This document shows, one piece after another, positions 1 through 64,000 of a stretch of 64,000 nt of DNA; within the stretch, counting starts at the first letter, position 1; every line of letters starts with the position of its first letter. The translations under genes and the position numbers were made by a program. This DNA comes from Pontiella desulfatans (GTDB lineage: Bacteria > Verrucomicrobiota > Kiritimatiellia > Kiritimatiellales > Pontiellaceae): contig NZ_CAAHFG010000001.1 of assembly GCF_900890425.1 (NCBI RefSeq), forward strand, positions 3,224,001-3,288,000, in the 5' to 3' direction. Below the pieces are notes generated by a model that saw only the letters and a list, made by a program, of their open reading frames with translations, was not told where the DNA came from and made no database searches.

Positions 1-345
1 CTTCTGCGCGGAACGGATCATTTTTTCATAAACGACCTCGTTGTTCATCGCGTAGATGTAGGGACGGGCAATGATTCCATTGTCATTGCGGCTTTCGTCG
101 CATTTCTTAACCGCAACGCGGGCGGCTTCCTTGAGGGTCGACTTGCCATAGTCGTAGGCATAGGCAAAGTCGCCGCCCGGATCGATGGCAATGATGAACA
201 CCTTGTTATCGGGTTTTTCAAAATAATCGAGCAATTTAGCCTGCGCTTCCGGGGGGATGCGCGGGATATAGGCCGTGTCGCTGGCACACCCAGCAATCAC
301 GGTCGCGATGGTTACAAAAACAAAAAACTTAGCCAACACCTTCAT
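1..345 (-). CDS. Putative lipoprotein, 3' end cut by window edge
   Basis: The visible 115 codons start at an ATG at 345 with GGAGGC 5 bases upstream. The N-terminus is a lipoprotein signal: a hydrophobic stretch (KFFVFVTIATV) followed by a lipobox ending IAGC, so the mature protein should be anchored by Cys at about residue 19. The rest is soluble and reads like a small domain around GGDFAYAYDYGKSTLKEAA, with a conserved-looking Cys after it. This is loosely like DUF4189-type small secreted domains, but I do not recognise it with confidence. No stop codon is reached before the window ends, so the true length is unknown. Confidence 0.75.
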   Translation of the reverse strand, partial: MKVLAKFFVFVTIATVIAGCASDTAYIPRIPPEAQAKLLDYFEKPDNKVFIIAIDPGGDFAYAYDYGKSTLKEAARVAVKKCDESRNDNGIIARPYIYAMNNEVVYEKMIRSAQK

Positions 346-407
346 GTAATGCCTCCATATCGTAGGTTTCGGACTACAATCTAAGTATTTAACCCCTTTT
401 AGTCAAC

Positions 408-1229
408 CTAGCAAACCAAGGAAAACGCAATATCCTTGAACGGCATTCCGGCGGCATCCCCGGCCACAACCATCCCCCGGACCACCTCCATCGGCAACCC
501 GTTGATTTGCAAAGAAAACCGCGGAGTCGCGCCGTAGCGCCAAACGTCGGACTGCTGGAGATCGACCAACCCGCGAATGCCCGACTGCGGAAATTCATCG
601 TCCAAAAACCGGGGAATTCCGCCATTGCCATAGAAAATGCCGAAGCTTTTTTTCAGCGCATCGGCAACGGACGGGAGATCGAGCCCCAAGTTTGCCACCG
701 ATGCGGGGACGGAGGCAATCGCATGGGTTTGAATGCCCTCCAGCATGGTTCCCAGATAGCGGCCGAGCCGTTCCATATCCGTATTGAGCAGCAATGTTCC
801 GTGGTGCAGCGCCCTCCCCTGGCGAAACGCGAATGCATTTCCCGAAAACTTCAGCCCGTCCACGCTCAGATTGCTCTTGCCCGTCCTCTCGGCCCGGACG
901 CCGAAGGTTTCCAAGGCATGGAAAACCATTTCATAGGCCCGCTCCTCGCGATATTCCTCACGCCCGACGATTACGCAATAGTTCAAGTTGCCCGTATCGT
1001 GATAAACCGTGCCGCCCCCCGAAATGCGCCGCGCCAGCGGAACGCCCTCCTGCTCCATCAGGTCCAGCCGGCATTCGCGCCACGGATTCTGGTTCTTGCC
1101 CATCACCACCGCGCACTCGCTCCTCCAAAGGAACAGCACCGGCCCCTGGTCGTGCACCGTATCCATGAGATATTGTTCGATCGCCAGGTTGCGGTAGACG
1201 TCCAGGCTCTGGGATTCAACTATCAGCAT
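408..1229 (-). CDS. lplA: Lipoate-protein ligase A family protein
   Basis: A 273-residue cytoplasmic enzyme of the biotin/lipoate ligase fold. It is expected to attach lipoate, via lipoyl-AMP, to lipoyl domains of 2-oxoacid dehydrogenases or GcvH. Family motifs seen in order are RRISGGGTVYHDTGNLNY near residues 67-84, the catalytic-lysine segment LKFSGNAF near 126-133, and HHGTLL near 141-146. The length is shorter than E. coli LplA (about 338), so the small C-terminal accessory domain is reduced or absent, as in many bacterial homologues. It is divergent from the adenosine deaminase gene with a 46-base gap, so the two may share a control region. No strong Shine-Dalgarno sequence precedes the ATG. 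An octanoyltransferase role (LipM type) cannot be excluded. Confidence 0.88.
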   Translation of the reverse strand: MLIVESQSLDVYRNLAIEQYLMDTVHDQGPVLFLWRSECAVVMGKNQNPWRECRLDLMEQEGVPLARRISGGGTVYHDTGNLNYCVIVGREEYREERAYEMVFHALETFGVRAERTGKSNLSVDGLKFSGNAFAFRQGRALHHGTLLLNTDMERLGRYLGTMLEGIQTHAIASVPASVANLGLDLPSVADALKKSFGIFYGNGGIPRFLDDEFPQSGIRGLVDLQQSDVWRYGATPRFSLQINGLPMEVVRGMVVAGDAAGMPFKDIAFSLVC

Positions 1230-1275
1230 TTTTTATTTTGTCCGGTTTCTTGTTGGCGGCTAAAGTAGCGCAACA

Positions 1276-2478
1276 ATGTCAAAGATCACTGAACAATTCA
1301 TTCGAAAAATCCCGAAGACCGACCTGCACCTGCATCTCGATGGCTCGTTGCGCCTGCAAAGCCTCATTGAAATGGCGAAGGCCGGGAAGGTTGGACTGCC
1401 CTCCTACGAGGAGGCCGGCCTGAATGAGCTGGTGTTCAAGGAACGCTACGCCAACCTGGGCGAATACCTGGCCGGCTTCGCCTACACCGTCGGCGTGCTG
1501 CAAAACCACGAAAACCTCGAACGCGCCGCGTTCGAGCTGGCCGAGGATTCGCATGCCGAGGGCGTCCGCTACATCGAAGTGCGCTTCGCCCCGCAGCTGC
1601 ACATCACCCACGGCACCGAAATTGGCGACGTCGTCCGGGCCGTCTGCCGGGGACTTGGGAGGGCCAAACAACACCTCAACGCCTCGGTGGCGGAGAACGA
1701 CATGCCGTTCGAGTGCGGCGTCATCCTGTGCGCCATGCGGCGCTTCAACCGCCAGATGTCGCCCTACTACGACCGGCTCATCAACCGCGTCGGCAAAACC
1801 AACATCCGCTACACCTATGCCCGCGCGTCGCTCGGGCTTGCCAAGGAAGCCGTCAAACTACGCGACGAAGGCCTTCCGGTCGTCGGGTTCGATCTGGCCG
1901 GCGAAGAAGCCGGCTATCCCGCCATCCACCACAAGGAAGCCTTTGATTATTCGCACAAACATTTCCTGCGAAAGACCGTGCACGCCGGCGAGGCCTACGG
2001 CCCCGAGTCCATTTTCCAGGCGATTACCGAGTGCTATGCCAACCGCATCGGCCACGGTACGTTCCTGTTTTCCGAGGCGGCCATAAAACTGAAAACGATC
2101 CGGGACAAATCGAAATATATCGGGCAACTGATTGAATACATCGCCAACCAGCGCATCACCATCGAGGTCTGCCCCACCTCAAACCTGCAGACCATCCCGG
2201 AATTTCAAAGCCTGGGCGACCACCCGATCCAACTCATGGTCGACAATGGGCTGTCCGTTAGCGTCAGCACCGACAACCGCCTGGTTTCGCACACCAGCGT
2301 GACCGAAGAGCTGTTGCTTTGCTCGGAACACCTCGACCTGACCAAAAGCCAGTTCCGCGACCTTGTCCTGGCCGGGTTCAAGCGCAGTTTTTTCCCCGGC
2401 CCCTATTCCGACAAGCGCAACTATGTCCGCCGCGCCATCAACCTCTACGACGGCATCGCCAAGCAGCATCTGGGCTGA
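1276..2478 (+). CDS. add: Adenosine deaminase
   Basis: A 400-residue amidohydrolase-superfamily protein, somewhat longer than E. coli Add (about 333). It converts adenosine to inosine in purine salvage. The N-terminal metal motif TDLHLHLDGSL supplies two zinc-ligand histidines (about residues 18 and 20). Further on come HAGEAYGP (zinc His and catalytic Glu region), RIGHGTFLF, and the C-terminal SVSTDNRLVSHTSVTEE with the metal-binding Asp. The form STDNRL is typical of bacterial adenosine deaminases. Relatives acting on adenine or N6-methyladenosine share most motifs, so the exact substrate is inferred. It converges with the 3516-base gene that ends at 2500. Confidence 0.88.
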   Translation: MSKITEQFIRKIPKTDLHLHLDGSLRLQSLIEMAKAGKVGLPSYEEAGLNELVFKERYANLGEYLAGFAYTVGVLQNHENLERAAFELAEDSHAEGVRYIEVRFAPQLHITHGTEIGDVVRAVCRGLGRAKQHLNASVAENDMPFECGVILCAMRRFNRQMSPYYDRLINRVGKTNIRYTYARASLGLAKEAVKLRDEGLPVVGFDLAGEEAGYPAIHHKEAFDYSHKHFLRKTVHAGEAYGPESIFQAITECYANRIGHGTFLFSEAAIKLKTIRDKSKYIGQLIEYIANQRITIEVCPTSNLQTIPEFQSLGDHPIQLMVDNGLSVSVSTDNRLVSHTSVTEELLLCSEHLDLTKSQFRDLVLAGFKRSFFPGPYSDKRNYVRRAINLYDGIAKQHLG

Positions 2479-2499
2479 GCGGGGATTGCCCCGGAAACG

Positions 2500-5400
2500 C
2501 TATTCCTCGATCACCAGGCGGAACCCGACGTTGAACACCCGCTGGTAGGGTTCGTAGGGCAGGCGAAACGATGCCGTTGCCCGGTGCGGGCGATCGCGCC
2601 ACGAGCCGCCACGAACAACCTTGCGGGCATCGGCTGAAAGATCGTTGCGACCGTCGGCATCGCTGTATGGATAGGGTTTGTACGACGAGCGCGTCCATTC
2701 GGCCACGTTGCCGTGCATATCGTGAAGCCCCCACGGGTTCGCCGCAAACTGGGCGGTACCCGACGGCACCATGATGCCGTCGTTGAACGAATCGTCGCGC
2801 GGGACAAAGTCGTTGAGCGGGGTGCGGGCTTTCTCGGCAACCGGCTTGGGATTCACGCCGCGCACGGCCAGCAGGCCGATGCTTTGATCGGCGAGGTTGG
2901 CGTGCTTCTCAAAACCGGCTTCCCCGAAAAAGAACGGCTGGTCGCTTCCGGCGCGCGCCGCCCACTCCCATTGCGCCTCGGTGGGCAGGTTCACCGATGC
3001 CCCGGTTTTTTCGGAGAGCCATTGGGTGAAGGCCATGGCGTCGTTCCAATTCACGCGGACGGCCGGCATCTGCGGCTCGTTGGCCGGATAGCCGGCATAA
3101 ATATGGTCTTTCCATTGCTGGTCGATCACCTGGCTATCGTGCTCCGGCATGAATTCCTGCAGCTGCTCGTTGGTAATCTCGGTGGTCGACATCCAGAAGG
3201 GTTTCTCGATTCCGACCACGGCCTGCGGGAATTCGTCCGGCGCACCCGTCACCGAACCCATCACGAATTTTCCGGCGGGGATTTTCACAAAGGTCAATTC
3301 ATGGCGGCCGAACTTCACGGTCTTTTTCTCGACTTTGGCCGGCTGCTCCAACGGCCAGCCCGCGAGGGTCTGCGCCTTCGGGGTGCGCTGCCTTTCCGGC
3401 TTCACGAACGATGGGCGGATGGGCGACAACGGCGGCATCCACTCGATGTTGTCGTTGATGCCGCTGAATTGCTTCTTGTACTTCATGGTGAGCGCGGCGG
3501 TTTCGAGCGTTTTGTCGCTGCTGTTGACCTCCGTCCAGGTGGCGTGGTACGGCACGTTCAGGTCGACCCAGGTGACCAGCTGGCGCATCGAGGCGTCGTC
3601 CAGCTGCACGCCATAGTGCCCCTTTTCGAGCAGCTGGAAGAGCGGACTGGTCGAGGTGTGGTATTCCATGGGCTCGAGAATGTGCAGATTGCTCTCCGGC
3701 CCCGGGCGGCGCACATAGGGGTGCAGCGCCATGTAGGATTTCCCGAAGTTGGCCTTGGCATTAAACCGTTGCTCGGAGTCGTCCTTGAAATTCGGGCGCT
3801 CCGGCTTCCGTCCATCGTGGCATCCCACGCAGTAGGTATCGAGAATGGGCTGGATCTCGTGTTTGAAGCCAAATCCGTAGGGCATTTTTTCCTGGGTCCA
3901 GGGGGTGATTCTTTGCGGCGCCTTCCGCGTTGCGAGGGCCGGGCGGGAGAGCGGCGCGGCATTGCTGGGCTCATGGCATCCCACACAGGAAACAATTTCG
4001 CCCGGCTGGGCGACCGTCCAGCTTCGCATCACCTGCAACGCCCGCCCCTCTTTGTCGAGCGGCTGGATGGAGATCGGGCGGCTGTGCGGCACCGTTACCA
4101 TAACGGATCCGTCTTCCTCGACCGGAACGGTGCCCAGAACGCGCTTGGTATCCCACCCGCCTTCGATGGCAAGCGCATCGTGCGATCCATTCAGGCGGTA
4201 GGCATAGCCATAGGTGAACAGCCGCAGGGCGGCCACCGAGCCGCGCGGAATGCCTTTCAGCCCGGGGCCCTCGTAAATATCCTGGATGAACAGGGTTCCG
4301 CTGCTGGCGTCGGGGTTCCGTCGATCCGGAATAACCGGCGGCCGCTTGCGCTCCATCACCGGAACCGGTTCAAACATGAATGCATCGCTTGAGCCCAGCT
4401 TGATCAGGTTGTCGAACGTATCCACCAGATACAGCCCCCACTTTTCGTTGGGTTTGAGCTGCCCCGAGACCAGGAAGAAATCCTCGCTCAACGGATACGG
4501 GTGCAAAAAGCGCGGCCATTTCCCGTTCATGTAGTTGTCCACAATCACGGGCTCGACTTTCTGACCGCGCCCGGGAATACGCTGCAACGCGCCATCGGCC
4601 TCGAAATCGCCCTTGTTCTGGTCGAAGATAATCAGTTCGCCGGCACGGGCGGTTCCATGGTGCCCCGACACGATGGCGGCAAACTTGGAGGAATGCCCGG
4701 GGATCTGCTTGGCATAGAACAGGGTATTGGGCCAGTAGGAGTTCGATCCGTAGATCGAGCGGTTGGCGGTTCCGTCCGGATTCATCTCGAGCAGGATGCG
4801 GGTGAAATAGTGCGAGTTATCGGTGTATTCCCAGCGCGAATACATCACCCGTCCGTTTTCCTTCACCCACGGATACCAGTCGTTTTCCTGGTCGAAGGCC
4901 ACCTGGCGCATGCCGGTTCCATTGGCATTGATCTCATAGAGCGTGCCCACATAGTCGGAGCCGCCGACACAAGGGACGGAGTTGAGCGAGGCCGTCGAAC
5001 AAAACAGAATCTTGCCGTTCGGCAGGTAGACCCCGTTGTAGTTGTCGATCTCCGGCATCACCGGCGTAACCTGGCGGCGGGCGGTTCCATCCAGCTTCAT
5101 CTCGTAGACCTGGAAGGTGTTGCTTTCGAGGTCGATGCCGGAATAGAGGAATTTATCCCCGGAAAAATCGAGGCAGATATCCATCAGCCCTTCGCGGGCC
5201 TCCTCCGGGCGGTACAGGGTCTTGATGGATTCATCCTTCAGGCTCAAGAGTTGGAACGCATCGTTGAAATTCGGCTGGCTCTCCTTCCCCCCGCGGCGCA
5301 GCAGCGTGGAATTCCCCTGCCAGTTGGACGGAAACTTGGCGGACTTCGAGCTGCGGAACAGGATCGTATCAAACGAAACCTCGGGATTGTCGATCACCAG

Positions 5401-6015
5401 CGCCTTGTAGCGGAACCGGGCCACCTCTTCCGGCGAAGCGTTTCCGGCCTCCAGCTTGGCGAGCTCCTTCAAATAGCCCTTCGCGTTGTACGATGCATAT
5501 TTCCCGCCCAAAAATTCGATGGCCAGCCGCGCGCTTCCAATCATTTCGGAGGCGGCCGGAAGGGTTGCATCCACCTGGTCCTTGTAAAGCGCAACTTTCT
5601 TGGACCTCCCTTTCCGGGTGTTCTTCTCGACCTCGATCTCCAGCGTATTGATCCCCTTCTTGAGTTTCAGGGAAAAACAGGATCCCGCCTCGGCAATCTC
5701 AATCCCGTTGAGTCGAATGGCATCGACCCCCGAAACGTCGATATCCTGGACGGCGTCCGAGTCGGAGGTCAGCTCCACGATCGCAAAAACGCTGCCCTCC
5801 TCGTTGGAAAACTTCTTGCTCTTGCCGAAAGGCCAATCGCCCAGCTTTTCCCATTGGTCGGGGGCCTTCACCGCGGCCTGGTACGATCCGGCCCAGGTGT
5901 CCACCTTGAGCTCCTTCGAGACATACCAATCGCCCAGTGTGCACTCCACGGCATGGAGCGGGATTGCGGCAACCCACCCCATCATAAAACCCAATATCAA
6001 AGCTGCTTTTTTCAT
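2500..6015 (-). CDS. Secreted HzsA-like beta-propeller protein with CxxCH motifs and C-terminal SUMF1 domain
   Basis: A 1171-residue exported protein (start at 6015, AAGG upstream) with a signal peptide ending near HAVEC. Residues about 250-560 are a TolB-like propeller with repeated YPLSED/DGTAR-type strands. Two CxxCH motifs follow, CVGCHEPSN near residue 676 and CVGCHDGRKP near residue 728, suggesting covalent haem. The layout resembles the hydrazine synthase alpha-subunit-like proteins that are common in PVC genomes and unrelated to hydrazine metabolism. From about residue 900 to the end it is a SUMF1/FGE fold (FVMGS, TEITNEQ, LPTEAQWEWAARAG, MHGNVAEW, VRGGSW, GFRLV). The segment after VRGGSW has no cysteines, so it lacks the catalytic Cys pair of formylglycine-generating enzyme and probably does not mature sulfatases. 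It is the last gene of the operon that begins at 12892. Substrate unknown. Confidence 0.8.
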   Translation of the reverse strand: MKKAALILGFMMGWVAAIPLHAVECTLGDWYVSKELKVDTWAGSYQAAVKAPDQWEKLGDWPFGKSKKFSNEEGSVFAIVELTSDSDAVQDIDVSGVDAIRLNGIEIAEAGSCFSLKLKKGINTLEIEVEKNTRKGRSKKVALYKDQVDATLPAASEMIGSARLAIEFLGGKYASYNAKGYLKELAKLEAGNASPEEVARFRYKALVIDNPEVSFDTILFRSSKSAKFPSNWQGNSTLLRRGGKESQPNFNDAFQLLSLKDESIKTLYRPEEAREGLMDICLDFSGDKFLYSGIDLESNTFQVYEMKLDGTARRQVTPVMPEIDNYNGVYLPNGKILFCSTASLNSVPCVGGSDYVGTLYEINANGTGMRQVAFDQENDWYPWVKENGRVMYSRWEYTDNSHYFTRILLEMNPDGTANRSIYGSNSYWPNTLFYAKQIPGHSSKFAAIVSGHHGTARAGELIIFDQNKGDFEADGALQRIPGRGQKVEPVIVDNYMNGKWPRFLHPYPLSEDFFLVSGQLKPNEKWGLYLVDTFDNLIKLGSSDAFMFEPVPVMERKRPPVIPDRRNPDASSGTLFIQDIYEGPGLKGIPRGSVAALRLFTYGYAYRLNGSHDALAIEGGWDTKRVLGTVPVEEDGSVMVTVPHSRPISIQPLDKEGRALQVMRSWTVAQPGEIVSCVGCHEPSNAAPLSRPALATRKAPQRITPWTQEKMPYGFGFKHEIQPILDTYCVGCHDGRKPERPNFKDDSEQRFNAKANFGKSYMALHPYVRRPGPESNLHILEPMEYHTSTSPLFQLLEKGHYGVQLDDASMRQLVTWVDLNVPYHATWTEVNSSDKTLETAALTMKYKKQFSGINDNIEWMPPLSPIRPSFVKPERQRTPKAQTLAGWPLEQPAKVEKKTVKFGRHELTFVKIPAGKFVMGSVTGAPDEFPQAVVGIEKPFWMSTTEITNEQLQEFMPEHDSQVIDQQWKDHIYAGYPANEPQMPAVRVNWNDAMAFTQWLSEKTGASVNLPTEAQWEWAARAGSDQPFFFGEAGFEKHANLADQSIGLLAVRGVNPKPVAEKARTPLNDFVPRDDSFNDGIMVPSGTAQFAANPWGLHDMHGNVAEWTRSSYKPYPYSDADGRNDLSADARKVVRGGSWRDRPHRATASFRLPYEPYQRVFNVGFRLVIEE

Positions 6016-6026
6016 ATCTTGCCTTT

Positions 6027-7007
6027 TTAGCGGAAAACGGTTCCCTTGAATGCATCTTGCTGGGCATCCAAAACCTGGATCGACCCCATATTATGAGGAG
6101 ACGTTGACGCGGGCACTTTCCAGACAACCTCTTTCGCCTCGTTCACTTCGAATGCCTTTGGTTTTTCGCCCCCGTCCAGGCCGAGCGGTTTTTTTCCATG
6201 CGCGACATTGGAAACCACGGTGTTGCCGTTCGGCAGGCGCTGGAACCCGCAAACCATGCCGACGCTCAGCCCGGCCGCCTTCAGGTCGTCCTCTGCCAGC
6301 GCCCAGACGATGGAATCATCGGGGGCATATTCCGTCAGCACCCGGCCTTCGAGGCCATGCCCTTCGGAAACCAACGTGTTGCCGTTCGCCAGGCGCACCG
6401 CGTGGAACGACCCCGAGGGGAAGGTGCGGAGCAGTTTGCCGCTGGCATCCCACTCGTAGGCATGCCCGCCCGCCAGCTGGCCCGCGCCCTTCATGAGCGT
6501 GCCGAGATAGGTGCCCTGCGGGGTCTTGCGCACCGCGCGGAAGGCGTGGTGGATATCCTTTGGCGCATCGGCCACCTTGACGCGCTTGAGCTCCTTGCCG
6601 CGCCGGTCGATTTCCAGCATCCAGAGCCCGTCCTTGCCGCACTCGCCCAGCAGGAAGCCGCCGTGCGGCAGCGGCTGGCAGGAATGGTTGTCGTGCCCCT
6701 GCGGAACACGGTATTCCCACTGAATGTTTTTTTTCCGATCCAGCCGCACCACGCCGGCAATGCCTTCCTTGCGCCTTGAAAAGCTGTAGACCATCCCGCC
6801 GTCCGGAAGCACCCAGCCATCGCTCAGCTCATCCGGCGAGTCGAGCTGCCAGCGCTTGGTGAAGCCGGCGTCGTAGAGCGCCGGGCCCCCGCTTTTCCAG
6901 CCGCAGACAAAGAAAGGATGGGACACCGGTTCCGCCAAGGTCCCGCCCACCAATAAGAACAAAGCCGTACAAACACCGCTTTTCAACATCCCGCGTCGCA
7001 GGTTCAT
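6027..7007 (-). CDS. Exported PQQ-like beta-propeller protein
   Basis: A 326-residue protein with a short signal peptide (residues about 1-25, ending TLAEP). Blade-like repeats follow: NGNTLVSEGHG, LPNGNTVVSNVAHG, LPHGGFLLGECGKDG, LPDGGMVYSFSR. This XNGNTLVS pattern is typical of PQQ-like or arylsulfotransferase-related propellers found beside sulfatases in PVC bacteria. No catalytic residues are evident, so a binding role is as likely as an enzymatic one. The start at 7007 has GAGGGT just upstream. The stop lies 11 bases before the next operon gene, and the upstream DUF1097 gene ends 51 bases away, so co-transcription is likely. Confidence 0.7.
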   Translation of the reverse strand: MNLRRGMLKSGVCTALFLLVGGTLAEPVSHPFFVCGWKSGGPALYDAGFTKRWQLDSPDELSDGWVLPDGGMVYSFSRRKEGIAGVVRLDRKKNIQWEYRVPQGHDNHSCQPLPHGGFLLGECGKDGLWMLEIDRRGKELKRVKVADAPKDIHHAFRAVRKTPQGTYLGTLMKGAGQLAGGHAYEWDASGKLLRTFPSGSFHAVRLANGNTLVSEGHGLEGRVLTEYAPDDSIVWALAEDDLKAAGLSVGMVCGFQRLPNGNTVVSNVAHGKKPLGLDGGEKPKAFEVNEAKEVVWKVPASTSPHNMGSIQVLDAQQDAFKGTVFR

Positions 7008-7058
7008 ACCCTCACCCCAAGTTGTAGATTTATTGCATTCAACCGGCGAACCGGCGGC

Positions 7059-7583
7059 CTAGCTGGCAGCTTCCGCCTCGGCGACGGGTTCGGAAGCCTT
7101 GGCATACGCCGTACGCAGCGCAACCGTCACATATCCGAACACCTGGCCAATGACGCAGGAAACGAGAATCACCGGAACCGACACGGCATAGTTGCCTTCG
7201 GCAATCGTGTTGTAGCCAAAGAAGCAGGCCGCACCCACAAACCAACCGGGGATGAAATCCAGCGCCGGAACCTTTTCGAACAGGATCACGAGAAACGCAA
7301 TGAGCGAAACGGCGACCGGGAATCCCACCGCCGCGTTGCCTCCAAACGTGCCGGTCAGGAATTTCCCGAGCTCAATGATCCCCACCGAGGCAATCACGCC
7401 CGCCACCCAGCACCCGATGACCTTCAGGCCACCCTTGATGGTGCACCCGTTAAGGAAATAACAGGCCCAGGCGGCGAAACCGACCCACGCGCAAAAGAGC
7501 GCAATCTTGATATCCATGAACTGCATCACTCCCGCGAGCACGGCGATAATGCCTGCGTGCGGTAAAAATTTAATCATCTTCAT
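7059..7583 (-). CDS. DUF1097-family inner membrane protein
   Basis: A 174-residue, very hydrophobic protein with about five predicted membrane helices, starting IKFLPHAGIIAVLAGVMQF and with WVGFAAWACYFLNG, AVSLIAFLVILFEKVP and GWFVGAACFFGYNTIAEG segments. This matches the DUF1097 family (E. coli YcdZ type), whose function is not established. The C-terminus is a short Ala/Glu-rich tail. It lies 10 bases downstream of the sulfatase gene within the operon. A role in moving a small solute for the pathway is a guess from position only. Confidence 0.8.
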   Translation of the reverse strand: MKMIKFLPHAGIIAVLAGVMQFMDIKIALFCAWVGFAAWACYFLNGCTIKGGLKVIGCWVAGVIASVGIIELGKFLTGTFGGNAAVGFPVAVSLIAFLVILFEKVPALDFIPGWFVGAACFFGYNTIAEGNYAVSVPVILVSCVIGQVFGYVTVALRTAYAKASEPVAEAEAAS

Positions 7584-7593
7584 TGAGGCTCCT

Positions 7594-9078
7594 TTAATCC
7601 TGTGGCTGATTCCACAAACGGTACGGGTCGTTCAAACGGCGTTGCTCCGCGAGCAGCAAAGCCTCCATCTCCTTGAGCTTGCCCGCATACTTCGGATCGC
7701 CGGCCAGGTTGACCTGGTTGGCTTTCGGTTTCGCGTTGGCCAGCCCCTTGTGCTCCTTGATAAATTCTTCCGGATTGTCAGCGAGGTTGAACAACTGGGT
7801 CTCGCGCACCTTGCCATCGAGCACATCGTATTTAATCAGTTTCCAGTCGCCCTTTTTCACGCAGCGCATGCCCGGCTTGGTGCCGCCGCAATAGACGCCG
7901 TAGAGCACATCGCGCACCTGTTCCTTTTTCCCTTCCAGCACCGGCTTGAAGCTGATGCCTTCGGTCGCTTCCGGCACATCGACGCCCGCCAGATCGCACA
8001 TCGTGCGCAGCGTGTCGAGCAGGTAGATGTTGCCCTTGGAACGCGAACCGGGCTTGATGCCGGGGCCTTTCACGATGTAGGGCACGCGCCAGGTGTGCTC
8101 GTAAAGGTTTTGCTTGCCCATCAGGCCATGGCGACCGATCGCGATGCCGTGGTCGGCCGTGTAGAAGATATAGGTATTGTCGAGCTCGCCCATCGCCTCA
8201 AGCTTGGCCAGCACCGCGCCAATCTGGATATCGATGTTTTCCGAGCAGGCGAATTCCCGCCCCACTTCGTTGCGGACGGTTGCCTCGTCGCGGTTCATCC
8301 AGACGCCGGAAACCTTTTCCTCGTCGCGCAGGCCGGGATGGCCATGGTGGAACGGATGCGCCGGCAGATAGTTCGAAGGCAGCGCCGGCGCCGGGCGCTC
8401 GGGGTTCAGGACGGGCAGCGAAGCCTTATCCTTATGGTTGGTGGCGCCATATTTCCTGAGCAGCTCCGGCTTTCCGTCGCGGGTGTCGTGCGGATGGGAG
8501 AAGCCATAATAGATCAGGAAGGGGTCTTGATCGTTGGAAGCCGCCCGCTGGTCCAGGTATTCGAGCACCTGCTTCGCATGCCACGCACTGCCGGTTTCGT
8601 CGGTTCCGCCGCGCTTGGTGGAATCGTGCACGACGGTGAACTGGCCATTGGCACCGGCATAGCTGTTTCCTTTTTTGCAGGTGCGCATCGTGTCGTAGCC
8701 CGCCCGGTTGAAGACCGCCGCCATCGTGTAGTCGACCAGATCCTCCGGACATTGGCCGACCCAGCCGCCCCCCTTGGGGCCCTTGCTGTGCGGCAGGTTC
8801 CAGACCGTGCGACCGCTCATGATCATGTGGCGCGAGGGGTTGCAGACCGCGCCCGAGAACGAGCCCATGTGGTGCGCGCCATCGAAGATCATCCCCTCGG
8901 CCGCCAACCGGTCGAGCACCGGTGTGTCCAGCTCCGACTCGGGATTATACATTTTCAGATCGAAGGGAGACTGGTCATCCGCGAGGATAAACAGGATATT
9001 CGGCCGCTTCCCCACAGCCTGGGCGAGCATCGAGCTCGCCGCAACGGCAACCAAAAGTCCATATTTCAAACGCTGCAT
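7594..9078 (-). CDS. Exported sulfatase (S1 type)
   Basis: A 494-residue sulfatase of the alkaline-phosphatase superfamily, predicted to be periplasmic or secreted (signal peptide about residues 1-22, ending LAQAVG). Metal-binding ILADDQSP lies near residues 31-38. The nucleophile motif CNPSR has Cys79, which must be converted to formylglycine for activity. YIFYTADHGIAIGRHGLMGK carries the second metal-binding Asp-His pair and active-site Lys. The C-terminus has the usual LFNLADNPEE. The start at 9078 has AGGGAG at good spacing. It hydrolyses a sulfate ester, probably on a glycan, but the substrate cannot be read from sequence. It is embedded between the aldolase gene (18-base gap) and DUF1097 (10-base gap), tying desulfation to the sugar enzymes of the same operon. 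Confidence 0.92.
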   Translation of the reverse strand: MQRLKYGLLVAVAASSMLAQAVGKRPNILFILADDQSPFDLKMYNPESELDTPVLDRLAAEGMIFDGAHHMGSFSGAVCNPSRHMIMSGRTVWNLPHSKGPKGGGWVGQCPEDLVDYTMAAVFNRAGYDTMRTCKKGNSYAGANGQFTVVHDSTKRGGTDETGSAWHAKQVLEYLDQRAASNDQDPFLIYYGFSHPHDTRDGKPELLRKYGATNHKDKASLPVLNPERPAPALPSNYLPAHPFHHGHPGLRDEEKVSGVWMNRDEATVRNEVGREFACSENIDIQIGAVLAKLEAMGELDNTYIFYTADHGIAIGRHGLMGKQNLYEHTWRVPYIVKGPGIKPGSRSKGNIYLLDTLRTMCDLAGVDVPEATEGISFKPVLEGKKEQVRDVLYGVYCGGTKPGMRCVKKGDWKLIKYDVLDGKVRETQLFNLADNPEEFIKEHKGLANAKPKANQVNLAGDPKYAGKLKEMEALLLAEQRRLNDPYRLWNQPQD

Positions 9079-9096
9079 GGCAGTCTCCCTCTGGTG

Positions 9097-9972
9097 TTAC
9101 CTGGATTTCAGGTCGTTGAACTTCTGGAAGCCTTCTTCCGGCGACAGCCCATCGTGCACCACGCCGCCGACGGCCTGGATCATCGCAACGGGATCTTCCG
9201 ACTGGAAGACGTTGCGTCCCATGTCCACACCGGCGGCGCCGCACTGGATGGCCTTGTAGCAAAGCTCGAGCGCTTCGAGTTCGGGCAGCTTCTTGCCGCC
9301 GGCAATCACGATCGGAACCGGGCAGCAGGCCACCACGTTTTCGAAACCTTCGGTGTAGTAGGTCTTCACGATGCTCGCGCCGTTTTCCGCGCAGATGCGC
9401 GAGGCCAGGCCGAAGTAGCGCGCGTCGCGCGCCATGTCCTTGCCGACCGCCGTCACACCCATCACCGGCATGCCGAATTTTTCGGCCTCGTCGACGAGGT
9501 TGTAGAGGTTCGCAATGGTCTTGGCTTCCGTCGCCGGATCGCCGATCGCCAGCATGATCGCCATGGCGGATGCATTCAGCGCCACGGCGTTCTGCACGTC
9601 CATCGTCACATTGTGGTTGAGCTCGGTCAGGATCGAAGTCCCCGCGTCGGAACGCAGGCAGATCGGCTTGTTGTAGGTGGGCGGAATGCAGGCCTTGATC
9701 ACACCGCGCGCGGCCATCAGGCAGTCGGCATGCGGTGCCAGCGGCAGGATGCTCAGGTCGATGCGCTCCACGCCGGAGGTCGGGCCCATGATGAAGCCGT
9801 GGTCGAACGCCAGCATGACGCTCCGTCCCGTGTCGGGGCGGAAGATGCGCGACAAGCGATCCTTGAATCCCCAGCTGTTGTTATCGCAGCCCTTCATGTA
9901 GAAGCCGCCCTGCTCAACCGGCTTGTCCAAGCCGAAATCGTTTCCATCCCTCAAATCATCTAAATCTGCCAT
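9097..9972 (-). CDS. lsrF: LsrF/DhnA-type class I aldolase or thiolase
   Basis: A 291-residue TIM-barrel protein that closely follows E. coli LsrF along its length: it begins MADLDDLRDG and contains SRIFRPDTGRSVMLAFDHG, GMPVMGVTAVGKDMARD, CPVPIVIAGGKKLP and GVDMGRNVFQSEDP. The Schiff-base lysine is Lys203 in IVKTYYTEGF, the same position as in LsrF. LsrF cleaves the phosphorylated AI-2 breakdown product with CoA, while the wider DhnA family includes fructose-1,6-bisphosphate aldolases. No lsrK, lsrR, lsrG or lsr transporter is present here. A role cleaving a phosphorylated ketose made by the neighbouring kinase is therefore more plausible than AI-2 turnover. AAGGAG lies 8 bases before the start. 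High confidence in family, low in substrate. Confidence 0.85.
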   Translation of the reverse strand: MADLDDLRDGNDFGLDKPVEQGGFYMKGCDNNSWGFKDRLSRIFRPDTGRSVMLAFDHGFIMGPTSGVERIDLSILPLAPHADCLMAARGVIKACIPPTYNKPICLRSDAGTSILTELNHNVTMDVQNAVALNASAMAIMLAIGDPATEAKTIANLYNLVDEAEKFGMPVMGVTAVGKDMARDARYFGLASRICAENGASIVKTYYTEGFENVVACCPVPIVIAGGKKLPELEALELCYKAIQCGAAGVDMGRNVFQSEDPVAMIQAVGGVVHDGLSPEEGFQKFNDLKSR

Positions 9973-9997
9973 TGTTTTTCTCCTTTTCTATCCTTTG

Positions 9998-10633
9998 TTA
10001 GATTGCTTCCGCAAACGCGCCGAAAATCAGCGCGAAGCTCGTTGCCCCGGCATCCTTGTGCCCAATGGCACGCTCGCCCATCGTTCGGGCCCGCCCGAAC
10101 TTAGCCACGTACCCCTTTGTTTTTTCAGCGCCTTCGGATGCAGCAACCGCCGCGGCTTCGAAGGCCGCCTTGGGCTCCGCCCCGGCGCGCAGTTCGGCAG
10201 CCAGCGTTTCGGTGGCCGGCCGCAATGCATCCATCATGGTTTTATCGCCCGGCTCGGCCTTGCTGATGCCGTAAAAACCGTTCAGCGCCGCTTCAAAAAA
10301 AGCGGCGGTCTGATCGTTATCGAGTTCATCCGCCGGCGCCGCGTTGGCAAACCCCATGAAGTAGGAGCCTAGCAACGGACTGGTGGAACCGCCGTCGCAC
10401 ATCATCACCTTCATGGCCACCTTCTTCATGAAATCGGCCAGCGGCAGTTCGGCGGATTCATCGACCGCCGCACTGACCGCCTTCATGGTGCGGTTGATGG
10501 TGACCCCATGGTCGCCATCGCCGGTGGCGGCATCGAGTTCCGACAGGCTTTCGTGCTGCTGCGCAATCACGGCGGCCGCGTTTTTCAGCATGTCCGCCAG
10601 ATTCTGTTTCGTAAAAATAGACATCGTATCCAT
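9998..10633 (-). CDS. dhaL: Dihydroxyacetone kinase L subunit (DhaL), nucleotide-binding
   Basis: About 211 residues, all-helical DAK2 domain that holds ADP/ATP and magnesium. The conserved acidic cluster is present (ELDAATGDGDHGVTINRTM, Asp34, Asp39, Asp41), followed by CDGGSTSPLLGSYFMG and GDKTMMDALRP. The ATG at 10633 is chosen because it falls 5 bases after the dhaK stop; an alternative ATG is at 10624. A longer frame reaching 10681 overlaps dhaK and is unlikely. It should work with the adjacent DhaK. No PTS-type DhaM is seen in the window, so the phosphate donor could be ATP, or a DhaM encoded elsewhere. Confidence 0.9.
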   Translation of the reverse strand: MDTMSIFTKQNLADMLKNAAAVIAQQHESLSELDAATGDGDHGVTINRTMKAVSAAVDESAELPLADFMKKVAMKVMMCDGGSTSPLLGSYFMGFANAAPADELDNDQTAAFFEAALNGFYGISKAEPGDKTMMDALRPATETLAAELRAGAEPKAAFEAAAVAASEGAEKTKGYVAKFGRARTMGERAIGHKDAGATSFALIFGAFAEAI

Positions 10634-10638
10634 CTCGC

Positions 10639-11625
10639 TTAGCGAACGGTGTAGCCGGGGGTGTCGCACGGAGCATCCCACAGCGTCTTGAGCTCGTCGT
10701 CGAGTTTCAGTGCGATCAGCTGATAGCCCCCTGCTTCCTGAACCGTCAGAACATCGCCTGCATGCCCACGCGCCACGTCGATCCCTTTTCCTTCAAAGAA
10801 CAGTTTGGCATCGCGGAAGGAAACATAGAGCTCCATCAGCGTGGTCTTGCCGGAGCCATTGACAATCAGGGCAATCTCGTCGCCGGATTCCAGCCCGAGC
10901 TTCGCCACGATTTTTTCAGCAAGCAGCTCCGCCGTCTCCTTGGCGCTCGCCATTTTCACGACCACGCCGCCGCCTTCGCCATGCTGGCCGGCGCAGATTT
11001 CCATTTCGTCCTCCGCCAACGAGCCGCAAACCCCGCCCGTTGAAGGATGCGTGGCCAGCTCGGAAAGAACTGCAATGGTGGCGCACTGGTCGTTGACCTT
11101 GTTGGCAATGCGAACCACGTCGTCGAGGCTATCGCCACGTTCCGCCGCCGCACCGGCGATTTTGCTGACAAAGAAGCAGCCGCCGAGACCACGGCCCTCT
11201 TCCTCTTCGGTCGGGCGGATCTCTTCGTTGGTGATCACTTCAACCACTTTGATGCCTTCCATCTCGGCCATCTGCTTGGCCATTTGGGCGCTCATCACAT
11301 CGCCCGCGTGGTTGAGTGTAATCAGCAGGGTACCGGCATCGCGCTTCACCGTTTTAAGTGCTTCAAGCAGCGTGGGCGGGCCAGGGGCCGCCCAAATATC
11401 GCCGGCCGCGCAGACATCGAGCATTCCGTCGCCAACAAAACCTTGCACGGCTGGCTCGTGGCCCGTACCGCCCAGAGAGACCAGCGCCACTTTATCCGCC
11501 GCTTTCGGCGTTGCGCGGCAAACCAGCTTTTCCTGCTCCAGCTTTACCTTGTGCGGATAGGCCATGCACATGCCTTCCAGCAGTTCCTTGGTGAGTTCTT
11601 CCGGGTTATTGATGAATTTTTTCAT
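10639..11625 (-). CDS. dhaK: Dihydroxyacetone kinase K subunit (DhaK), ketose-binding
   Basis: A 328-residue DAK1 domain. The substrate-site residues of E. coli DhaK are present: GGTGHEP with His56, NHAGDVMS with Asp109, and the histidine that forms a covalent hemiaminal with the substrate in AGQHGEGGG (His215). It should phosphorylate dihydroxyacetone or a related short ketose. Family members acting on erythrulose are known, so the tetrulose or pentulose suggested by the neighbouring isomerase is possible. It follows the VOC gene by 32 bases and is separated from dhaL by 5 bases, indicating one transcript. Confidence 0.9.
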   Translation of the reverse strand: MKKFINNPEELTKELLEGMCMAYPHKVKLEQEKLVCRATPKAADKVALVSLGGTGHEPAVQGFVGDGMLDVCAAGDIWAAPGPPTLLEALKTVKRDAGTLLITLNHAGDVMSAQMAKQMAEMEGIKVVEVITNEEIRPTEEEEGRGLGGCFFVSKIAGAAAERGDSLDDVVRIANKVNDQCATIAVLSELATHPSTGGVCGSLAEDEMEICAGQHGEGGGVVVKMASAKETAELLAEKIVAKLGLESGDEIALIVNGSGKTTLMELYVSFRDAKLFFEGKGIDVARGHAGDVLTVQEAGGYQLIALKLDDELKTLWDAPCDTPGYTVR

Positions 11626-11657
11626 GGTCTCAACACCTTCCTTATATCGATTCGGGT

Positions 11658-12002
11658 TTAGTATGCGGTTCCTGCGGCTTCGCCTGAGAATTCCATGAAT
11701 TCAACCGGGCAACCTTCGGCATCGACAATGAAGGCGATGCGAAGCGTATCGCTGATGGCGCACGGCTCCAGAATGACCTTCTGTCCCGCAATGGCTTCCT
11801 CGAGGTTTTCAACCGCATAGGCAACATGCGTATGCTCCTGGATCTCCCTGGGCATTTCGCAGTCGGCGTCGAAGCGCAACCACTCGATGTTGTTTTCGCT
11901 TTGCGAAAAATCGGTGATGAACAGCTTCATGTCGGCGCTGTAGTTTTCGCCTTTTTTCGACTCGGTCGTGGGAATCCCCACATGGCTGAATGTTTTCTTC
12001 AT
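11658..12002 (-). CDS. VOC-superfamily (glyoxalase-like) protein
   Basis: A 114-residue protein with the paired beta-alpha-beta-beta-beta layout of the vicinal-oxygen-chelate fold: FSHVGIPT at the start, THVAYAVENLEEAI in the middle and GCPVEFMEFSGE at the end. These contribute the two His and the Glu expected for a metal site. The start at 12002 has AGGGG 8 bases upstream; a tandem ATG at 12008 is the alternative, and the longer open frame to 12335 overlaps the preceding gene. VOC proteins include isomerases, epimerases and dioxygenases, so no reaction is assigned. The position between the isomerase-like gene and dhaK suggests an epimerase or lyase step. Confidence 0.72.
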   Translation of the reverse strand: MKKTFSHVGIPTTESKKGENYSADMKLFITDFSQSENNIEWLRFDADCEMPREIQEHTHVAYAVENLEEAIAGQKVILEPCAISDTLRIAFIVDAEGCPVEFMEFSGEAAGTAY

Positions 12003-12054
12003 GTTCATTTCCCCTGTGTTTAATTGCTTCCGCACTGATCTAACAAATGGTTCC

Positions 12055-12118
12055 AACCACGAAATACACGAAACCTGTCCTGAGAATCCGTTTCGTGTAA
12101 TTCGTGCATTTCGTGGTT
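12055..12118. repeat. Composite palindrome, CACGAAAT-unit family
   Basis: Intergenic inverted repeat whose arms are tandem copies of a CACGAAAT(A)-like unit. The left arm (12055-12073) holds two units and the right arm (12091-12118), read in complement, holds three. The loop is about 17 bases. It lies between the cupin and VOC genes of the operon, so the transcript could fold here. Related units occur at 46093-46120 and 46279-46297. Confidence 0.8.
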
Positions 12119-12124
12119 TAAATC

Positions 12125-12892
12125 CTACTCCGCACCCGTGTTCTTGAACTCCATGCCCGGCTTGCTGAAATGGACGTGGTTGTGGTAGGTCGCGCCCTCG
12201 GTAATGATGGCGCCGTCCTTGCCGGCAATAATGCCGTGCCACGCTTCGGGATCCTGCAGCTTGTACATGATGTTCTTTTTCGAATCGCGATGGGTAACAT
12301 ATTTCGATTTGAACCAATCCTCGCCGTAACCCCACGGACGTTCGTCCTCGGGCAGCTCGCCGATTTCCATCTCATCGCCATGCTTGTGCTCGCCGTAGAA
12401 GCGGACGTCGCCATAGCGCACCTGCCAGGCTTCCATTTTCGGGGCATAGCCTTCCGGCCCGCCCAGGTGGCTATGCTCGGGAAGGGTCTGGCCCGGCAGC
12501 AGATAGATTTCGTGCATCAGGTAACCAAAGTGGTCGTCCTTGAACGCGCCGTTGTATTGGCCTGCGCCCGTCGATTTATATTCGCCCTTTTCGTTGAGCC
12601 AGAAGATGCCGCCCATGCCCAGCGCAAGCACATCGCCCTGGTCAAAGTCGCACACCCAGAACTCGTCGGTCTTCAACACATCCGGCACGGGATAGTTGAA
12701 ACGCTCGAACATTTCGAAATAGGCCTGCTTGACCTTTTCCACGCTAAGCGCACCGTCTTCATAATAGCTTTCCATCGCATTTCCTTTCCCTGTGGATTCC
12801 GCGGAACCCGTTACGCAACCGGACAAAACCGCTGCCACGCCAACTGCCGCCGCAATCGCCATTGCCCCCTGCGTTTTCGAATACTCTCTCAT
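12125..12892 (-). CDS. Lipoprotein with D-lyxose-isomerase-like cupin domain
   Basis: A 255-residue protein starting at 12892 (AAAGGGA 6 bases upstream). Residues 1-26 are a lipoprotein signal with lipobox VLSGC. The remaining part reads like the YdaE/D-lyxose ketol-isomerase cupin family: HEIYLLPGQTLPEHSHL supplies a His pair, then EAWQVRYGDV, and a final barrel strand EAWHGIIAGKDGAIITEG before YHNHVHF. Such enzymes interconvert aldoses and ketoses using a metal held by His, His, Glu and His. It is the first gene of the operon with the DhaK/DhaL and aldolase genes, so its product may feed the kinase. A membrane-anchored sugar isomerase is unusual because the usual homologues are cytoplasmic. 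A binding role remains possible. Confidence 0.72.
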   Translation of the reverse strand: MREYSKTQGAMAIAAAVGVAAVLSGCVTGSAESTGKGNAMESYYEDGALSVEKVKQAYFEMFERFNYPVPDVLKTDEFWVCDFDQGDVLALGMGGIFWLNEKGEYKSTGAGQYNGAFKDDHFGYLMHEIYLLPGQTLPEHSHLGGPEGYAPKMEAWQVRYGDVRFYGEHKHGDEMEIGELPEDERPWGYGEDWFKSKYVTHRDSKKNIMYKLQDPEAWHGIIAGKDGAIITEGATYHNHVHFSKPGMEFKNTGAE

Positions 12893-12928
12893 GGTTGTCC
12901 CTTTCTCTATGTATAAACAGGTTGACAA

Positions 12929-12958
12929 TCTATATTACAAACGGCGTTTGTAAAACAA
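12929..12958 (-). promoter_or_regulatory. Probable operon promoter for the 12892-2500 operon
   Basis: On the minus strand a TTGTTT -35 element (12958-12953) and a TATAGA -10 element (12934-12929) are 18 bases apart. The expected start of transcription is near 12922, giving a leader of about 30 bases with a good ribosome site before the ATG at 12892. The elements are only moderate matches to consensus. The palindrome described separately fills the spacer. Confidence 0.45.
12935..12953. promoter_or_regulatory. Perfect 19-bp palindromic operator candidate
   Basis: TTACAAACG-G-CGTTTGTAA, nine paired bases on each side of one central G, with no mismatch. It occupies the spacer of the putative minus-strand promoter and lies in the 229-base region shared with the divergent sulfatase gene. 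That is a classic place for a regulator to control both directions. The IclR-family gene at 14754-15548 is the nearest candidate regulator; a LacI- or GntR-type protein from elsewhere could also bind it. Confidence 0.7.
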
Positions 12959-13064
12959 ATTGGACATGAAAAATGCGCGGACAGCGCGGCGGGATCCATC
13001 CGGGCGGATCATCAAGCACGGGCGCCCTTCGAAAACGGATTCCCATCCTTTTGAGACTCGACTA

Positions 13065-13095
13065 TTGTTTGCTATGTGTATTTGTGTTTTATATT
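13065..13095 (+). promoter_or_regulatory. Weak candidate promoter for the sulfatase gene at 13122
   Basis: TTGTTT at 13065-13070 and TATATT at 13090-13095 are separated by 19 bases, in an AT-rich stretch just upstream of an AAGGAG ribosome site at 13111. The spacing is longer than usual, so this is tentative. Confidence 0.3.
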
Positions 13096-13121
13096 GCAAC
13101 TTTCAACCTCAAGGAGCATCC

Positions 13122-14711
13122 ATGAAAACAATTCTTGCCAGTGCCCTGCTGGGCATCGCATTCGGCGCGGTAGCCGCGGGAAAACCCAACGTCATCTTTA
13201 TTCTGGCCGACGACTGGGGGCGCGGCGACATTAAGGCCTACGGCGGCGACCGCTGCAAAATCGACACCCCGAACATGGACGCGCTGGCCCGCGACGGCAT
13301 GCTGTTCACCGACGCGCACAGCTCGTCGTCGGTTTGCACCCCGACGCGCTACGGCGTGCTGACCGGGCGCTACAACTGGCGCAGCCGCCTGAAACAACAC
13401 GTGCTCCACGGATTCGACCAGGCCCTGATCGAACCCGGCCGCGAAACGGTTGCCTCCTTCCTCAAGAAGCAAGGCTACGCCACCGCGATGATCGGCAAGT
13501 CGCACCTCGGCATGGATTTCGCGACCACCGACGGAAAGCCCGCGAATTGCAGCGCAAAGAAACCCGACCAATTGAAGACCCAATGCAACGTCGACTGGAA
13601 GGGCGTCATCAAAAACGGCCCCAACTCCGTTGGTTTCGACTATTACTGGGGCATCGCCGCCTCGCTCGACATGCCGCCCTACATCTGGATCGAGAACGAC
13701 CGCTTCGTCGGCGAGTGCACCACCATCAAGGCCTTCAACCGCCCGGGGCCGGCGCACGCCGATTTCGAGGATTACGACGTACTCCCCACCCTTGCCCAAA
13801 AGACCGTGGCCTTCATTGAAAAAGAGGCGCGCACGAAGAATCCGTTTTTTGTCTACATGCCGCTCAACAGCCCGCACACGCCCATCTCGCCCTCCAAGGC
13901 GTGGCAGGGCAAAAGCAAGCTCGGCCCGTATGGCGACTTTGTAATGGAAACCGACTGGGCGATCGGCGAGGTGGTCAAAGCCGTGGAAAAAGCGGGCATC
14001 GCCAAGAATACACTGATCATCGTGACGGCCGACAACGGCTGCAGCCCCGCCGCCAAGCGGGGCGACCCGAACAAAATGATTACGTTCCGCATGGGCGATG
14101 CCGATGCCTTCGATCCGGAAAAGCATTATGCCAGCGACATCCAGCGCGGCCACAAGGCCGACATCTACGAAGGCGGCCACCGCGTACCTTATATTGCGCG
14201 CTGGGATGGCAAGGTGAAAGCCGGCAGCGTCTGCAACGATCCGATCTGCCTCGTCGACCTGTTCGCCACCTGCGCCGATATCGTTGGCCAGCCGATCGCC
14301 GACACCGCCGCCGAGGATTCCGTCAGCATTCTGCCCAACCTGCTCGGCACGGCCAAGAAGCCCGTCCGCGAGGCGGTCGTCCACCACTCCATCAACGGCA
14401 GCTTCGCCATCCGCCAAGGCGACTGGAAACTCAGCCTGTGCCCCGGCTCCGGCGGATGGAGCCTCCCAAAACCGCCCAAGAAAAGTGATCAGCCTGCTCC
14501 AAAACAATGGGTGCAGCTCTACAACCTGGCGGATGATCCGGCGGAAACGACCAACCTGGCCGACCAGCATCCTGAAATGGTGGAGCGCATGACCCAGCTG
14601 GCCCAAAGCTATATCGACAAGGGCCGCTCCACCCCCGGCGCAAAGCAGAGCAACACCGGGGAAACCCATCTCTATCCCGAGTGGATCAGGAAACAGCGTT
14701 CGGCAAAATAA
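13122..14711 (+). CDS. Exported sulfatase (S1 type, GALNS-like)
   Basis: A 529-residue sulfatase with a clear signal peptide (KTILASALLGIAFGAVAAG). The metal motif ILADDWGRGD is near residues 27-36, and the formylglycine motif CTPTR (Cys72) is followed by YGVLTGRYNWRSRL. This form of the motif is common in N-acetylgalactosamine-6-sulfatase-like members of the family. IIVTADNGCSP and IYEGGHRVPYIARW give the second metal site. The C-terminus has LYNLADDPAETTNLA. The start at 13122 is preferred over a longer frame from 12960 because AAGGAG lies 5 bases before it and it is followed at once by the signal peptide. It is divergent from the sugar operon across the palindrome, so it is probably co-regulated. 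The exact sulfated substrate is unknown. Confidence 0.92.
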   Translation: MKTILASALLGIAFGAVAAGKPNVIFILADDWGRGDIKAYGGDRCKIDTPNMDALARDGMLFTDAHSSSSVCTPTRYGVLTGRYNWRSRLKQHVLHGFDQALIEPGRETVASFLKKQGYATAMIGKSHLGMDFATTDGKPANCSAKKPDQLKTQCNVDWKGVIKNGPNSVGFDYYWGIAASLDMPPYIWIENDRFVGECTTIKAFNRPGPAHADFEDYDVLPTLAQKTVAFIEKEARTKNPFFVYMPLNSPHTPISPSKAWQGKSKLGPYGDFVMETDWAIGEVVKAVEKAGIAKNTLIIVTADNGCSPAAKRGDPNKMITFRMGDADAFDPEKHYASDIQRGHKADIYEGGHRVPYIARWDGKVKAGSVCNDPICLVDLFATCADIVGQPIADTAAEDSVSILPNLLGTAKKPVREAVVHHSINGSFAIRQGDWKLSLCPGSGGWSLPKPPKKSDQPAPKQWVQLYNLADDPAETTNLADQHPEMVERMTQLAQSYIDKGRSTPGAKQSNTGETHLYPEWIRKQRSAK

Positions 14712-14753
14712 TTGAACAGCCCGCCGCCGGGCACGGGGAAACCGCAGCGCGAT

Positions 14754-15548
14754 TTACAATGCGTCGTGGCCCATGCGGCGGGAGATGAGGTCGGCGTAGC
14801 CGCGGACGACCTTCCCCAGCCGGGGAAACTTGCTCGCGGGTAGCCGGTCGGAGGGGCCGGTTGTCCAGATGGCCGCAATGGGATAGCCGTATTGGTTGAA
14901 GACCGGAGCGCTGATGCAATGCGCGCCGTGCAGCTGCTCGGCGCGATCAAGCGCGAAACCGTCGGCCTTGATCCCTGCCATCTCCTTATCGAAGGCGGTG
15001 CGGGTTGTGATGGTGTTTTCGTTATACCGGGTGAACTTGTAGCCCTGCAGCCGTTCGCGCAACTCGTTTTCGGGAAGGAAGGCCAGCATGGCCTTGCAGG
15101 GCGCGGCGGCGTGCAGCGGCAGGCGGTGACCGGAATCGATCGTGAACTTGAACGGATGCGAACCGAGTACCTGCTCGATCACCACCCCCTCGTTTTCGAT
15201 CAGGGTGCCGATGAAGACCGATTCCTTGATCTCATCGCGGCAGAGCCGCATGATATCCAGCGAGTTTTCAATGAAGCTGTATTCGCCCATGCTCTGGCAG
15301 CCCATCAGCAACAGTTTTTTGCTGAGGCTGAAGCGCTTCTGCTCGTCGCGGACGACATAGCCATGGCCCAGCAGCGTCATCGTGATGCGGAAGACGCTGT
15401 TTTTCGACAGTCCCAAATGTTCCGTGATCTCGGTAATGGAAAGCCCCTGCGGATAGTCGAGCAAGTGCTCCATGATCACCAGTGCGCGTTCGAGGTTGGG
15501 AACCTTGTAGCGGCTTTCCTTGAAATCTTCCTGTTGTTCCTTCGCCAT
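14754..15548 (-). CDS. IclR-family transcriptional regulator
   Basis: A 264-residue regulator starting at 15548 (GAGAGG 6 bases upstream). Residues about 15-80 form the winged helix (LERALVIMEHLLDYPQGLSITEITEHLGLSKNSVFRI and so on), followed by the effector domain. That domain has SHPFKFTIDSGHRLPLHAAAPCKAMLAFLP, the ligand-pocket region typical of IclR proteins, and GAHCISAPVFNQYGYPIAAIW. IclR proteins usually sense a small sugar acid or catabolic intermediate. It is convergent with the sulfatase gene ending at 14711 and is the only regulator near the sulfatase and kinase operon, which makes it the likely controller of the palindrome at 12935. That link is inference. Confidence 0.92.
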   Translation of the reverse strand: MAKEQQEDFKESRYKVPNLERALVIMEHLLDYPQGLSITEITEHLGLSKNSVFRITMTLLGHGYVVRDEQKRFSLSKKLLLMGCQSMGEYSFIENSLDIMRLCRDEIKESVFIGTLIENEGVVIEQVLGSHPFKFTIDSGHRLPLHAAAPCKAMLAFLPENELRERLQGYKFTRYNENTITTRTAFDKEMAGIKADGFALDRAEQLHGAHCISAPVFNQYGYPIAAIWTTGPSDRLPASKFPRLGKVVRGYADLISRRMGHDAL

Positions 15549-15709
15549 GGACTGCCTCTCACCAAATACACACCCGGTGCGGGAATCGACCGGACAAGAC
15601 TCTCTACATAAGTGCTCCAATTTAATGCGGGAGCAGCCATCGGTCTAGAACATTCCGCCCCATGCGGCAAACCCTCCCGTTTATCCTGTAATCCCGTCGA
15701 AAAAAAGAT

Positions 15710-16453
15710 ATGTTCGTTCCCATGCCAAAGACACGACTCGATCAACTTCTTGTACAACGCGGCCTCGCCGACAGCCGGGAGCAGGCGCAACGCCTGATCC
15801 GTGCAGGCGTGGTGCGCGTGGGCGAACAGGTGGCCTCCAAACCGGGGCACCAGTTCAAGGACGATGCCGAAATCTCGGTCAAGGAAAAGGAAAAATATGT
15901 CAGCCGCGGCGGCCTGAAAATCGAGGGGGCCCACCAACAGTTTGGCTTTGGGCTGCAAGGCGCGATCTGCCTCGACATCGGCTCCTCCACCGGCGGCTTC
16001 ACCGACTTCATGCTCCAGCACGGGGCCGCGAAGGTATACGCCATCGACTGCGGCACCAACCAGCTGCACTACAAGCTGCGCGAAGATCCGCGCGTGGTCG
16101 TGATGGAAAACACCAACGCCCGCTACATCACCACCGACGATGTTCCGGAACCGGCCGACTTCTGCAGCATCGACACCTCCTTCATCTCGCTCACCAACAT
16201 TCTTCCGCCCTTGAAAAACCTGATGAAGCCCGGCGGGCACATTGTCTCGCTGATCAAACCCCAGTTCGAGGCCGGCAAGGAGCAGGTGGGCAAAGGCGGC
16301 GTCGTCCGCGACCCGGCGGTTCACGAGGAAGTCATCGAAAAGGTCAAAGCATTCGGTACCGAAGTGCTGGGCTTCAAATGGCTGGAGCTCTGCACCTCCC
16401 CGATCAAGGGGCCCGCCGGTAACATTGAATTCCTCGCCTACTGGGAAGTCTAG
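15710..16453 (+). CDS. tlyA: TlyA-family rRNA 2'-O-methyltransferase (S4 plus FtsJ-like domain)
   Basis: A 247-residue protein. Residues about 5-60 are an S4 RNA-binding domain (TRLDQLLVQRGLADSREQAQRLIRAGVV). A Rossmann methyltransferase follows with the SAM motif CLDIGSSTGGFTDFMLQ and later IDTSFISL, SLIKPQFEAG and GPAGNIEFLAYW. TlyA enzymes methylate ribose in 16S and 23S rRNA and are often annotated as haemolysin A. The ATG at 15722 (MPKTRLDQ) is an equally good start; neither has a clear ribosome site. No operon partner is apparent. Confidence 0.92.
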   Translation: MFVPMPKTRLDQLLVQRGLADSREQAQRLIRAGVVRVGEQVASKPGHQFKDDAEISVKEKEKYVSRGGLKIEGAHQQFGFGLQGAICLDIGSSTGGFTDFMLQHGAAKVYAIDCGTNQLHYKLREDPRVVVMENTNARYITTDDVPEPADFCSIDTSFISLTNILPPLKNLMKPGGHIVSLIKPQFEAGKEQVGKGGVVRDPAVHEEVIEKVKAFGTEVLGFKWLELCTSPIKGPAGNIEFLAYWEV

Positions 16454-16605
16454 GCCGTAAAACCGCGCCCGGATCCGCCGCGAACCGCGATAAACGGCTA
16501 TATTCGGGTTTGCCCTCCGGCCCTTTTGTGTAAAACGGGGTTGCGTCGCGGGGCACTTTAGGGTTCATTGCGCGTCGCTTTTTTAACCCTTTCGCCGGAC
16601 GCCGA

Positions 16606-18201
16606 ATGCAAGACGCCAACTCCATATCCGAAGAAACGATGCGCAACTCCCTGCGCAACACCACGCTGGCCGGGGCCATCGGCGTGTTTTTTTTCATGAT
16701 TGTGCAGAACGGACCGATCCCGCTGTTGCTCCAGCAACTGGGAGCAGGCGGGATTGCGATTGGCCTGACGGCGACCCTGTTCCAACTGGGTATGTTGGTA
16801 CAGATTCCCTCGGCCTTTTTCACCGAAAAGCTGGCGAGCCGAAAAATGTTCTGGGCCACGACCACCATTGCCGCGCGGGCGGCGATGGCCATTCCCGGCA
16901 TTTTTCTTCTGGTTGCGCCGGAACGGCATTCGACTTCGATTTGGCTGATCCTTACCGCTATAGGGTTTTTCAGTTTTCTTGCGCAAATGAGCGCCCCGGC
17001 GTGGTTCAGCTGGATGGCGGAACTGGTTCCGGAGTCGATGCGCGCCGGATTCTGGGCCAAGCGGCAGGGGGTTGCCATGCTGGCAACGGTTATTTGCGTG
17101 GCCATGACGGGATGGTTTCTCGACCTGTTTCCCGACACGTCGCTGACGGGTTTCGGCTGGTTGCTGATTATTGCCGCGGTTATGGGCGTGATGGATATCG
17201 TCGTCCATTGGTTCGTTGCCGAGCCGACGCCCCCGCCGGCAAACCGCTCACTCTCGATCCGCAAGCGAATGCTGCAACCCCTGGAAAACCGCGACTTTCT
17301 CTATTTCACGCTGGCGATGTGCGTCTGGTTTTTCGGCCTGGGGTTTTTCGGCCCCTTCCTGAACGTCTACCTGAAAAGCACCTTCGGCGTCACCTACACG
17401 CATCTTTCCGCGATCCAGCTGGCGGGGATGGTCAGCAGCGTGGTATCGAGCTTCGTGGGCGGGCGGCTGATTGACCGGGTTGGGCTGCGCACCTATGGGC
17501 TAGCGATGGTTGTTGCCATTCCGGTCTTTTCCATTGTCTGGTTCTTCCTCGATGGCAACGCCACCGGCCTGCTGCCGATCCTGGGCCGGGTACCGCAACC
17601 GGTCATGCTGCTCTGCATCAGCTCCTTGTTGGCCGGCGGCGTGTTTGCCGCGGTCGGGATGCTGCAGCTCAATTTACTCTCCACCCTCTCCCCGAGCGAG
17701 GGGCGCACCATGGCCATGGCCGTGCATTGGACGCTCGTCGGCCTGCTCTCGTCGGCCGGCCCCATTGCCGGCGGATGGGTCAAGGATTGGTTCACGGCCC
17801 ACCCCCTGGATCTCCAACTCTACGCCGGCACCCGCTTTTCCTATTTCCAGATCATGATCATCCTGCACATCATCATGATTTGGTTCGTCATGCTGCCACT
17901 CCTGATCAAGATCCAGCGAAAGGATGGCGAGTGGCCGGTGGAGCAGGCCGTGGCGGATATTTTCATCCTGACTCCGCTGCGGTCGGTGCGGAACGTCTAC
18001 AGCTTCAACCTGGCCGCCAGCACCGTTGCGATGAACACTTTTAAAGGCACCGCCACCGCGGCGGGCAAGATTGCCGCCAAGGCCGCGCTGGACACCGGAA
18101 CCATTGCCATCCAGGCCATGAAGGATACGGTCGAAGCCGCCAGCCGGGCCGGCAGGGCGTCGATCGAGAAGGAAAAGGGAAAGAAAGTCCGCAGAAGATA
18201 G
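16606..18201 (+). CDS. MFS transporter
   Basis: A 531-residue inner-membrane protein with about twelve hydrophobic segments. It begins at TLAGAIGVFFFMIVQNGPIPLLL and includes FTEKLASRKMFW (the loop 2-3 motif position), FSWMAELVPESMRAGFWAKRQG and FVGGRLIDRVGLRTYG. This is the major facilitator superfamily; the substrate is not recognisable. A 60-residue Ala/Lys-rich tail after about residue 470 (GTATAAGKIAAKAAL, then EKEKGKKVRRR) is longer than usual and would form a cytoplasmic amphipathic helix. An in-frame ATG at 16639 is an alternative start. Confidence 0.85.
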   Translation: MQDANSISEETMRNSLRNTTLAGAIGVFFFMIVQNGPIPLLLQQLGAGGIAIGLTATLFQLGMLVQIPSAFFTEKLASRKMFWATTTIAARAAMAIPGIFLLVAPERHSTSIWLILTAIGFFSFLAQMSAPAWFSWMAELVPESMRAGFWAKRQGVAMLATVICVAMTGWFLDLFPDTSLTGFGWLLIIAAVMGVMDIVVHWFVAEPTPPPANRSLSIRKRMLQPLENRDFLYFTLAMCVWFFGLGFFGPFLNVYLKSTFGVTYTHLSAIQLAGMVSSVVSSFVGGRLIDRVGLRTYGLAMVVAIPVFSIVWFFLDGNATGLLPILGRVPQPVMLLCISSLLAGGVFAAVGMLQLNLLSTLSPSEGRTMAMAVHWTLVGLLSSAGPIAGGWVKDWFTAHPLDLQLYAGTRFSYFQIMIILHIIMIWFVMLPLLIKIQRKDGEWPVEQAVADIFILTPLRSVRNVYSFNLAASTVAMNTFKGTATAAGKIAAKAALDTGTIAIQAMKDTVEAASRAGRASIEKEKGKKVRRR

Positions 18202-18244
18202 AACCCGGCACGCCCCGTCCCGACGGAGCATGGGTTGAACACGC

Positions 18245-18649
18245 CTACCCTACCGGCTCGTCCTCATCGACGGTTTTTTTCTTTTCGGTCTTCGGCACCG
18301 TTACCGGAATCAGGTTCGAGGGTTCCTCCTTGGCCGGAGGGGGCTCAACGCCCTTGAGTTCGAGCTGCAGATCATCGGGGCTGAAGCCTCCGATGGCCGC
18401 CATCGAAGAAGAGGACTTCTTCTTGGCTTTTCCTTCATCGGCCGGGGCCACGGCGGGTTGGCTTCCGGGATGTTCCCCGACCAAGCTCAGAAAAGGCTTA
18501 TGCAGAAACGGGGCGACCTTCTCCACGGTCGAGGCCTCAAGCTCATAGACGCGGACTATCACCAAAAACTGGAAAATCCCCACCAGAACGAAGGCAACGA
18601 GCGTGATCTTTGAAATAGGGATGATTCTACGGGTATCCACTGTGTTCAT
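18245..18649 (-). CDS. Hypothetical single-pass membrane protein
   Basis: A 134-residue protein with one hydrophobic segment near the N-terminus (ISKITLVAFVLVGIFQFLVIV). It is followed by a segment containing LHKPFLSLVGEHPG and a low-complexity Lys/Pro/Glu-rich tail (GVEPPPAKEEPSN, PKTEKKKTVDEDEP). The pattern of one N-terminal helix and a charged proline-rich tail suggests a periplasm-spanning or scaffold role. I do not recognise the family. It is divergent from the glycyl-tRNA synthetase gene with a 99-base gap. Confidence 0.6.
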   Translation of the reverse strand: MNTVDTRRIIPISKITLVAFVLVGIFQFLVIVRVYELEASTVEKVAPFLHKPFLSLVGEHPGSQPAVAPADEGKAKKKSSSSMAAIGGFSPDDLQLELKGVEPPPAKEEPSNLIPVTVPKTEKKKTVDEDEPVG

Positions 18650-18748
18650 GGCCTATTGGAGTAATGAAGTTTTCCGGGATTGTACACGTTTTTCTTCCGG
18701 TTGTTCTGCTTGACCGCCCCGAAGCGCTTCGGCATTCTCGCCCGTCTT

Positions 18749-20287
18749 ATGAAAGCAAACGACTACGAAGTAACAATGGACGCCCTTGTCAGCCTCTGCA
18801 AGCGGCGTGGTTTTATTTTCCAGACCTCCGAAATCTACGGAGGAATCAACGGTTTCTGGGACTACGGCCCGCTGGGCGTCGAAATGAAGCGCAACATCAA
18901 GGCCTGCTGGTGGAAATCCATGACGCAGCTGCGCGAAGACATTGTTGGCCTCGATTCCTCGATCATCATGCACCCCAAGGTGTGGGAAGCCTCCGGCCAC
19001 GTCGGCAACTTCAAGGACCCAATGCTCGACTGCCGCGAAACCAAAGGCCGCTACCGCGCCGACCAGATTTTCGTGCTCAAGCACAAGACCGACGCCGAAG
19101 CCCTGATGTTCGCTTTCCATGAGGAAGTTTCCGCTCCGGCCGAGAAGAAGGTTCAGAAGGTCGCCAAGGGCAACCCCGAAGACTACGAACAAGTTGCCCT
19201 GCTCGACATTCCGCTCGAAACCTACTCCAAACTCGTCGGCCCCGACACCAACGAACCCGGCACGCTCACCGAACCGCGCGCCTTCAACCTGATGTTCAAG
19301 ACCTACGTCGGCCCCGTCGAGGAAAGCTCCAACGTGGCCTACCTCCGCCCCGAGACCGCGCAGGGCATCTTCGCGCAGTTCGGCAACGTTTGCTCCACCG
19401 TCCGCAACAAGGTGCCCTTCGGCATTGCGCAGATCGGCAAAGCGTTCCGCAACGAAATCAACCCGCGCAACTACACCTTCCGCTCTCGCGAGTTCGAGCA
19501 GATGGAACTCGAATTCTTCATCAAGCCCGGCACCGATGCCGAACAGCACGAATATTGGGTGACCGAGCGCCTCAAGTGGTATGAAAAGGTTGGCCTGCCG
19601 GAAGGCCGCATGCACCGCGACATCCACGAGGGCGATGCCCTCGCCCACTATGCCTCGGCCTGCACCGACATCATGTATGACTTCCCCTTCGGCACTCAGG
19701 AGCTCGAAGGCATTGCCGCACGCGGAAACTTCGACCTCACCCAGCACCAGAACACCGCCGGCAAGAAGCTCGAATACCACGACCCGGACACCAACGAAAC
19801 CTACATCCCGCACGTCATCGAACCCTCCGCCGGCGTCGACCGCATTGCGCTGGCTCTGCTTTGCGAAGCCTACCGTGAAGAGTGGATCAACAAGGAAACC
19901 GGGGAAGTCGTTACGGCTGAAGCCGGAGCCAACCGTGCACCGGAAGGCCACGAGGCCCGCACGGTGCTGCGCTTCTCGCCCTGCATCGCGCCCTACAAGG
20001 TGGCCGTGCTTCCGCTGGTGAAAAACAAGGAACCGCTGGTGGAAAAAGCCCGCGAGGTCTACGGCATGCTCTCGAGGCGCTGGAAAACCTTCTACGACCA
20101 GACCGGCGCCGTGGGCCGCCGCTACCGCCGCCAGGACGAAATCGGCACCCCGCTCTGCGTGACCGTCGACTTTGAAACCATCGAGCAGGACAACTGCGTC
20201 ACGGTACGCGACCGCGACACCATGGAGCAGGTCCGCATGCCGATCGCCGAGCTGGAGGCCTACATCTCCAACATCGTCGATTTCTAA
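18749..20287 (+). CDS. glyQS: Glycyl-tRNA synthetase, homodimeric (eukaryote/Thermus-like) type
   Basis: A 512-residue class II aminoacyl-tRNA synthetase that charges tRNA-Gly. It matches the alpha2 type and not the alpha2-beta2 bacterial type. Landmarks: RRGFIFQTSEIYGGINGFWDYGPLG at the N-terminus, motif 2 (AQIGKAFRNEINPRN, then FRSREFEQMELEFF), motif 3 region (HVIEPSAGVDRIALALL), and a C-terminal anticodon-binding domain from APYKVAVLPLVKNK. The start at 18749 (MKANDY) is chosen because the extra 23 codons of the longer frame read as untranslated DNA. The terminator at 20310 follows. Confidence 0.95.
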   Translation: MKANDYEVTMDALVSLCKRRGFIFQTSEIYGGINGFWDYGPLGVEMKRNIKACWWKSMTQLREDIVGLDSSIIMHPKVWEASGHVGNFKDPMLDCRETKGRYRADQIFVLKHKTDAEALMFAFHEEVSAPAEKKVQKVAKGNPEDYEQVALLDIPLETYSKLVGPDTNEPGTLTEPRAFNLMFKTYVGPVEESSNVAYLRPETAQGIFAQFGNVCSTVRNKVPFGIAQIGKAFRNEINPRNYTFRSREFEQMELEFFIKPGTDAEQHEYWVTERLKWYEKVGLPEGRMHRDIHEGDALAHYASACTDIMYDFPFGTQELEGIAARGNFDLTQHQNTAGKKLEYHDPDTNETYIPHVIEPSAGVDRIALALLCEAYREEWINKETGEVVTAEAGANRAPEGHEARTVLRFSPCIAPYKVAVLPLVKNKEPLVEKAREVYGMLSRRWKTFYDQTGAVGRRYRRQDEIGTPLCVTVDFETIEQDNCVTVRDRDTMEQVRMPIAELEAYISNIVDF

Positions 20288-20309
20288 GGCTTGGTTCCTA
20301 TCATTGGAA

Positions 20310-20338
20310 AGGCCCGTCTGAAAAGGCGGGCTTTTTTC
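20310..20338 (+). terminator. Rho-independent terminator after glyQS
   Basis: An eight-pair stem (GCCCGTCT with AGGCGGGC, one G-U pair) around a GAAA loop, followed by six T residues, 24 bases after the glycyl-tRNA synthetase stop. Confidence 0.9.
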
Positions 20339-20369
20339 GTGCCTGGGGATCGGATAATGAGGAAGCCTT

Positions 20370-21269
20370 CTAGAACGCCACCGCATCCAGCAGCTTCAGT
20401 ATCTCTGCGGTATCCTTCTCTTCGGTTTCATCGAACAGGTCGCCGATGGCGGTGATGGATTGGGCGGCCTTCCACTGGGCGAACGAGCCGAGGGTCACGC
20501 CGCGTCCGGACAGGTATTGACCGACCGGGTTGGTGGCCATATCAAAATTCTCTTCATGGATGGCGCGCTCGACGAAGCCCTCGAACGGGCCGGCGCTACC
20601 ATGCACAAAGTTGTCGCGCCCGGGATACTGCACGGGATAGTCGGAGTAGAGCTGCCCGCGGAAGCTTTCCGGAACGGCGTTGCTGGCATTGGTTGCGCCG
20701 AGAATGGTTTTGCGGAACTCGCGCCAGGAAACCTGGCGGGGATCGAATTCGACCACATAATAGTGGATGACGGTGTCGGGGTGGTAGAAGTTGGCTTCCA
20801 TGGAGGGATAGAAGGCGTTGATGCAATAGACATCCTGCTCTTCGACATAGCCCATGATCAGCCCATCCTGCAGCTTCGCGGTCTTCCCGGCGGCAAACAG
20901 CCCGTTCCAGCAATGGAACAGTTGATGGGCGTCGATCCCTTTCGCGGCCAATAGACGGGACATCGGCATGATGCGCCCGGCGGCCACTTCGTCATCCCAC
21001 GCCTTGCCAAAGGCGCCCTTGAACTTTTCCTTGCCGGAGTCGGTGATTTCCACGACATCGGCGCAGGCCGCCTTGCTATACATCAGATAGTGCTGCTTGA
21101 TGACATCGCGCCGGGCGAGTTCGTTCCCGGTGACCGTTCGGTGCAGGATGAAGCGGAATCCCTTGGCTTCGAAAAAAACCCGTGCCAGCTCATCGAGCTT
21201 CCCAGCTTCAAGGTCGATGCCTTGATGGTGGAGCGGTTTGGTGAATATGACAGCTTGGTTGAGCAACAT
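20370..21269 (-). CDS. Large nucleoside-diphosphate-kinase-like protein
   Basis: A 299-residue protein starting at 21269 (GGAGG 7 bases upstream). Segments correspond in order to an NDK fold: FTKPLHHQGID near the N-terminus, LARVFFEAKGFRFILHRTV, and then KTILGATNASNAVPESFRGQ and DNFVHGSAGPFEGFVERAI. The last two match the LMGATNPxxAxPGTIRGDF and NxxHGSDSxExA hallmarks, and His223 takes the place of the phospho-accepting histidine. Typical NDK has about 140 residues. Here about 100 residues, including DAHQLFHCWNGLFAAGKTAKLQ, are inserted in the middle. Activity on nucleotides is plausible but unproven. It is transcribed toward glyQS. Confidence 0.65.
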   Translation of the reverse strand: MLLNQAVIFTKPLHHQGIDLEAGKLDELARVFFEAKGFRFILHRTVTGNELARRDVIKQHYLMYSKAACADVVEITDSGKEKFKGAFGKAWDDEVAAGRIMPMSRLLAAKGIDAHQLFHCWNGLFAAGKTAKLQDGLIMGYVEEQDVYCINAFYPSMEANFYHPDTVIHYYVVEFDPRQVSWREFRKTILGATNASNAVPESFRGQLYSDYPVQYPGRDNFVHGSAGPFEGFVERAIHEENFDMATNPVGQYLSGRGVTLGSFAQWKAAQSITAIGDLFDETEEKDTAEILKLLDAVAF

Positions 21270-21364
21270 CTGGAAACCTCCATAAACAGTTAATTGCCGA
21301 TCACGATAACCCGTGTTTTGGTTTCAATCAACGCCTTTCGCAACAACCCCGGATTCTGCGTGGA

Positions 21365-21973
21365 TTATTGGAGAGCCGCAACCACGTCCTGTTCGCAATC
21401 GGAGAGAATCTTCGTAAACGCCTCGTTGTAGGCGCGGATCAGCTCCTCGGCGCTGGCTTCGGGCATTTGGATGCGCCGCTGGTAGTCCTTGGAAAAGAGC
21501 ACCCGCATGCCGTCGGTCTTTTCATCGAACAACGTGGCCTTGATTTTCAAGACCGTTTGGTGGTCGGTCGTATCCCCGTAGAATTCGAGAACCGATACGA
21601 CCAGGCTGTGGCTCATCCCCTTGCGTTCAACCACCGAGACATCGTCGAAAATTCCACTGGCGGAAAACCAGGTGAAGAATCCGTTGCGGAAGTTTTCCGA
21701 GGGCGACATCAGCAACTCGGTATAGTAGCTCGTGGTAAACTCCACATCGCTCTTCCGCAGGATGAGGTTCCGGATGTTGTAGGGCGGCAGAACATGGACG
21801 GAATCGATCCACAGCTTTTGGGCCAGCGGCGCTTGCACCGCCTCTGCTTCGCGCCGCACCTCGACCATGTAGGTTTTGATCTCGAGGTTTTTCCGCCAGA
21901 GTTTGACACAACCGGTAACCAGCAGAACCGATGCGCAGGCAACCAAAGTGAATGTTTGCTTCAAGGTAGACAT
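21365..21973 (-). CDS. ABC-transport auxiliary lipoprotein (PqiC/DUF330-like)
   Basis: A 202-residue lipoprotein with lipobox LLVTGC (Cys about residue 22). The body reads like the ABC_trans_aux family: WIDSVHVLPPYNIRNLILRKSDVEFTTSYYTELLMSPSENFRNG, then LEFYGDTTDHQTVLKIKATLFD. Such proteins sit at the outer membrane side of MCE lipid-transport systems. The start codon overlaps the mlaD stop by one base (TAATG), so it is translated with the Mla genes as the last gene of their operon. Confidence 0.82.
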   Translation of the reverse strand: MSTLKQTFTLVACASVLLVTGCVKLWRKNLEIKTYMVEVRREAEAVQAPLAQKLWIDSVHVLPPYNIRNLILRKSDVEFTTSYYTELLMSPSENFRNGFFTWFSASGIFDDVSVVERKGMSHSLVVSVLEFYGDTTDHQTVLKIKATLFDEKTDGMRVLFSKDYQRRIQMPEASAEELIRAYNEAFTKILSDCEQDVVAALQ

Positions 21974-22854
21974 TATTTCCTCCCTCCCGTGCTCAGATTG
22001 GCATCCGGCGGCTCGGAGAGCAGCATGCCGGGGTGGCGTTTCAACATGCGAATCAATTCGCGGGCATCGTCGGTGATGTAGCGCAGATTGGAAAGAACCT
22101 GGTCGACATCCCGGTCCGAGGAGGTGATGAGCGCTTCAAGCTGCTCGGTGGTCTCCGTCAGGTTCGAGGTGATTGTCGGCAAATCAGCCGAGGCGATGCG
22201 TATGTTTCCGATCACCTCATCGGAAGCCCTGGCCGCATTGCCCGTGAGCTCCTCGACATGCTCCACCGAAACATTCAGGTTGCTGGTGATCGCCTCGATA
22301 TTGTTGCCGATCGCGGTCAGGTCCAGGGTATCGAGCTGGGCCGAAAGCTTTTCGAGCGACCGGCTGATCAAGGTCATCGTCGCCGGGGTCGAGGGCACAT
22401 AGATAAAGTCGGGGTCCCAGTCGATCACCAGGGGATCGGAGTCGGTGTCGGGGAATAGGTCGGCCTCGAGGAACGAAAGCCCGGTAATGCCCTGGGGCAC
22501 CAGTTTGAAGCGCAACCCTCGCTTCACCTGCTCCCGCACCCGGGTCTCCAACGATTTTTCCTCGAAATCCATGGCGTCCCGATCCAAGGCCACGCGAATC
22601 ATCACATACATCTTGTCCGTTTCATATACGGCAGAGACCATGGCGATCTTGCAAACGCTACCGACCTTCACCCCGCGCAACTTGAACGGCGTCCCGACCT
22701 CGATCCCCTGCACCGATTCATCCACGTAGGTTTCAACAAAGTTTTCCGGAGAGCTCATGGCATCGGAACTGATCAACACAATGCCTACCAGCCCCAGCGC
22801 CGTGGCCGCCAGCACAAAAATGCCGATCGCGAAATAGTGTGGTTTACTGCTCAT
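21973..22854 (-). CDS. mlaD: MCE-domain lipid transport protein (MlaD-like)
   Basis: A 293-residue periplasmic protein anchored by one N-terminal helix (FAIGIFVLAATALGLVGIVLI). The MCE domain follows (VETYVDESVQGIEVGTPFKLRGVKVGSVCKIAM), then a long helical region with repeated SNL/TTEQLEAL patterns that would form the coiled stalk. It would form the hexameric lipid channel next to the MlaE/MlaF ABC complex. It is 60 bases from mlaF, and that gap holds a composite repeat. Confidence 0.9.
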   Translation of the reverse strand: MSSKPHYFAIGIFVLAATALGLVGIVLISSDAMSSPENFVETYVDESVQGIEVGTPFKLRGVKVGSVCKIAMVSAVYETDKMYVMIRVALDRDAMDFEEKSLETRVREQVKRGLRFKLVPQGITGLSFLEADLFPDTDSDPLVIDWDPDFIYVPSTPATMTLISRSLEKLSAQLDTLDLTAIGNNIEAITSNLNVSVEHVEELTGNAARASDEVIGNIRIASADLPTITSNLTETTEQLEALITSSDRDVDQVLSNLRYITDDARELIRMLKRHPGMLLSEPPDANLSTGGRK

Positions 22855-22863
22855 GGGTTTCTC

Positions 22864-22935
22864 CGTACTGCGTATTTCGTACTACGTATTGCATCACCAT
22901 TCTCCCATTACGAATTACGTATCACTCGTTACGCT
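22864..22935. repeat. Composite palindrome, TACG/TAATGCG-unit family, overlapping mlaF end
   Basis: Arms of short repeated units (TACTGCGTA, TCGTACTACGTA on the left; ATTACGAATTACGTA and TCGTTACG on the right) around a short spacer. The right arm runs through the mlaF stop codon at 22915-22917, so the last six or so codons of mlaF are repeat-derived. A related element lies at 27486-27560. Confidence 0.65.
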
Positions 22936-23685
22936 TTCACTCTTTCGGTTGAAAAAATTGCGCACCCAAACATCCTTGGCGGTCTCGCGTAGTTCCGCCG
23001 GGTTGCCCTCGGCAATGATTTTCTTGGTGCGGGCATCGAGCATGATGATCCGGTCGGCGATCTTGTAGATGCTCGGTAGCTCGTGGGTCACGATGACAAA
23101 CGTGATGTTGAGCGAGCGCGAAAGCTGGATGATCAACTCGTCCAATTCGTCGGCGGTCACCGGGTCGAGCCCGGCCGAGGGTTCGTCGAGAAACAGGATT
23201 TCCGGATCGAGCGCCATGGCGCGCGCAATTGCCGCACGCTTTTTCATTCCGCCGCTGATTTCGGACGGCATGTGGTTGGCGAAGTCGGCCAAACCGACAA
23301 GGCTCAGTTTCATTCGGGCGACCAGCTCGCGCGCCTCCCTGCCCAGCTCCGTGAACTCCTCCAACGGTAGGCAGATGTTTTCGAGCAGCGTCATCGAACC
23401 GAACAGCGCACCGCTCTGGTACATCACGCCGAAGCGCCGGATGAGCGCATCGCGCTCCGCCCCCTTGGAGGAAACAACGCTCACATCACCAATCCGGATG
23501 TCGCCCGCGCAGGGTTTGTAGAGCCCGATCATATGCTTGAGCAAGGTCGACTTGCCACAGCCCGACCCGCCCAGGATCACAAAGATTTCCCCACGGTTGA
23601 CCTCAAGCGAAACCGAGTCCAGCACCAACCGCTCGCCATAGCGCGCGGTCATGTTTTCCACGGAGATTATGGTTTCGCTACTCAT
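22915..23685 (-). CDS. mlaF: Mla-type ABC transporter ATPase
   Basis: A 256-residue ATPase. Walker A is GGSGCGKST (about residues 39-47), then the Q-loop region VMYQSGALFGSMTLLENI, the signature EISGGMKKRAAIARAMAL, Walker B ILFLDEPSAGLDP, and the switch His in IVTHELPS. SGGMKKR is typical of MlaF/Ttg2A ATPases of phospholipid transport. The start at 23685 overlaps the mlaE stop (ATGA), which argues against the longer open frame. The C-terminal tail (SESVTSDT) is encoded by a dispersed repeat. Confidence 0.93.
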   Translation of the reverse strand: MSSETIISVENMTARYGERLVLDSVSLEVNRGEIFVILGGSGCGKSTLLKHMIGLYKPCAGDIRIGDVSVVSSKGAERDALIRRFGVMYQSGALFGSMTLLENICLPLEEFTELGREARELVARMKLSLVGLADFANHMPSEISGGMKKRAAIARAMALDPEILFLDEPSAGLDPVTADELDELIIQLSRSLNITFVIVTHELPSIYKIADRIIMLDARTKKIIAEGNPAELRETAKDVWVRNFFNRKSESVTSDT

Positions 23686-24827
23686 CAGATTCCCAGGTAG
23701 TAGAACAGGACGGCGAAGATGCCGTCGGCAATGACAATCATGGTGATGGAGCTCACCACCGCGCGCGTGGCGGAGTTGCCGACGGCGCTGGCGCCCTCGC
23801 CGGTACGCAGTCCGCAATTGCATCCGGCGGCGGCAATAAGGAACCCAAACACGAGCGCCTTGGCCAACCCGCCAAGATAGTCGGCCGCAGTAACCGCGCC
23901 GAGCAGGCGGTTCACATAGGTGACCAGCGGAAATTGCAGGCCCTTCATCACCACCGCACCGCCCATGAATCCGGCCAGATTGGTCATCACGGCCAGCAAC
24001 GGGGTCATGAGCGTGGCGGCCAGTACCCGCGGGATCACGAGGAACCGAACCGGATCGAGCCCCATGGTGGTCAAGGCGTCGATCTCCTCGTTCACCTTCA
24101 TCGTCCCGAGCTCGGCCGCGAAGGCCGATCCGGTGCGGCCGGCGACAATGATGGCCGTAATCAGCGGCCCCAGCTCGCGGGCCACGGAGATGCCGACAAA
24201 ATCGGCGATATAGATTTCGGCGCCAAACTGCTTCATCAGCACCGCGCCCTGGAATGCCATGATCAAGCCCACCAGAAAACCCAGCATGCTGATGATCGGC
24301 AGGGCCTTGGGACCACTCTCTTCGACGACAATCAGGAAATCCTTTGCCCGCACCCCGGCTGGACGAACGATGGCCTTGGCCAGGCCGAGGGAGAGTTCCC
24401 CCAAAAAGGCAATGTGGTCCCTCAGGCCCATCAACGTTGTCCAAAAGGTTTTGCCAATCTCCTCCACCAGGCCGCGCCCGCTTGCGGGCGAGGGCACGTC
24501 CGGTTCCGCCCATTCATGGATGGGATAAAGCTCCAGCATGCCGGCAATACCGGGCTGCAAGCCCTGGAATTCGAGTTGGGCATTCAGCCGGCGCGCGGCT
24601 TGGCGGACATAGACCAGCAAGGCGGAGCCCGCACCATCGCAATATTCGATGCCCGAGCCCTCCAGGATGATCGACTCGATGCCCTTCTGCCTTAGCTGAC
24701 GATGGAGGCGCGGCCACAACGAGGAAGCGGCGGCGGCATCCAGACGCCCCGACACCGACAACTGCAACTGGCGGCCGGTCAAACCGCCCGAACAGGTTGC
24801 ATTGCCGCTGGAGGCATGGTTTTTCAT
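23685..24827 (-). CDS. mlaE: MlaE permease with fused N-terminal STAS (MlaB-like) domain
   Basis: A 380-residue protein. Residues about 15-105 are a STAS domain (LQLSVSGRLDAAAASSLWPRL, IILEGSGIEYCDGAGSALLVY), equivalent to MlaB. The rest is the MlaE permease with about five membrane helices and the hallmark ISVARELGPLITAIIVAGRTGSAFAAELGTMKVNEEIDAL. In E. coli MlaB and MlaE are separate. The fusion is a known arrangement in several other phyla. Together with mlaF, mlaD and the lipoprotein it forms a compact lipid-transport operon for outer-membrane maintenance. Confidence 0.93.
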   Translation of the reverse strand: MKNHASSGNATCSGGLTGRQLQLSVSGRLDAAAASSLWPRLHRQLRQKGIESIILEGSGIEYCDGAGSALLVYVRQAARRLNAQLEFQGLQPGIAGMLELYPIHEWAEPDVPSPASGRGLVEEIGKTFWTTLMGLRDHIAFLGELSLGLAKAIVRPAGVRAKDFLIVVEESGPKALPIISMLGFLVGLIMAFQGAVLMKQFGAEIYIADFVGISVARELGPLITAIIVAGRTGSAFAAELGTMKVNEEIDALTTMGLDPVRFLVIPRVLAATLMTPLLAVMTNLAGFMGGAVVMKGLQFPLVTYVNRLLGAVTAADYLGGLAKALVFGFLIAAAGCNCGLRTGEGASAVGNSATRAVVSSITMIVIADGIFAVLFYYLGI

Positions 24828-25628
24828 TTATTCGTGGTCGTGGTTGCCAATGTGCTCTTCGCAGAAACATTCGCCGCAGGTGGAACAGTAGCGGAAGTGC
24901 ATGGACGGATCGCTTTTCTCCGTTACCCCGCACTTGGCGCATACATGCCGGACTTCCCCCTCCGTTTTTGCGCTCTCAGCCCGAAACGCTTTCCGGCGCT
25001 GGCCGGTTTTGAACGAGAGAACGAAATCCTTGCCGAAGAATAGCAGATAGTTGATGAACGCCGCCACCACCCCGAGCTTGTTCCCAACCACGATGGCCGA
25101 AGCCGGCCCGCTTGCCGGAGCCAGGAGGGTCATCGCATAGAGCCCGACCGTAATCCACCCCAGCCATTTCACTTTGACCGGAAGGACGAAAAAGATCCGG
25201 AATTCGACATTCGGGAACAGCGTCGCGAAGGCCAGGAACACGCAACCGAGGAAATATACGTTGGTGATCACCGCCCCCGGATTAACGAAGGCCATGGCCA
25301 CCGTCAGCAGATAGCCGCAAAGGATAAACAGGTTGAACCGGAAGGCCCCCCACTGCCGCTCCAGCGAATTCCCGATCAGGTAGAAGATGTAGAAGGTGAA
25401 GAACAGCCAGATCGGGCTCATGGTCTTCGGAAGCATCATGAACGAAAGCAGCCGCCACCATTCCCCCTGGTCGCGCACCGCATTCCCAAACAGAATCAGG
25501 TCGTTGTAATCCGCCCGCTGCGCCATCAACATCACCACGCCGATCACCTGGATTGCGATGATATAGACGGCCAAATTGGGGATGGCCCACGAACCGAAAC
25601 GCTTTTCAAGTTTTGAAATCAAATCCAT
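24828..25628 (-). CDS. Rhomboid-like membrane protein with C-terminal zinc-binding tail
   Basis: About 266 residues from the ATG at 25628; a second ATG at 25655 is possible and neither has a good ribosome site. Six or so membrane segments resemble rhomboid/derlin-like proteins (WWRLLSFMMLPKT, SLERQWGAFRFNLFILCGYLL). I see no GxSG catalytic serine motif, so it is probably not a protease. The C-terminus has CAKCGVTEKSD, then HFRYCSTCGECFCEEHIGNHDHE, six Cys and several His that would bind zinc. It ends immediately before mlaE and starts downstream of mrp. Function unknown. Confidence 0.7.
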   Translation of the reverse strand: MDLISKLEKRFGSWAIPNLAVYIIAIQVIGVVMLMAQRADYNDLILFGNAVRDQGEWWRLLSFMMLPKTMSPIWLFFTFYIFYLIGNSLERQWGAFRFNLFILCGYLLTVAMAFVNPGAVITNVYFLGCVFLAFATLFPNVEFRIFFVLPVKVKWLGWITVGLYAMTLLAPASGPASAIVVGNKLGVVAAFINYLLFFGKDFVLSFKTGQRRKAFRAESAKTEGEVRHVCAKCGVTEKSDPSMHFRYCSTCGECFCEEHIGNHDHE

Positions 25629-25683
25629 TGGACGAACGGTAGTGAAAACATCCAACGGTTGAAAGAGTGGAGTGCACTAAAAG

Positions 25684-27036
25684 CTAGCCGGCGCACCCGC
25701 AAGAGGCCGAACCGCACCCCTTCTGCCCCTGCGCGGCGGCAAGACTCCGGATCACCGAATACGGGAAGAAGCCCGTGTTGTGTCCATCCGACCAATCAAC
25801 CATGACCGCATAGTTGCCGATGATGCCGATCTTCTCCGCATGGATGTCCATGGGGATCGTCTTGGGATCGAGCAACGGGGCGCGGGTCATCTCATCGACG
25901 CACAGCGCACAGGAACAGGCGCGGCGCAACGCGGAGTTTGAAACCGTCGAGGTTTCTCCGTCGGGCCATGTTAGCGTGATGGTCTTGGCATCGAAATCGA
26001 CCTTGGGACGCTCCGGCTTTTCGAGAATCTTTTTCCCGAGCGCGCGGATGATGGTGTCGGTGGTCTCGTTGGCCATGCCGCTTTCGGCCAAGTGATCGAG
26101 CGAGCCGCTAAGGGTTCCTGAGATCGGCAGCTCGGCAATGGTGGAAAGGCCAAAGCGTTCCTCCAAATCCTTCCCACCCGACTCGCCGAAAATATAGTGC
26201 CTTTTGTCGCAGCCGTCGCAGATGAAGTAGGCCATGTTTTCCACAACGCCAAGCACGGGGACGTTCACCTTGTCGAACATCATGATGCCCTTGCGCACAT
26301 CGGTCAGCGAGAGCTGGTGCGGCGTGGTCACAATGACTGAGGCATCGATCTGAACCGACTGGGAAATCGTCAGCTGGATGTCGCCGGTTCCGGGGGGCAT
26401 GTCGATCACCAGATAGTCGAGCTCATCCCACACCGTGCCATGCAGGAGCTGCTGCATGTATTGCGCAACCATCGGCCCGCGGATCACGGCGGGGCCATCG
26501 CCCATCAGGAACCCGAACGACATTAGCTTTAGGCCATCGACCTCGTGCGGGATAAACTTGTTATCGGGCGTGGCGCGCACCCCAGCCTCGTGCAGATTGA
26601 ACAAGGTGGGCACCGAGGGGCCATAGATGTCGGCATCGAGCAAGCCGACCTTGGCACCGCGTCCGCCGAGCGTCTTGGCGAGCATGGCTGCAACGGTGGA
26701 CTTGCCCACCCCGCCCTTGCAGGAACTGACCGCGAGGATATATTTCACATCCTTCAAGCCGCTCTCCTCGGCCGACATCTGCCGCCCTTCTCGTTTGCGG
26801 GCGGTCATGTTGACCAGCACTTGATCAACGCCGGGGATATCCCCGACCAGGTCGAGCGCCTGCTTCTGGAAGACCGGACTCAATGGACAAGCGGGAGTGG
26901 TCAGCTCGATGGTGAACGAAACCGTTCCCCCATCAATCACCATGTCCTGCACGAAGCCCAGCGATACAATGTCGCGCTGGAAATCGGGATCGATAATCTT
27001 GCCCAGCTCATTCAAAACAATTTCTTCAGCAATCAT
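25684..27036 (-). CDS. mrp: Mrp/ApbC-type Fe-S carrier ATPase with DUF59 and DUF971 domains
   Basis: A 450-residue three-domain protein. Residues about 1-90 form a MIP18/DUF59 domain. Residues about 105-350 are a P-loop NTPase with deviant Walker A CKGGVGKST and YLVIDMPPGTGDIQLTISQ. Residues about 355-450 are DUF971 (ITLTWPDGETSTVSNSALRRACSCALC), ending in a cysteine-rich KGCGSASCGCAG. It should carry Fe-S clusters from the SUF scaffold to target proteins. The C-terminal Cys residues could hold a cluster. It is the last gene of the SUF operon, 87 bases after the SufT-like gene, with a strong hairpin in the gap. Confidence 0.92.
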   Translation of the reverse strand: MIAEEIVLNELGKIIDPDFQRDIVSLGFVQDMVIDGGTVSFTIELTTPACPLSPVFQKQALDLVGDIPGVDQVLVNMTARKREGRQMSAEESGLKDVKYILAVSSCKGGVGKSTVAAMLAKTLGGRGAKVGLLDADIYGPSVPTLFNLHEAGVRATPDNKFIPHEVDGLKLMSFGFLMGDGPAVIRGPMVAQYMQQLLHGTVWDELDYLVIDMPPGTGDIQLTISQSVQIDASVIVTTPHQLSLTDVRKGIMMFDKVNVPVLGVVENMAYFICDGCDKRHYIFGESGGKDLEERFGLSTIAELPISGTLSGSLDHLAESGMANETTDTIIRALGKKILEKPERPKVDFDAKTITLTWPDGETSTVSNSALRRACSCALCVDEMTRAPLLDPKTIPMDIHAEKIGIIGNYAVMVDWSDGHNTGFFPYSVIRSLAAAQGQKGCGSASCGCAG

Positions 27037-27057
27037 GTGTTCCTCTCAAATGGAATT

Positions 27058-27124
27058 AAACAGAATAATTAGGACAGAATGATTCCATGCGAATGGAAAT
27101 TATTCTGTCCTAATTATTCTGTTT
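27058..27124. repeat. Composite palindrome, CAGAATAATT-unit family
   Basis: Perfect 23-bp inverted arms (27058-27080 and 27102-27124). Each arm carries two CAGAATnATT units 14 bases apart. The loop holds a second hairpin, TTCCAT-GCGA-ATGGAA (27083-27098). It lies between the SufT-like gene and mrp. Confidence 0.92.
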
Positions 27125-27471
27125 CAAATCAACCCTAATGCTAGCAGGGCGGCGGTGGACATGTTTTCGCGCGTCCAGGGCGGCTCGAAAACCAACTCAA
27201 CCTCGGCATCCGACACGCCTTCCGTCTCCGCCACCGCTTTTTGGATGTTGCCGGGAATCCGCTCCGCCTCGGGGCAGTTCGGGGCAGTCAGCGTGATGCG
27301 AACATACACCTTGTTGTCCTCATCGACATCCAGGTTGTAAATCAGCCCGAGGTCGTAGACGTTGACCGGAATCTCCGGATCGAAAACCATCCGTAGCGAC
27401 CGGACCACCTGGAGGAACAGTTCCTCGTTGTGATCCTGCAATTTGAAGCGTTCTTTCTTTTTTCCTAACAT
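27124..27471 (-). CDS. sufT: SufT-like DUF59 Fe-S assembly factor
   Basis: A 115-residue protein with the MIP18/DUF59 fold: VVRSLRMVFDPEIPVNVYDLGLIYNLDV, then TLTAPNCPEAERIPGNIQKAV with the family cysteine, and EPPWTRENMS near the end. In Firmicutes and actinobacteria, SufT-type proteins help mature Fe-S proteins in the SUF pathway. It sits between sufU and mrp in the SUF operon. The N-terminal 20 residues are Lys-rich. Its stop codon overlaps the outer edge of the palindrome at 27058-27124. Confidence 0.85.
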   Translation of the reverse strand: MLGKKKERFKLQDHNEELFLQVVRSLRMVFDPEIPVNVYDLGLIYNLDVDEDNKVYVRITLTAPNCPEAERIPGNIQKAVAETEGVSDAEVELVFEPPWTRENMSTAALLALGLI

Positions 27472-27485
27472 GGGGATTTAATCCT

Positions 27486-27560
27486 TAATGCGTAATGCAT
27501 AATGCGTAAAAATATCCGGCTCAGCTGAAGAGCCAATTACGAATTACGCCTTACTCGTTA
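27486..27560. repeat. Composite palindrome, TAATGCG-unit family
   Basis: The left arm is three tandem TAATGCG/TAATGCA units (27486-27508). The right arm is the imperfect complement, about 27535-27560, with units AATTACG, AATTACGCC and TTACTCGTTA. The spacer contains an inner GGCTC/GAGCC hairpin. It is located between sufU and the SufT-like gene. Confidence 0.8.
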
Positions 27561-27563
27561 TTT

Positions 27564-28013
27564 TCATTCCGTAGAGATCTCACCTTGAAGCTTCTTCAAA
27601 GCCGCATCGAAGGTGTGCCAGGCGAGCGTGGCGCATTTGACGCGTACGGGATAGTCCTTCACGCCCGTGAGCACCTCCAGCTTGCCGAGCGGCACATCGT
27701 CCGGATAGCTTTCGTCTTCGGTGAGCGCATGGTGGAAACTGTTGAACAAGGCCTCGGCCTCGGCTTCGGTCTTGCCCTTCAGGGCAATCGTCATCATCGA
27801 GGCCGACGAGGTGCAGATGGCACAACCGGCACCCTCGAACGAGACATCGTCCACCACGCCATCCCGGATCTTGAGATAGACATCGATCTGGTCGCCGCAC
27901 AATGGATTGTTGCCATGGGCGAATCCGTCCGGCTGCTCCATCTTGCGGAAGTTGCGCGGATTCTTGTTATGGTCGAGAATGACCTCCTGGTAAAGCTCCC
28001 TCAAATTCTGCAT
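27564..28013 (-). CDS. sufU: SUF-system scaffold / sulfur-relay protein SufU
   Basis: A 149-residue IscU-fold protein. The three conserved Cys are seen in NNPLCGDQIDV, GAGCAICTSSAS and RVKCATLAWHTF, with the Asp of CGD that completes the zinc site in SufU. The insertion between the second and third Cys (FHHALTEDESYPDDVPLG) is characteristic of SufU as opposed to IscU. It would accept persulfide sulfur from SufS. It lies downstream of sufS across a composite palindrome at 28040-28120. Confidence 0.93.
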   Translation of the reverse strand: MQNLRELYQEVILDHNKNPRNFRKMEQPDGFAHGNNPLCGDQIDVYLKIRDGVVDDVSFEGAGCAICTSSASMMTIALKGKTEAEAEALFNSFHHALTEDESYPDDVPLGKLEVLTGVKDYPVRVKCATLAWHTFDAALKKLQGEISTE

Positions 28014-28039
28014 CTACCCTTCCTTTCCAAACGGATTTA

Positions 28040-28120
28040 TTAACCGCAAAAGAACGCAAGGAACGCAAAATAAACTGTTCCCGGAAATCCTTTGTGTTCT
28101 CTGCGTTCCTTCGCGGTTAA
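28040..28120. repeat. Composite palindrome, AACGCAAGG-unit family
   Basis: The left arm (28040-28070) starts TTAACCGCAAAAG and repeats GAACGCAA. The right arm (28091-28120) is its imperfect complement ending TTCGCGGTTAA. The spacer is about 20 bases. Located between sufS and sufU. Confidence 0.85.
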
Positions 28121-28137
28121 TCTACTCTTCCCATTGT

Positions 28138-29370
28138 TCACTCAAACATCTGTATGGTTTTCTGAATGGCTTCGGCCAACATATCGATTTCGTGGAAGGT
28201 GTTGTACATGGCAAACGATGCCCGCGCCGTTGCCGGGACGCCATAGCGCTCCATGACCGGTTGCGCGCAGTGGTGGCCGGCGCGCACCGCCACGCCCTCC
28301 CCGTCGAGCATGGTTCCAATATCGTGCGGATGAACCGCATCGAGCACAAAAGAAATCAACCCCGCCTTCTGGCCGGCCTTGCCGATGATGCGCAGGCCGT
28401 CGATTTCCTCCAGCTTGTGGGTGGCATATTCCAGCAGGCCGTGCTCATGCGCGGCGATGGCGGGCAACCCGATTTTCTGCACATAGTGGATGGCGGCGCC
28501 GAGCCCAACCACGCCGGCAATATTGGGGGTGCCGGCCTCAAACTTGTAGGGCAACTGGTTGTAGGTTGTTTTCTCGAAGCTGACGGACAGGATCATATCG
28601 CCCCCACCCTGGTACGGGGGCATTTCGCTGAGCAACCGTTCCTTGCCATAAAGCACGCCGACTCCGGTTGGCCCATAGATCTTGTGGCCGGAAAACACAT
28701 AGAAATCGGCATCCAGCGCCTTCACATCCACCGGAATGTGCGGCACGGCCTGTGCGCCATCCACCAGCACCGGAACGCCGACGGCGTGCGCGGCGTCGAT
28801 GATCTGCTTCACCGGGTTGACCGTGCCCAGGGCATTGGAAACATGCACCACCGAAACCAACTTGGTCTTTTCGGTTAGCAGTTCGGCAAAGCGATCCATC
28901 TCCAGCTCACCTTTGTCGGAGATCGGCACCACCTTGAGCTCGGCTCCGGTCTGTTCGCAAACCATCTGCCACGGTACAATGTTGGAATGGTGCTCCATGT
29001 GGGTAATCAAAATTTCGTCGCCCTTTTGCAGGCGGGGCCGGGCATAGCTCTGGGCAACCAAATTGATCGACTCGGTTGCGCCGCGCGTAAAGATCACCTC
29101 GTGCACGCAGGCGGCGTTGATGAAACCGCGCACGGCCACCCGGGCGCCATCGTACAGGTTCGTCGATTCCTGGCTTAGCGTGTGCACGCCGCGATGGACG
29201 TTCGAATAGTTGTTTTCGTAAAGATCCTTAACCGCGTTGATCACCTGCACCGGATGCTGGGTCGATGCCGCGTTGTCGAGATAGACGAGCGGTTTACCGA
29301 AGATTTCCCGCTCCAGGATCGGGAAATCGTTTCTGATGGAAACCACATCATACTGGGCGACATTGCTCAT
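28138..29370 (-). CDS. sufS: Cysteine desulfurase SufS
   Basis: A 410-residue PLP enzyme of the group II NifS/CsdB family. LVYLDNAASTQHP is at the N-terminus, HMEHHSNIVPWQ in the middle, the PLP lysine is in FSGHKIYGPTGVGVLYG, and the catalytic Cys is in VRAGHHCAQPVMERYG. It takes sulfur from cysteine for Fe-S assembly. The start at 29370 overlaps the sufD stop by four bases (ATGA), favouring it over the ATG at 29391. Confidence 0.95.
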   Translation of the reverse strand: MSNVAQYDVVSIRNDFPILEREIFGKPLVYLDNAASTQHPVQVINAVKDLYENNYSNVHRGVHTLSQESTNLYDGARVAVRGFINAACVHEVIFTRGATESINLVAQSYARPRLQKGDEILITHMEHHSNIVPWQMVCEQTGAELKVVPISDKGELEMDRFAELLTEKTKLVSVVHVSNALGTVNPVKQIIDAAHAVGVPVLVDGAQAVPHIPVDVKALDADFYVFSGHKIYGPTGVGVLYGKERLLSEMPPYQGGGDMILSVSFEKTTYNQLPYKFEAGTPNIAGVVGLGAAIHYVQKIGLPAIAAHEHGLLEYATHKLEEIDGLRIIGKAGQKAGLISFVLDAVHPHDIGTMLDGEGVAVRAGHHCAQPVMERYGVPATARASFAMYNTFHEIDMLAEAIQKTIQMFE

Positions 29371-30554
29371 ACGGAAACCTTTTCGAGCCAATCGTGAACC
29401 AGACCTTCAATATAGGTCTTGACCGGCTTGCACTTCACTTCGTCGAGCACCTCGTTGGCGAATGCAAAGGTGAGCATGGCTTGCCCCTGTTGCGGATCGA
29501 TGCCGCGCGTCTGCAGATAGTAGAGCGCGGTGTCATCCAACTGCCCCACCGTCGCGCCGTGCGTGCACTTGACGTCGTCGGCATAGATCTCGAGCTGCGG
29601 CAGCGTGTTGACCTTGGCCTTCCGGCTGAGCAACAGGTTCTTGTTATTCTGGACGGCATCGGTCTGCTGCGCGTCCTGCTGCACGAGGATGCGCCCGCAA
29701 AAAACCGAGTGGGCCTTGTCGTCGAGAATGCCCTTGTAGAGTTCGTGGCTGTTGCATTTCGCAACCGCATGATCCATGAACAGGTGCGTATCGAAATGCT
29801 GCTTGCCCTTCAGCAGGCAGAGCCCGTTGCAGATGGCTTCGCCGCCTTCGCCGGTCAGCTTGCCGCGGATATCGTTGCGCCCCAGCGCCGACCCAATCGC
29901 CACCGAATGGTTGCTGAACACCGCGTCTGCCCCAACGTGCGCCTCCAGGGTCTGGAAATGGAAGGCGGCGGTGCCTTCGCGCTGGACCTTGAAATGGTCG
30001 GCCTTCCCGCCGTCGGCCACAAAAACCTCGGTCACGGCGTTCGTCCAATAGGACAAATCCGCCTCGCCAATGTATTCCTCGACAACCGTTGCCTTTGCAT
30101 TATGCCCGATGGATACAACGTTGCGCAGGTGAAAGGCTGCGCCATCGGCATCCGCGAGGAACACCAGATGGATCGGCTCGTCGAGTTCAACTCCATCGTT
30201 CACCTCGAGAAAGGCACCGTCGGTGAAATAGGCGGTGTTGGCGGAGACGAACGCGCTTTGCGAGTTGGCCAATGATCCGATGCGCGGATCAACCAAATCA
30301 AGGATTGAACCGATGCGGACGCCGGGCGGCAAATCGCCAAGGTTCGACTTTTCGCGCGACAGCTTGCCGTTTTCAAAAACGACCACGATCCGACCCAACG
30401 GCTGGAAGGCGAGTTCGGCCGGTTTCCACGCGCCGGAAAACTCGGCCCTGGCCACGGCCGAAACATCCGTGAAGCGCCAGAGCTCTTCCTTGGTGGACGG
30501 GAAGCCGTTCGCCTTGAAACTGGCCTCTGCCTTTTCTCTTAATTCCTTCAACAT
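29367..30554 (-). CDS. sufD: SUF scaffold subunit SufD
   Basis: A 395-residue protein with the SufBD core: HLRNVVSIGHNAKATVVEEYIG, FHFQTLEAHVGADAVFSNHSVAIGSALGRNDIRGKLTGEGGEA, and the C-terminal KCTHGATVGQLDDTALYYLQTRGI, which is a SufD hallmark. The start at 30554 is chosen for its AAGGAA ribosome site. The open frame runs on upstream, but its first codons are repeat DNA and then the wrong frame of sufC. It partners SufB and SufC in the SufBC2D scaffold. Confidence 0.95.
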   Translation of the reverse strand: MLKELREKAEASFKANGFPSTKEELWRFTDVSAVARAEFSGAWKPAELAFQPLGRIVVVFENGKLSREKSNLGDLPPGVRIGSILDLVDPRIGSLANSQSAFVSANTAYFTDGAFLEVNDGVELDEPIHLVFLADADGAAFHLRNVVSIGHNAKATVVEEYIGEADLSYWTNAVTEVFVADGGKADHFKVQREGTAAFHFQTLEAHVGADAVFSNHSVAIGSALGRNDIRGKLTGEGGEAICNGLCLLKGKQHFDTHLFMDHAVAKCNSHELYKGILDDKAHSVFCGRILVQQDAQQTDAVQNNKNLLLSRKAKVNTLPQLEIYADDVKCTHGATVGQLDDTALYYLQTRGIDPQQGQAMLTFAFANEVLDEVKCKPVKTYIEGLVHDWLEKVSV

Positions 30555-30584
30555 TCGAAATTCCTTGTTCGACATTCGATATTC
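30547..30584. repeat. Short tandem-unit repeat, GAATxTCGAA family, at the sufD start
   Basis: On the minus strand the gap between sufC and sufD reads as linked units of the form GAATATCGAATGTCGAA and GGAATTTCGAATGTTGAA. It carries the sufD ribosome site and start codon. Only one arm is visible. Confidence 0.6.
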
Positions 30585-30586
30585 AT

Positions 30587-31345
30587 TTAGGCCCCTTCTT
30601 CGCCGAGCCAGGAGGCATAGCCTTCGTCTTCGAGTTCCAGCGCCAAATCCTTGCCGCCCGACTTCACGATCTGCCCATGAACCAGAACATGGACATGGTC
30701 GGGAACAATGTAGTCGAGCAGGCGCTGGTAGTGCGTGATGACCAGGAAGCCGCGCTCCTCGGAACGCAACGCATTCACACCGTCGGAAACAATACGCAGC
30801 GCATCGATATCCAGGCCGGAATCGGTTTCGTCGAGGATCCCAAGCCGGGGTTCCAGCATGGCCATCTGGAAAATTTCGTTGCGCTTCTTTTCGCCACCGG
30901 AAAAGCCCGAGTTTACCGCACGCTCCAGCAGATCGTCGCGAATCTTCACCACCTTTTTCTTTTCCTCGACCAGATCGAGGAAATCCATGGCGTCGAGTTG
31001 CTCCTTGCCCTGGTATTTCCGGACAGCGTTCACGGCCGCCTTGAGGAAATACATGTTGCTGATGCCGGCGATCTCCACCGGATACTGGAACGCCAGGAAC
31101 ATCCCGGCGCAGGCCCGCTCGTGCGCCGCCAGTTCGTCGATGTCGACCCCGTCGAACAACACCTGCCCGCCCGTTTTCACATAGGCCTCGTTGCCGGCCA
31201 GCACGTTCGAGAGCGTGCTTTTCCCCGAACCGTTCGGCCCCATGATCGCATGCACCTCGCCGGGCTTGATCGTCAGGTTGATCCCCTTGAGGATCGGCTT
31301 GTCCGCCACACTCGCGTGCAGGTCTTTTATTTCTAGTAGTGCCAT
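30587..31345 (-). CDS. sufC: SUF ATPase SufC
   Basis: A 252-residue ABC-type ATPase without membrane partners. Walker A MGPNGSGKST, FLAFQYPVEIAGISNMYFLK (SufC-specific Q-loop region), signature FSGGEKKRNEIFQMAML, Walker B LGILDETDSGLDIDAL, and ITHYQRLLDYI. The start at 31345 (MALLEIKDL, GGAG 8 bases upstream) is preferred to 31363. It powers the SufBC2D scaffold. Confidence 0.96.
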   Translation of the reverse strand: MALLEIKDLHASVADKPILKGINLTIKPGEVHAIMGPNGSGKSTLSNVLAGNEAYVKTGGQVLFDGVDIDELAAHERACAGMFLAFQYPVEIAGISNMYFLKAAVNAVRKYQGKEQLDAMDFLDLVEEKKKVVKIRDDLLERAVNSGFSGGEKKRNEIFQMAMLEPRLGILDETDSGLDIDALRIVSDGVNALRSEERGFLVITHYQRLLDYIVPDHVHVLVHGQIVKSGGKDLALELEDEGYASWLGEEGA

Positions 31346-31367
31346 TGTTTTTTCTCCAATCATTCAC

Positions 31368-31387
31368 GCACACTTGCGCAAGTGTGC
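31368..31387. repeat. Perfect 20-bp palindrome between sufB and sufC
   Basis: GCACACTTGCGCAAGTGTGC, ten paired bases, located between the sufB stop (31398) and sufC start (31345). It could be an mRNA hairpin that adjusts the amounts of SufB and SufC, or a partial transcription stop. Confidence 0.85.
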
Positions 31388-31397
31388 TTTTCGAATT

Positions 31398-32852
<1,455 letters not shown>

Positions 32853-32864
32853 ATAATCCTTATC

Positions 32865-32875
32865 TGGTACTATTT
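32865..32875 (-). promoter_or_regulatory. Candidate Rrf2-regulator site upstream of sufB
   Basis: The 11-mer AAATAGTACCA (minus strand) is 13 bases before the sufB ATG and recurs exactly at 33402-33412 upstream of the rrf2 gene. Two exact copies in the two relevant upstream regions suggest a regulator binding site. Confidence 0.4.
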
Positions 32876-32915
32876 AAAATCGTAAAAGGCCGAGGGGTTG
32901 GAATAAGGGGGATGA

Positions 32916-33311
32916 TTAACCCGCAGCGATGTCCGCCAACGACAGCCCTTCGAGTGCCCCGATAATCTTACTGTTTACCTTTTGCCAACTCGGACTCACC
33001 GGACAATTCCGCTCGCACCCTTCGGCGCTGGAGCAATCGGTGATCGCCACGGGGCCTTCAACGGATTCGATGATCGCCGCTGCGGAAATTTCGGATGCCG
33101 GGCGCGAGAGCGAATAGCCGCCCTTGCTCCCCTGATGGGATTTCAAGATTCCACCCTGGGTCAGAATCTTAAGTACCTTGCTTACGGTCGGAAGCGGAAT
33201 GCCGATGGCTGTGGATAGATCCTTCGCGTTATGAAGCATCTCCTTGTTATTGCTTGCCATATGTACCAACAGAATAAATCCGTAGTCCGTAATTTTGGTT
33301 ATCCTAAGCAT
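32916..33311 (-). CDS. Rrf2-family Fe-S regulator of the SUF operon (IscR/SufR-like)
   Basis: A 131-residue winged-helix regulator starting at 33311 (AAGGA 8 bases upstream; the longer frame to 33359 lacks one). The N-terminal half is the DNA-binding domain (MLRITKITDYGFILLVHMASNN, LPTVSKVLKILTQGGILKSHQGSKGGYSLSR). Three cysteines, Cys-x5-Cys-x3-Cys in TDCSSAEGCERNCPVS, are placed to bind a [2Fe-2S] cluster. The spacing differs from the x5/x5 of E. coli IscR. It would sense Fe-S supply and control the downstream suf genes and possibly itself. Confidence 0.93.
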   Translation of the reverse strand: MLRITKITDYGFILLVHMASNNKEMLHNAKDLSTAIGIPLPTVSKVLKILTQGGILKSHQGSKGGYSLSRPASEISAAAIIESVEGPVAITDCSSAEGCERNCPVSPSWQKVNSKIIGALEGLSLADIAAG

Positions 33312-33401
33312 TCTACCATTCCTTAGATACAAGACCCATTTAGTCTTAATTGACTGCACCGTACCAAAAGGAACCCGCCGCGCAAGCCTTATTCACAAAA
33401 A

Positions 33402-33412
33402 TGGTACTATTT
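33402..33412 (-). promoter_or_regulatory. Candidate Rrf2-regulator site upstream of the rrf2 gene
   Basis: The second exact copy of AAATAGTACCA, about 90 bases upstream of the rrf2 start and next to a TTGACA sequence (minus strand, 33420-33415) that could be a -35 element. Confidence 0.4.
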
Positions 33413-33549
33413 GATGTCAAAGGACAGCACAAGACGCAATCAAAACAATAAGTTTTGACAAGTTCTACAGATTTAGGCTGTCACAATATAGTATTGCCAA
33501 AGCAGTGCCGGAAGAAATCTACACGGAAGCCGTCAAGTTGGCGGCGTGA

Positions 33550-33810
33550 CGCAGGAATGGATATCAATACTTTCCGGGCGGCTATCCCCGCGACCTGTGG
33601 ATTGAAAGCTTGAACGAATCGCCCGTTGGATTCGTGATCCTCTGGACACCGCATGCCGGCTGCACCTAAGACGTACTGTGGACGGAAAGCCTGGCGAACC
33701 TCTTCAGCCTGCCGACCAACGGCCGACCCGATCCGACCGGCGGCCACACCGACACCGTCCATGCCGCCGAATCCCAAGGCTTCTACCGCCTACAGATCGA
33801 ACTGGAATAA
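33550..33810 (+). pseudogene. Degraded C-terminus of a secreted GFYRL-tail protein
   Basis: The frame that ends at the TAA at 33808 reads NGYQYFPGGYPRDLWIESLN, then a tail containing LWTESLANLF, HTDTVHAAESQGFYRL and a final QIELE. The tail matches the C-termini of secreted proteins in this window: the giant protein has DTVHGAESHGFYKLEV, and the 36290-37390 protein ends with GFYRLRVSVQ. The frame is broken by TGA at 33547 and TAA at 33667, the latter in place of a probable Tyr codon before DVLW. No start or signal peptide remains. It appears to be a dead remnant of such a gene. Confidence 0.75.
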
Positions 33811-33922
33811 ACGGTAGGGCGAAGTGTCCCACTCCGCCGCACAAACGGTAGGGCGGAGTGTCCCACTCCGCCGCACGCGCGAATAGCACGCACACCGGGC
33901 GGGCGACTGGGGACAGTCGCCC
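33811..33922. repeat. Tandem hairpin units and a second hairpin after mazG
   Basis: Two 32-base direct copies (33811-33843 and 33845-33876) that each contain the hairpin GGCGGAGTG-TCC-CACTCCGCC (the first copy with one change). They are followed by GGGCGACTG-GGGA-CAGTCGCCC at 33901-33922. They lie between the pseudogene and the mazG stop codon and may help end the mazG transcript. Confidence 0.85.
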
Positions 33923-33932
33923 CTACCCAAAA

Positions 33933-34721
33933 TTACTCTTCAGCTTTGGCTTGATCCCAGAAGGCGTCGAGCTCCTCCAGCGTGAATGCCTTGAACTCCT
34001 TGCCCGTGGCGTGAACCTTGTCCTCGACCGCTTGGAAGCGGCGGACAAACTTTTTGATGTTGTGGTTCAGCAACTCCTCGGGATTGTGCCCCATGAAGCG
34101 GCTGACGTTGACCACGGAAAAAAGTAGATCGCCCAGCTCGTCGCGAATGTCGTCCTCGTGCTCGCGCTTGATCGCTTCCTTCACCTCTTCGATCTCCTCG
34201 TGGAGCTTGTCGAACACATCGTCGATATGTTTCCAGTCGAATCCGGCGCGGGCGGCGCGCTTCTGAATCTGGTGCGCCTTTTGCAGTGCGGGCAGATGCT
34301 TTGGGATGCCGGAAACGATGGAAGCCGGTTTATCGCCCTCGGCCTTTTCGGCCTTCTTGATCGCATCCCAGTTCTGCAAGACCTCCCCCGAACCGGAAAC
34401 CGTTACCTCGCCAAAGACGTGCGGATGGCGCCGCTCCAGTTTTTCGGCAATGGCATCGGCCACATCCGAAAATTCGAAATGGCCGTTTTCCTTGCTGATC
34501 TGGCTATGGAACACCACCTGTAGCAACAGGTCGCCCAGCTCCTCTTCCAAATGGGAAACATTGCCGCCTTCGATGGCGTCGATCACCTCGTACGCCTCCT
34601 CGATCAAATCCGACTTCAGCGACTCATGCGTCTGCTCCCGATCCCAAGGACACCCGTCCGGCGCCCGTAGCCTGTGCATAACCCCCAACAATCGCTCCAT
34701 CGCCTCGCCCGTCTTCGACAT
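33933..34721 (-). CDS. mazG: MazG nucleoside triphosphate pyrophosphohydrolase
   Basis: A 262-residue protein of the duplicated MazG type. The first domain has LRAPDGCPWDREQTHESLKSDLIEEAYEVIDAI and HLEEELGDLLLQVVFHS. The second repeats the pattern in LHEEIEEVKEAI and DDIRDELGDLLFSVVNVSRFM. These EExxE and ExxD motifs bind magnesium. It hydrolyses (d)NTPs to monophosphates and pyrophosphate, cleaning the nucleotide pool. The start at 34721 has GGAG 7 bases upstream; the much longer open frame begins in non-coding DNA. Confidence 0.94.
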   Translation of the reverse strand: MSKTGEAMERLLGVMHRLRAPDGCPWDREQTHESLKSDLIEEAYEVIDAIEGGNVSHLEEELGDLLLQVVFHSQISKENGHFEFSDVADAIAEKLERRHPHVFGEVTVSGSGEVLQNWDAIKKAEKAEGDKPASIVSGIPKHLPALQKAHQIQKRAARAGFDWKHIDDVFDKLHEEIEEVKEAIKREHEDDIRDELGDLLFSVVNVSRFMGHNPEELLNHNIKKFVRRFQAVEDKVHATGKEFKAFTLEELDAFWDQAKAEE

Positions 34722-34969
34722 AGATCCACTCCGTTCCTGTTGTTCGTTGCTAATTGATGGGTGCCGGGAACGCCGCTGAAACCTGCCCAACAAACAACCA
34801 CCAACCCAACAACCGATTTTTTGACAAGATAACAGGATTGCCGGGATCTGAAACCTTGAATCAGGAAAAAGAAAGAGCAAGGGACACGGAAGCTCTTTCA
34901 ACTGAAAGACAATAGATCTTTAACAAAAAAAAGTTTTTCAAGTTTTCCATTTTTGTTACATTGCTCTTC
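34722..34969. other. Intergenic region between divergent mazG and esterase genes
   Basis: 248 bases with no gene. It contains an AT-rich stretch (34915-34960) just before the esterase start that could hold its promoter, and short TTGTTxGTTG-like runs on both strands. No clear operator or terminator was found. Confidence 0.5.
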
Positions 34970-36268
34970 ATGAAAATGATCCTTTGCACATTCCTGTTTG
35001 CCGTTCTCGTAACACCGTTGCCAAAGATCGAACTCAACAGCCTGATTCAACCCGAAGCAATGGTGCCGGATGAAACCCGGATCTATAAAACCATCGACGG
35101 GTGCGAGCTTGAGCTATACATCTTCCGACCGGAAACCGTTCCGGAAGAGCCGCCCGCCACCCTGCTGGCCATCCATGGCGGCGGATGGGCCAACGGCACG
35201 CCCAACATGTTCTTCCCCCACTGCCGCTATTTCGCCCAACGCGGCATCCCCGCCATGTCCATCCAATACCGGCTGACGGACTCCAGCGCGGGAACAACCA
35301 TTCACGACTGCATCGCCGACTGCAACGATGCGGTTCTCCATGTCCGTACCAATGCCGTCGCGCTGGGCATCGATCCCGATCGCATTGCCGTCATCGGCGA
35401 TTCCGCGGGCGGACACCTGGCTGCCTGTACCGGAACGTTGCCCGATGCGACCAACCGCGCGAACGCCGTGATCAACTGTAACGGCATCATGGATTTGACC
35501 GGTAAGTGGGGTGGCGTCGTCCCTGAAGGAACCCTCGAAGCACAGATGGCCGTGTCCCCGCTCCATCAGGTCGCCTCCAATTCCCCCCCGATGCTGCATA
35601 TCCATAGCCTGACCGATACTACGGTTGACCATGCGCAGGCCGTGGCCATGCACTCCGCGCTCACCAACGCCGGCGTCCATAGTATACTGCACTCGCTGAC
35701 GGATGCCCGCCATGCCTTTATCCTCCCCGGCTACACCGCTACCCAGGAACAGATTGTCGAGGGCATCACCGAAACCGACCGCTTCCTCGAATCACTTGGA
35801 TACCTGTCCGGCGAACCAACCATCGCGGTCTCGACCATCACCAATCCCCCGCCTTCCACATTGCTGGAACAAGGCACGGTCACCAATCTGCCGGTGGAGC
35901 TGGAGTTCGATAGCCCTTCGGTAACGATTGAAATGGAGGCCAAGGTCTCCTCCCTGGAAGGAAGCCTTGCCACGAGACAGTCGTTCCTTGGATTCAGCAA
36001 ACGAGGTTTTAGCCTAACGCTTCGCAGCAGCGGAACCCTGCGGATGGGCGCCTATGGTTCCAGCCAAAACCTGGCCTACACCATTACCCCGAACGAATGG
36101 CATACCCTGACCCTCTCCGTGGGCAATGGCAGCGCCACATTGCAAGTCAACGGAACCAACGTATCGCTGGACAGCGTCGAGTTTGCCTATCCGCAGGAAG
36201 GCCGGTATCTGGTAATTGGCGACGGACTCGACGGCGAAATCCGCAATCTCCGCATCTCTGTCCCCTAA
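34970..36268 (+). CDS. Secreted alpha/beta-hydrolase (esterase) with C-terminal LamG-like domain
   Basis: 432 residues from the ATG at 34970. The signal peptide is residues 1-18 or so (ILCTFLFAVLVTPL). The hydrolase domain (about 45-275) has the oxyanion motif AIHGGGWANG, the nucleophile GDSAGGHLAAC, the acid in HSLTDTTVDHAQ and the histidine in DARHAFILPG. It resembles BD-FAE/acetyl-esterase-like enzymes that remove acyl groups from plant or algal glycans. The C-terminal 150 residues look like a concanavalin/LamG-type beta sandwich (NEWHTLTLSVGNGSATLQVNGTNV), likely for carbohydrate binding. It is followed 21 bases later by another secreted protein gene. Confidence 0.82.
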   Translation: MKMILCTFLFAVLVTPLPKIELNSLIQPEAMVPDETRIYKTIDGCELELYIFRPETVPEEPPATLLAIHGGGWANGTPNMFFPHCRYFAQRGIPAMSIQYRLTDSSAGTTIHDCIADCNDAVLHVRTNAVALGIDPDRIAVIGDSAGGHLAACTGTLPDATNRANAVINCNGIMDLTGKWGGVVPEGTLEAQMAVSPLHQVASNSPPMLHIHSLTDTTVDHAQAVAMHSALTNAGVHSILHSLTDARHAFILPGYTATQEQIVEGITETDRFLESLGYLSGEPTIAVSTITNPPPSTLLEQGTVTNLPVELEFDSPSVTIEMEAKVSSLEGSLATRQSFLGFSKRGFSLTLRSSGTLRMGAYGSSQNLAYTITPNEWHTLTLSVGNGSATLQVNGTNVSLDSVEFAYPQEGRYLVIGDGLDGEIRNLRISVP

Positions 36269-36289
36269 AATATGATGTGAAGGGAAACC

Positions 36290-37390
36290 ATGATCAGAGC
36301 TACTACAGCTACGCACCAAATTTTATTGCCACAAGAGAGCGCAAAGAAAACAAAAAGCATGCTGCATGACTCTGAGATCCCTGCGCTCTTTCGTGGCCAA
36401 CTACACTCCAGCCTGTTCTGCGGCCAAGCGTCTTTGCGGTTATTTTCCCTTCTGCTGGCTTGCGGCAGCTTGTCATTCAGTGCATCGGCGGCAACCTTGC
36501 TGCAAGAAAGCTTTGAACCGGAATCCGGTATGATGGCTGGTTCGATCACAGGGCAAAACGGTTGGTCGCTCTCCAACGGAACGGCAATCGTACAATCCAC
36601 CGTTGTACAAAATGGGAACCAAGCGCTGGAAATGAGCCAGGCCACGATCATGCATGATGTTTCCTCTAGCAACAGCACGCTTTGGATCCGGTTCCATGCG
36701 CGGATCAGCGAGGCCCCTCAGAACATGCCGTGTGAAACCTATCCAAACATAAGTGCCGCCTTCTTTGTTGGAACCAACCTCAACATTATCGCCTACAGCA
36801 ACAGTATCCCCGTCGATCTCGGCGTCGCAATGCCGACCAACACCTGGACGCGGTTCGATCTCTATTGCGACTACGACCTGATGGTCTGGAACCTGAGCAT
36901 GGATGGCACGACCATTGGAGCCGACCTCCCGCTCTGCACCTCCGGCACCGATGTTGATACCGTCATGATATCCAGCGATGACTCGTCGTCATCCTACATC
37001 GATCAGCTCGACGTTCTTGATCACGAACTGGCCACCAACGCCCCCGACTTCGACGGCGACCACATCCCGGATTGGTGGGAACTCAGGAACTTCGGCGGCA
37101 TCACCGCAGCAACGGCCAGCGGCACCTCCAGCAACTCCGGCATGAGCTTCCTTGAAACCTATATCGCCGGAGTCGATCCATTTTCACATGATCCCTTCGT
37201 ATTCACGTCGCCCGAAGCCGGCCAACTCGTATGGGAATCCATCCCCGCCCGTCGCTACGACATCCAATGGGCTCCGAATCTTACCACCAACTTCATATCC
37301 ATCGGCACCGTTGACTGGCCAGATGATCATTTTAGCGATGCCACAACGAACAACGCCGGGTTCTATCGTCTTCGTGTCTCGGTGCAATGA
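36290..37390 (+). CDS. Secreted LamG-like protein with GFYRL tail; repeat inserted in its N-terminal region
   Basis: 366 residues as drawn, with AAGGG 5 bases before the ATG at 36290. Residues about 70-245 form a beta-sandwich (LLQESFEPESGMMAGSITGQNGW, then MPTNTWTRFDLYCDYDLMVWNLSMDG). DFDGDHIPDWWELRNFGG is a thrombospondin-type calcium motif, and the end (RRYDIQWAPNLTTNF, GFYRLRVSVQ) is the tail shared by secreted proteins of this genome. The hydrophobic signal segment LRLFSLLLACGSLSFSASA starts only near residue 49, after about 25 codons that are a dispersed hairpin repeat. Either the repeat was inserted in frame or translation starts downstream, for example at TTG 36434. Function: probable glycan binding. 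Confidence 0.68.
   Translation: MIRATTATHQILLPQESAKKTKSMLHDSEIPALFRGQLHSSLFCGQASLRLFSLLLACGSLSFSASAATLLQESFEPESGMMAGSITGQNGWSLSNGTAIVQSTVVQNGNQALEMSQATIMHDVSSSNSTLWIRFHARISEAPQNMPCETYPNISAAFFVGTNLNIIAYSNSIPVDLGVAMPTNTWTRFDLYCDYDLMVWNLSMDGTTIGADLPLCTSGTDVDTVMISSDDSSSSYIDQLDVLDHELATNAPDFDGDHIPDWWELRNFGGITAATASGTSSNSGMSFLETYIAGVDPFSHDPFVFTSPEAGQLVWESIPARRYDIQWAPNLTTNFISIGTVDWPDDHFSDATTNNAGFYRLRVSVQ
36326..36400. repeat. Composite palindrome inside the 36290 reading frame
   Basis: Left arm GCCACAAGAGAGCGCA (36328-36343), right arm TGCGCTCTTTCGTGGC (36382-36397), about 38 bases of spacer. A CGTCTTTGCGGTTA unit follows at 36429-36442. The left arm resembles the GCCACAAGAGAACGCA unit at 45965-45980. 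Confidence 0.75.
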
Positions 37391-37468
37391 TTATCGTAGA
37401 AGCGGTGCCCCACCGCTCGCACGCGACGAGGGGCGAGACATGCTCGCGAAGGCGTCTACAGCAAGGGC

Positions 37469-37584
37469 TGGCAGAAAAATAAGTTGGCAGAAATATCTCC
37501 TCAACAGCATGTCATTCATTTTTCTGCCTGAAATATTTCTGCCTGACTCCACATCAGAAACAGGGCAGGCAGGAATGCCTGCCC
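37469..37584. repeat. Composite palindrome, GGCAGAAATAT-unit family, plus GGGCAGGC hairpin
   Basis: Each arm has two GGCAGAAA-type units 15 bases apart (left 37470-37499, right 37513-37545, complementary). Next to it is GGGCAGGC-AGGAAT-GCCTGCCC (37563-37584). They fill the 202-base gap between two convergent secreted-protein genes and may end transcription from both sides. Confidence 0.82.
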
Positions 37585-37592
37585 CACATGTG

Positions 37593-40500
37593 CTATTCCG
37601 GAAGGCATACGGTGCGGAAGCCAATGTGCCAGCGTGTTGTTGCCGGTTGATCCGCCATTACATCCCGCGCATACCCACAGTGCACAGCGTTTGTGCTGGA
37701 GGAAAAACCTCCACCGGCATTTGCGCGCTCACCCGTTTGATATTGCGTGTCGCACAATTCCCACACATTGCCGACCATGTCGTAAAGGCCATAGTCGTTG
37801 GGCGAATATTGATCCACCGGAGTTGTCGCTCCCACATTATTGCCATAGTTGGCATCACTGGACGAAATGCTGTTTCCCCAAGGATAACGGTAGGCACTGT
37901 GCCCTCCGCGAGCGGCATATTCCCACTCGAGGTGGGTTGGCATCCGGAAGCCGTTGGCATTGAAATCGGTGGTGATACTATCCACCTCGCCCGATTTGAA
38001 TTCGTTGCCGCCCAGCTTATAGCAGGGTGAACGGTTTTCCATCCTGCTACGGGCATTGCACCACTTGGCGCAGTCGTACCAATTAACCTGGGTTATTGGA
38101 TGATCCGCCCCGTTTGCTACGCCATTTATGCTGATGTCATACCCATTGGTCTCCGCCCAATCATAGACCTGATACCATAAACTGGACGTAACCAGATACT
38201 GATCCATGTAGATTGCATTGGTTATGGTCAGCGTCTCGCTTCCATATACAGGATCAACCACAGGATTTGAACCGGCATCAATCAGCACCGTATCGGCGGG
38301 TTGGGGAACAGAAACATTCCTGATGGTTACCTCCATATAATCCGACCGACCTTCATATTCGCACGACAGCCAGAATACCTCATCTGCGCCAACCGACAAT
38401 GCAGTCAGCAATCCGGAAGAATCAATGGTGGCATATGCAAAACCATCCAGGTCGTATGAATCGGCATCGACGCCATAACTTGAACCGTCACTATAATGAG
38501 CGGTGCAGCTATACTGCCCAGTTTCCCCTTCATCCACCGACGCGGGGCCACTAATCGAAACATAATCAAGCGTAGGATTAACGTGCACCACCAAGCTACC
38601 ACTGTAGTCTGTGGCATATTCAGTCACTGTCGCCGTAACTGTTATCGGCTCAGTCCAGCCGTACGGAACCTGCAACCAACCACCGGAATTCATGCCCACC
38701 GACGGCCAATCGTCACTCCATACTGCCTCACCTGACATATCAACTGACGATCCGTCCGAGTAGGTCACAATGCAATCATAGTAAAAATCGCCCCAAGGAG
38801 ATGAAGGCGTCACACTCGTCGGCCCAACAACTTCAACATCAGTAATCACTGGGCGTCCGGAAATGGTAAGCATCATCGAATCCGTTAAACCTCCATAGGA
38901 GCAAGACACAGTAACACCATAATCATCTGACTTCACCTCAGCCTCAAAATAACCACCACTGATCCATGCATCGAGCGAATCCTCTTCCCAAACAGCAGAC
39001 ACATTACTACTTGATCCATCTGAATAGTGAGCCCAACACCTAACAGGTGCATATGCAAGTGGAGCATAATCCCGATAATCCAGCCATGGAATATCCAACG
39101 CAATCCCCGACAGCACCTTGTTTGCAGATGACACGGGTTCCGTTCCGACTTCTAGCTTATAGAAGCCATGCGACTCCGCACCATGCACCGTATCCGTGAA
39201 GATGCCGGATTCAATGTTGACACCCACCGGGATCCACCCCGCCTCGGATTGCAGATCCTCCTTCCAATAAACGTTGTAGTAGCGACCTTCCGCACTCGGC
39301 CACTGGATGATGCGTTCTCCCGTCGCTGTGCCAACAAAGTTGGAAGCGGCAAAGACGGAGGCACTAGATCGGGGATCCATGCCACTGATTTGTTCCTGCC
39401 AGTTGACCTGACCATCGCCATCAGCATCACTGTCAGGATCAACATTGCCGCCAAAGTGCAGGCGCTCCCACTCATCAGGCAAACCATCACCATCGCTGTC
39501 ATCCGGATCTACTAAACCCTGATATTCATAGCAACCCATATCGACATACGCTCCAACTAAACGTGGATTACCATCCAGGTCGGTTGCTCCAGAAACAACG
39601 ACATTGTCTCCCCAATTAATGCAAGGTGAGCTTGGAGCAAGATGATAATTGCCGACAACTGCATCAACAAATACCGGAGCGTTTGTTATATTACCGTTCA
39701 CCCCGTTTGTCACATCAGGAGAGCAGGTGTGGGAAGAACTCCCAAACTGAAGATCGATATCAACACCTTCATTCCCTACAATAATACAGTTGTATGCATC
39801 GCTACGCACCAATCCTCCCTTGTTACCAGGTTGTGCTTCATTTTCGACAATGGTGCAATTATATGCAGCGCTCTCCCATAGTGCACCACCTTGCCAACCT
39901 CGGTTCCCTCGGATTAATGAATTCTTGGTAATTCCGTAAGCGACCGCACCTCCAAAGGAACCATTATTTCCGAGAATACGACAATTCAGAACCAGACTAT
40001 CTTGACACCCGCCTCCCGAGTAACCACCAGAGTTATTTTCAATGATGCTGTAGTTGATTGTTCCACCAAAAACACCTCCGCCATTTCCTGTTCCCGATGC
40101 CGTATTGCTGGAAACAATGCAGTGCTCAATCAAAGGGTCTCGTGATGCGCAAAGAACCCCAGCACCACGTGAACCAAAGGAATCGTGGTAGTCTACATAG
40201 CCATTCTGTATCGACAAACCGCTCAACACACAGGCACTTGAACCAAGGTTGAAACAGCGAACGGAACCCTGGCCATCCACAATGGTTGCTTCAGGACTGT
40301 TGAGGCTCCTGACAAGGATCGCGTTGGTCACAGTGATTTCCACCGAAAGAAGGTATGTTCCATCGGCGATCAGTACGGTGTCGTTGCTCGACGCGGCATC
40401 GACCGCATCCTGAATACTAGTCGCCGCCGTAGCCCAACTTGCGTATGGAACCACCGGAGTGGAGTTACTGACGTTCACGTAGTGGATCGGCGTATCATAA

Positions 40501-43500
40501 ACGCCCAGAGGCGTTCCTTCGAAGATGATATCGTCGATATTCCACCCCGGATAGGTGATGGAATAGTCGGTCGTCCCCATGCCCCAGCGAACCCAGACCG
40601 AAGCCGCGCCGTCGGCGACTGCGGAAATGTCGTAGACCACTTCATTCCAATTGGCTTCCGAGAACGAGCCTCCATCGTGCGACCATACGGAATGCCAGCT
40701 AGAACCATCGTTACTCACTTCGATCGAGGCATGGTCATATGACGAACTCTCAATCCCCAACCAGCGCCAGAAACGCAGTTGGACGTTGGTGAACCCCGAG
40801 CAATCGACCGGGGAAGATGTCAGCCAATATTCCGACAGGTTGTTTGGATAATCGCCGGCCAGGTTGTAACCAAGGACGTTGGCACCGGTGTGTCCGGATA
40901 CCGGATCGCCACTGTAGGATCCACCCCCGAGCGGAACGCCAAACTCCCACCCGGATTCCATCGTCCATCCGGGATCGGTGTCGAGAGCGAAGAAGGCTAT
41001 GGTTGCCGGTGTGACCGTCAGTTCAACCACCCTCTGCTGAACCATGCCATGGGTATCGTTGGAAAACGCCAATACGGCTTCATACGTTCCTTGCGGCAGG
41101 TCGGACACACCTGGATCGAGTGCCAGTCCCACCACGTTGGATGCACCTACCGCCAGGCTACCCTGACCGGGATCAACGCCCAACCACCAGGGTGCGCCGG
41201 AAACGTTCCACGTAATGCTTCCGGAACCCAGGTTTTCAAGCGCAAACGATGCGGATATGGCAACGGGGGCGGTTCCTGCTTCATGCAGGATCCCAATGGC
41301 GTCCTGCGGCATGACCGACATCCAGTCACACACCACGTCAGAAAACAGACCGACATTCACCACCGGTTCTTCCAGATCATTGCAGTCGATGGAAACCAAG
41401 CCCTCGTGCAAGCCCGCCCGGCGAGCCGTTTTTCGGACATCAAAGGTGATACTGCCGCCCGGAGACAGCGTGACCGGCCATGTTGGCTGGTTTTCAAGCA
41501 CGAACGGGGGCTCGCTGAGCAACAGCGAATTGGCGACATTGAGGCGTCCGCCGGTCATGACAAGCCCCTCCCACTGCGGAAGCACATCGACCCCGTTCAT
41601 CAGTAGTTGTTTCAGCTCGGAATACAAAGCATTCATCTTCTGGGATTTAAGTAAAGCTGCCGCACCGGATACATGGGGCGTGGCCATCGAGGTGCCGTTC
41701 TTTACACCATACCCGGCACCAGGCACCGTGCTGAGAATGGAACTGCCCGGCGCGGCGAGATCGACACTGTTCGCCCCGTAGCAACTGAAGCCGGAACGGT
41801 TGTCGTTGTGGTCGCTACTAGCCACGGCCAAGATGTTGTCGCAGTCGTAGCTGGAGGGATAGTGGGGGTTCGCATCGTTGTTGGCGCCACTGTTGCCAGC
41901 CGCCGCAACGAACAAATGGCCGGAGGCTCCAGCAGCATCGATCGCGGCCTTAAGCGTCGATGAATATCCGCCGCCGCCCCAGGAATTATTGGAAATGTGG
42001 GCACCGTTCGCCACGGCATATTCCAACGAATCAACGGCATCGGAGGTATATCCGCTCCCGCTGTCGTTCAAGAACTTCACGGCCATTAGGCGCACGCGCC
42101 AGTTAACACCAGCGACTCCAACACCATTGCCACCCACCGCACCGATGGTTCCGGCGCAATGCGTACCATGCCCACCGCCATCCATCGGATTGGAATCGTT
42201 GTAGGCAAAGTCGTAGCCATGCACATCATCCACAAATCCATTACCGTCATCGTCCACTCCGTTTCCGGCAATCTCGCCATGGTTCACCCACATATTTGCG
42301 GCCAGGTCGGGATGGGTATAGTCGATGCCCGTATCAATGACGGCGACGATAACATTGGTATTGCCGGTGGTGATGTCCCAGGCCTCCGCTGCACCAATAT
42401 CCGCTCCGGGCGTTCCTCCGGTCTGACCGGTGTTGTGCATGCCCCAAAGTTCGGCGAAGCGAGAATCGTCCGGCAGGTCGTACGCGTTGAGCAGGTAGTC
42501 CGGTTCCGCATAAGCCACACCGGGTTGCCCTGTATACGCCTCAATCATTTTCTCTAGCTTGGCACCTACAGGCAATTTGACCATTTCAGCCGGAATACGA
42601 CTGAAGGTTTTAATGGATTCCGTGCCCATGGCCACATGCAGATCGGCTTTTGCCGCAGCCGTTATCTGTTTCCCAGAAGTATAGCCAACCAGCAATACGC
42701 CCGGTCGGTATTCCGCGTTGCTTACAATGGTTGTAGGTGGCGGCGTCTGGCTTGCCGTCGCAATGGCGTCCTGTTTCGTATCCGCACCGCAAGCCCCATC
42801 GTTGAGCGCTTGCGCTCCACCGCTTTCCGACCAGGAAAGCCCCACGCCTTCTACCACCAGATCATATTGGGCCGAAGTATTCTGGATCGTGATCTGTTCG
42901 ACACTCTCCTCATTCAGCACCGATTGACCGAAATCCATCGCGCGGTCGTTGATCGGCAGGATTGAATCCTCGACGGCGATGTCGCCCGTTGGCTCGACCA
43001 CGGTAAGCAACACCGTTCTTTGCTGTGTGGAGGATGCTCCCTGAACAGCAATTTCAACCAATGCCTCGTGGGAACCGGCGGGCAAGGCCAAGGTATCCAC
43101 CGAGAATCCGACAACCAGCTCATAGCTTGCTCCAGGAGCGAGCGTGCCGCCCTCCGCCGACAGGTCGATCCATGAATCCCCGCACACCGCCGTCCACGCC
43201 AAGGCCGTTGTCCCTGTGTTGGAAAGCGAGTAGGTCATGCTGGACGGATCGAAGCCAACGCCCGTGGTTCCTGATGAAACAAATGAAGCATTGGGTTCAA
43301 TCGTTAAGCCATCCGGAGTAAGAAACTGCACGATATGCAGGTTCCCTCCGACGCGGCACAGCAACTCAATCCGTCCGTCGCCCCCAAGATCGCTTGCAAT
43401 GATCTCGCTACCCTGGCCTTCTATTTGTAGCGAAGAAAGCAAGGAAAGATCCTGCCCCAGAAGGCTGACCATCCCATCAGGCGAGAGCAACACCACTTCC

Positions 43501-45674
43501 CGGTGCCCGTCCCCATCGATATCCGCGAGTAACTCAACTTTCCCAACGATGCTACTTTCCGCAAGTTGCACGAGGTTGGCATCCAAAACAAATGTTTTGG
43601 TTGATGTTGCCGAGTAATATGCCGTGGCAACGATTTCCGGTACACCGTCGCCGTCCAGATCCCCGACGGCATGCAGTCCAGTCCACCGACTGTTGTTCGG
43701 CCCGTTGAAAGTATTGAGTACCGTGCCATCGGTTGCGAACCGATGGATTTTCGCCTGTCCGGGATAGTAGGTCGAATCATGCCCCTTGAAACCGAGGACA
43801 TCATGCGTTCCATCCGCATCGAGATCGACAAACACGTGGGAGGAGTTCCCGTTGCTGGGGGAATCGTAGATTCGGGTCAGTTTTCCTGTACCGTCCTCAT
43901 CGACCACGATCGTGTATAGATCCCCGTCGGTCGTGCCGTTCCCGCTGGCACCATTATGGACGGTGTGTGCCGACATCGTGATGTCCAGATTCCCGTCCGC
44001 ATCCATATCCGCCACGGAATATAGGCCGTTGGCCGGACCGATCTGGTAATACCACTCTTCAGCAGCTGTCCCGTAGTCGAAGGCGGCAACGCCGCGCGGC
44101 GTGCGGGCATAACCGGCATTGTAGCCAACCAGCATCTTGCCGTTGCTCAGACCGATCGGTCGCATGGTTACATCGGAACCGCCTGCGTGTAGCCCCTCGA
44201 AGGCCTGCAAAAGGGTGCCGTTCCCGTCGTACACATAGGAGGTGAACCCCGAGCCCTTTCCCCCAAGGAATATCTCGGGAGTTCCATCGCCATCCGCGTC
44301 TTCAAGCATGGCAAGGAATGAGTCCCGCGGCAGATCCACTGTGTGCTCCAGGACTCCGGAACCGTTATGGATCCGCATGGTGCTTCCCGATGAAACTACG
44401 ATCTCGAGTTGGCCATCGCCATCCACATCGCCGGTCAAGACCGACTCGACATCCGCGATGGTATGCTGAACGGCCATTGCTCCGCCCAAAGAAACAGTCG
44501 CGCCTTGTTCGAGGCAGGCGTGTCCGATCATGTCGTTCATGGGATATCGCCATCCGGCCAGCACTCCTCCACCGGATTCCCCATATACCGCGCTCTTAAC
44601 GATGCTTGGGCTGGCGCCGTCCTTCCAGGCCTTGGCTTTCAGCCACCCAGGAACGGGAGCGGAAACCATGCCTGAAACAGGCACGACGGACGATGACTCA
44701 TCGGGATCCGCACCTGGCACGGTTCCGGAACCGGTTTCATACCGGATGGTCGCCCCGACTGTTCCACAGGTAATTGCAACCTGCACGCTACCGCCCGGAT
44801 GCAATCCGCCATCCGGACTAAATTCAGGATTCTCCACCACATTGAATGCCCGAAGAGTTCTGAATCCCAGAGAATGGTATTCCTCATCACTCAGCCCACC
44901 AGCTTCAACCGATTTTGATGCACCACAACGCAGCCAACGTGCATCGCCATTTCCGCCACCGCTTCTTGCATGGCGATCAGTCCCGGCGGCGTTATTGCAC
45001 CATTCCCAAATATTGCCTGAAATATCGTAAAGCCCGTATGCATTCGGGGGAAAACTACCACACGGCGCAGAATGAGGATCGTCCCCATAGGCATAATCCG
45101 GATGCCCGCCTTTGGTCGGGCTCAGATCATAGTCGAATGCACTCGAAGAAAAATAGTTCGCCTCCCCGTGCGTAATGAATTCGCCCCACGGAAATCTTTG
45201 GCCAGCGAGTCCACCACGGGCAGCATATTCAAACTCCGTCCATGTGGGCAACCGGTAGCCACTAGCATTGTAATCGGTAACCGCATCGTGGGAGCCTGTC
45301 CGGTAAACTCCACCTGTAACGGAATAGCAGGGAGTTAAACCGTCCATTTCGCTACGGGCATTGCACCACTTGGCACAGTCGTACCAGTCGATGCTATGAA
45401 CAGGATGGCCAACGTCCTTCCTTTCGCCAGGATTATCGAATTGATATCCGTTGGTGACCGCCCATTCGCAGACATCCCGCCAAGTTGAATAAGAAATCTC
45501 GGTGGCATCCATGAGTACGGTATTGGTCATGGTAAGCGAATAAGAGCCGAAATCAGGATCAACTCCACCGTTTGTTCCTGCGGGAACAGTCACCATTTCA
45601 GTGCTAAACGCACTCATGGATACGAGTCCGAGAGCTAGGCACGAAACAACAGAAAACAACAACCCTTTGGTCAT
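37593..45674 (-). CDS. Giant secreted protein: SUMF1 - propeller - subtilisin - beta-helix - Ig-like - SUMF1
   Basis: 2693 residues from the ATG at 45674 (AGGGAGG 7 bases upstream); the open frame continues upstream but lacks signals. Order, with rough positions: signal peptide 1-24; SUMF1-like domain 25-275 (VHSIDWYDCAKWCNARS, GYRLPTWTEFEYAARGG, GNIWEWC); chitobiase-like strand domain 275-360; FG-GAP/VCBS propeller 405-780; a choice-of-anchor-type domain; a fervidolysin-like propeptide; subtilisin catalytic domain with Asp1113 (VIDTGID), His1169 (GHGTHC) and Ser1328 (GTSMATPHVSG); a jelly-roll 1560-1730; right-handed beta-helix 1750-2045; calcium motif DSDGDGLPDEWE near 2058; three Ig-like (BIG) repeats 2180-2450; a second SUMF1-like domain 2475-2693. 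The SUMF1 domains lack the FGE cysteine pair. Probable role: extracellular processing or surface adhesion. No PEP-CTERM or type IX sorting tail is seen. Confidence 0.82.
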   Translation of the reverse strand: MTKGLLFSVVSCLALGLVSMSAFSTEMVTVPAGTNGGVDPDFGSYSLTMTNTVLMDATEISYSTWRDVCEWAVTNGYQFDNPGERKDVGHPVHSIDWYDCAKWCNARSEMDGLTPCYSVTGGVYRTGSHDAVTDYNASGYRLPTWTEFEYAARGGLAGQRFPWGEFITHGEANYFSSSAFDYDLSPTKGGHPDYAYGDDPHSAPCGSFPPNAYGLYDISGNIWEWCNNAAGTDRHARSGGGNGDARWLRCGASKSVEAGGLSDEEYHSLGFRTLRAFNVVENPEFSPDGGLHPGGSVQVAITCGTVGATIRYETGSGTVPGADPDESSSVVPVSGMVSAPVPGWLKAKAWKDGASPSIVKSAVYGESGGGVLAGWRYPMNDMIGHACLEQGATVSLGGAMAVQHTIADVESVLTGDVDGDGQLEIVVSSGSTMRIHNGSGVLEHTVDLPRDSFLAMLEDADGDGTPEIFLGGKGSGFTSYVYDGNGTLLQAFEGLHAGGSDVTMRPIGLSNGKMLVGYNAGYARTPRGVAAFDYGTAAEEWYYQIGPANGLYSVADMDADGNLDITMSAHTVHNGASGNGTTDGDLYTIVVDEDGTGKLTRIYDSPSNGNSSHVFVDLDADGTHDVLGFKGHDSTYYPGQAKIHRFATDGTVLNTFNGPNNSRWTGLHAVGDLDGDGVPEIVATAYYSATSTKTFVLDANLVQLAESSIVGKVELLADIDGDGHREVVLLSPDGMVSLLGQDLSLLSSLQIEGQGSEIIASDLGGDGRIELLCRVGGNLHIVQFLTPDGLTIEPNASFVSSGTTGVGFDPSSMTYSLSNTGTTALAWTAVCGDSWIDLSAEGGTLAPGASYELVVGFSVDTLALPAGSHEALVEIAVQGASSTQQRTVLLTVVEPTGDIAVEDSILPINDRAMDFGQSVLNEESVEQITIQNTSAQYDLVVEGVGLSWSESGGAQALNDGACGADTKQDAIATASQTPPPTTIVSNAEYRPGVLLVGYTSGKQITAAAKADLHVAMGTESIKTFSRIPAEMVKLPVGAKLEKMIEAYTGQPGVAYAEPDYLLNAYDLPDDSRFAELWGMHNTGQTGGTPGADIGAAEAWDITTGNTNVIVAVIDTGIDYTHPDLAANMWVNHGEIAGNGVDDDGNGFVDDVHGYDFAYNDSNPMDGGGHGTHCAGTIGAVGGNGVGVAGVNWRVRLMAVKFLNDSGSGYTSDAVDSLEYAVANGAHISNNSWGGGGYSSTLKAAIDAAGASGHLFVAAAGNSGANNDANPHYPSSYDCDNILAVASSDHNDNRSGFSCYGANSVDLAAPGSSILSTVPGAGYGVKNGTSMATPHVSGAAALLKSQKMNALYSELKQLLMNGVDVLPQWEGLVMTGGRLNVANSLLLSEPPFVLENQPTWPVTLSPGGSITFDVRKTARRAGLHEGLVSIDCNDLEEPVVNVGLFSDVVCDWMSVMPQDAIGILHEAGTAPVAISASFALENLGSGSITWNVSGAPWWLGVDPGQGSLAVGASNVVGLALDPGVSDLPQGTYEAVLAFSNDTHGMVQQRVVELTVTPATIAFFALDTDPGWTMESGWEFGVPLGGGSYSGDPVSGHTGANVLGYNLAGDYPNNLSEYWLTSSPVDCSGFTNVQLRFWRWLGIESSSYDHASIEVSNDGSSWHSVWSHDGGSFSEANWNEVVYDISAVADGAASVWVRWGMGTTDYSITYPGWNIDDIIFEGTPLGVYDTPIHYVNVSNSTPVVPYASWATAATSIQDAVDAASSNDTVLIADGTYLLSVEITVTNAILVRSLNSPEATIVDGQGSVRCFNLGSSACVLSGLSIQNGYVDYHDSFGSRGAGVLCASRDPLIEHCIVSSNTASGTGNGGGVFGGTINYSIIENNSGGYSGGGCQDSLVLNCRILGNNGSFGGAVAYGITKNSLIRGNRGWQGGALWESAAYNCTIVENEAQPGNKGGLVRSDAYNCIIVGNEGVDIDLQFGSSSHTCSPDVTNGVNGNITNAPVFVDAVVGNYHLAPSSPCINWGDNVVVSGATDLDGNPRLVGAYVDMGCYEYQGLVDPDDSDGDGLPDEWERLHFGGNVDPDSDADGDGQVNWQEQISGMDPRSSASVFAASNFVGTATGERIIQWPSAEGRYYNVYWKEDLQSEAGWIPVGVNIESGIFTDTVHGAESHGFYKLEVGTEPVSSANKVLSGIALDIPWLDYRDYAPLAYAPVRCWAHYSDGSSSNVSAVWEEDSLDAWISGGYFEAEVKSDDYGVTVSCSYGGLTDSMMLTISGRPVITDVEVVGPTSVTPSSPWGDFYYDCIVTYSDGSSVDMSGEAVWSDDWPSVGMNSGGWLQVPYGWTEPITVTATVTEYATDYSGSLVVHVNPTLDYVSISGPASVDEGETGQYSCTAHYSDGSSYGVDADSYDLDGFAYATIDSSGLLTALSVGADEVFWLSCEYEGRSDYMEVTIRNVSVPQPADTVLIDAGSNPVVDPVYGSETLTITNAIYMDQYLVTSSLWYQVYDWAETNGYDISINGVANGADHPITQVNWYDCAKWCNARSRMENRSPCYKLGGNEFKSGEVDSITTDFNANGFRMPTHLEWEYAARGGHSAYRYPWGNSISSSDANYGNNVGATTPVDQYSPNDYGLYDMVGNVWELCDTQYQTGERANAGGGFSSSTNAVHCGYARDVMADQPATTRWHIGFRTVCLPE

Positions 45675-46113
45675 GATAAACCTCCCTGATAGTTTATAAA
45701 TGTTGCTTCCAGAATCACCCCAGACCCCGGAGGTTATGTTGTCCGCATGGTCTCCCGGCCAGCGGAGCAACGTTTTCAACATACACCGACAAAACAGCAT
45801 GTCAATAAGTTCATGATTTATTTTGTGTTTTAGTATTTTTTACTAGCTCATCGCAATATTTCACAAATTTTTACGCACTATTAACAACCACATACGGATG
45901 CGAAATCGGAATCTTATTCTAAAAAGCACTTTTTTTTCGACGGGATGGAAATCAACGGGTGATTAGCCACAAGAGAACGCATAGATCACAAAACCAGGGC
46001 TCGGTTTTTTACAGGACTATTTGTGGCAGGACTATTTTCCGCTCGGCGGCGGGCAGGTGGAAATTGGAGCAAGCAACCGCGCTCGGGCGGCAAACCACGA
46101 AATACACCAAATA

Positions 46114-46369
46114 CACGAAAAACCTGAGCGTAGCGTGGATATCCGATCCGCGTTTTTCCAGGCAACAGGAACTCGTATCGGATATACGAGCTACGGCTCT
46201 CATTCCCCTTTGTCACTGGAGAGCCAGCAACCGCCCCTTTCCCGCCCGGACGAAAAGCAACTGCGAATGAACGGCAAACCTCGAAATACACGAAAAACCT
46301 GAGCGTAGCGCGGATATCCGATCCGCGTTTTTCGGGCAACAGGAACTCGTATCGGATATACGAGCTACG
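46114..46369. repeat. Two 80-base direct repeats
   Basis: Copies at 46114-46195 and about 46289-46369 differ at only a few positions. Each starts with CACGAAAAACCTGAGCGTAG and contains GGATATCCGATCCGCG and CGTATCGGATATACG, the latter a near-palindrome. A 90-base unrelated spacer separates them. Confidence 0.85.
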
Positions 46370-46888
46370 CCCTCCACCGAAGAGATAGCAACCGTAAATT
46401 GACGCCAATGAACGCGAATTATCACTGCGCATGTTTTTTATGACAGGATGATTTTATTCGACCGCTAAGACGCGAGGAAACAAAGATCTCCCGTCCGCAT
46501 GGGATATTTCCACCTAAAAAAATCGTCCGCGCCGCAAATCGTCTTGTCATTAATCGTCCTGTAAAAAATCGGCATCCTCATAGGGTTCTCATTTGCGGAA
46601 AAAAGGGACAAAAAAGGGGGGCGGGCGTGCTTCTAAGAGACGAAGCGAAGATGAGGAAGCCAATATGGAACATTGGAATGACCGAAGGGAATGACAACCA
46701 CCACTACAGCAGTGCGGAACATGTAGTGGCCGGTTCCTAGAACCGCCCATCGATCCTGTCCATCCGGTGATTAGGGTAGAAACATTTTTAGGCAGAAAGA
46801 TGCGGTGCTGGGAATAGGGTCGCTCGGCGGGGCAGCAAGCGGTACATCGGCGGTGCGGGGGCATTTCCCGGCGGGGAATGGTTGGTGC

Positions 46889-46938
46889 GGGAGCGGGGAC
46901 ATTCCTGTCCCCGACGGGGGCAAGAAAGCCCCCGCTCC
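46889..46938. repeat. Nested hairpins
   Basis: GGGGAC-ATTCCT-GTCCCC (46895-46912) and CGGGGGC-AAGAAA-GCCCCCG (46915-46934) lie side by side. The outer GGAGCGGGG (46890-46898) can also pair with CCCCGCTCC (46930-46938). It lies 57 bases downstream of the sulP stop codon, so it may act as its terminator. Confidence 0.75.
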
Positions 46939-46994
46939 GTTGGAACCGCCCATTGATCCCGCCCACTCGCGCCAGCGGGCGAGGCCGGTGCGGG

Positions 46995-48602
46995 CTAGTC
47001 CAACCGGTCGTCGGCGATGTGCCAGTCGAGCCCTTCGATGACGCTGACCTCGATGATGTTGTCGGCCTTTTCCATCAGTTCCAGGCATTCCGGGCTGAGG
47101 TTGAGCAGGTGCAACGACTTGCCTTGGTCGGCATAGCGCTCGGTGATATTGTTGATGGCCTCTATGGCGGAGTGGTCGTAGACGCGCGCGTTCTCGAAAT
47201 CGATGACGACATCCTGCGGATCGTTGAGCGGATCGAACAGATCCTTGAAGGACTGGGCGGAACCGAAGAAGAGCGCGCTTTCAAGGTGGTAGACCTTGGT
47301 TCCGTGCTCATCGGTCTTGATGTTGGCGTGGATTTTCTTTCCGTGCTGCCAGGCAAAGCCGAGCGCGGAGACAACGATGCCGACGAGTACGGCGATCGCC
47401 AGGTCGTGCAGCACGGTCACGACCGATACGAGAACGATAATGAAGAGATCCATCTTGGGGATGCTGCCGACCAGGCGGAAGCTCGACCATTCGAAGGTGC
47501 CGATCACGACCATGAACATGACGCCGACGAGCGCGGCGAGCGGGATGATTTCCACGAGCGGTGCGGCGAAGAGCAGGATGGCCAGCAGGAACAGCGCCGC
47601 GGAGATGCCGGAGGTGCGCCCGCGTCCACCGCCGCGGATATTGATCATGCTTTGGCCAATCATGGCGCAACCGCCCATGCCTCCGAAGAACCCGTTGACC
47701 AGGTTGGCCAGGCCCTGGCCAATGCATTCCTTGTTGCCCCGCCCGCGGGTTTCGGTGATTTCATCCACCAGCGTCAGGGTCATCAGCGATTCAATCAGGC
47801 CGACCGCGGCGGCGAGCGCGGAATAGGGCAGAATCATTTTAATATTGGCCCAGGTGAGGGGCATATGGGGGAACGCAAACGTCGGGAAGCCGGCCGCAAT
47901 GGTTTCCTTGGTTGGGTCCATCCCCTGCACAAAGTCGAGCACGTTGCGCGATTCGTGGATGCCGAACTTTTTGAGCACGATGGAAATGATGGTTACCGTG
48001 ACAATGCCCATGAGCGTGGCCGGCACAGCCTTGGTGAGCTTGGGCAGGAAAAAGCTGATCGCCATCGTCAGCGCAATCATGCCGCCCATGATTCCCAGCG
48101 CGGCGGGGTTGAGCAGATGCGCCTCTTCGCCATGGCCGACATAGAACATTTCGAACTGCGACTTGAAGATGATGATGGCCAACCCGTTCACGAAACCCAA
48201 CATGACCGGATGCGGCACCAGGCGGATAAACTTTCCGAGTTTGAAGAAACCGAACAGCATTTGGAGGATGCCCATCAGGATGACGGCCGAAAAAAGGTAG
48301 CCGGTCGCGGTTTCCGTATCCACATTTTCCCCGTAGAGCCCCAGCATCAGCGGGGCAAAGATGACGGCCACCGCGCCGGTCGCACCGGAAATCATGCCGG
48401 GTCGTCCGCCGAAGATGGCCGTAATCAAGCCCATCATGAAGGCGGCGTAGAGCCCAATGACCGGATCGACCTTGGCCACGAACGAAAAAGCCACCGCCTC
48501 GGGCACCAGCGCCAGCGCCACGGTCAGGCCCGATAGGATGTCGTTCTTGGCATTGCGCGGACGTTCGATCTTCAGTTTAAACAGCTTATTGGTCTTCTGC
48601 AT
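46995..48602 (-). CDS. SulP/SLC26-family anion permease with STAS domain
   Basis: A 535-residue inner-membrane transporter, about 12 helices then a cytoplasmic STAS domain from about residue 420 (DEHGTKVYHLESALFFGSAQSFKDLF, VVIDFENARVYDHSAIEAINNI). The SulP core has DILSGLTVALALVPEAVAFSFVAKVDPVIGLYAAF and SGATGAVAVIFAPL. Family members carry sulfate, bicarbonate or other anions. In a genome rich in sulfatases, sulfate handling is attractive but not proven; related PVC and marine proteins may move bicarbonate with sodium. It is divergent from recA. Confidence 0.9.
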   Translation of the reverse strand: MQKTNKLFKLKIERPRNAKNDILSGLTVALALVPEAVAFSFVAKVDPVIGLYAAFMMGLITAIFGGRPGMISGATGAVAVIFAPLMLGLYGENVDTETATGYLFSAVILMGILQMLFGFFKLGKFIRLVPHPVMLGFVNGLAIIIFKSQFEMFYVGHGEEAHLLNPAALGIMGGMIALTMAISFFLPKLTKAVPATLMGIVTVTIISIVLKKFGIHESRNVLDFVQGMDPTKETIAAGFPTFAFPHMPLTWANIKMILPYSALAAAVGLIESLMTLTLVDEITETRGRGNKECIGQGLANLVNGFFGGMGGCAMIGQSMINIRGGGRGRTSGISAALFLLAILLFAAPLVEIIPLAALVGVMFMVVIGTFEWSSFRLVGSIPKMDLFIIVLVSVVTVLHDLAIAVLVGIVVSALGFAWQHGKKIHANIKTDEHGTKVYHLESALFFGSAQSFKDLFDPLNDPQDVVIDFENARVYDHSAIEAINNITERYADQGKSLHLLNLSPECLELMEKADNIIEVSVIEGLDWHIADDRLD

Positions 48603-48904
48603 GGGATTTTCCGATCTTCGTTATGTGCATTTTTCCGGCTAAAAGCGCGCGACTATCCCACAATCGCCCCCCAACGCGAGTCTTTTTGAGGATTATATTA
48701 ATCTCTGAGCAGCAGCGATCCCCTTCCCTCCCCACCGTCCAGCACTCCACCCATTTTTCGCCCGATTGCCCGGTACGGATGAATCCCCTCCTCCACAAAA
48801 TATCGAACGATTAGAAGCGGGGGACGTTGACACGGGCGGGGGGTTTGATAAGAATTCGCCCTTCATTTTTCAACCCAAGGCACAAGACGAAGGAGAACCC
48901 CAGC
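48603..48904. other. Intergenic region between sulP and recA
   Basis: 302 bases without a gene. A TTGACA sequence (48828-48833) is followed 15 bases later by TAAGAA, a possible recA promoter with short spacing. I see no obvious LexA-type palindrome. Nothing else was recognised. Confidence 0.4.
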
Positions 48905-49930
48905 ATGGCCGCAAAGAAAGACGCCCCCACCGACAAATCATCCGCACTCAACGCAGTTGTTGCTCAAATCCAAAAACAGTATGGCGAAGGGGCGATCGTT
49001 AAACTGGGCGATGCCTCCGCAAACAAGCATATCGAATCCATTTCCACCGGCGCGCTGACGGTCGACCTCGCACTCGGCATCGGCGGTTTGCCCCGCGGGC
49101 GCATCGTCGAAATCTACGGGCCGGAATCCTCCGGGAAAACCACGCTGGTTTCCCATGTGATCGCGAATGCGCAGAAAGCCGGCGGCTCCGCGGCGTTCAT
49201 CGATACCGAGCACGCGCTGGATCCGGGCTATGCCAAGAAAATCGGCGTCGACATCGACAACCTGCTCGTCTCCCAGCCGGACTCCGGCGAAGAAGCGCTG
49301 AACATTTGCGAGGCGCTGGTGAAAAGCAACTCGCTCGACGTGGTCGTGGTCGACTCGGTCGCCGCCCTCGCGCCGCGCGCCGAACTCGATGGCGAAATGG
49401 GGCAATCGCACGTGGGCCTGCAAGCCCGGCTGATGTCGCAGGCGCTGCGCAAGCTGGTTTCGGCCATCAACCATTCAAGCTGCATCGTGATCTTCACCAA
49501 CCAGATCCGGGAAAAGGTGGGCGTCATGTTCGGCAGCCCGGAAACCACCCCCGGCGGACGCGCGCTGAAATTCTACTCCTCCGTCCGGCTCGACATCCGC
49601 CGCATCGGCCAGCTGAAAGACTCCGCCGGCAACGTCTACGGCAACCGCACCCGCGTCAAGGTGGTGAAAAACAAGGTGGCCGCCCCCTTCACCCAGGCCG
49701 AGTTCGACATTCTCTACGCCGAAGGCATTTCCTTCACCGGTTCGGTGATCGATGCCGCCATCGACGCGGGCATCATCGACAAGAAGGGCTCCTGGCTCTC
49801 GATGGACGGCACCCAGCTCGGCCAAGGCCGCGATGCCGCCGTCCGCGCCCTCAAGGAAGACCAGGAACTCTGCGACTCCGTCATCGAGCGCATATACAAG
49901 GCGCGCGAGGAAGCCGCAGAAAGGCAATAG
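48905..49930 (+). CDS. recA: Recombinase RecA
   Basis: A 341-residue RecA: Walker [10 protein letters not shown] near residues 67-75, [37 protein letters not shown], Walker [17 protein letters not shown], loop regions [22 protein letters not shown] and [29 protein letters not shown]. It catalyses homologous strand exchange and stimulates self-cleavage of LexA-type repressors. The start at 48905 has AAGGAG 9 bases upstream; the longer frame to 48827 is untranslated DNA. The C-terminus is short and lacks the strongly acidic tail of E. coli RecA. A toxin-antitoxin pair follows 12 bases later. Confidence 0.97.
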
Positions 49931-49942
49931 GACGTCACTTTC

Positions 49943-50341
49943 ATGAACAAGGAAATCCGATGGAAACAGCGGTTCTCTAATTTTGAAAAGGCGTTCCGGA
50001 CGCTGGAACGGACGGTAGCGATTGAGCATCCGTCGGAGGCGGAACGGGGTGGCCTGATCCAGTTTTTCGAGATGGCCTTCGAACTGGCATGGAAGACCCT
50101 GAAAGATTATCTCGAAGCGGACGGCTATCAAGTAAAGAGTCCGCGCGATGTACTGAAACAAGCATTCCAGTCCGAAATCATTAAAGATGGCCATGCGTGG
50201 ATCGAGGCGTTGGAAGACCGCAATCTTGCCGCCCATACCTATAATGAAGAAACGGCTCTAAAAATTGAGGGGCTGATTCGCGATAAATATTTTCCAGCAC
50301 TCGCGACCTTGCATGAAACGCTCAAGTCTGAGGTCGAATGA
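49943..50341 (+). CDS. hepT: HEPN-domain protein, HepT-like toxin / nucleotidyltransferase partner
   Basis: A 132-residue helical protein of the HI0074/HepT type. It carries the HEPN ribonuclease motif R-x4-H-x-Y exactly: Arg93, His98 and Tyr100 in DRNLAAHTY. In HepT-MntA pairs this motif forms the RNA-cutting site, and the Tyr is the residue that the partner modifies with AMP. It is followed by the nucleotidyltransferase gene with a four-base overlap (ATGA). Together they form a likely type VII toxin-antitoxin module. Simple nucleotidyltransferase-accessory activity without toxicity is the alternative. Confidence 0.85.
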   Translation: MNKEIRWKQRFSNFEKAFRTLERTVAIEHPSEAERGGLIQFFEMAFELAWKTLKDYLEADGYQVKSPRDVLKQAFQSEIIKDGHAWIEALEDRNLAAHTYNEETALKIEGLIRDKYFPALATLHETLKSEVE

Positions 50342-50661
50342 TGGCATTCGGGCTGACCGACAAGGACATTGAATTGATTCGTTCGGCAATTGAACAACAC
50401 CGGGAGATTGATGAGGTTCTTGTCTTCGGCTCCCGGGCAATGGGAAATCACAAGGTCGGTTCCGATGTGGATTTGGCGGTTAAAGGTAACGGAGTGAGCC
50501 TTCGCACCATTTCCAGCCTATCTTCCCGACTTAACGAGGAAGCTCCTCTTCCCTACCAGTTCGATGTGATCGACTATGCCACCATCGACACCCCTGCCCT
50601 GATTGAACATATTGATGTCCATGGCAAGGCGCTGTATCAGCGAAAGGAACGGGCGGAATGA
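50338..50661 (+). CDS. mntA: MNT-domain minimal nucleotidyltransferase (MntA-like antitoxin)
   Basis: A 107-residue protein with the motif GS-x10-D-x-D present exactly (Gly31-Ser32, Asp43, Asp45 in FGSRAMGNHKVGSDVDLAV) and a later acidic strand FDVIDYATID. In type VII systems MntA adds AMP to the HepT tyrosine and so neutralises it. It overlaps the hepT stop, and its own stop is overlapped by the possible start of the next gene. A start at the second ATG (50341) is equally possible. Confidence 0.85.
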   Translation: MMAFGLTDKDIELIRSAIEQHREIDEVLVFGSRAMGNHKVGSDVDLAVKGNGVSLRTISSLSSRLNEEAPLPYQFDVIDYATIDTPALIEHIDVHGKALYQRKERAE

Positions 50662-51644
50662 TTTTCAGGCAGAATGGTTTTGACTGGCATAAGACGGAAG
50701 GGAGTTTCCCTCCAATGGCGTTACCTTTGCGACTTTGCGTCTTTGCGGTCATCGCCTCAGTCCTGCTTGGCTGCACACCGGATCAGGAGCGGGTTGAGTG
50801 GCCGGCGTTCGATGGGCAGCGCGCCTATGCCGAGGTGGAGGCGCTGGTTCAGTTTTCCCCGCGCGATGCCGGGACGCCCGGAGGCTGGAAGGCGGCGAAG
50901 CATATCCACCAGCGGATGGAGAGCTTCGGCATCGAAACCGACCTCGACACCTTCACCGATATGACGCCGGACGGCGAAAAGACCATGATCAACGTGGTTG
51001 GAACCGTGCCGGGAAAGACCCCGCGCTGGATCATTCTGGGTTCCCACTTCGACACGATGCCGGGGATCGACCCCTTCCAGGGCGCGAACGATTCGGGATC
51101 GAGCACCGGCATCCTGCTGGAGCTGGCCCGCATGCTTGGGGCATCCCAAACGGTTCCCGAGGTCGGGATCATTTTCGCGTTCTTCGACGGCGAAGAAGGC
51201 ATTGCCGGCTACATTCCCGGGGATGGCCTGCACGGTAGCCGCCATATGGCCCGGCAGCTGGCCGAAACCGGCGACCACAAGAAAATCGATGCCATGATCC
51301 TGCTGGATATGGTCGGCGACAAAGACCTGCATTTCACCGTGCCCTACAATAGTGAACGGAAACTGGTGCAGGAGGTTTTCAAGGCGGCCCAGGCCACCGG
51401 GCATCGCGACCGCTTCTCGCTCACCCGCTCCGTGATCACGGACGACCATGTCCCGTTTCTCGAGATCGGCATCCCCGCCATCGACCTGATCGACTTCAAA
51501 TTCGGTTCCGAACCCGGCCTCAACGACCACTGGCATACGGAGGCCGACAACCTGGGCAACATCAGCGCCGAGAGCCTCGGAATCAGCGGAACCATCACCC
51601 TCAAACTACTCGAAAAACTGGCATTTCCCGCAATATCCGATTAA
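50658..51644 (+). CDS. M28-family zinc peptidase lipoprotein (glutaminyl cyclase-like)
   Basis: 328 residues if read from 50658 (ATGA overlap with mntA), or 309 from the ATG at 50715. The signal peptide begins after 50715 (PLRLCVFAVIASVLLGC) and ends in a lipobox, so 50715 is the more likely start. The M28 zinc site is complete: SHFDTMPG, GANDSGSSTGILLELAR, AFFDGEEG, LLDMVGD, and NDHWHTEADN near the C-terminus. Members are aminopeptidases or glutaminyl-peptide cyclotransferases. The signal-peptide codons 50725-50749 coincide with a dispersed CTTTGCG-type repeat. Confidence 0.85.
   Translation: MIFRQNGFDWHKTEGSFPPMALPLRLCVFAVIASVLLGCTPDQERVEWPAFDGQRAYAEVEALVQFSPRDAGTPGGWKAAKHIHQRMESFGIETDLDTFTDMTPDGEKTMINVVGTVPGKTPRWIILGSHFDTMPGIDPFQGANDSGSSTGILLELARMLGASQTVPEVGIIFAFFDGEEGIAGYIPGDGLHGSRHMARQLAETGDHKKIDAMILLDMVGDKDLHFTVPYNSERKLVQEVFKAAQATGHRDRFSLTRSVITDDHVPFLEIGIPAIDLIDFKFGSEPGLNDHWHTEADNLGNISAESLGISGTITLKLLEKLAFPAISD
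50725..50749 (+). repeat. CTTTGCG-unit repeat forming signal-peptide codons
   Basis: Three linked units (CTTTGCGA, CTTTGCGT, CTTTGCGGT) lie in the signal-peptide coding region of the M28 peptidase gene. A shorter copy is at 36429-36442 in another signal-peptide region. Confidence 0.65.
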
Positions 51645-51743
51645 TCTAATCATGTTTTAGCCAATTTAATGAAAAGTGGGCTTGCCAGAGCCGATTCAAT
51701 CCATTTATATCGATAGCTCTTTTATACAAAACCGGAGAAAAAT

Positions 51744-52352
51744 ATGGCCGAAGAACTGAAGCATTTGATCGAACAGATCCAAAAAGAAGGGGTTGAGAAA
51801 GCCAACAAGGAGGCTGACTCCATCATCTCCAAGGCAAAGGAAAAAGCCGCAAAAATCGTGGCCGAAGCCGAAACCAAGGCCCAGGAAACCCTGAAACGGG
51901 CGGAAACCGAATCCGCCGCCTTTGCGGAACGCTCCGTGAAGACCCTCGAACAAGCCGCGCGCGATCTGCTTATCACCGTGGGGCAAGGTTGCGAAAAGGT
52001 GGTGACCGCCACCCTCGGCAAGGAAGTCGACAGCGCCCTCTCCACCGACGTGCTCGGGAAAATGATCGCCGACGTGGTTAAGCAGGGAAAGGATGGCGCC
52101 ACGGTCACGGTTAGCGAAAGCGACAAAGCCGGACTGACCGCCCTGTGCGCCGGCATCGCCAAGGAATCCGGAAAGACGGTCGAACTGGAAGCCAGCTCGG
52201 AAATCCTCAGCGGTTTCAAGGTGGTCTTCGAAGGCCAGAACGCTTCGCTCGACTACACGGGCGAAGCGGTGGCCGCAGCACTGGCCGCCTTCCTTCGTCC
52301 GGAACTCGCCAAGACCGTCAGCGGCGTTGCCCGCGAACAAATTTCCAAATAA
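51744..52352 (+). CDS. atpE: V-type ATP synthase subunit E
   Basis: A 202-residue peripheral-stalk protein. The N-terminal half is a long charged helix (EELKHLIEQIQKEGVEKANKEADSIISKAKEKAAKIVAEAETKAQE), and the C-terminal half is the globular domain that binds the A3B3 head. GGAG lies 8 bases before the ATG. It is the first gene of the seven-gene V-ATPase operon. The order E, DUF2764, A, B, D, I, K is that of chlamydiae and spirochaetes. Confidence 0.9.
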   Translation: MAEELKHLIEQIQKEGVEKANKEADSIISKAKEKAAKIVAEAETKAQETLKRAETESAAFAERSVKTLEQAARDLLITVGQGCEKVVTATLGKEVDSALSTDVLGKMIADVVKQGKDGATVTVSESDKAGLTALCAGIAKESGKTVELEASSEILSGFKVVFEGQNASLDYTGEAVAAALAAFLRPELAKTVSGVAREQISK

Positions 52353-52364
52353 CCGGATTCCACG

Positions 52365-52949
52365 ATGGCCTACTATTCACTCGTAGCCAGTTTGCCCAGT
52401 CTCCAGATCGGGGACGAACCTCCGTTCACGACGGAGGAATATGTGGACAACTGCGCGCAATGGGTAACGGAACGCGAAACCGAAATCCTGCGCAAGGTCT
52501 TGCTGCAGGAGCCGGACATCGCCCCCTGCCCGCTCTGCAAAACCGTCTATGATCTCGAATGCCAGATCCGCAATGCGGTCGCCCGCCAGCGCGGGCAGAA
52601 ACTAGGCATCGATTTCAAGGAATACCTGCAGCCCCACGACGGCTTCAGCGGACAGATCGAAACCTTTGTGGCCGATGCCATGAACCAGACCGATCCCGTC
52701 GAGTTGGAGCAATATCTCGACCGCGGCCGCTGGAAGCTGGCCGAGGAGCTGGTCGGGCAGGACCCCTTCGGTTTCGAAAAGGTGCTGGCCTACGGAATCC
52801 AATTGAAAATCGTCGATCGCTGGAACCGCATGGACGTCAGCGCCGGCAAGGAAAAACTTGAGGCCGTCATCACGGCGAACACGGAAAAGGAAGAAAAATC
52901 CGACGAATCAGACCACCCGTCTGACCAGACTGATTTCATGGAGAACTGA
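52365..52949 (+). CDS. DUF2764 V-ATPase-associated protein (subunit C-like)
   Basis: A 194-residue protein that begins MAYYSLVASLPSLQIGDEPPFTTEEY and contains CPLCKTVYDLECQIRNAVARQRGQKLGI. It matches the conserved hypothetical always found between the E and A genes in chlamydial-type operons (CT309 family). Because no subunit C or F gene is present, it is a good candidate for the rotor-to-membrane adaptor normally provided by subunit C (AC39). That role is inference from position and the missing genes. Gap of 12 bases from atpE, 2 bases to atpA. Confidence 0.85.
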   Translation: MAYYSLVASLPSLQIGDEPPFTTEEYVDNCAQWVTERETEILRKVLLQEPDIAPCPLCKTVYDLECQIRNAVARQRGQKLGIDFKEYLQPHDGFSGQIETFVADAMNQTDPVELEQYLDRGRWKLAEELVGQDPFGFEKVLAYGIQLKIVDRWNRMDVSAGKEKLEAVITANTEKEEKSDESDHPSDQTDFMEN

Positions 52950-52951
52950 TT

Positions 52952-54694
52952 ATGAGCGCAAACATTGGTAAAATCACCGGGGTGAACGGCAACCTGCTGA
53001 AGGTTGAATTCGAGAATCCCGTGATCCAGAACGAAGTGGCCTACGCCTGTGTCGGAACCGGAGACCTGAAACTGAAAGCCGAAGTGATCCGCATCCGCGG
53101 CAACAGCGCCGAGCTCCAGGTGTTCGAGGATACCGTGGGACTGAAAGTGGGCGATCCGGTTGAATTCACCGGCGAGCTGCTTTCCGTGGAACTTGGCCCG
53201 GGCCTGCTGAGCCAGGTGTTCGACGGCCTGCAAAACCCGCTGCCCCGCCTCGCCGAGGAATGCGGCTTCTTCCTGCAACGCGGCAAATACCTCGATCCCC
53301 TTCCCCGCGATACCAAGTGGGCCTACACCCCGAAACTGAACGTGGGCGACACCGTTGTTGCCGGCGACACCATCGGCTCCATTCCCGAAGGCTTGTTCGA
53401 CCATTGCGTCATGGTTCCTTTCAATGTCCGCGGGAAGTGGACGGTTGAAAGCCTCAAACCCGCCGGCGAATACACCGTGGAAGAAGTGGTTGCCGTCCTG
53501 AAAGACGACAAAGGCAACTCCCGCGACTGCAAGATCATGCAGATCTGGCCGGTCAAGATGCCGATCAAATGCTACGCCGAGCGCCTGCGCCCGACCGAAT
53601 CGATGGCATCCGGCATGCGCACGATCGACACCTTCTTCCCCGTCGCCAAGGGCGGAACCTTCTGCGTTCCGGGTCCGTTCGGCGCCGGCAAGACCGTTCT
53701 CCAGCAGATCATGTCGCGCCACGCCGAAGTGGATATCGTGATCATTGCGGCCTGCGGCGAGCGTGCCGGCGAGGTGGTGGAAACCCTCCGCGAGTTCCCG
53801 GAACTGACCGACCCGCGCACCGGCAAATCGCTGATGGAGCGCACGCTGATCATCTGCAACACCTCCTCGATGCCGGTGGCCGCCCGCGAAGCGTCCGTAT
53901 ACACCGGCGTGACGCTGGCCGAATACTACCGCCAGATGGGACTCGACGTCCTGCTGCTGGCCGACTCCACCTCCCGCTGGGCGCAGGCCCTGCGCGAAAT
54001 GTCCGGCCGTCTGGAAGAGATCCCCGGCGAGGAAGCCTTCCCGGCCTACCTCGAATCCGTAATCGCCTCCTTCTACGAACGCGGCGGCGTGGTGAAACTC
54101 AACAACGGCGAAACCGGATCGGTCACCATCGGCGGAACCGTTTCCCCGGCCGGCGGCAACTTCGAGGAACCGGTTACCCAGGCCACCCTGAAAGTGGTCG
54201 GGGCGTTCCACGGCCTCTCCCGCGCCCGTTCCGACGCCCGCCGCTACCCGGCCATCGACCCGCTCGATTCCTGGAGCAAATACCCATCGGTGGTTGATGT
54301 CGACAAGGTTGCCAAGGCCCGCAAGGTGCTGCGCGACGGTTCGGAAGTCGGCCAGATGATGAAGGTGGTCGGCGAGGAAGGCACCTCGATCGACGACTTC
54401 GTGCTCTACCTGAAGTCCGAGTACATCGACGCAACCTACCTGCAGCAGAATGCGTTCAACGAAACGGATGCCGCCAACTCGGTCGAGCGCCAGGAATATG
54501 TGTTCAACAGGCTGCTCAAGCTCACGGAAACAAAGATGTCGTTCAAGGAAAAGGGCGATGCCCGCTCCTTCTTCCAGCAGCTCACGCAGACCTGCCGCGA
54601 CTGGAACAACAGCGAATTCCAATCGGATGAATTTAAAAAAATTGAAGAGCAAATGACTAAAGCGCTCGCGGAGGTTTCTGATTATGCAGAATAA
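52952..54694 (+). CDS. atpA: V-type ATP synthase catalytic subunit A
   Basis: A 580-residue protein, normal length. Walker A is [12 protein letters not shown] near residue 240; other marks are [52 protein letters not shown] and [10 protein letters not shown]. The bulge (non-homologous) region typical of A/V-type A subunits lies around residues 110-190 ([22 protein letters not shown]). It hydrolyses or makes ATP. Its end overlaps the atpB start by 11 bases, so the two are translationally coupled. Confidence 0.97.
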
Positions 54695-55979
54695 AGTCTA
54701 TCACCGGATTGAACAGATCACCGGCAACGTCATCGTGGTCAAGGCCGACGATGTGATCAACGGGGAGCTGGCGCAGGTCGATTCCGCCGTCGGCGTTTCG
54801 CTGGCGCAGGTCATTCGCCTTGAAAATGAAAACGTGTTCCTGCAGGTGTTTGCCGGCGGCCGCGGCATCGGCACCGATGCGAAGGTTCGTTTCCTGGGCC
54901 GCACGATGCAGATCCCGTTCTCGGAAAACCTGCTCGGCCGCGTCTTCACCGGCTCCGGCGAACCGCGCGACAACGGCCCCGTGATCGAGGAAAACATGAT
55001 CGAGATCGGCGGACCTTCGGTCAACCCGGCCAAGCGCATCATTCCGCGCAACATGGTGCGTACCGGCATCCCGATGATCGACGTGTTCAACACGCTGGTG
55101 GAATCGCAGAAGCTTCCGATCTTCTCGGTGGCCGGCGAGCCCTACAACGAACTGCTCGCGCAGATCGCCCTGCAGGCGGAGGTGGATGTGATCATCCTCG
55201 GCGGCATGGGCCTGAAGCACGACGACTACCTCTTCTTCCGCGACAAGCTGGATGAAAGCGGCGCCCTTTCGCGCTCCGTCATGTTTGTCCACACCGCATC
55301 CGACCCGACGGTGGAGTGCCTGCTGGTACCTGATGTTTCATTGGCCGTGGCCGAAAAATATGCGATGGAAGACAAACGCGTGCTCGTGCTCCTGACCGAC
55401 ATGACCAACTTTGCCGACTCGATGAAGGAAGTGGCCATCACGATGGAGCAGATTCCCTCGAACCGCGGCTATCCCGGCGACCTCTACTCGCAGCTGGCGG
55501 CCCGATACGAAAAGGCCGTCGACTTCGAAGGCAGCGGATCAATCACCGTCCTGGCCGTGACCACCATGCCGGGCGACGATGTGACGCACCCGGTTCCGGA
55601 CAACACCGGCTACATTACCGAAGGCCAGTTCTACCTCAAGAACGGGCGCATCGAGCCGTTCGGCTCCCTTTCGCGCCTCAAGCAGCAGGTGAACGACCGC
55701 ACCCGCGACGACCACCGCACGATCATGGATACCATGATCCAGCTCTACGCGAACTACAAGGAAACGCTCGAGAAGCAGTCGATGGGCTTCCGCATGTCGG
55801 GCTGGGACAGCAAGCTGCTGAAGTATGGTGAAAAATTCGAAAGCAGCATGATGGACATCACCGTCAACACCCCGCTCGAAGAAGCGCTCGACAATGGCTG
55901 GAAGATCATGGCCGATTGCTTCGAGCCGGCGGAGACCGGTATTGCCTCCAAGTATACGGAAAAATACTGGCCCGCGTAG
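54684..55979 (+). CDS. atpB: V-type ATP synthase subunit B
   Basis: A 431-residue non-catalytic head subunit. The P-loop is degenerate, as expected ([19 protein letters not shown]). It has [88 protein letters not shown], and the C-terminal helical bundle. It pairs with subunit A in the A3B3 hexamer. Confidence 0.97.
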
Positions 55980-55999
55980 GGGCGGGTTGCATCCCGCCC
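55980..55999 (+). repeat. Intercistronic hairpin between atpB and atpD
   Basis: GGGCGGG-TTGCAT-CCCGCCC begins directly after the atpB stop codon. It may set the ratio of head and rotor subunits by slowing or protecting the transcript. Confidence 0.75.
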
Positions 56000-56018
56000 A
56001 TACCCAAAGGCAAACGAC

Positions 56019-56606
56019 ATGGCCAAAATCAAACTAACCAAAAACGAGCTCAAGACCCAGCGCGATGCGTTGAAGCGGTTCAGTCGCTACCTGCCGACGC
56101 TCCAGCTCAAAAAGCAGCAGCTCCAGATGGAGATGCGGCGTCTCGACGTCGAAATCCTCGAAAAGCGCGACGAGGAGCAGGAGGCACGGGCCCAGCTGAG
56201 CTCATGGATCCAGCTCTATTCGGAACCGGTGGATCTCGCACCCTACGCCGAACTGGAGGAGCTCAAGACTTCGCACGGCAACATTGCGGGCGTGAACATT
56301 CCAATTCTCGAAAGCTTGGTTTTCAAGCACGTGGTTCCGAACCTGTTCGAGACGGACGCATGGACGGATATCGGCATCGAGACGATGAAGCAGCTGACCC
56401 GCCTGCGGGTCGAGCGGCAGATTCTCGAAGAGCAGCACCGGTTGCTCGGCGACGAGCTGCGCACCACGACGCAGCGCGTCAACCTTTTTGAAAAAGTGAA
56501 GATTCCGGAAGCCAAGGAAAACATTCGCGTCATCCGCATCTTCATGGGCGACCAGCAGACCGCCGCCGTTGCCCGCTCCAAAATTGCCAAAGGAAAAAGC
56601 GCATGA
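56019..56606 (+). CDS. atpD: V-type ATP synthase subunit D (central shaft)
   Basis: A 195-residue coiled-coil shaft subunit: KIKLTKNELKTQRDALKRFSRYLPTLQLKKQQLQMEMRRL at the N-terminus and QRVNLFEKVKIPEAKENIRVIRIFMGDQQTAAVARSKIAK at the C-terminus, both classic for subunit D. Its stop overlaps the atpI start by four bases (ATGA). Confidence 0.95.
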   Translation: MAKIKLTKNELKTQRDALKRFSRYLPTLQLKKQQLQMEMRRLDVEILEKRDEEQEARAQLSSWIQLYSEPVDLAPYAELEELKTSHGNIAGVNIPILESLVFKHVVPNLFETDAWTDIGIETMKQLTRLRVERQILEEQHRLLGDELRTTTQRVNLFEKVKIPEAKENIRVIRIFMGDQQTAAVARSKIAKGKSA

Positions 56607-58417
56607 TCGTTAAGATGAAAAAACTGACGCTCCTGTGCACCCCGGCCCGGCAGGAGCAGACCCTGGATGCCCTGCGCGACCTGAAGGTGGTTCACGTCGA
56701 GCACGTGCAGCCCCCCGATGGGCACGACTTGGAAAAGGCGCGCAACCACCTCGCCCATGTACAACGGGCGCAGGAGGTGTTGAACGCCCAACCGGACGCC
56801 GACCCGACCGGCAAGGATCCGGACCAGCTGGTCGACACGGTCTGGGAACTGCTGCACCGGGAAAAGGAACTGAAGGAATCCCTTCAGGCCCTCGAACACG
56901 AACACGAGCGAATTGCCCCGTTCGGCGAATTCGATCCACGCGCGTTCAACAAACTCAACCAGAGCGGTGTTGTTGCGAAGCTCTACGAACTACCCACCAA
57001 AGATACTCCGGAAGCCCCCGATGGCGTGGCCATCACGGAAATCAGCAGTAGCAAGAACACGATCTATGTGCTGGCCGTTGCCCGCGAGGAATTCACCCTC
57101 CCCGCCCACGAGGTGCGCATTCCCGATCAGTCGCATTCCGAACTGCACCGCCATATCGAGAAGACAAAAAAAGCCCTCGAGGCAAATGCCGCCGCATTCC
57201 AGAAGTATGCCGGCGATAAAAAGCTGGTTGATGAAATCGTCGACAAAGCGACCGATGAAGTTCGCTACCAGGAAGTGCAAAAGGGCATGGGCGCCCAGGC
57301 CTCCATCATCTACCTGCAAGGCTTCTATCCCGTTGACCGTGAAGACGACATTGCCACCGCCGCCGCCGAACATGGCTGGGGCTACACCTTCGAGGAGGTG
57401 GGCGACGATGAACAGCCACCCACCCTGCTGCGCAACCCCAAGTGGGTCAAGCCCATCCAGGCCGTGCTCGATGTGATTGGCGTGGTTCCCGGATACAAGG
57501 AGCTGGACGTCAGCGCATTGTTCCTGATCTTCCTAAGCATCTTCTTTGCCTTCCTCATCGGCGATGCCGGCTATGGCCTGCTTTTCATTGGCCTCACGGT
57601 GTTCGGCAAGGTGAAGAGCAAAGGCAATGCCGCGGCACAGCCGGGGTTGAACCTGTTGCTGATCATGAGCACCTGCTGTGTCATTTTCGGTGCCCTGACG
57701 GGCAATTATTTCGGGATCCCGACGGATTCGCTTCCGGCGCCGCTTCAGCTCCTGGTGAGTGACTTCATGACGGGGATGCAGGCCGACACCGGACTTCGCG
57801 ATGCCAACGTGTCGGCCAACAACATCATGTTCATCTGCTTCGTGATCGGAGCCGTGCATATCACCATCGCCCACACCTGGAACTTCATCCGCAAGATCAA
57901 CAGTTTCGCCTGCTTGTCGGATCTGGGTTGGATTCTATCCACCTGGGGATTGTTCTTCCTGGTGCTGGAAATGGTGATCGGAGTGGATGCGATTCCGGTA
58001 CCCATGATGCCGAAGCCGGTTCTGGGCGGCCTGGTGGGCACGGGGGCCGGCCTGATCCTGATCAGCCTGCTGGCTAGCAAGGCCTATTTCGGCCTCGTCA
58101 CCCTCGCCCTCGACCTGATCAACAACTTCGTCGACATCATTTCATACGTCCGGCTCTATGCGGTAGGTGCGGCTTCGCTGGCCATTGCCGTGGCGTTCAA
58201 TGAGATGGCGCTTGGAATCGGCTTCAAAGGACTTGGCTCGATCGGGGCGGCGTTAATCCTGTTCCTGGGACACGGCCTGAACATTATTCTTTGCGCAATG
58301 GGTATCCTGGTGCACGGCATCCGCCTGAACACCTTGGAATTTTCCGGGCACGCCGGCGTGGAATGGGGTGGAATCCACTACAATCCGTTTAAGAAGAAGA
58401 ACGAAACTTTAAATTAA
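56603..58417 (+). CDS. atpI: V-type ATP synthase subunit I (membrane stator a-subunit)
   Basis: A 604-residue protein. The N-terminal 290 residues are soluble and include coiled stretches (EKARNHLAHVQRAQEVLN, HRHIEKTKKALEANAAAFQK). The C-terminal half has about seven to eight membrane helices. PGYKELDVSALFLIFLSIFFAFLIGDAGYGLLFI and DIISYVRLYAVGAASLAIAVAFNEMALG are hallmarks, the latter carrying the essential Arg in SYVRLYAVG that faces the rotor carboxylate. It forms the ion half-channels with subunit K. Confidence 0.95.
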   Translation: MIVKMKKLTLLCTPARQEQTLDALRDLKVVHVEHVQPPDGHDLEKARNHLAHVQRAQEVLNAQPDADPTGKDPDQLVDTVWELLHREKELKESLQALEHEHERIAPFGEFDPRAFNKLNQSGVVAKLYELPTKDTPEAPDGVAITEISSSKNTIYVLAVAREEFTLPAHEVRIPDQSHSELHRHIEKTKKALEANAAAFQKYAGDKKLVDEIVDKATDEVRYQEVQKGMGAQASIIYLQGFYPVDREDDIATAAAEHGWGYTFEEVGDDEQPPTLLRNPKWVKPIQAVLDVIGVVPGYKELDVSALFLIFLSIFFAFLIGDAGYGLLFIGLTVFGKVKSKGNAAAQPGLNLLLIMSTCCVIFGALTGNYFGIPTDSLPAPLQLLVSDFMTGMQADTGLRDANVSANNIMFICFVIGAVHITIAHTWNFIRKINSFACLSDLGWILSTWGLFFLVLEMVIGVDAIPVPMMPKPVLGGLVGTGAGLILISLLASKAYFGLVTLALDLINNFVDIISYVRLYAVGAASLAIAVAFNEMALGIGFKGLGSIGAALILFLGHGLNIILCAMGILVHGIRLNTLEFSGHAGVEWGGIHYNPFKKKNETLN

Positions 58418-58444
58418 TTAGAATCGACAATAGGAGGCAATACA

Positions 58445-58879
58445 ATGGACATAACAGCAATAGAAGCAGCTAAGATGGGCGCAGCAATGGCTTTGGGATT
58501 CGGAGCAATCGGATCCGCGCTTGGAACGGGAACCGCCGGCATGGCCGGTATCGGCGCATGGAAAAAATGCTACCTGCAGGGCAAGGCCGCTCCCTTCATC
58601 CTGCTCGTATTCATCGGTGCTCCGCTGTCGCAGACCATTTACGGCATGCTGCTCATGAACTTCATCCTGAAAGCCGACCCGAGCACGGCGCAGCTGGGCG
58701 CGGGCATCATCGGCGGTATCGCCATGGGCATGTCCGCCTGGTACCAGGGCAAGGCCGGCGCCGCCGGTTCCGACGCACTGGCCGAAACCGGACAGGGCTT
58801 TGGTAACTACCTCACCGTTCTCGGTATCGTGGAAACCGTCGCCCTCTTCGTGATGATCTTCATCCAGAAGGCGCTCTAG
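58445..58879 (+). CDS. atpK: V-type ATP synthase subunit K (rotor ring)
   Basis: A 144-residue double-hairpin proteolipid with four helices. GAIGSALGTGTAGMAGIGAWKK and GIIGGIAMGMSAWYQGKAGAAGSD are the duplicated halves. Glu131 in GIVETVALFVM is the ion-carrying carboxylate; only the second hairpin has one. Compared with the sodium-binding E. hirae NtpK, the site residues appear as SQ in APLSQTIYG (for TQ), Gln in WYQGKAGAAG, and the Glu, so sodium coupling is possible. One NtpK position (Leu61) is Ala here. It is followed by a terminator. Confidence 0.93.
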   Translation: MDITAIEAAKMGAAMALGFGAIGSALGTGTAGMAGIGAWKKCYLQGKAAPFILLVFIGAPLSQTIYGMLLMNFILKADPSTAQLGAGIIGGIAMGMSAWYQGKAGAAGSDALAETGQGFGNYLTVLGIVETVALFVMIFIQKAL

Positions 58880-58904
58880 GGTTTTTCAAAAGTCTAGAAA
58901 TGCA

Positions 58905-58939
58905 AAACGCCCGCCGCGCAAGCGGCCGGGCGTTTTTTT
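58905..58939 (+). terminator. Rho-independent terminator of the V-ATPase operon
   Basis: A GC-rich stem (ACGCCCG-CCGC pairing GCGG-C-CGGGCGT, one bulged base) with a GCAA loop, followed by seven T residues, 26 bases after the atpK stop. Confidence 0.92.
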
Positions 58940-58950
58940 GATCAAGGTAT

Positions 58951-59003
58951 GTAGTTCCGCCTTTAGGCGGTCATTCCGCAGAGCCGCCTAAAGGCGGAAC
59001 TAC
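58951..59003. repeat. Perfect 20-bp inverted repeat
   Basis: The arms 58951-58970 and 58984-59003 are exact complements with a 13-base loop. Each arm also contains its own palindrome CCGCCTTTAGGCGG. Located between the V-ATPase terminator and the stop codon of the convergent rubredoxin-like gene, where it may act as a two-way terminator. REP-like. Confidence 0.9.
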
Positions 59004-59015
59004 GAACTTTTTTCC

Positions 59016-59351
59016 CTACCCCCACTTGCCTTTGCCCATGTGGCCTTGCATTTCGGTCATGGAAAGCTTCATCTGGATGTACGATGCGTTCAGGCACTTC
59101 TCGAACACGTCCACGCATCCCGGATCGAGGGCATCCTTGATGCCGTCTTCGCAGACCCGCTCGATCTGGCGCGCCAGATCCACCAGCTGCGCGTGCAGGG
59201 CATTCGTATGGCGGGAACGCTCGATCAGCGCCGCCGCCTTCTCGTCCAGCGCCGTGAACTTTTCGGCCGGTGCGCCGCATTTCGGGCAGGTGGCACACAC
59301 CTCGTCGCCGTCATGGATATATCCGCAAACTTCGCATTTCCATTTCTTCAT
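59016..59351 (-). CDS. Rubredoxin-like protein with helical C-terminal domain
   Basis: A 111-residue protein. Residues 1-37 are a short rubredoxin domain of the rubrerythrin type (WKCEVCGYIHDGDE, ATCPKCGAPAEKFTAL) with two CxxC pairs to bind one iron. The rest is a helical domain with several Met (KLSMTEMQGHM) and one Cys-rich segment (CVDVFEKCLNASYIQ). Such fusions are common in anaerobes and are linked to oxidative stress or electron transfer. The exact partner is unknown. Confidence 0.8.
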   Translation of the reverse strand: MKKWKCEVCGYIHDGDEVCATCPKCGAPAEKFTALDEKAAALIERSRHTNALHAQLVDLARQIERVCEDGIKDALDPGCVDVFEKCLNASYIQMKLSMTEMQGHMGKGKWG

Positions 59352-59430
59352 CGTGGTCTCCTTGTACTTGGTTAGGTGAAAAGAATTTTAGATTTAATCC
59401 TCCGAAATGCAAGGCGCAGATAAGAAATTT

Positions 59431-59508
59431 GGAGTGCGCGGGCTGGACCGCGCTTTCAAACACCGGTGCCAAGCCTTTTAAAAGCGCGGTCCAGCCCGCG
59501 CGTACTCC
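59431..59508. repeat. 26-bp inverted repeat, GGAGTGCG family
   Basis: The left arm 59431-59456 and right arm 59481-59508 are complementary except for a two-base insertion in the right arm. Each arm starts or ends with GGAGT and a CGCTTT run. It can form a long hairpin between the rubredoxin-like and Nif3-like genes. Confidence 0.9.
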
Positions 59509-59530
59509 AAAGCGGCTACGCCACAATCTA

Positions 59531-59732
59531 AAAGCGGTGTCGAGCCATCGCACTCCGAAACACTGCTCGCCGGCATGCTCCTCCATATGGAGTGCGCCGG
59601 CCCGCAGGGCGACGAAGTCGCTCGACGGCGCTTTTTAATGCCGCGTAACGACTGGACGTTCGGCGGGTTAGCATCCGGCTCCTTTTAAAGCGGTGTCGAG
59701 TCGCTGCACCACCCTTCGGGCCACCGCACTCC
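59531..59732. repeat. Three further GGAGTGCG/AAAGCGGTGTCGAG repeat arms
   Basis: Arms at 59531-59556, 59589-59636 (opposite orientation) and 59687-59732 share the ends AAAGCGGTGTCGAG and CACTCC. The middle copy can pair with either flanking copy, so alternative folds are possible. Confidence 0.75.
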
Positions 59733-59772
59733 AAAAGATTGCGCCTCTGATACGGATATGCATAATGCCTAC

Positions 59773-60555
59773 ATGAATCTTTCAACCATCACACAAACAC
59801 TCAACGAGATCGCCCCGCTGAATCTTGCGGAGGAGTGGGACAATGTGGGCTTGCTGATCAATCCGCTGAAGCCGCGGAACGTGAAGAAGGTGCTGCTGAC
59901 GATCGACCTGACCGAGGCGGTGGCGGACGAAGCCATTGCCGGCAAAACCGACCTGATCGTGGCCTACCACCCGATCCTGTTCCGTCCGGCCAATCGGCTG
60001 AATGCTGAAAATGCCTACGACCGCACCGTGATGAAGCTGATCCAGAAAAACATGGCGGTCTATTCCCCGCACACGGCCCTCGATGCGGTGATTGGCGGCG
60101 TGAACGACTGGCTGGCCGATGGCGTGGGTGATGGCGAGGTTTCCGTTCTCCAACCGATTCCCGGATCCGATGCCGGCCAAGGACGGCTCGTCGAACTAAG
60201 AAAGGCTGTGAAGGTGAAAACGCTTGCCGGTCGCATCAAGCAACATCTGGGGCTGAAAAGCCTGCGGATCGCCGCTCCGGCGGAAGGCGCATCCATTAGC
60301 ACCATCGCGCTGTGCGCAGGAGCGGGAACTGACGCGTTCAAGGGCATCCAGGCCGACTGCTACCTGACCGGCGAAATGAGCCACCACAACGTGCTGACGG
60401 CCACGCTGGGCGGTTCGCACGTCATTCTTTGCGAACATACCAACACCGAACGCGGCTATCTGCCCTCATTCGCAAAGATTCTCAGAAAAGCCCTAGGAGC
60501 GGGTGTTGAAATCGTGATTTCCAGCAAGGATGCCGACCCGATTCAGATGGGTTGA
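59773..60555 (+). CDS. Nif3-like dinuclear metal centre protein
   Basis: 260 residues from the ATG at 59773 (MNLSTITQTLNEIAPLNLAEEWDNVGLLI); an ATG at 59758 adds five residues. The family metal ligands are seen in VAYHPILFRP, SPHTALDAV and CEHTNTERGYLP, with GEMSHHNVLTA between. These proteins form hexamers with two metals per subunit and are linked to GTP cyclohydrolase I type 2 or NIF3 families. Their role is not settled. No operon partner is evident. Confidence 0.88.
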   Translation: MNLSTITQTLNEIAPLNLAEEWDNVGLLINPLKPRNVKKVLLTIDLTEAVADEAIAGKTDLIVAYHPILFRPANRLNAENAYDRTVMKLIQKNMAVYSPHTALDAVIGGVNDWLADGVGDGEVSVLQPIPGSDAGQGRLVELRKAVKVKTLAGRIKQHLGLKSLRIAAPAEGASISTIALCAGAGTDAFKGIQADCYLTGEMSHHNVLTATLGGSHVILCEHTNTERGYLPSFAKILRKALGAGVEIVISSKDADPIQMG

Positions 60556-60558
60556 TTT

Positions 60559-60761
60559 ACAGGACTATTGATAACAGGACTATTTCCTTTTTAAGCGGAA
60601 AAAATGGTTCTCCGTATATTGTTATGGTGGGTTGTGCGACTTTGCAGCGAATGGAACCATGAAGACTGTTGGCAAAATTCCAGATGAGCGGCTACCGGGA
60701 TCTCCTTCACTACGAAATTCTACGGGCACCGAAAAAATAGTCCTGTTATCAATAGTCCTGT
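60559..60761. mobile_element. MITE-like element with perfect 27-bp terminal inverted repeats
   Basis: The left terminus (60559-60585) and right terminus (60735-60761) are exact complements over 27 bases. Each is made of two CAGGACTATT units about 15 bases apart. The 149-base interior has no credible gene. No clear target duplication was seen. A related, shorter palindrome lies at 61879-61939, on the other side of purM. Confidence 0.75.
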
Positions 60762-60821
60762 TGCATTTCGCCCGCCGGAACGGTTTAATCCCGCACATAT
60801 TTTCAGAAAGGGATTTACTCT

Positions 60822-61856
60822 ATGGCTAAAAAGAAAAAATCAGCCTACGCCGAAGCGGGCGTGGATATCGATGTAATGATGAATTCGCTCAAGCGGATCG
60901 GCAAAAAGGTTAAGGCCACCAATACCTCGGGCGTGGTTAGCGAAATCGGCTCGTTCGGCGGGTTGTTCAAGTCGCCGGGCAAGGAAAGCCTGCTGGTCAG
61001 CAGCGTGGACGGCGTCGGCACCAAGCTGAAGGTGGCCAACATGGCCAACAAGCACACCACGGTCGGGCAGGATCTGGTGAACCACTGCGTGAACGATATC
61101 CTCGTCCAGGGTGCGGAACCCCTCTTCTTCCTCGACTATCTCGGGGCTGCGGCACTGGATCCCAAAGTGTTCGAAGACGTGGTCGGCGGCTTCTGCAAGG
61201 CCTGCAAGGAAAACGGCATGGCCCTGCTTGGCGGCGAAACCGCCGAAATGCCCGGCCTCTACCCGAACGGCGAATACGACCTCGTCGGAACCGTCGTCGG
61301 AACCGTTGAGCGCAAGAAGCTCATCACCGGCAAGAAGATCAAAAAAGGCGATGTCCTGATCGGCCTGCCCTCCACCGGCCTGCAGACCAACGGCTATTCC
61401 CTCGCCCGCAAGGTGATCTTTGAAACCGCCGGGAAGAAACTCTCCGATCTGGTTCCGGGCACCAAGGTTACCTTTGAGAAAGCCCTGCTGGCCATCCACA
61501 AGAGCTACCTGCACCCGGTCAAAGCCGTCATGAAGAAGGTCGACATCCACGGCATGGCGCACATCACCGGCGGCGGGCTCTACGACAACGTGCCGCGCGT
61601 ACTGCCCGAAAACGTCGATGCGCAGTTCGACCGCTCCACCTGGAAGACTCCGGCCATCTACGAATTCATCGAAGAACAAGGAAAGGTCGACCACGAAGAA
61701 ATGTACCGCGTCTTCAACATGGGCATCGGCTATGTGCTGATGGTTGGCAAGAAGGACGTCGAACAGACCTTGAAGATCCTGAAGGCGAACAAGCAACGCG
61801 CCATCATCGTCGGCGAAGTGGTTGCGGGCTCCGGCAAATCGGTCTTGATTAATTAA
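60822..61856 (+). CDS. purM: Phosphoribosylformylglycinamidine cyclo-ligase (AIR synthetase)
   Basis: A 344-residue PurM that closes the imidazole ring in purine synthesis with ATP. Motifs: AYAEAGVDIDVMMNSLKRI, LLVSSVDGVGTKLKVA, VGQDLVNHCVNDILVQGAEPLFFLDYLG, ALLGGETAEMPGLY, GLPSTGLQTNGYSLARKV and HITGGGLYDNVPRVLP. AAAGGG lies 10 bases upstream of the ATG. It stands alone, flanked by repeat elements on both sides, with a terminator downstream. Confidence 0.96.
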   Translation: MAKKKKSAYAEAGVDIDVMMNSLKRIGKKVKATNTSGVVSEIGSFGGLFKSPGKESLLVSSVDGVGTKLKVANMANKHTTVGQDLVNHCVNDILVQGAEPLFFLDYLGAAALDPKVFEDVVGGFCKACKENGMALLGGETAEMPGLYPNGEYDLVGTVVGTVERKKLITGKKIKKGDVLIGLPSTGLQTNGYSLARKVIFETAGKKLSDLVPGTKVTFEKALLAIHKSYLHPVKAVMKKVDIHGMAHITGGGLYDNVPRVLPENVDAQFDRSTWKTPAIYEFIEEQGKVDHEEMYRVFNMGIGYVLMVGKKDVEQTLKILKANKQRAIIVGEVVAGSGKSVLIN

Positions 61857-61878
61857 GAACCTTCCAGGCTGTTAGAAA

Positions 61879-61939
61879 ACAGGACTATTGATGACAGGAC
61901 TATTTTGCTCCTGAATAGTCCTGTTATAAATTGTCCTGT
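61879..61939. repeat. Composite palindrome, CAGGACTATT-unit family
   Basis: The left arm (61879-61905) has two CAGGACTATT units. The right arm (61914-61939) is the complement, with one unit changed to CAGGACAATT. The loop is about eight bases. It is the same family as the element at 60559-60761 but lacks the interior. Confidence 0.88.
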
Positions 61940-61961
61940 AATATTCATATACACTTGAACT

Positions 61962-61989
61962 GCCGCTTGGAAACGAGCGGCTTTTTTTT
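61962..61989 (+). terminator. Rho-independent terminator after purM
   Basis: An eight-pair stem GCCGCTTG/CGAGCGGC (one G-U pair) with a GAAA loop, then eight T residues. Confidence 0.9.
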
Positions 61990-62049
61990 ATGCAAAGATC
62001 CAACCGGTGGTAGACGTATAGGCATTGAACCCTAACCCGGAGGTCATGA

Positions 62050-63231
62050 ATGAAACGGTTCTTTGCCAAGCACGCAAAATCGAGTGCCCTGCTCCTCACG
62101 CTATCCATCCATGCCGCCCTGCTGATTGTGGCAACGGGTTTCGTGGCCTTCAAAATCCTGGTTGAGCCGCCCGTCGAATTCCGCCCGGCGCAGTTCGATC
62201 GCAAAAGGCCGAATGTACCGCTCAAACTGAAGCCGCCCAAAACACGAACCCCCAAGGCCCCCAAGCCAAGACTCCAGGAGCCGAAACGGATTACAGCAAT
62301 CAAACCGACGAATGTAATCCTTCCCCGGATGGCCATGATCGGTGTGCCCATGCTCGGCAACACGGACGGAGCCAACGAGGGACTATCGATTGGGTTCGAT
62401 ACGGAATTCAACTTTTTCGATTCGCAGGCCAAGGGGGAAAAGGTTTGCTTCATCGTCCACTTCGGCCCGGCCACCATCGGCAAGACCCCCTACAGCCGAA
62501 TGACCGGCTATACGATCCGCAAGCGGCTGGAGGACATTGTTGGCCAGCTGCCGGACTATGCGCTGTTCAATGTGGCCTGCTATTGGGCGGGCGACACCTG
62601 CGCCATGGCGCCGCAAATGATGCTGGCCAACCCGGCCAACAAGGAAAAGGTGCTCGACTGGATGGAACCCGTTAATCCGCTGGAAGGCAACTACAGCCAT
62701 TGCTTTGCCTGGAACGATGCGGAAAGCCGCGTACGCTCCGCACGCAACCAGTGGCCCACCCGCGTCGAACCGCTTCCGGGCTATTCGACGAAATGGGCCT
62801 ACCCCTACGTCGTCCCCGAACCTCTCGAAAAAAAATATCTCGGCAACAAGGGCTTCACGCACTGGGGCCGCGCCGTCGCCTGGTCGATCCTGACCCAGCA
62901 GCCGGACACCATCTTTGTGCTGACCACCAACTATATCGACGGTTGGGGCGGCGGCGGGAAAGGTGAACCGGCCAAGATGGTGGCGGGCTACAAAAAGATG
63001 ATGCTCGATGCCTACGGGCCCGACAAAAAACGCTGGCCCACCATCAACGTCGTGGTGCTCGCCCATGCCGGCAAGGATTCAACCGGAGCCCACAACGTGC
63101 TCGATTCCCAGTTCGGCCCCATCGTCCGCGCCTTCCATGGCGACGGCTCCGTCATCGAAGACATTTCCAAGTTCATGAACGATGCGGAAAAGAAGCTGCT
63201 TCGGCAGTATGCTTCGGAGCATGGAGAATAA
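62050..63231 (+). CDS. Membrane-anchored VWA-like protein with TonB-like linker
   Basis: A 393-residue protein with GGAGG 6 bases before the ATG. There is one N-terminal membrane helix (ALLLTLSIHAALLIVATGFVAF), then a TonB-like Pro/Lys-rich linker (PLKLKPPKTRTPKAPKPRLQEPKR, described here by position 58-80). The C-terminal domain (about 125-393) follows a VWA-like order (VCFIVHFGPATIGKTPYSRMTGYTIRKRLEDIV, then YALFNVACYW and TIFVLTTNYIDGW), but the MIDAS motif DxSxS is replaced by HFGPA. In PVC genomes such proteins often accompany ExbB/ExbD-type genes, none of which are visible here. Function unknown. Confidence 0.65.
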   Translation: MKRFFAKHAKSSALLLTLSIHAALLIVATGFVAFKILVEPPVEFRPAQFDRKRPNVPLKLKPPKTRTPKAPKPRLQEPKRITAIKPTNVILPRMAMIGVPMLGNTDGANEGLSIGFDTEFNFFDSQAKGEKVCFIVHFGPATIGKTPYSRMTGYTIRKRLEDIVGQLPDYALFNVACYWAGDTCAMAPQMMLANPANKEKVLDWMEPVNPLEGNYSHCFAWNDAESRVRSARNQWPTRVEPLPGYSTKWAYPYVVPEPLEKKYLGNKGFTHWGRAVAWSILTQQPDTIFVLTTNYIDGWGGGGKGEPAKMVAGYKKMMLDAYGPDKKRWPTINVVVLAHAGKDSTGAHNVLDSQFGPIVRAFHGDGSVIEDISKFMNDAEKKLLRQYASEHGE

Positions 63232-63261
63232 TCGCCGCTCCGGCGCCCGGGGAGCGCAGCC

Positions 63262-64000
63262 CTATTCAAAATAGACGCCGCCCTTTTCCAGGGCCAGGCG
63301 CAAGTCCAAGTAGGGCAACGATCTGGAATCGTGGCCATTCAGCGCGCAGAGGGCGGCGGCCGTTCCGCTGGCCTGCCCCTGCCCCATGCAGCTGACCGTG
63401 TTGCGGGTCGACATGTGCGCCTTATGGTCGGAGGTGATCATCATCCCGGACACATAGAGGTTGTCCAGCCCCTTCACGCAGAGCGCGCGGTATGGGATGC
63501 CGTAGCTTCCGCCGTTGGCGATCTGGAAGCGCGGCGCCATGTCGTGGAATCCATACACGAAGACGTCGTCGTCGAAATGCATGCCATGGATCACGTCCTC
63601 GTGCGTGATGTCGTAGTCGCAGGCGACGCAGCGACCGCGGCGGATAACGAGCGAGGGGCTGGTGCGGGTCATGAACGCTTTCTCGAAGCCGGGGATGTGC
63701 GCGCGGAACAGCTCGACCCCCTTTTTCATGCGCTTGCGCAATTCCAGCTCGGCCTTCGCCACCGCATCGCGGTCGGTCGGGCTGACCGGCAGCTTCATGT
63801 TCATCTTGATGAACATCAGATAGTTGTCCTGCGTGGTGGTCGAGATGGCCGACATGCCGATCTTACGCGCGCCTTTGACGAACTCCTCGGGATAGCCCTG
63901 CGAACCCTCGGCGCCGATCCGGATGATGCGCCCCGGCTCGCCGCTACGCACGCCGTAGGCCAGCTGGTGGACGGCGTCGCGGTCGGCCAGGAATTGGTAG
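63262..64000 (-). CDS. FAD-dependent oxidoreductase, C-terminal part (5' end outside window)
   Basis: The open frame runs from the window edge to a stop at 63262, about 246 codons. The apparent start codon at 63951 is a GTG inside the gene (AYGVRSGEPGRIIR), so the gene continues beyond 64000. The C-terminus has the FAD_oxidored (PF12831-type) hallmark NLYVSGMMITSDHKAHMSTRNTVSCMGQGQASGTAAALCALN, which contacts FAD. Upstream is a DYDITHEDVIHGMHFDDDVFVYG segment. These exported or cytoplasmic enzymes are frequent in polysaccharide-degrading PVC bacteria. The substrate is unknown. Confidence 0.82.
   Translation of the reverse strand, partial: YQFLADRDAVHQLAYGVRSGEPGRIIRIGAEGSQGYPEEFVKGARKIGMSAISTTTQDNYLMFIKMNMKLPVSPTDRDAVAKAELELRKRMKKGVELFRAHIPGFEKAFMTRTSPSLVIRRGRCVACDYDITHEDVIHGMHFDDDVFVYGFHDMAPRFQIANGGSYGIPYRALCVKGLDNLYVSGMMITSDHKAHMSTRNTVSCMGQGQASGTAAALCALNGHDSRSLPYLDLRLALEKGGVYFE

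Follow-up and report, generated by a model that had tools for sequence, protein, structure and literature searches.

The 64,000-nt window of the Pontiella desulfatans genome that we analysed contains a gene-less element of 203 bp (60559–60761), located between a gene of the NIF3 family (59758–60555, forward strand, 265 aa), named from its sequence, and a gene of 344 aa (60822–61856, forward strand) that the initial annotation had named purM. The two ends of the element, 60559–60585 on the forward and 60735–60761 on the reverse strand, are reverse complements at 27 of 27 positions, confirming the perfect 27-bp, two-word ends first noticed by inspection. Each end consists of two CAGGAC(N)ATT words (CAGGACTATT) with a 15-bp spacing, at 60560–60569 and 60575–60584 in the left arm and, inverted, at 60736–60745 and 60751–60760 in the right arm. 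Consistent with the earlier claim that the interior (60586–60734) carries no gene, no open reading frame (ORF) of at least 100 aa was found within 60559–60761. Upstream of the NIF3-family gene there are also two GC-rich inverted repeats (59436–59501 and 58951–59003) that have no word structure.

Allowing at most one mismatch, CAGGACTATT was found 13 times in the window, compared with an expectation of 1.56, and none of 100 shuffled sequences reached this count. These words define what we call the CAGG family, which has three members in the window: the 203-bp element itself, a 61-bp hairpin beyond purM (61879–61939), previously noted as a shorter relative, and a 552-bp member (46011–46562) with no convincing gene. 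The arms of the latter (left, 46011–46036; right, 46537–46562) hold double words at 46012–46036 and 46537–46561. The initial annotation had rightly pointed to related sequence near 46016 but had described it as partial, whereas it is the left arm of a complete element. With family copies on both sides, purM sits in a composite-like arrangement (60559–61939), which creates a strong flanking inverted repeat. Globally, a search of the 8.66-Mb genome for the double word, using a 10+5+10 pattern with at most three mismatches, returned 60 matches, as compared to a single one for the reversed-pattern control. Most of these copies were closed hairpins of ∼60–95 bp. The element is therefore far from unique, and its earlier description as a MITE-like mobile element holds: it is dispersed through the genome and has both long and short forms. 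Among congeners, only three others had the double word at no more than one mismatch. We also observed recurring 48-bp GC-rich inverted repeats (TGGAGGGGCGGACGC...GCGCCCCTCCA) whose partners lie hundreds of bases apart (L030, L032, L049 and L054); the composite repeats that house these pairs also contain single CAGG double words.

One copy with the same ends bears a gene. At C3:554605–555489, CAGG-family arms 885 bp apart enclose an ORF of 276 aa, which encodes a GxxExxY protein of the long type (TIGR04256, PF13366 PDDEXK_3). The coordinates of this double GxxExxY protein are C3:554702–555496. Since a relative of this protein (L072) matches PF13366 twice, the long type looks like a pair of PD-(D/E)XK domains, the second of which seems degenerate. 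Residues E30, D68, K80 and Q92 were invariant among 30 homologues, as would be expected for an active nuclease. The initial annotation had suggested searching for a transposase gene with the same ends. Our genome-wide search for the ends revealed no classical transposase; the enclosed gene is instead that of the GxxExxY PD-(D/E)XK nuclease, the sole gene recognised between paired CAGG-family arms, with some intervals between distant words lacking annotation.

This layout extends well beyond the CAGG family. We examined all of the genome's own PF13366 and PF05635 genes, and most were flanked by inverted tandem words, each gene having its own word. We then added relatives within the phylum as well as named plasmids from other phyla. 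Of the sampled genomes of the phylum, 210 of 388 had GxxExxY relatives and 100 of 145 had PF05635 genes. Using one scoring for every class (inverted-repeat score ≥11), we found inverted word arrays flanking 31 of 33 double GxxExxY, 48 of 59 single GxxExxY and 30 of 37 four-helix-bundle (S23/IVP) genes from the sampled genomes, a set in which related sequences are not independent. Taken together, 79 of 92 GxxExxY genes lay between inverted tandem-word arms, and the genes without clear arms were two of the 33 double ones and 11 of the 59 single ones. The corresponding counts for control ORFs, some of which adjoin real elements, were 13 of 200 in the same genome and 5 of 33 in other genomes. The dominant word period, as estimated by autocorrelation of these short arms, was 13–18 bp for 30 of 31 double GxxExxY genes and 7–8 bp for 27 of 30 four-helix-bundle genes; for single GxxExxY genes (n = 48), it was 8–11 bp in 30 cases and about twice as long, 17–20 bp, in 11. 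Two further hairpins in the window are also built from words: one (27058–27124) has ACAGAATNATT-type words that follow the grammar of the double-GxxExxY class with a different word, and the other (28039–28121) has words with a 9-bp period (ACCGCAAAAGAACGCAAGGAACGCAAA) that match the arms of a single-GxxExxY element (L070).

Outside the phylum, examples of the layout were found in Bacteroidota, Gemmatimonadota and Cyanobacteriota, as exemplified by a perfect 32-bp arm in Gemmatirosa, the arm word TTCACCACAGAGGACGCAGAGGACACGGAG in Bacteroides finegoldii, inverted TAGGGAG heptamers around a four-helix-bundle gene in Nostoc edaphicum and GGGTGTA heptamers in Calothrix. Arms were marginal (score 11) in Treponema, Sphingomonas and Fusobacteria, and no clear arms were detected in Persicobacter, Prevotella and Pseudanabaena PCC 7367. 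Searches for single GxxExxY in phage records and for double GxxExxY in plasmid records returned no match. Cyanobacterial STRRs are heptamer repeats as well, and here heptamer arrays were found inverted around cyanobacterial four-helix-bundle genes; on cyanobacterial plasmids (L374–L378 and L381), STRR-like heptamer arrays are inverted around S23/four-helix-bundle genes. Several individual loci deviate in their details. In two double-GxxExxY elements (L109 and L115), the words within the arms point the opposite way. Two copies of a four-helix-bundle gene (L082–L088; G000:C1:918840–919442 and 926128–926730) are both broken after about residue 50, their halves lying ∼280 bp apart. On a Sphingomonas parapaucimobilis plasmid (L199), a GxxExxY gene lies between fabD and fabG, again within a conserved operon.

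Gene-less hairpins could be tied to the gene-bearing forms. An unbiased census of 1.2 Mb of the genome identified 81 inverted repeats with a score of at least 16, of which 40% had tandem-word arms, compared with 2.5% of random segments. Within this census (15% of the genome) and the window, the arms of 7 of 15 gene-bearing elements were matched (score ≥14) by those of a gene-less hairpin in the same genome, as compared to 5% for foreign arms (Mann–Whitney p = 0.02). One intermediate form was found in the trpG gap of congener G013, where a 119-bp insert has single-GxxExxY arms with the final codons of the gene still between them. This insert is a deletion derivative of a single-GxxExxY element.

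Comparison of orthologous sites revealed extensive turnover. When we joined the flanks of 13 elements and looked for them in 20 congeners, many matches crossed the joint uninterrupted, so that the empty sites anticipated by the initial annotation do exist in relatives. Eight congeners (G003, G004, G005, G007, G018, G021, G023 and G024) had no word hairpin between purM and the NIF3-family gene. In G012 this gap contained an array of TAACTGA/TAACCGA-like heptamers, and nonamer hairpins occupied it in G016 and G027. A nonamer remnant was present in G001, whereas G008 had a heptamer hairpin and G014 a degenerate insert. In the nadC–coaX, trpG and valS gaps, unrelated word elements likewise replaced one another among congeners, and the CAGG copies in the gap before scpA were shared with G002 and G021. 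For the CAGG family, the junctions in congeners could not be fixed at base level because the intergenic DNA is too diverged. Two pairs of sites within the genome are informative. The first is an empty and filled pair resolved to near base level, GCAGCAG-AAAAA-TTGCACG versus GCAGCAG-AAAAAA-[TGACAGAAC...TTCTGTCA]-AAAAAA-TTGCACG; the sister-family insertion has an A-tract of ∼5–6 bases on each side. In the second, the interior of the 203-bp element, which is intact in the window, has a partial repeat at C1:837k that is split by a hairpin of GCAACGAATG words. CAGG copies have TTTYA / TRAAA in common immediately outside the words, and no clear target duplication was seen for copies of this family. 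These data provide good support for the unit being mobile.

We therefore consider that the 203-bp element is probably the non-autonomous derivative of a small DNA element, and that the nuclease encoded by the latter would move the unit. The complete form would comprise two CAGGACNATT words, the gene for a double-domain GxxExxY PD-(D/E)XK nuclease and two CAGGACNATT words in inverted orientation. Its arms would act as DNA words that are direct repeats inside an end and inverted across ends, as at many transposon ends. The nuclease may bind its own paired words at both ends (putative target DNA, ACAGGACTATTGATAACAGGACTATT) and cut, and the unit, either pasted or as a copy, would then enter AT-rich intergenic DNA, with gene-less copies presumably moving in trans on the nuclease. 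Among 30 double-GxxExxY elements, arm similarity correlated with protein similarity (Mantel r = 0.50, p = 1e-4), which would be expected from joint travel or shared descent and also from mutual recognition. The CAGG family belongs to a much larger class as one of its families. Taking all layouts into account, we think it likely that this is a phylum-spanning class of mobile elements in which short words, arrayed in inverted orientation, enclose one small gene (single or double GxxExxY, or an S23/IVP four-helix bundle), the word spacing depends on the protein class, and large numbers of gene-less hairpins are mobilised in trans.

The role of the protein as the driver of mobility is our inference. 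The units could be mobile with the GxxExxY or four-helix-bundle protein as cargo or as an accessory that binds the arms, being moved by host replication or repair, a reverse transcriptase or another hairpin-acting enzyme. Indeed, two unrelated folds share one layout, and the presence of a four-helix-bundle sister class in the same arrangement means that the protein may be an arm binder only. The four-helix-bundle (S23/IVP) family has no known enzyme activity, and it is mainly for this reason that we retain an accessory role as an unlikely but serious alternative. A study of rRNA intervening sequences further suggests that the RNA matters more than S23p (PMC4990558). Against a mere accessory, the nuclease residues are conserved, and the arm words follow protein class and lineage.

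Far less probable is that a host RAYT (a Y1 HUH transposase) moves the hairpins as REPINs. Both systems combine dispersed short palindromes, here of a similar size range, with a one-gene partner encoded by the same genome, and the genome does contain 19 Y1_Tnp matches. However, no CAGGACTATT word lies within 1.5 kb of any of them, and we found no Y1 HUH gene flanked by CAGG-family palindromes. Several Y1_Tnp matches have different palindromes of their own, whereas CAGGACTATT-type words surround GxxExxY genes. The partner also differs in being a PD-(D/E)XK or four-helix-bundle protein encoded inside the palindrome, and the end anatomy is another one. Some Y1 (RAYT-like) genes lie near their own palindromes, for example GGGGTCAGTCCTCGG-like ones (L236, L238, L239 and L242), and represent a separate REP system.

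It is equally improbable that the hairpins are RNA structures kept by selection, such as terminators or processing and regulatory hairpins, rather than mobile DNA. Their intergenic positions and strong predicted folds (single-strand fold z of −5.8 for 60559–60761 and −8.7 for the short relative at 61879–61939) would fit such a function, and TAACTGA heptamers have been proposed to be regulatory (PMC4679880). The arms themselves argue otherwise. Across 15 copies, arm identity was 87.5% within elements and 87.6% between elements (permutation p = 0.62), variation being found mainly at word position 7 and in the spacer. There was no arm covariation, and compensatory changes did not exceed chance. 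Arms paired in one element resemble each other no more closely than arms taken from different elements, a pattern that favours a protein that would read DNA words over base pairing maintained by selection. The same gap is also empty or filled with unrelated words in congeners, and no Rfam match was found. These numbers also contradict the earlier proposal that perfect ends imply a recent origin or active correction; both arms of the 203-bp element are simply at consensus.

It also seems very doubtful that the elements are MITEs derived from a conventional DDE insertion sequence that shares their ends. They do resemble MITEs in being short, gene-less and present in many copies with inverted ends, and in sharing these ends with a complete element (C3:554605–555489), albeit one with GxxExxY in place of a transposase; like MITEs, they may be internal-deletion derivatives moved in trans. 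They differ in that no parent insertion sequence or transposon with a known transposase was found: GxxExxY, and no insertion sequence, was recognised between paired arms, although not every interval between distant words is annotated. A reading of the double words as integron attC sites was dropped upon inspection, as the words repeat directly inside each arm instead of forming inverted boxes.

PD-(D/E)XK-fold nucleases such as TnsA, Rpn and some homing endonucleases take part in transposition or recombination, which shows that this fold is used in mobile DNA. GxxExxY would differ from them in being the only protein of its element. Another parallel is offered by the 23S rRNA intervening sequences, for example of Coxiella, in which an inverted-repeat stem surrounds one small ORF and ORF-less forms are known (PMC4990558). 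Their ORF family, PF05635, is that of the gene in the sister class described here. By contrast, the elements we examined sit between protein genes and not in rRNA, their arms are tandem-word arrays, and the CAGG family carries the GxxExxY nuclease. A second parallel is provided by the TAACTGA repeats of Beggiatoaceae and cyanobacteria, described as direct repeats that are possibly regulatory or located on mobile elements and whose binding protein is unknown (PMC4679880). These are likewise intergenic heptamer arrays, and in one congener the purM gap is occupied by TAACTGA/TAACCGA-like ones; the text consulted does not connect the described repeats with a gene enclosed by inverted arrays.

Apparently, this kind of element has not been described so far. 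In the open-access literature, with preprints and subscription papers lying outside the search, we found no earlier description linking GxxExxY or PF05635 genes to palindromes, and there is almost no literature of this kind on these two common families. Of 5.39 million open-access papers, two mention GxxExxY. If our interpretation is true, it would provide a role for GxxExxY, add a one-gene PD-(D/E)XK type of transposon and identify many of the heptamer and nonamer repeats in intergenic regions as mobile DNA. The S23-bearing rRNA intervening sequences, whose origin has been described as unclear (PMC4990558), would be rRNA-resident relatives of these elements, and their origin would become testable. 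Because the elements turn over within conserved operons, anyone annotating genomes or studying regulons constantly encounters them.
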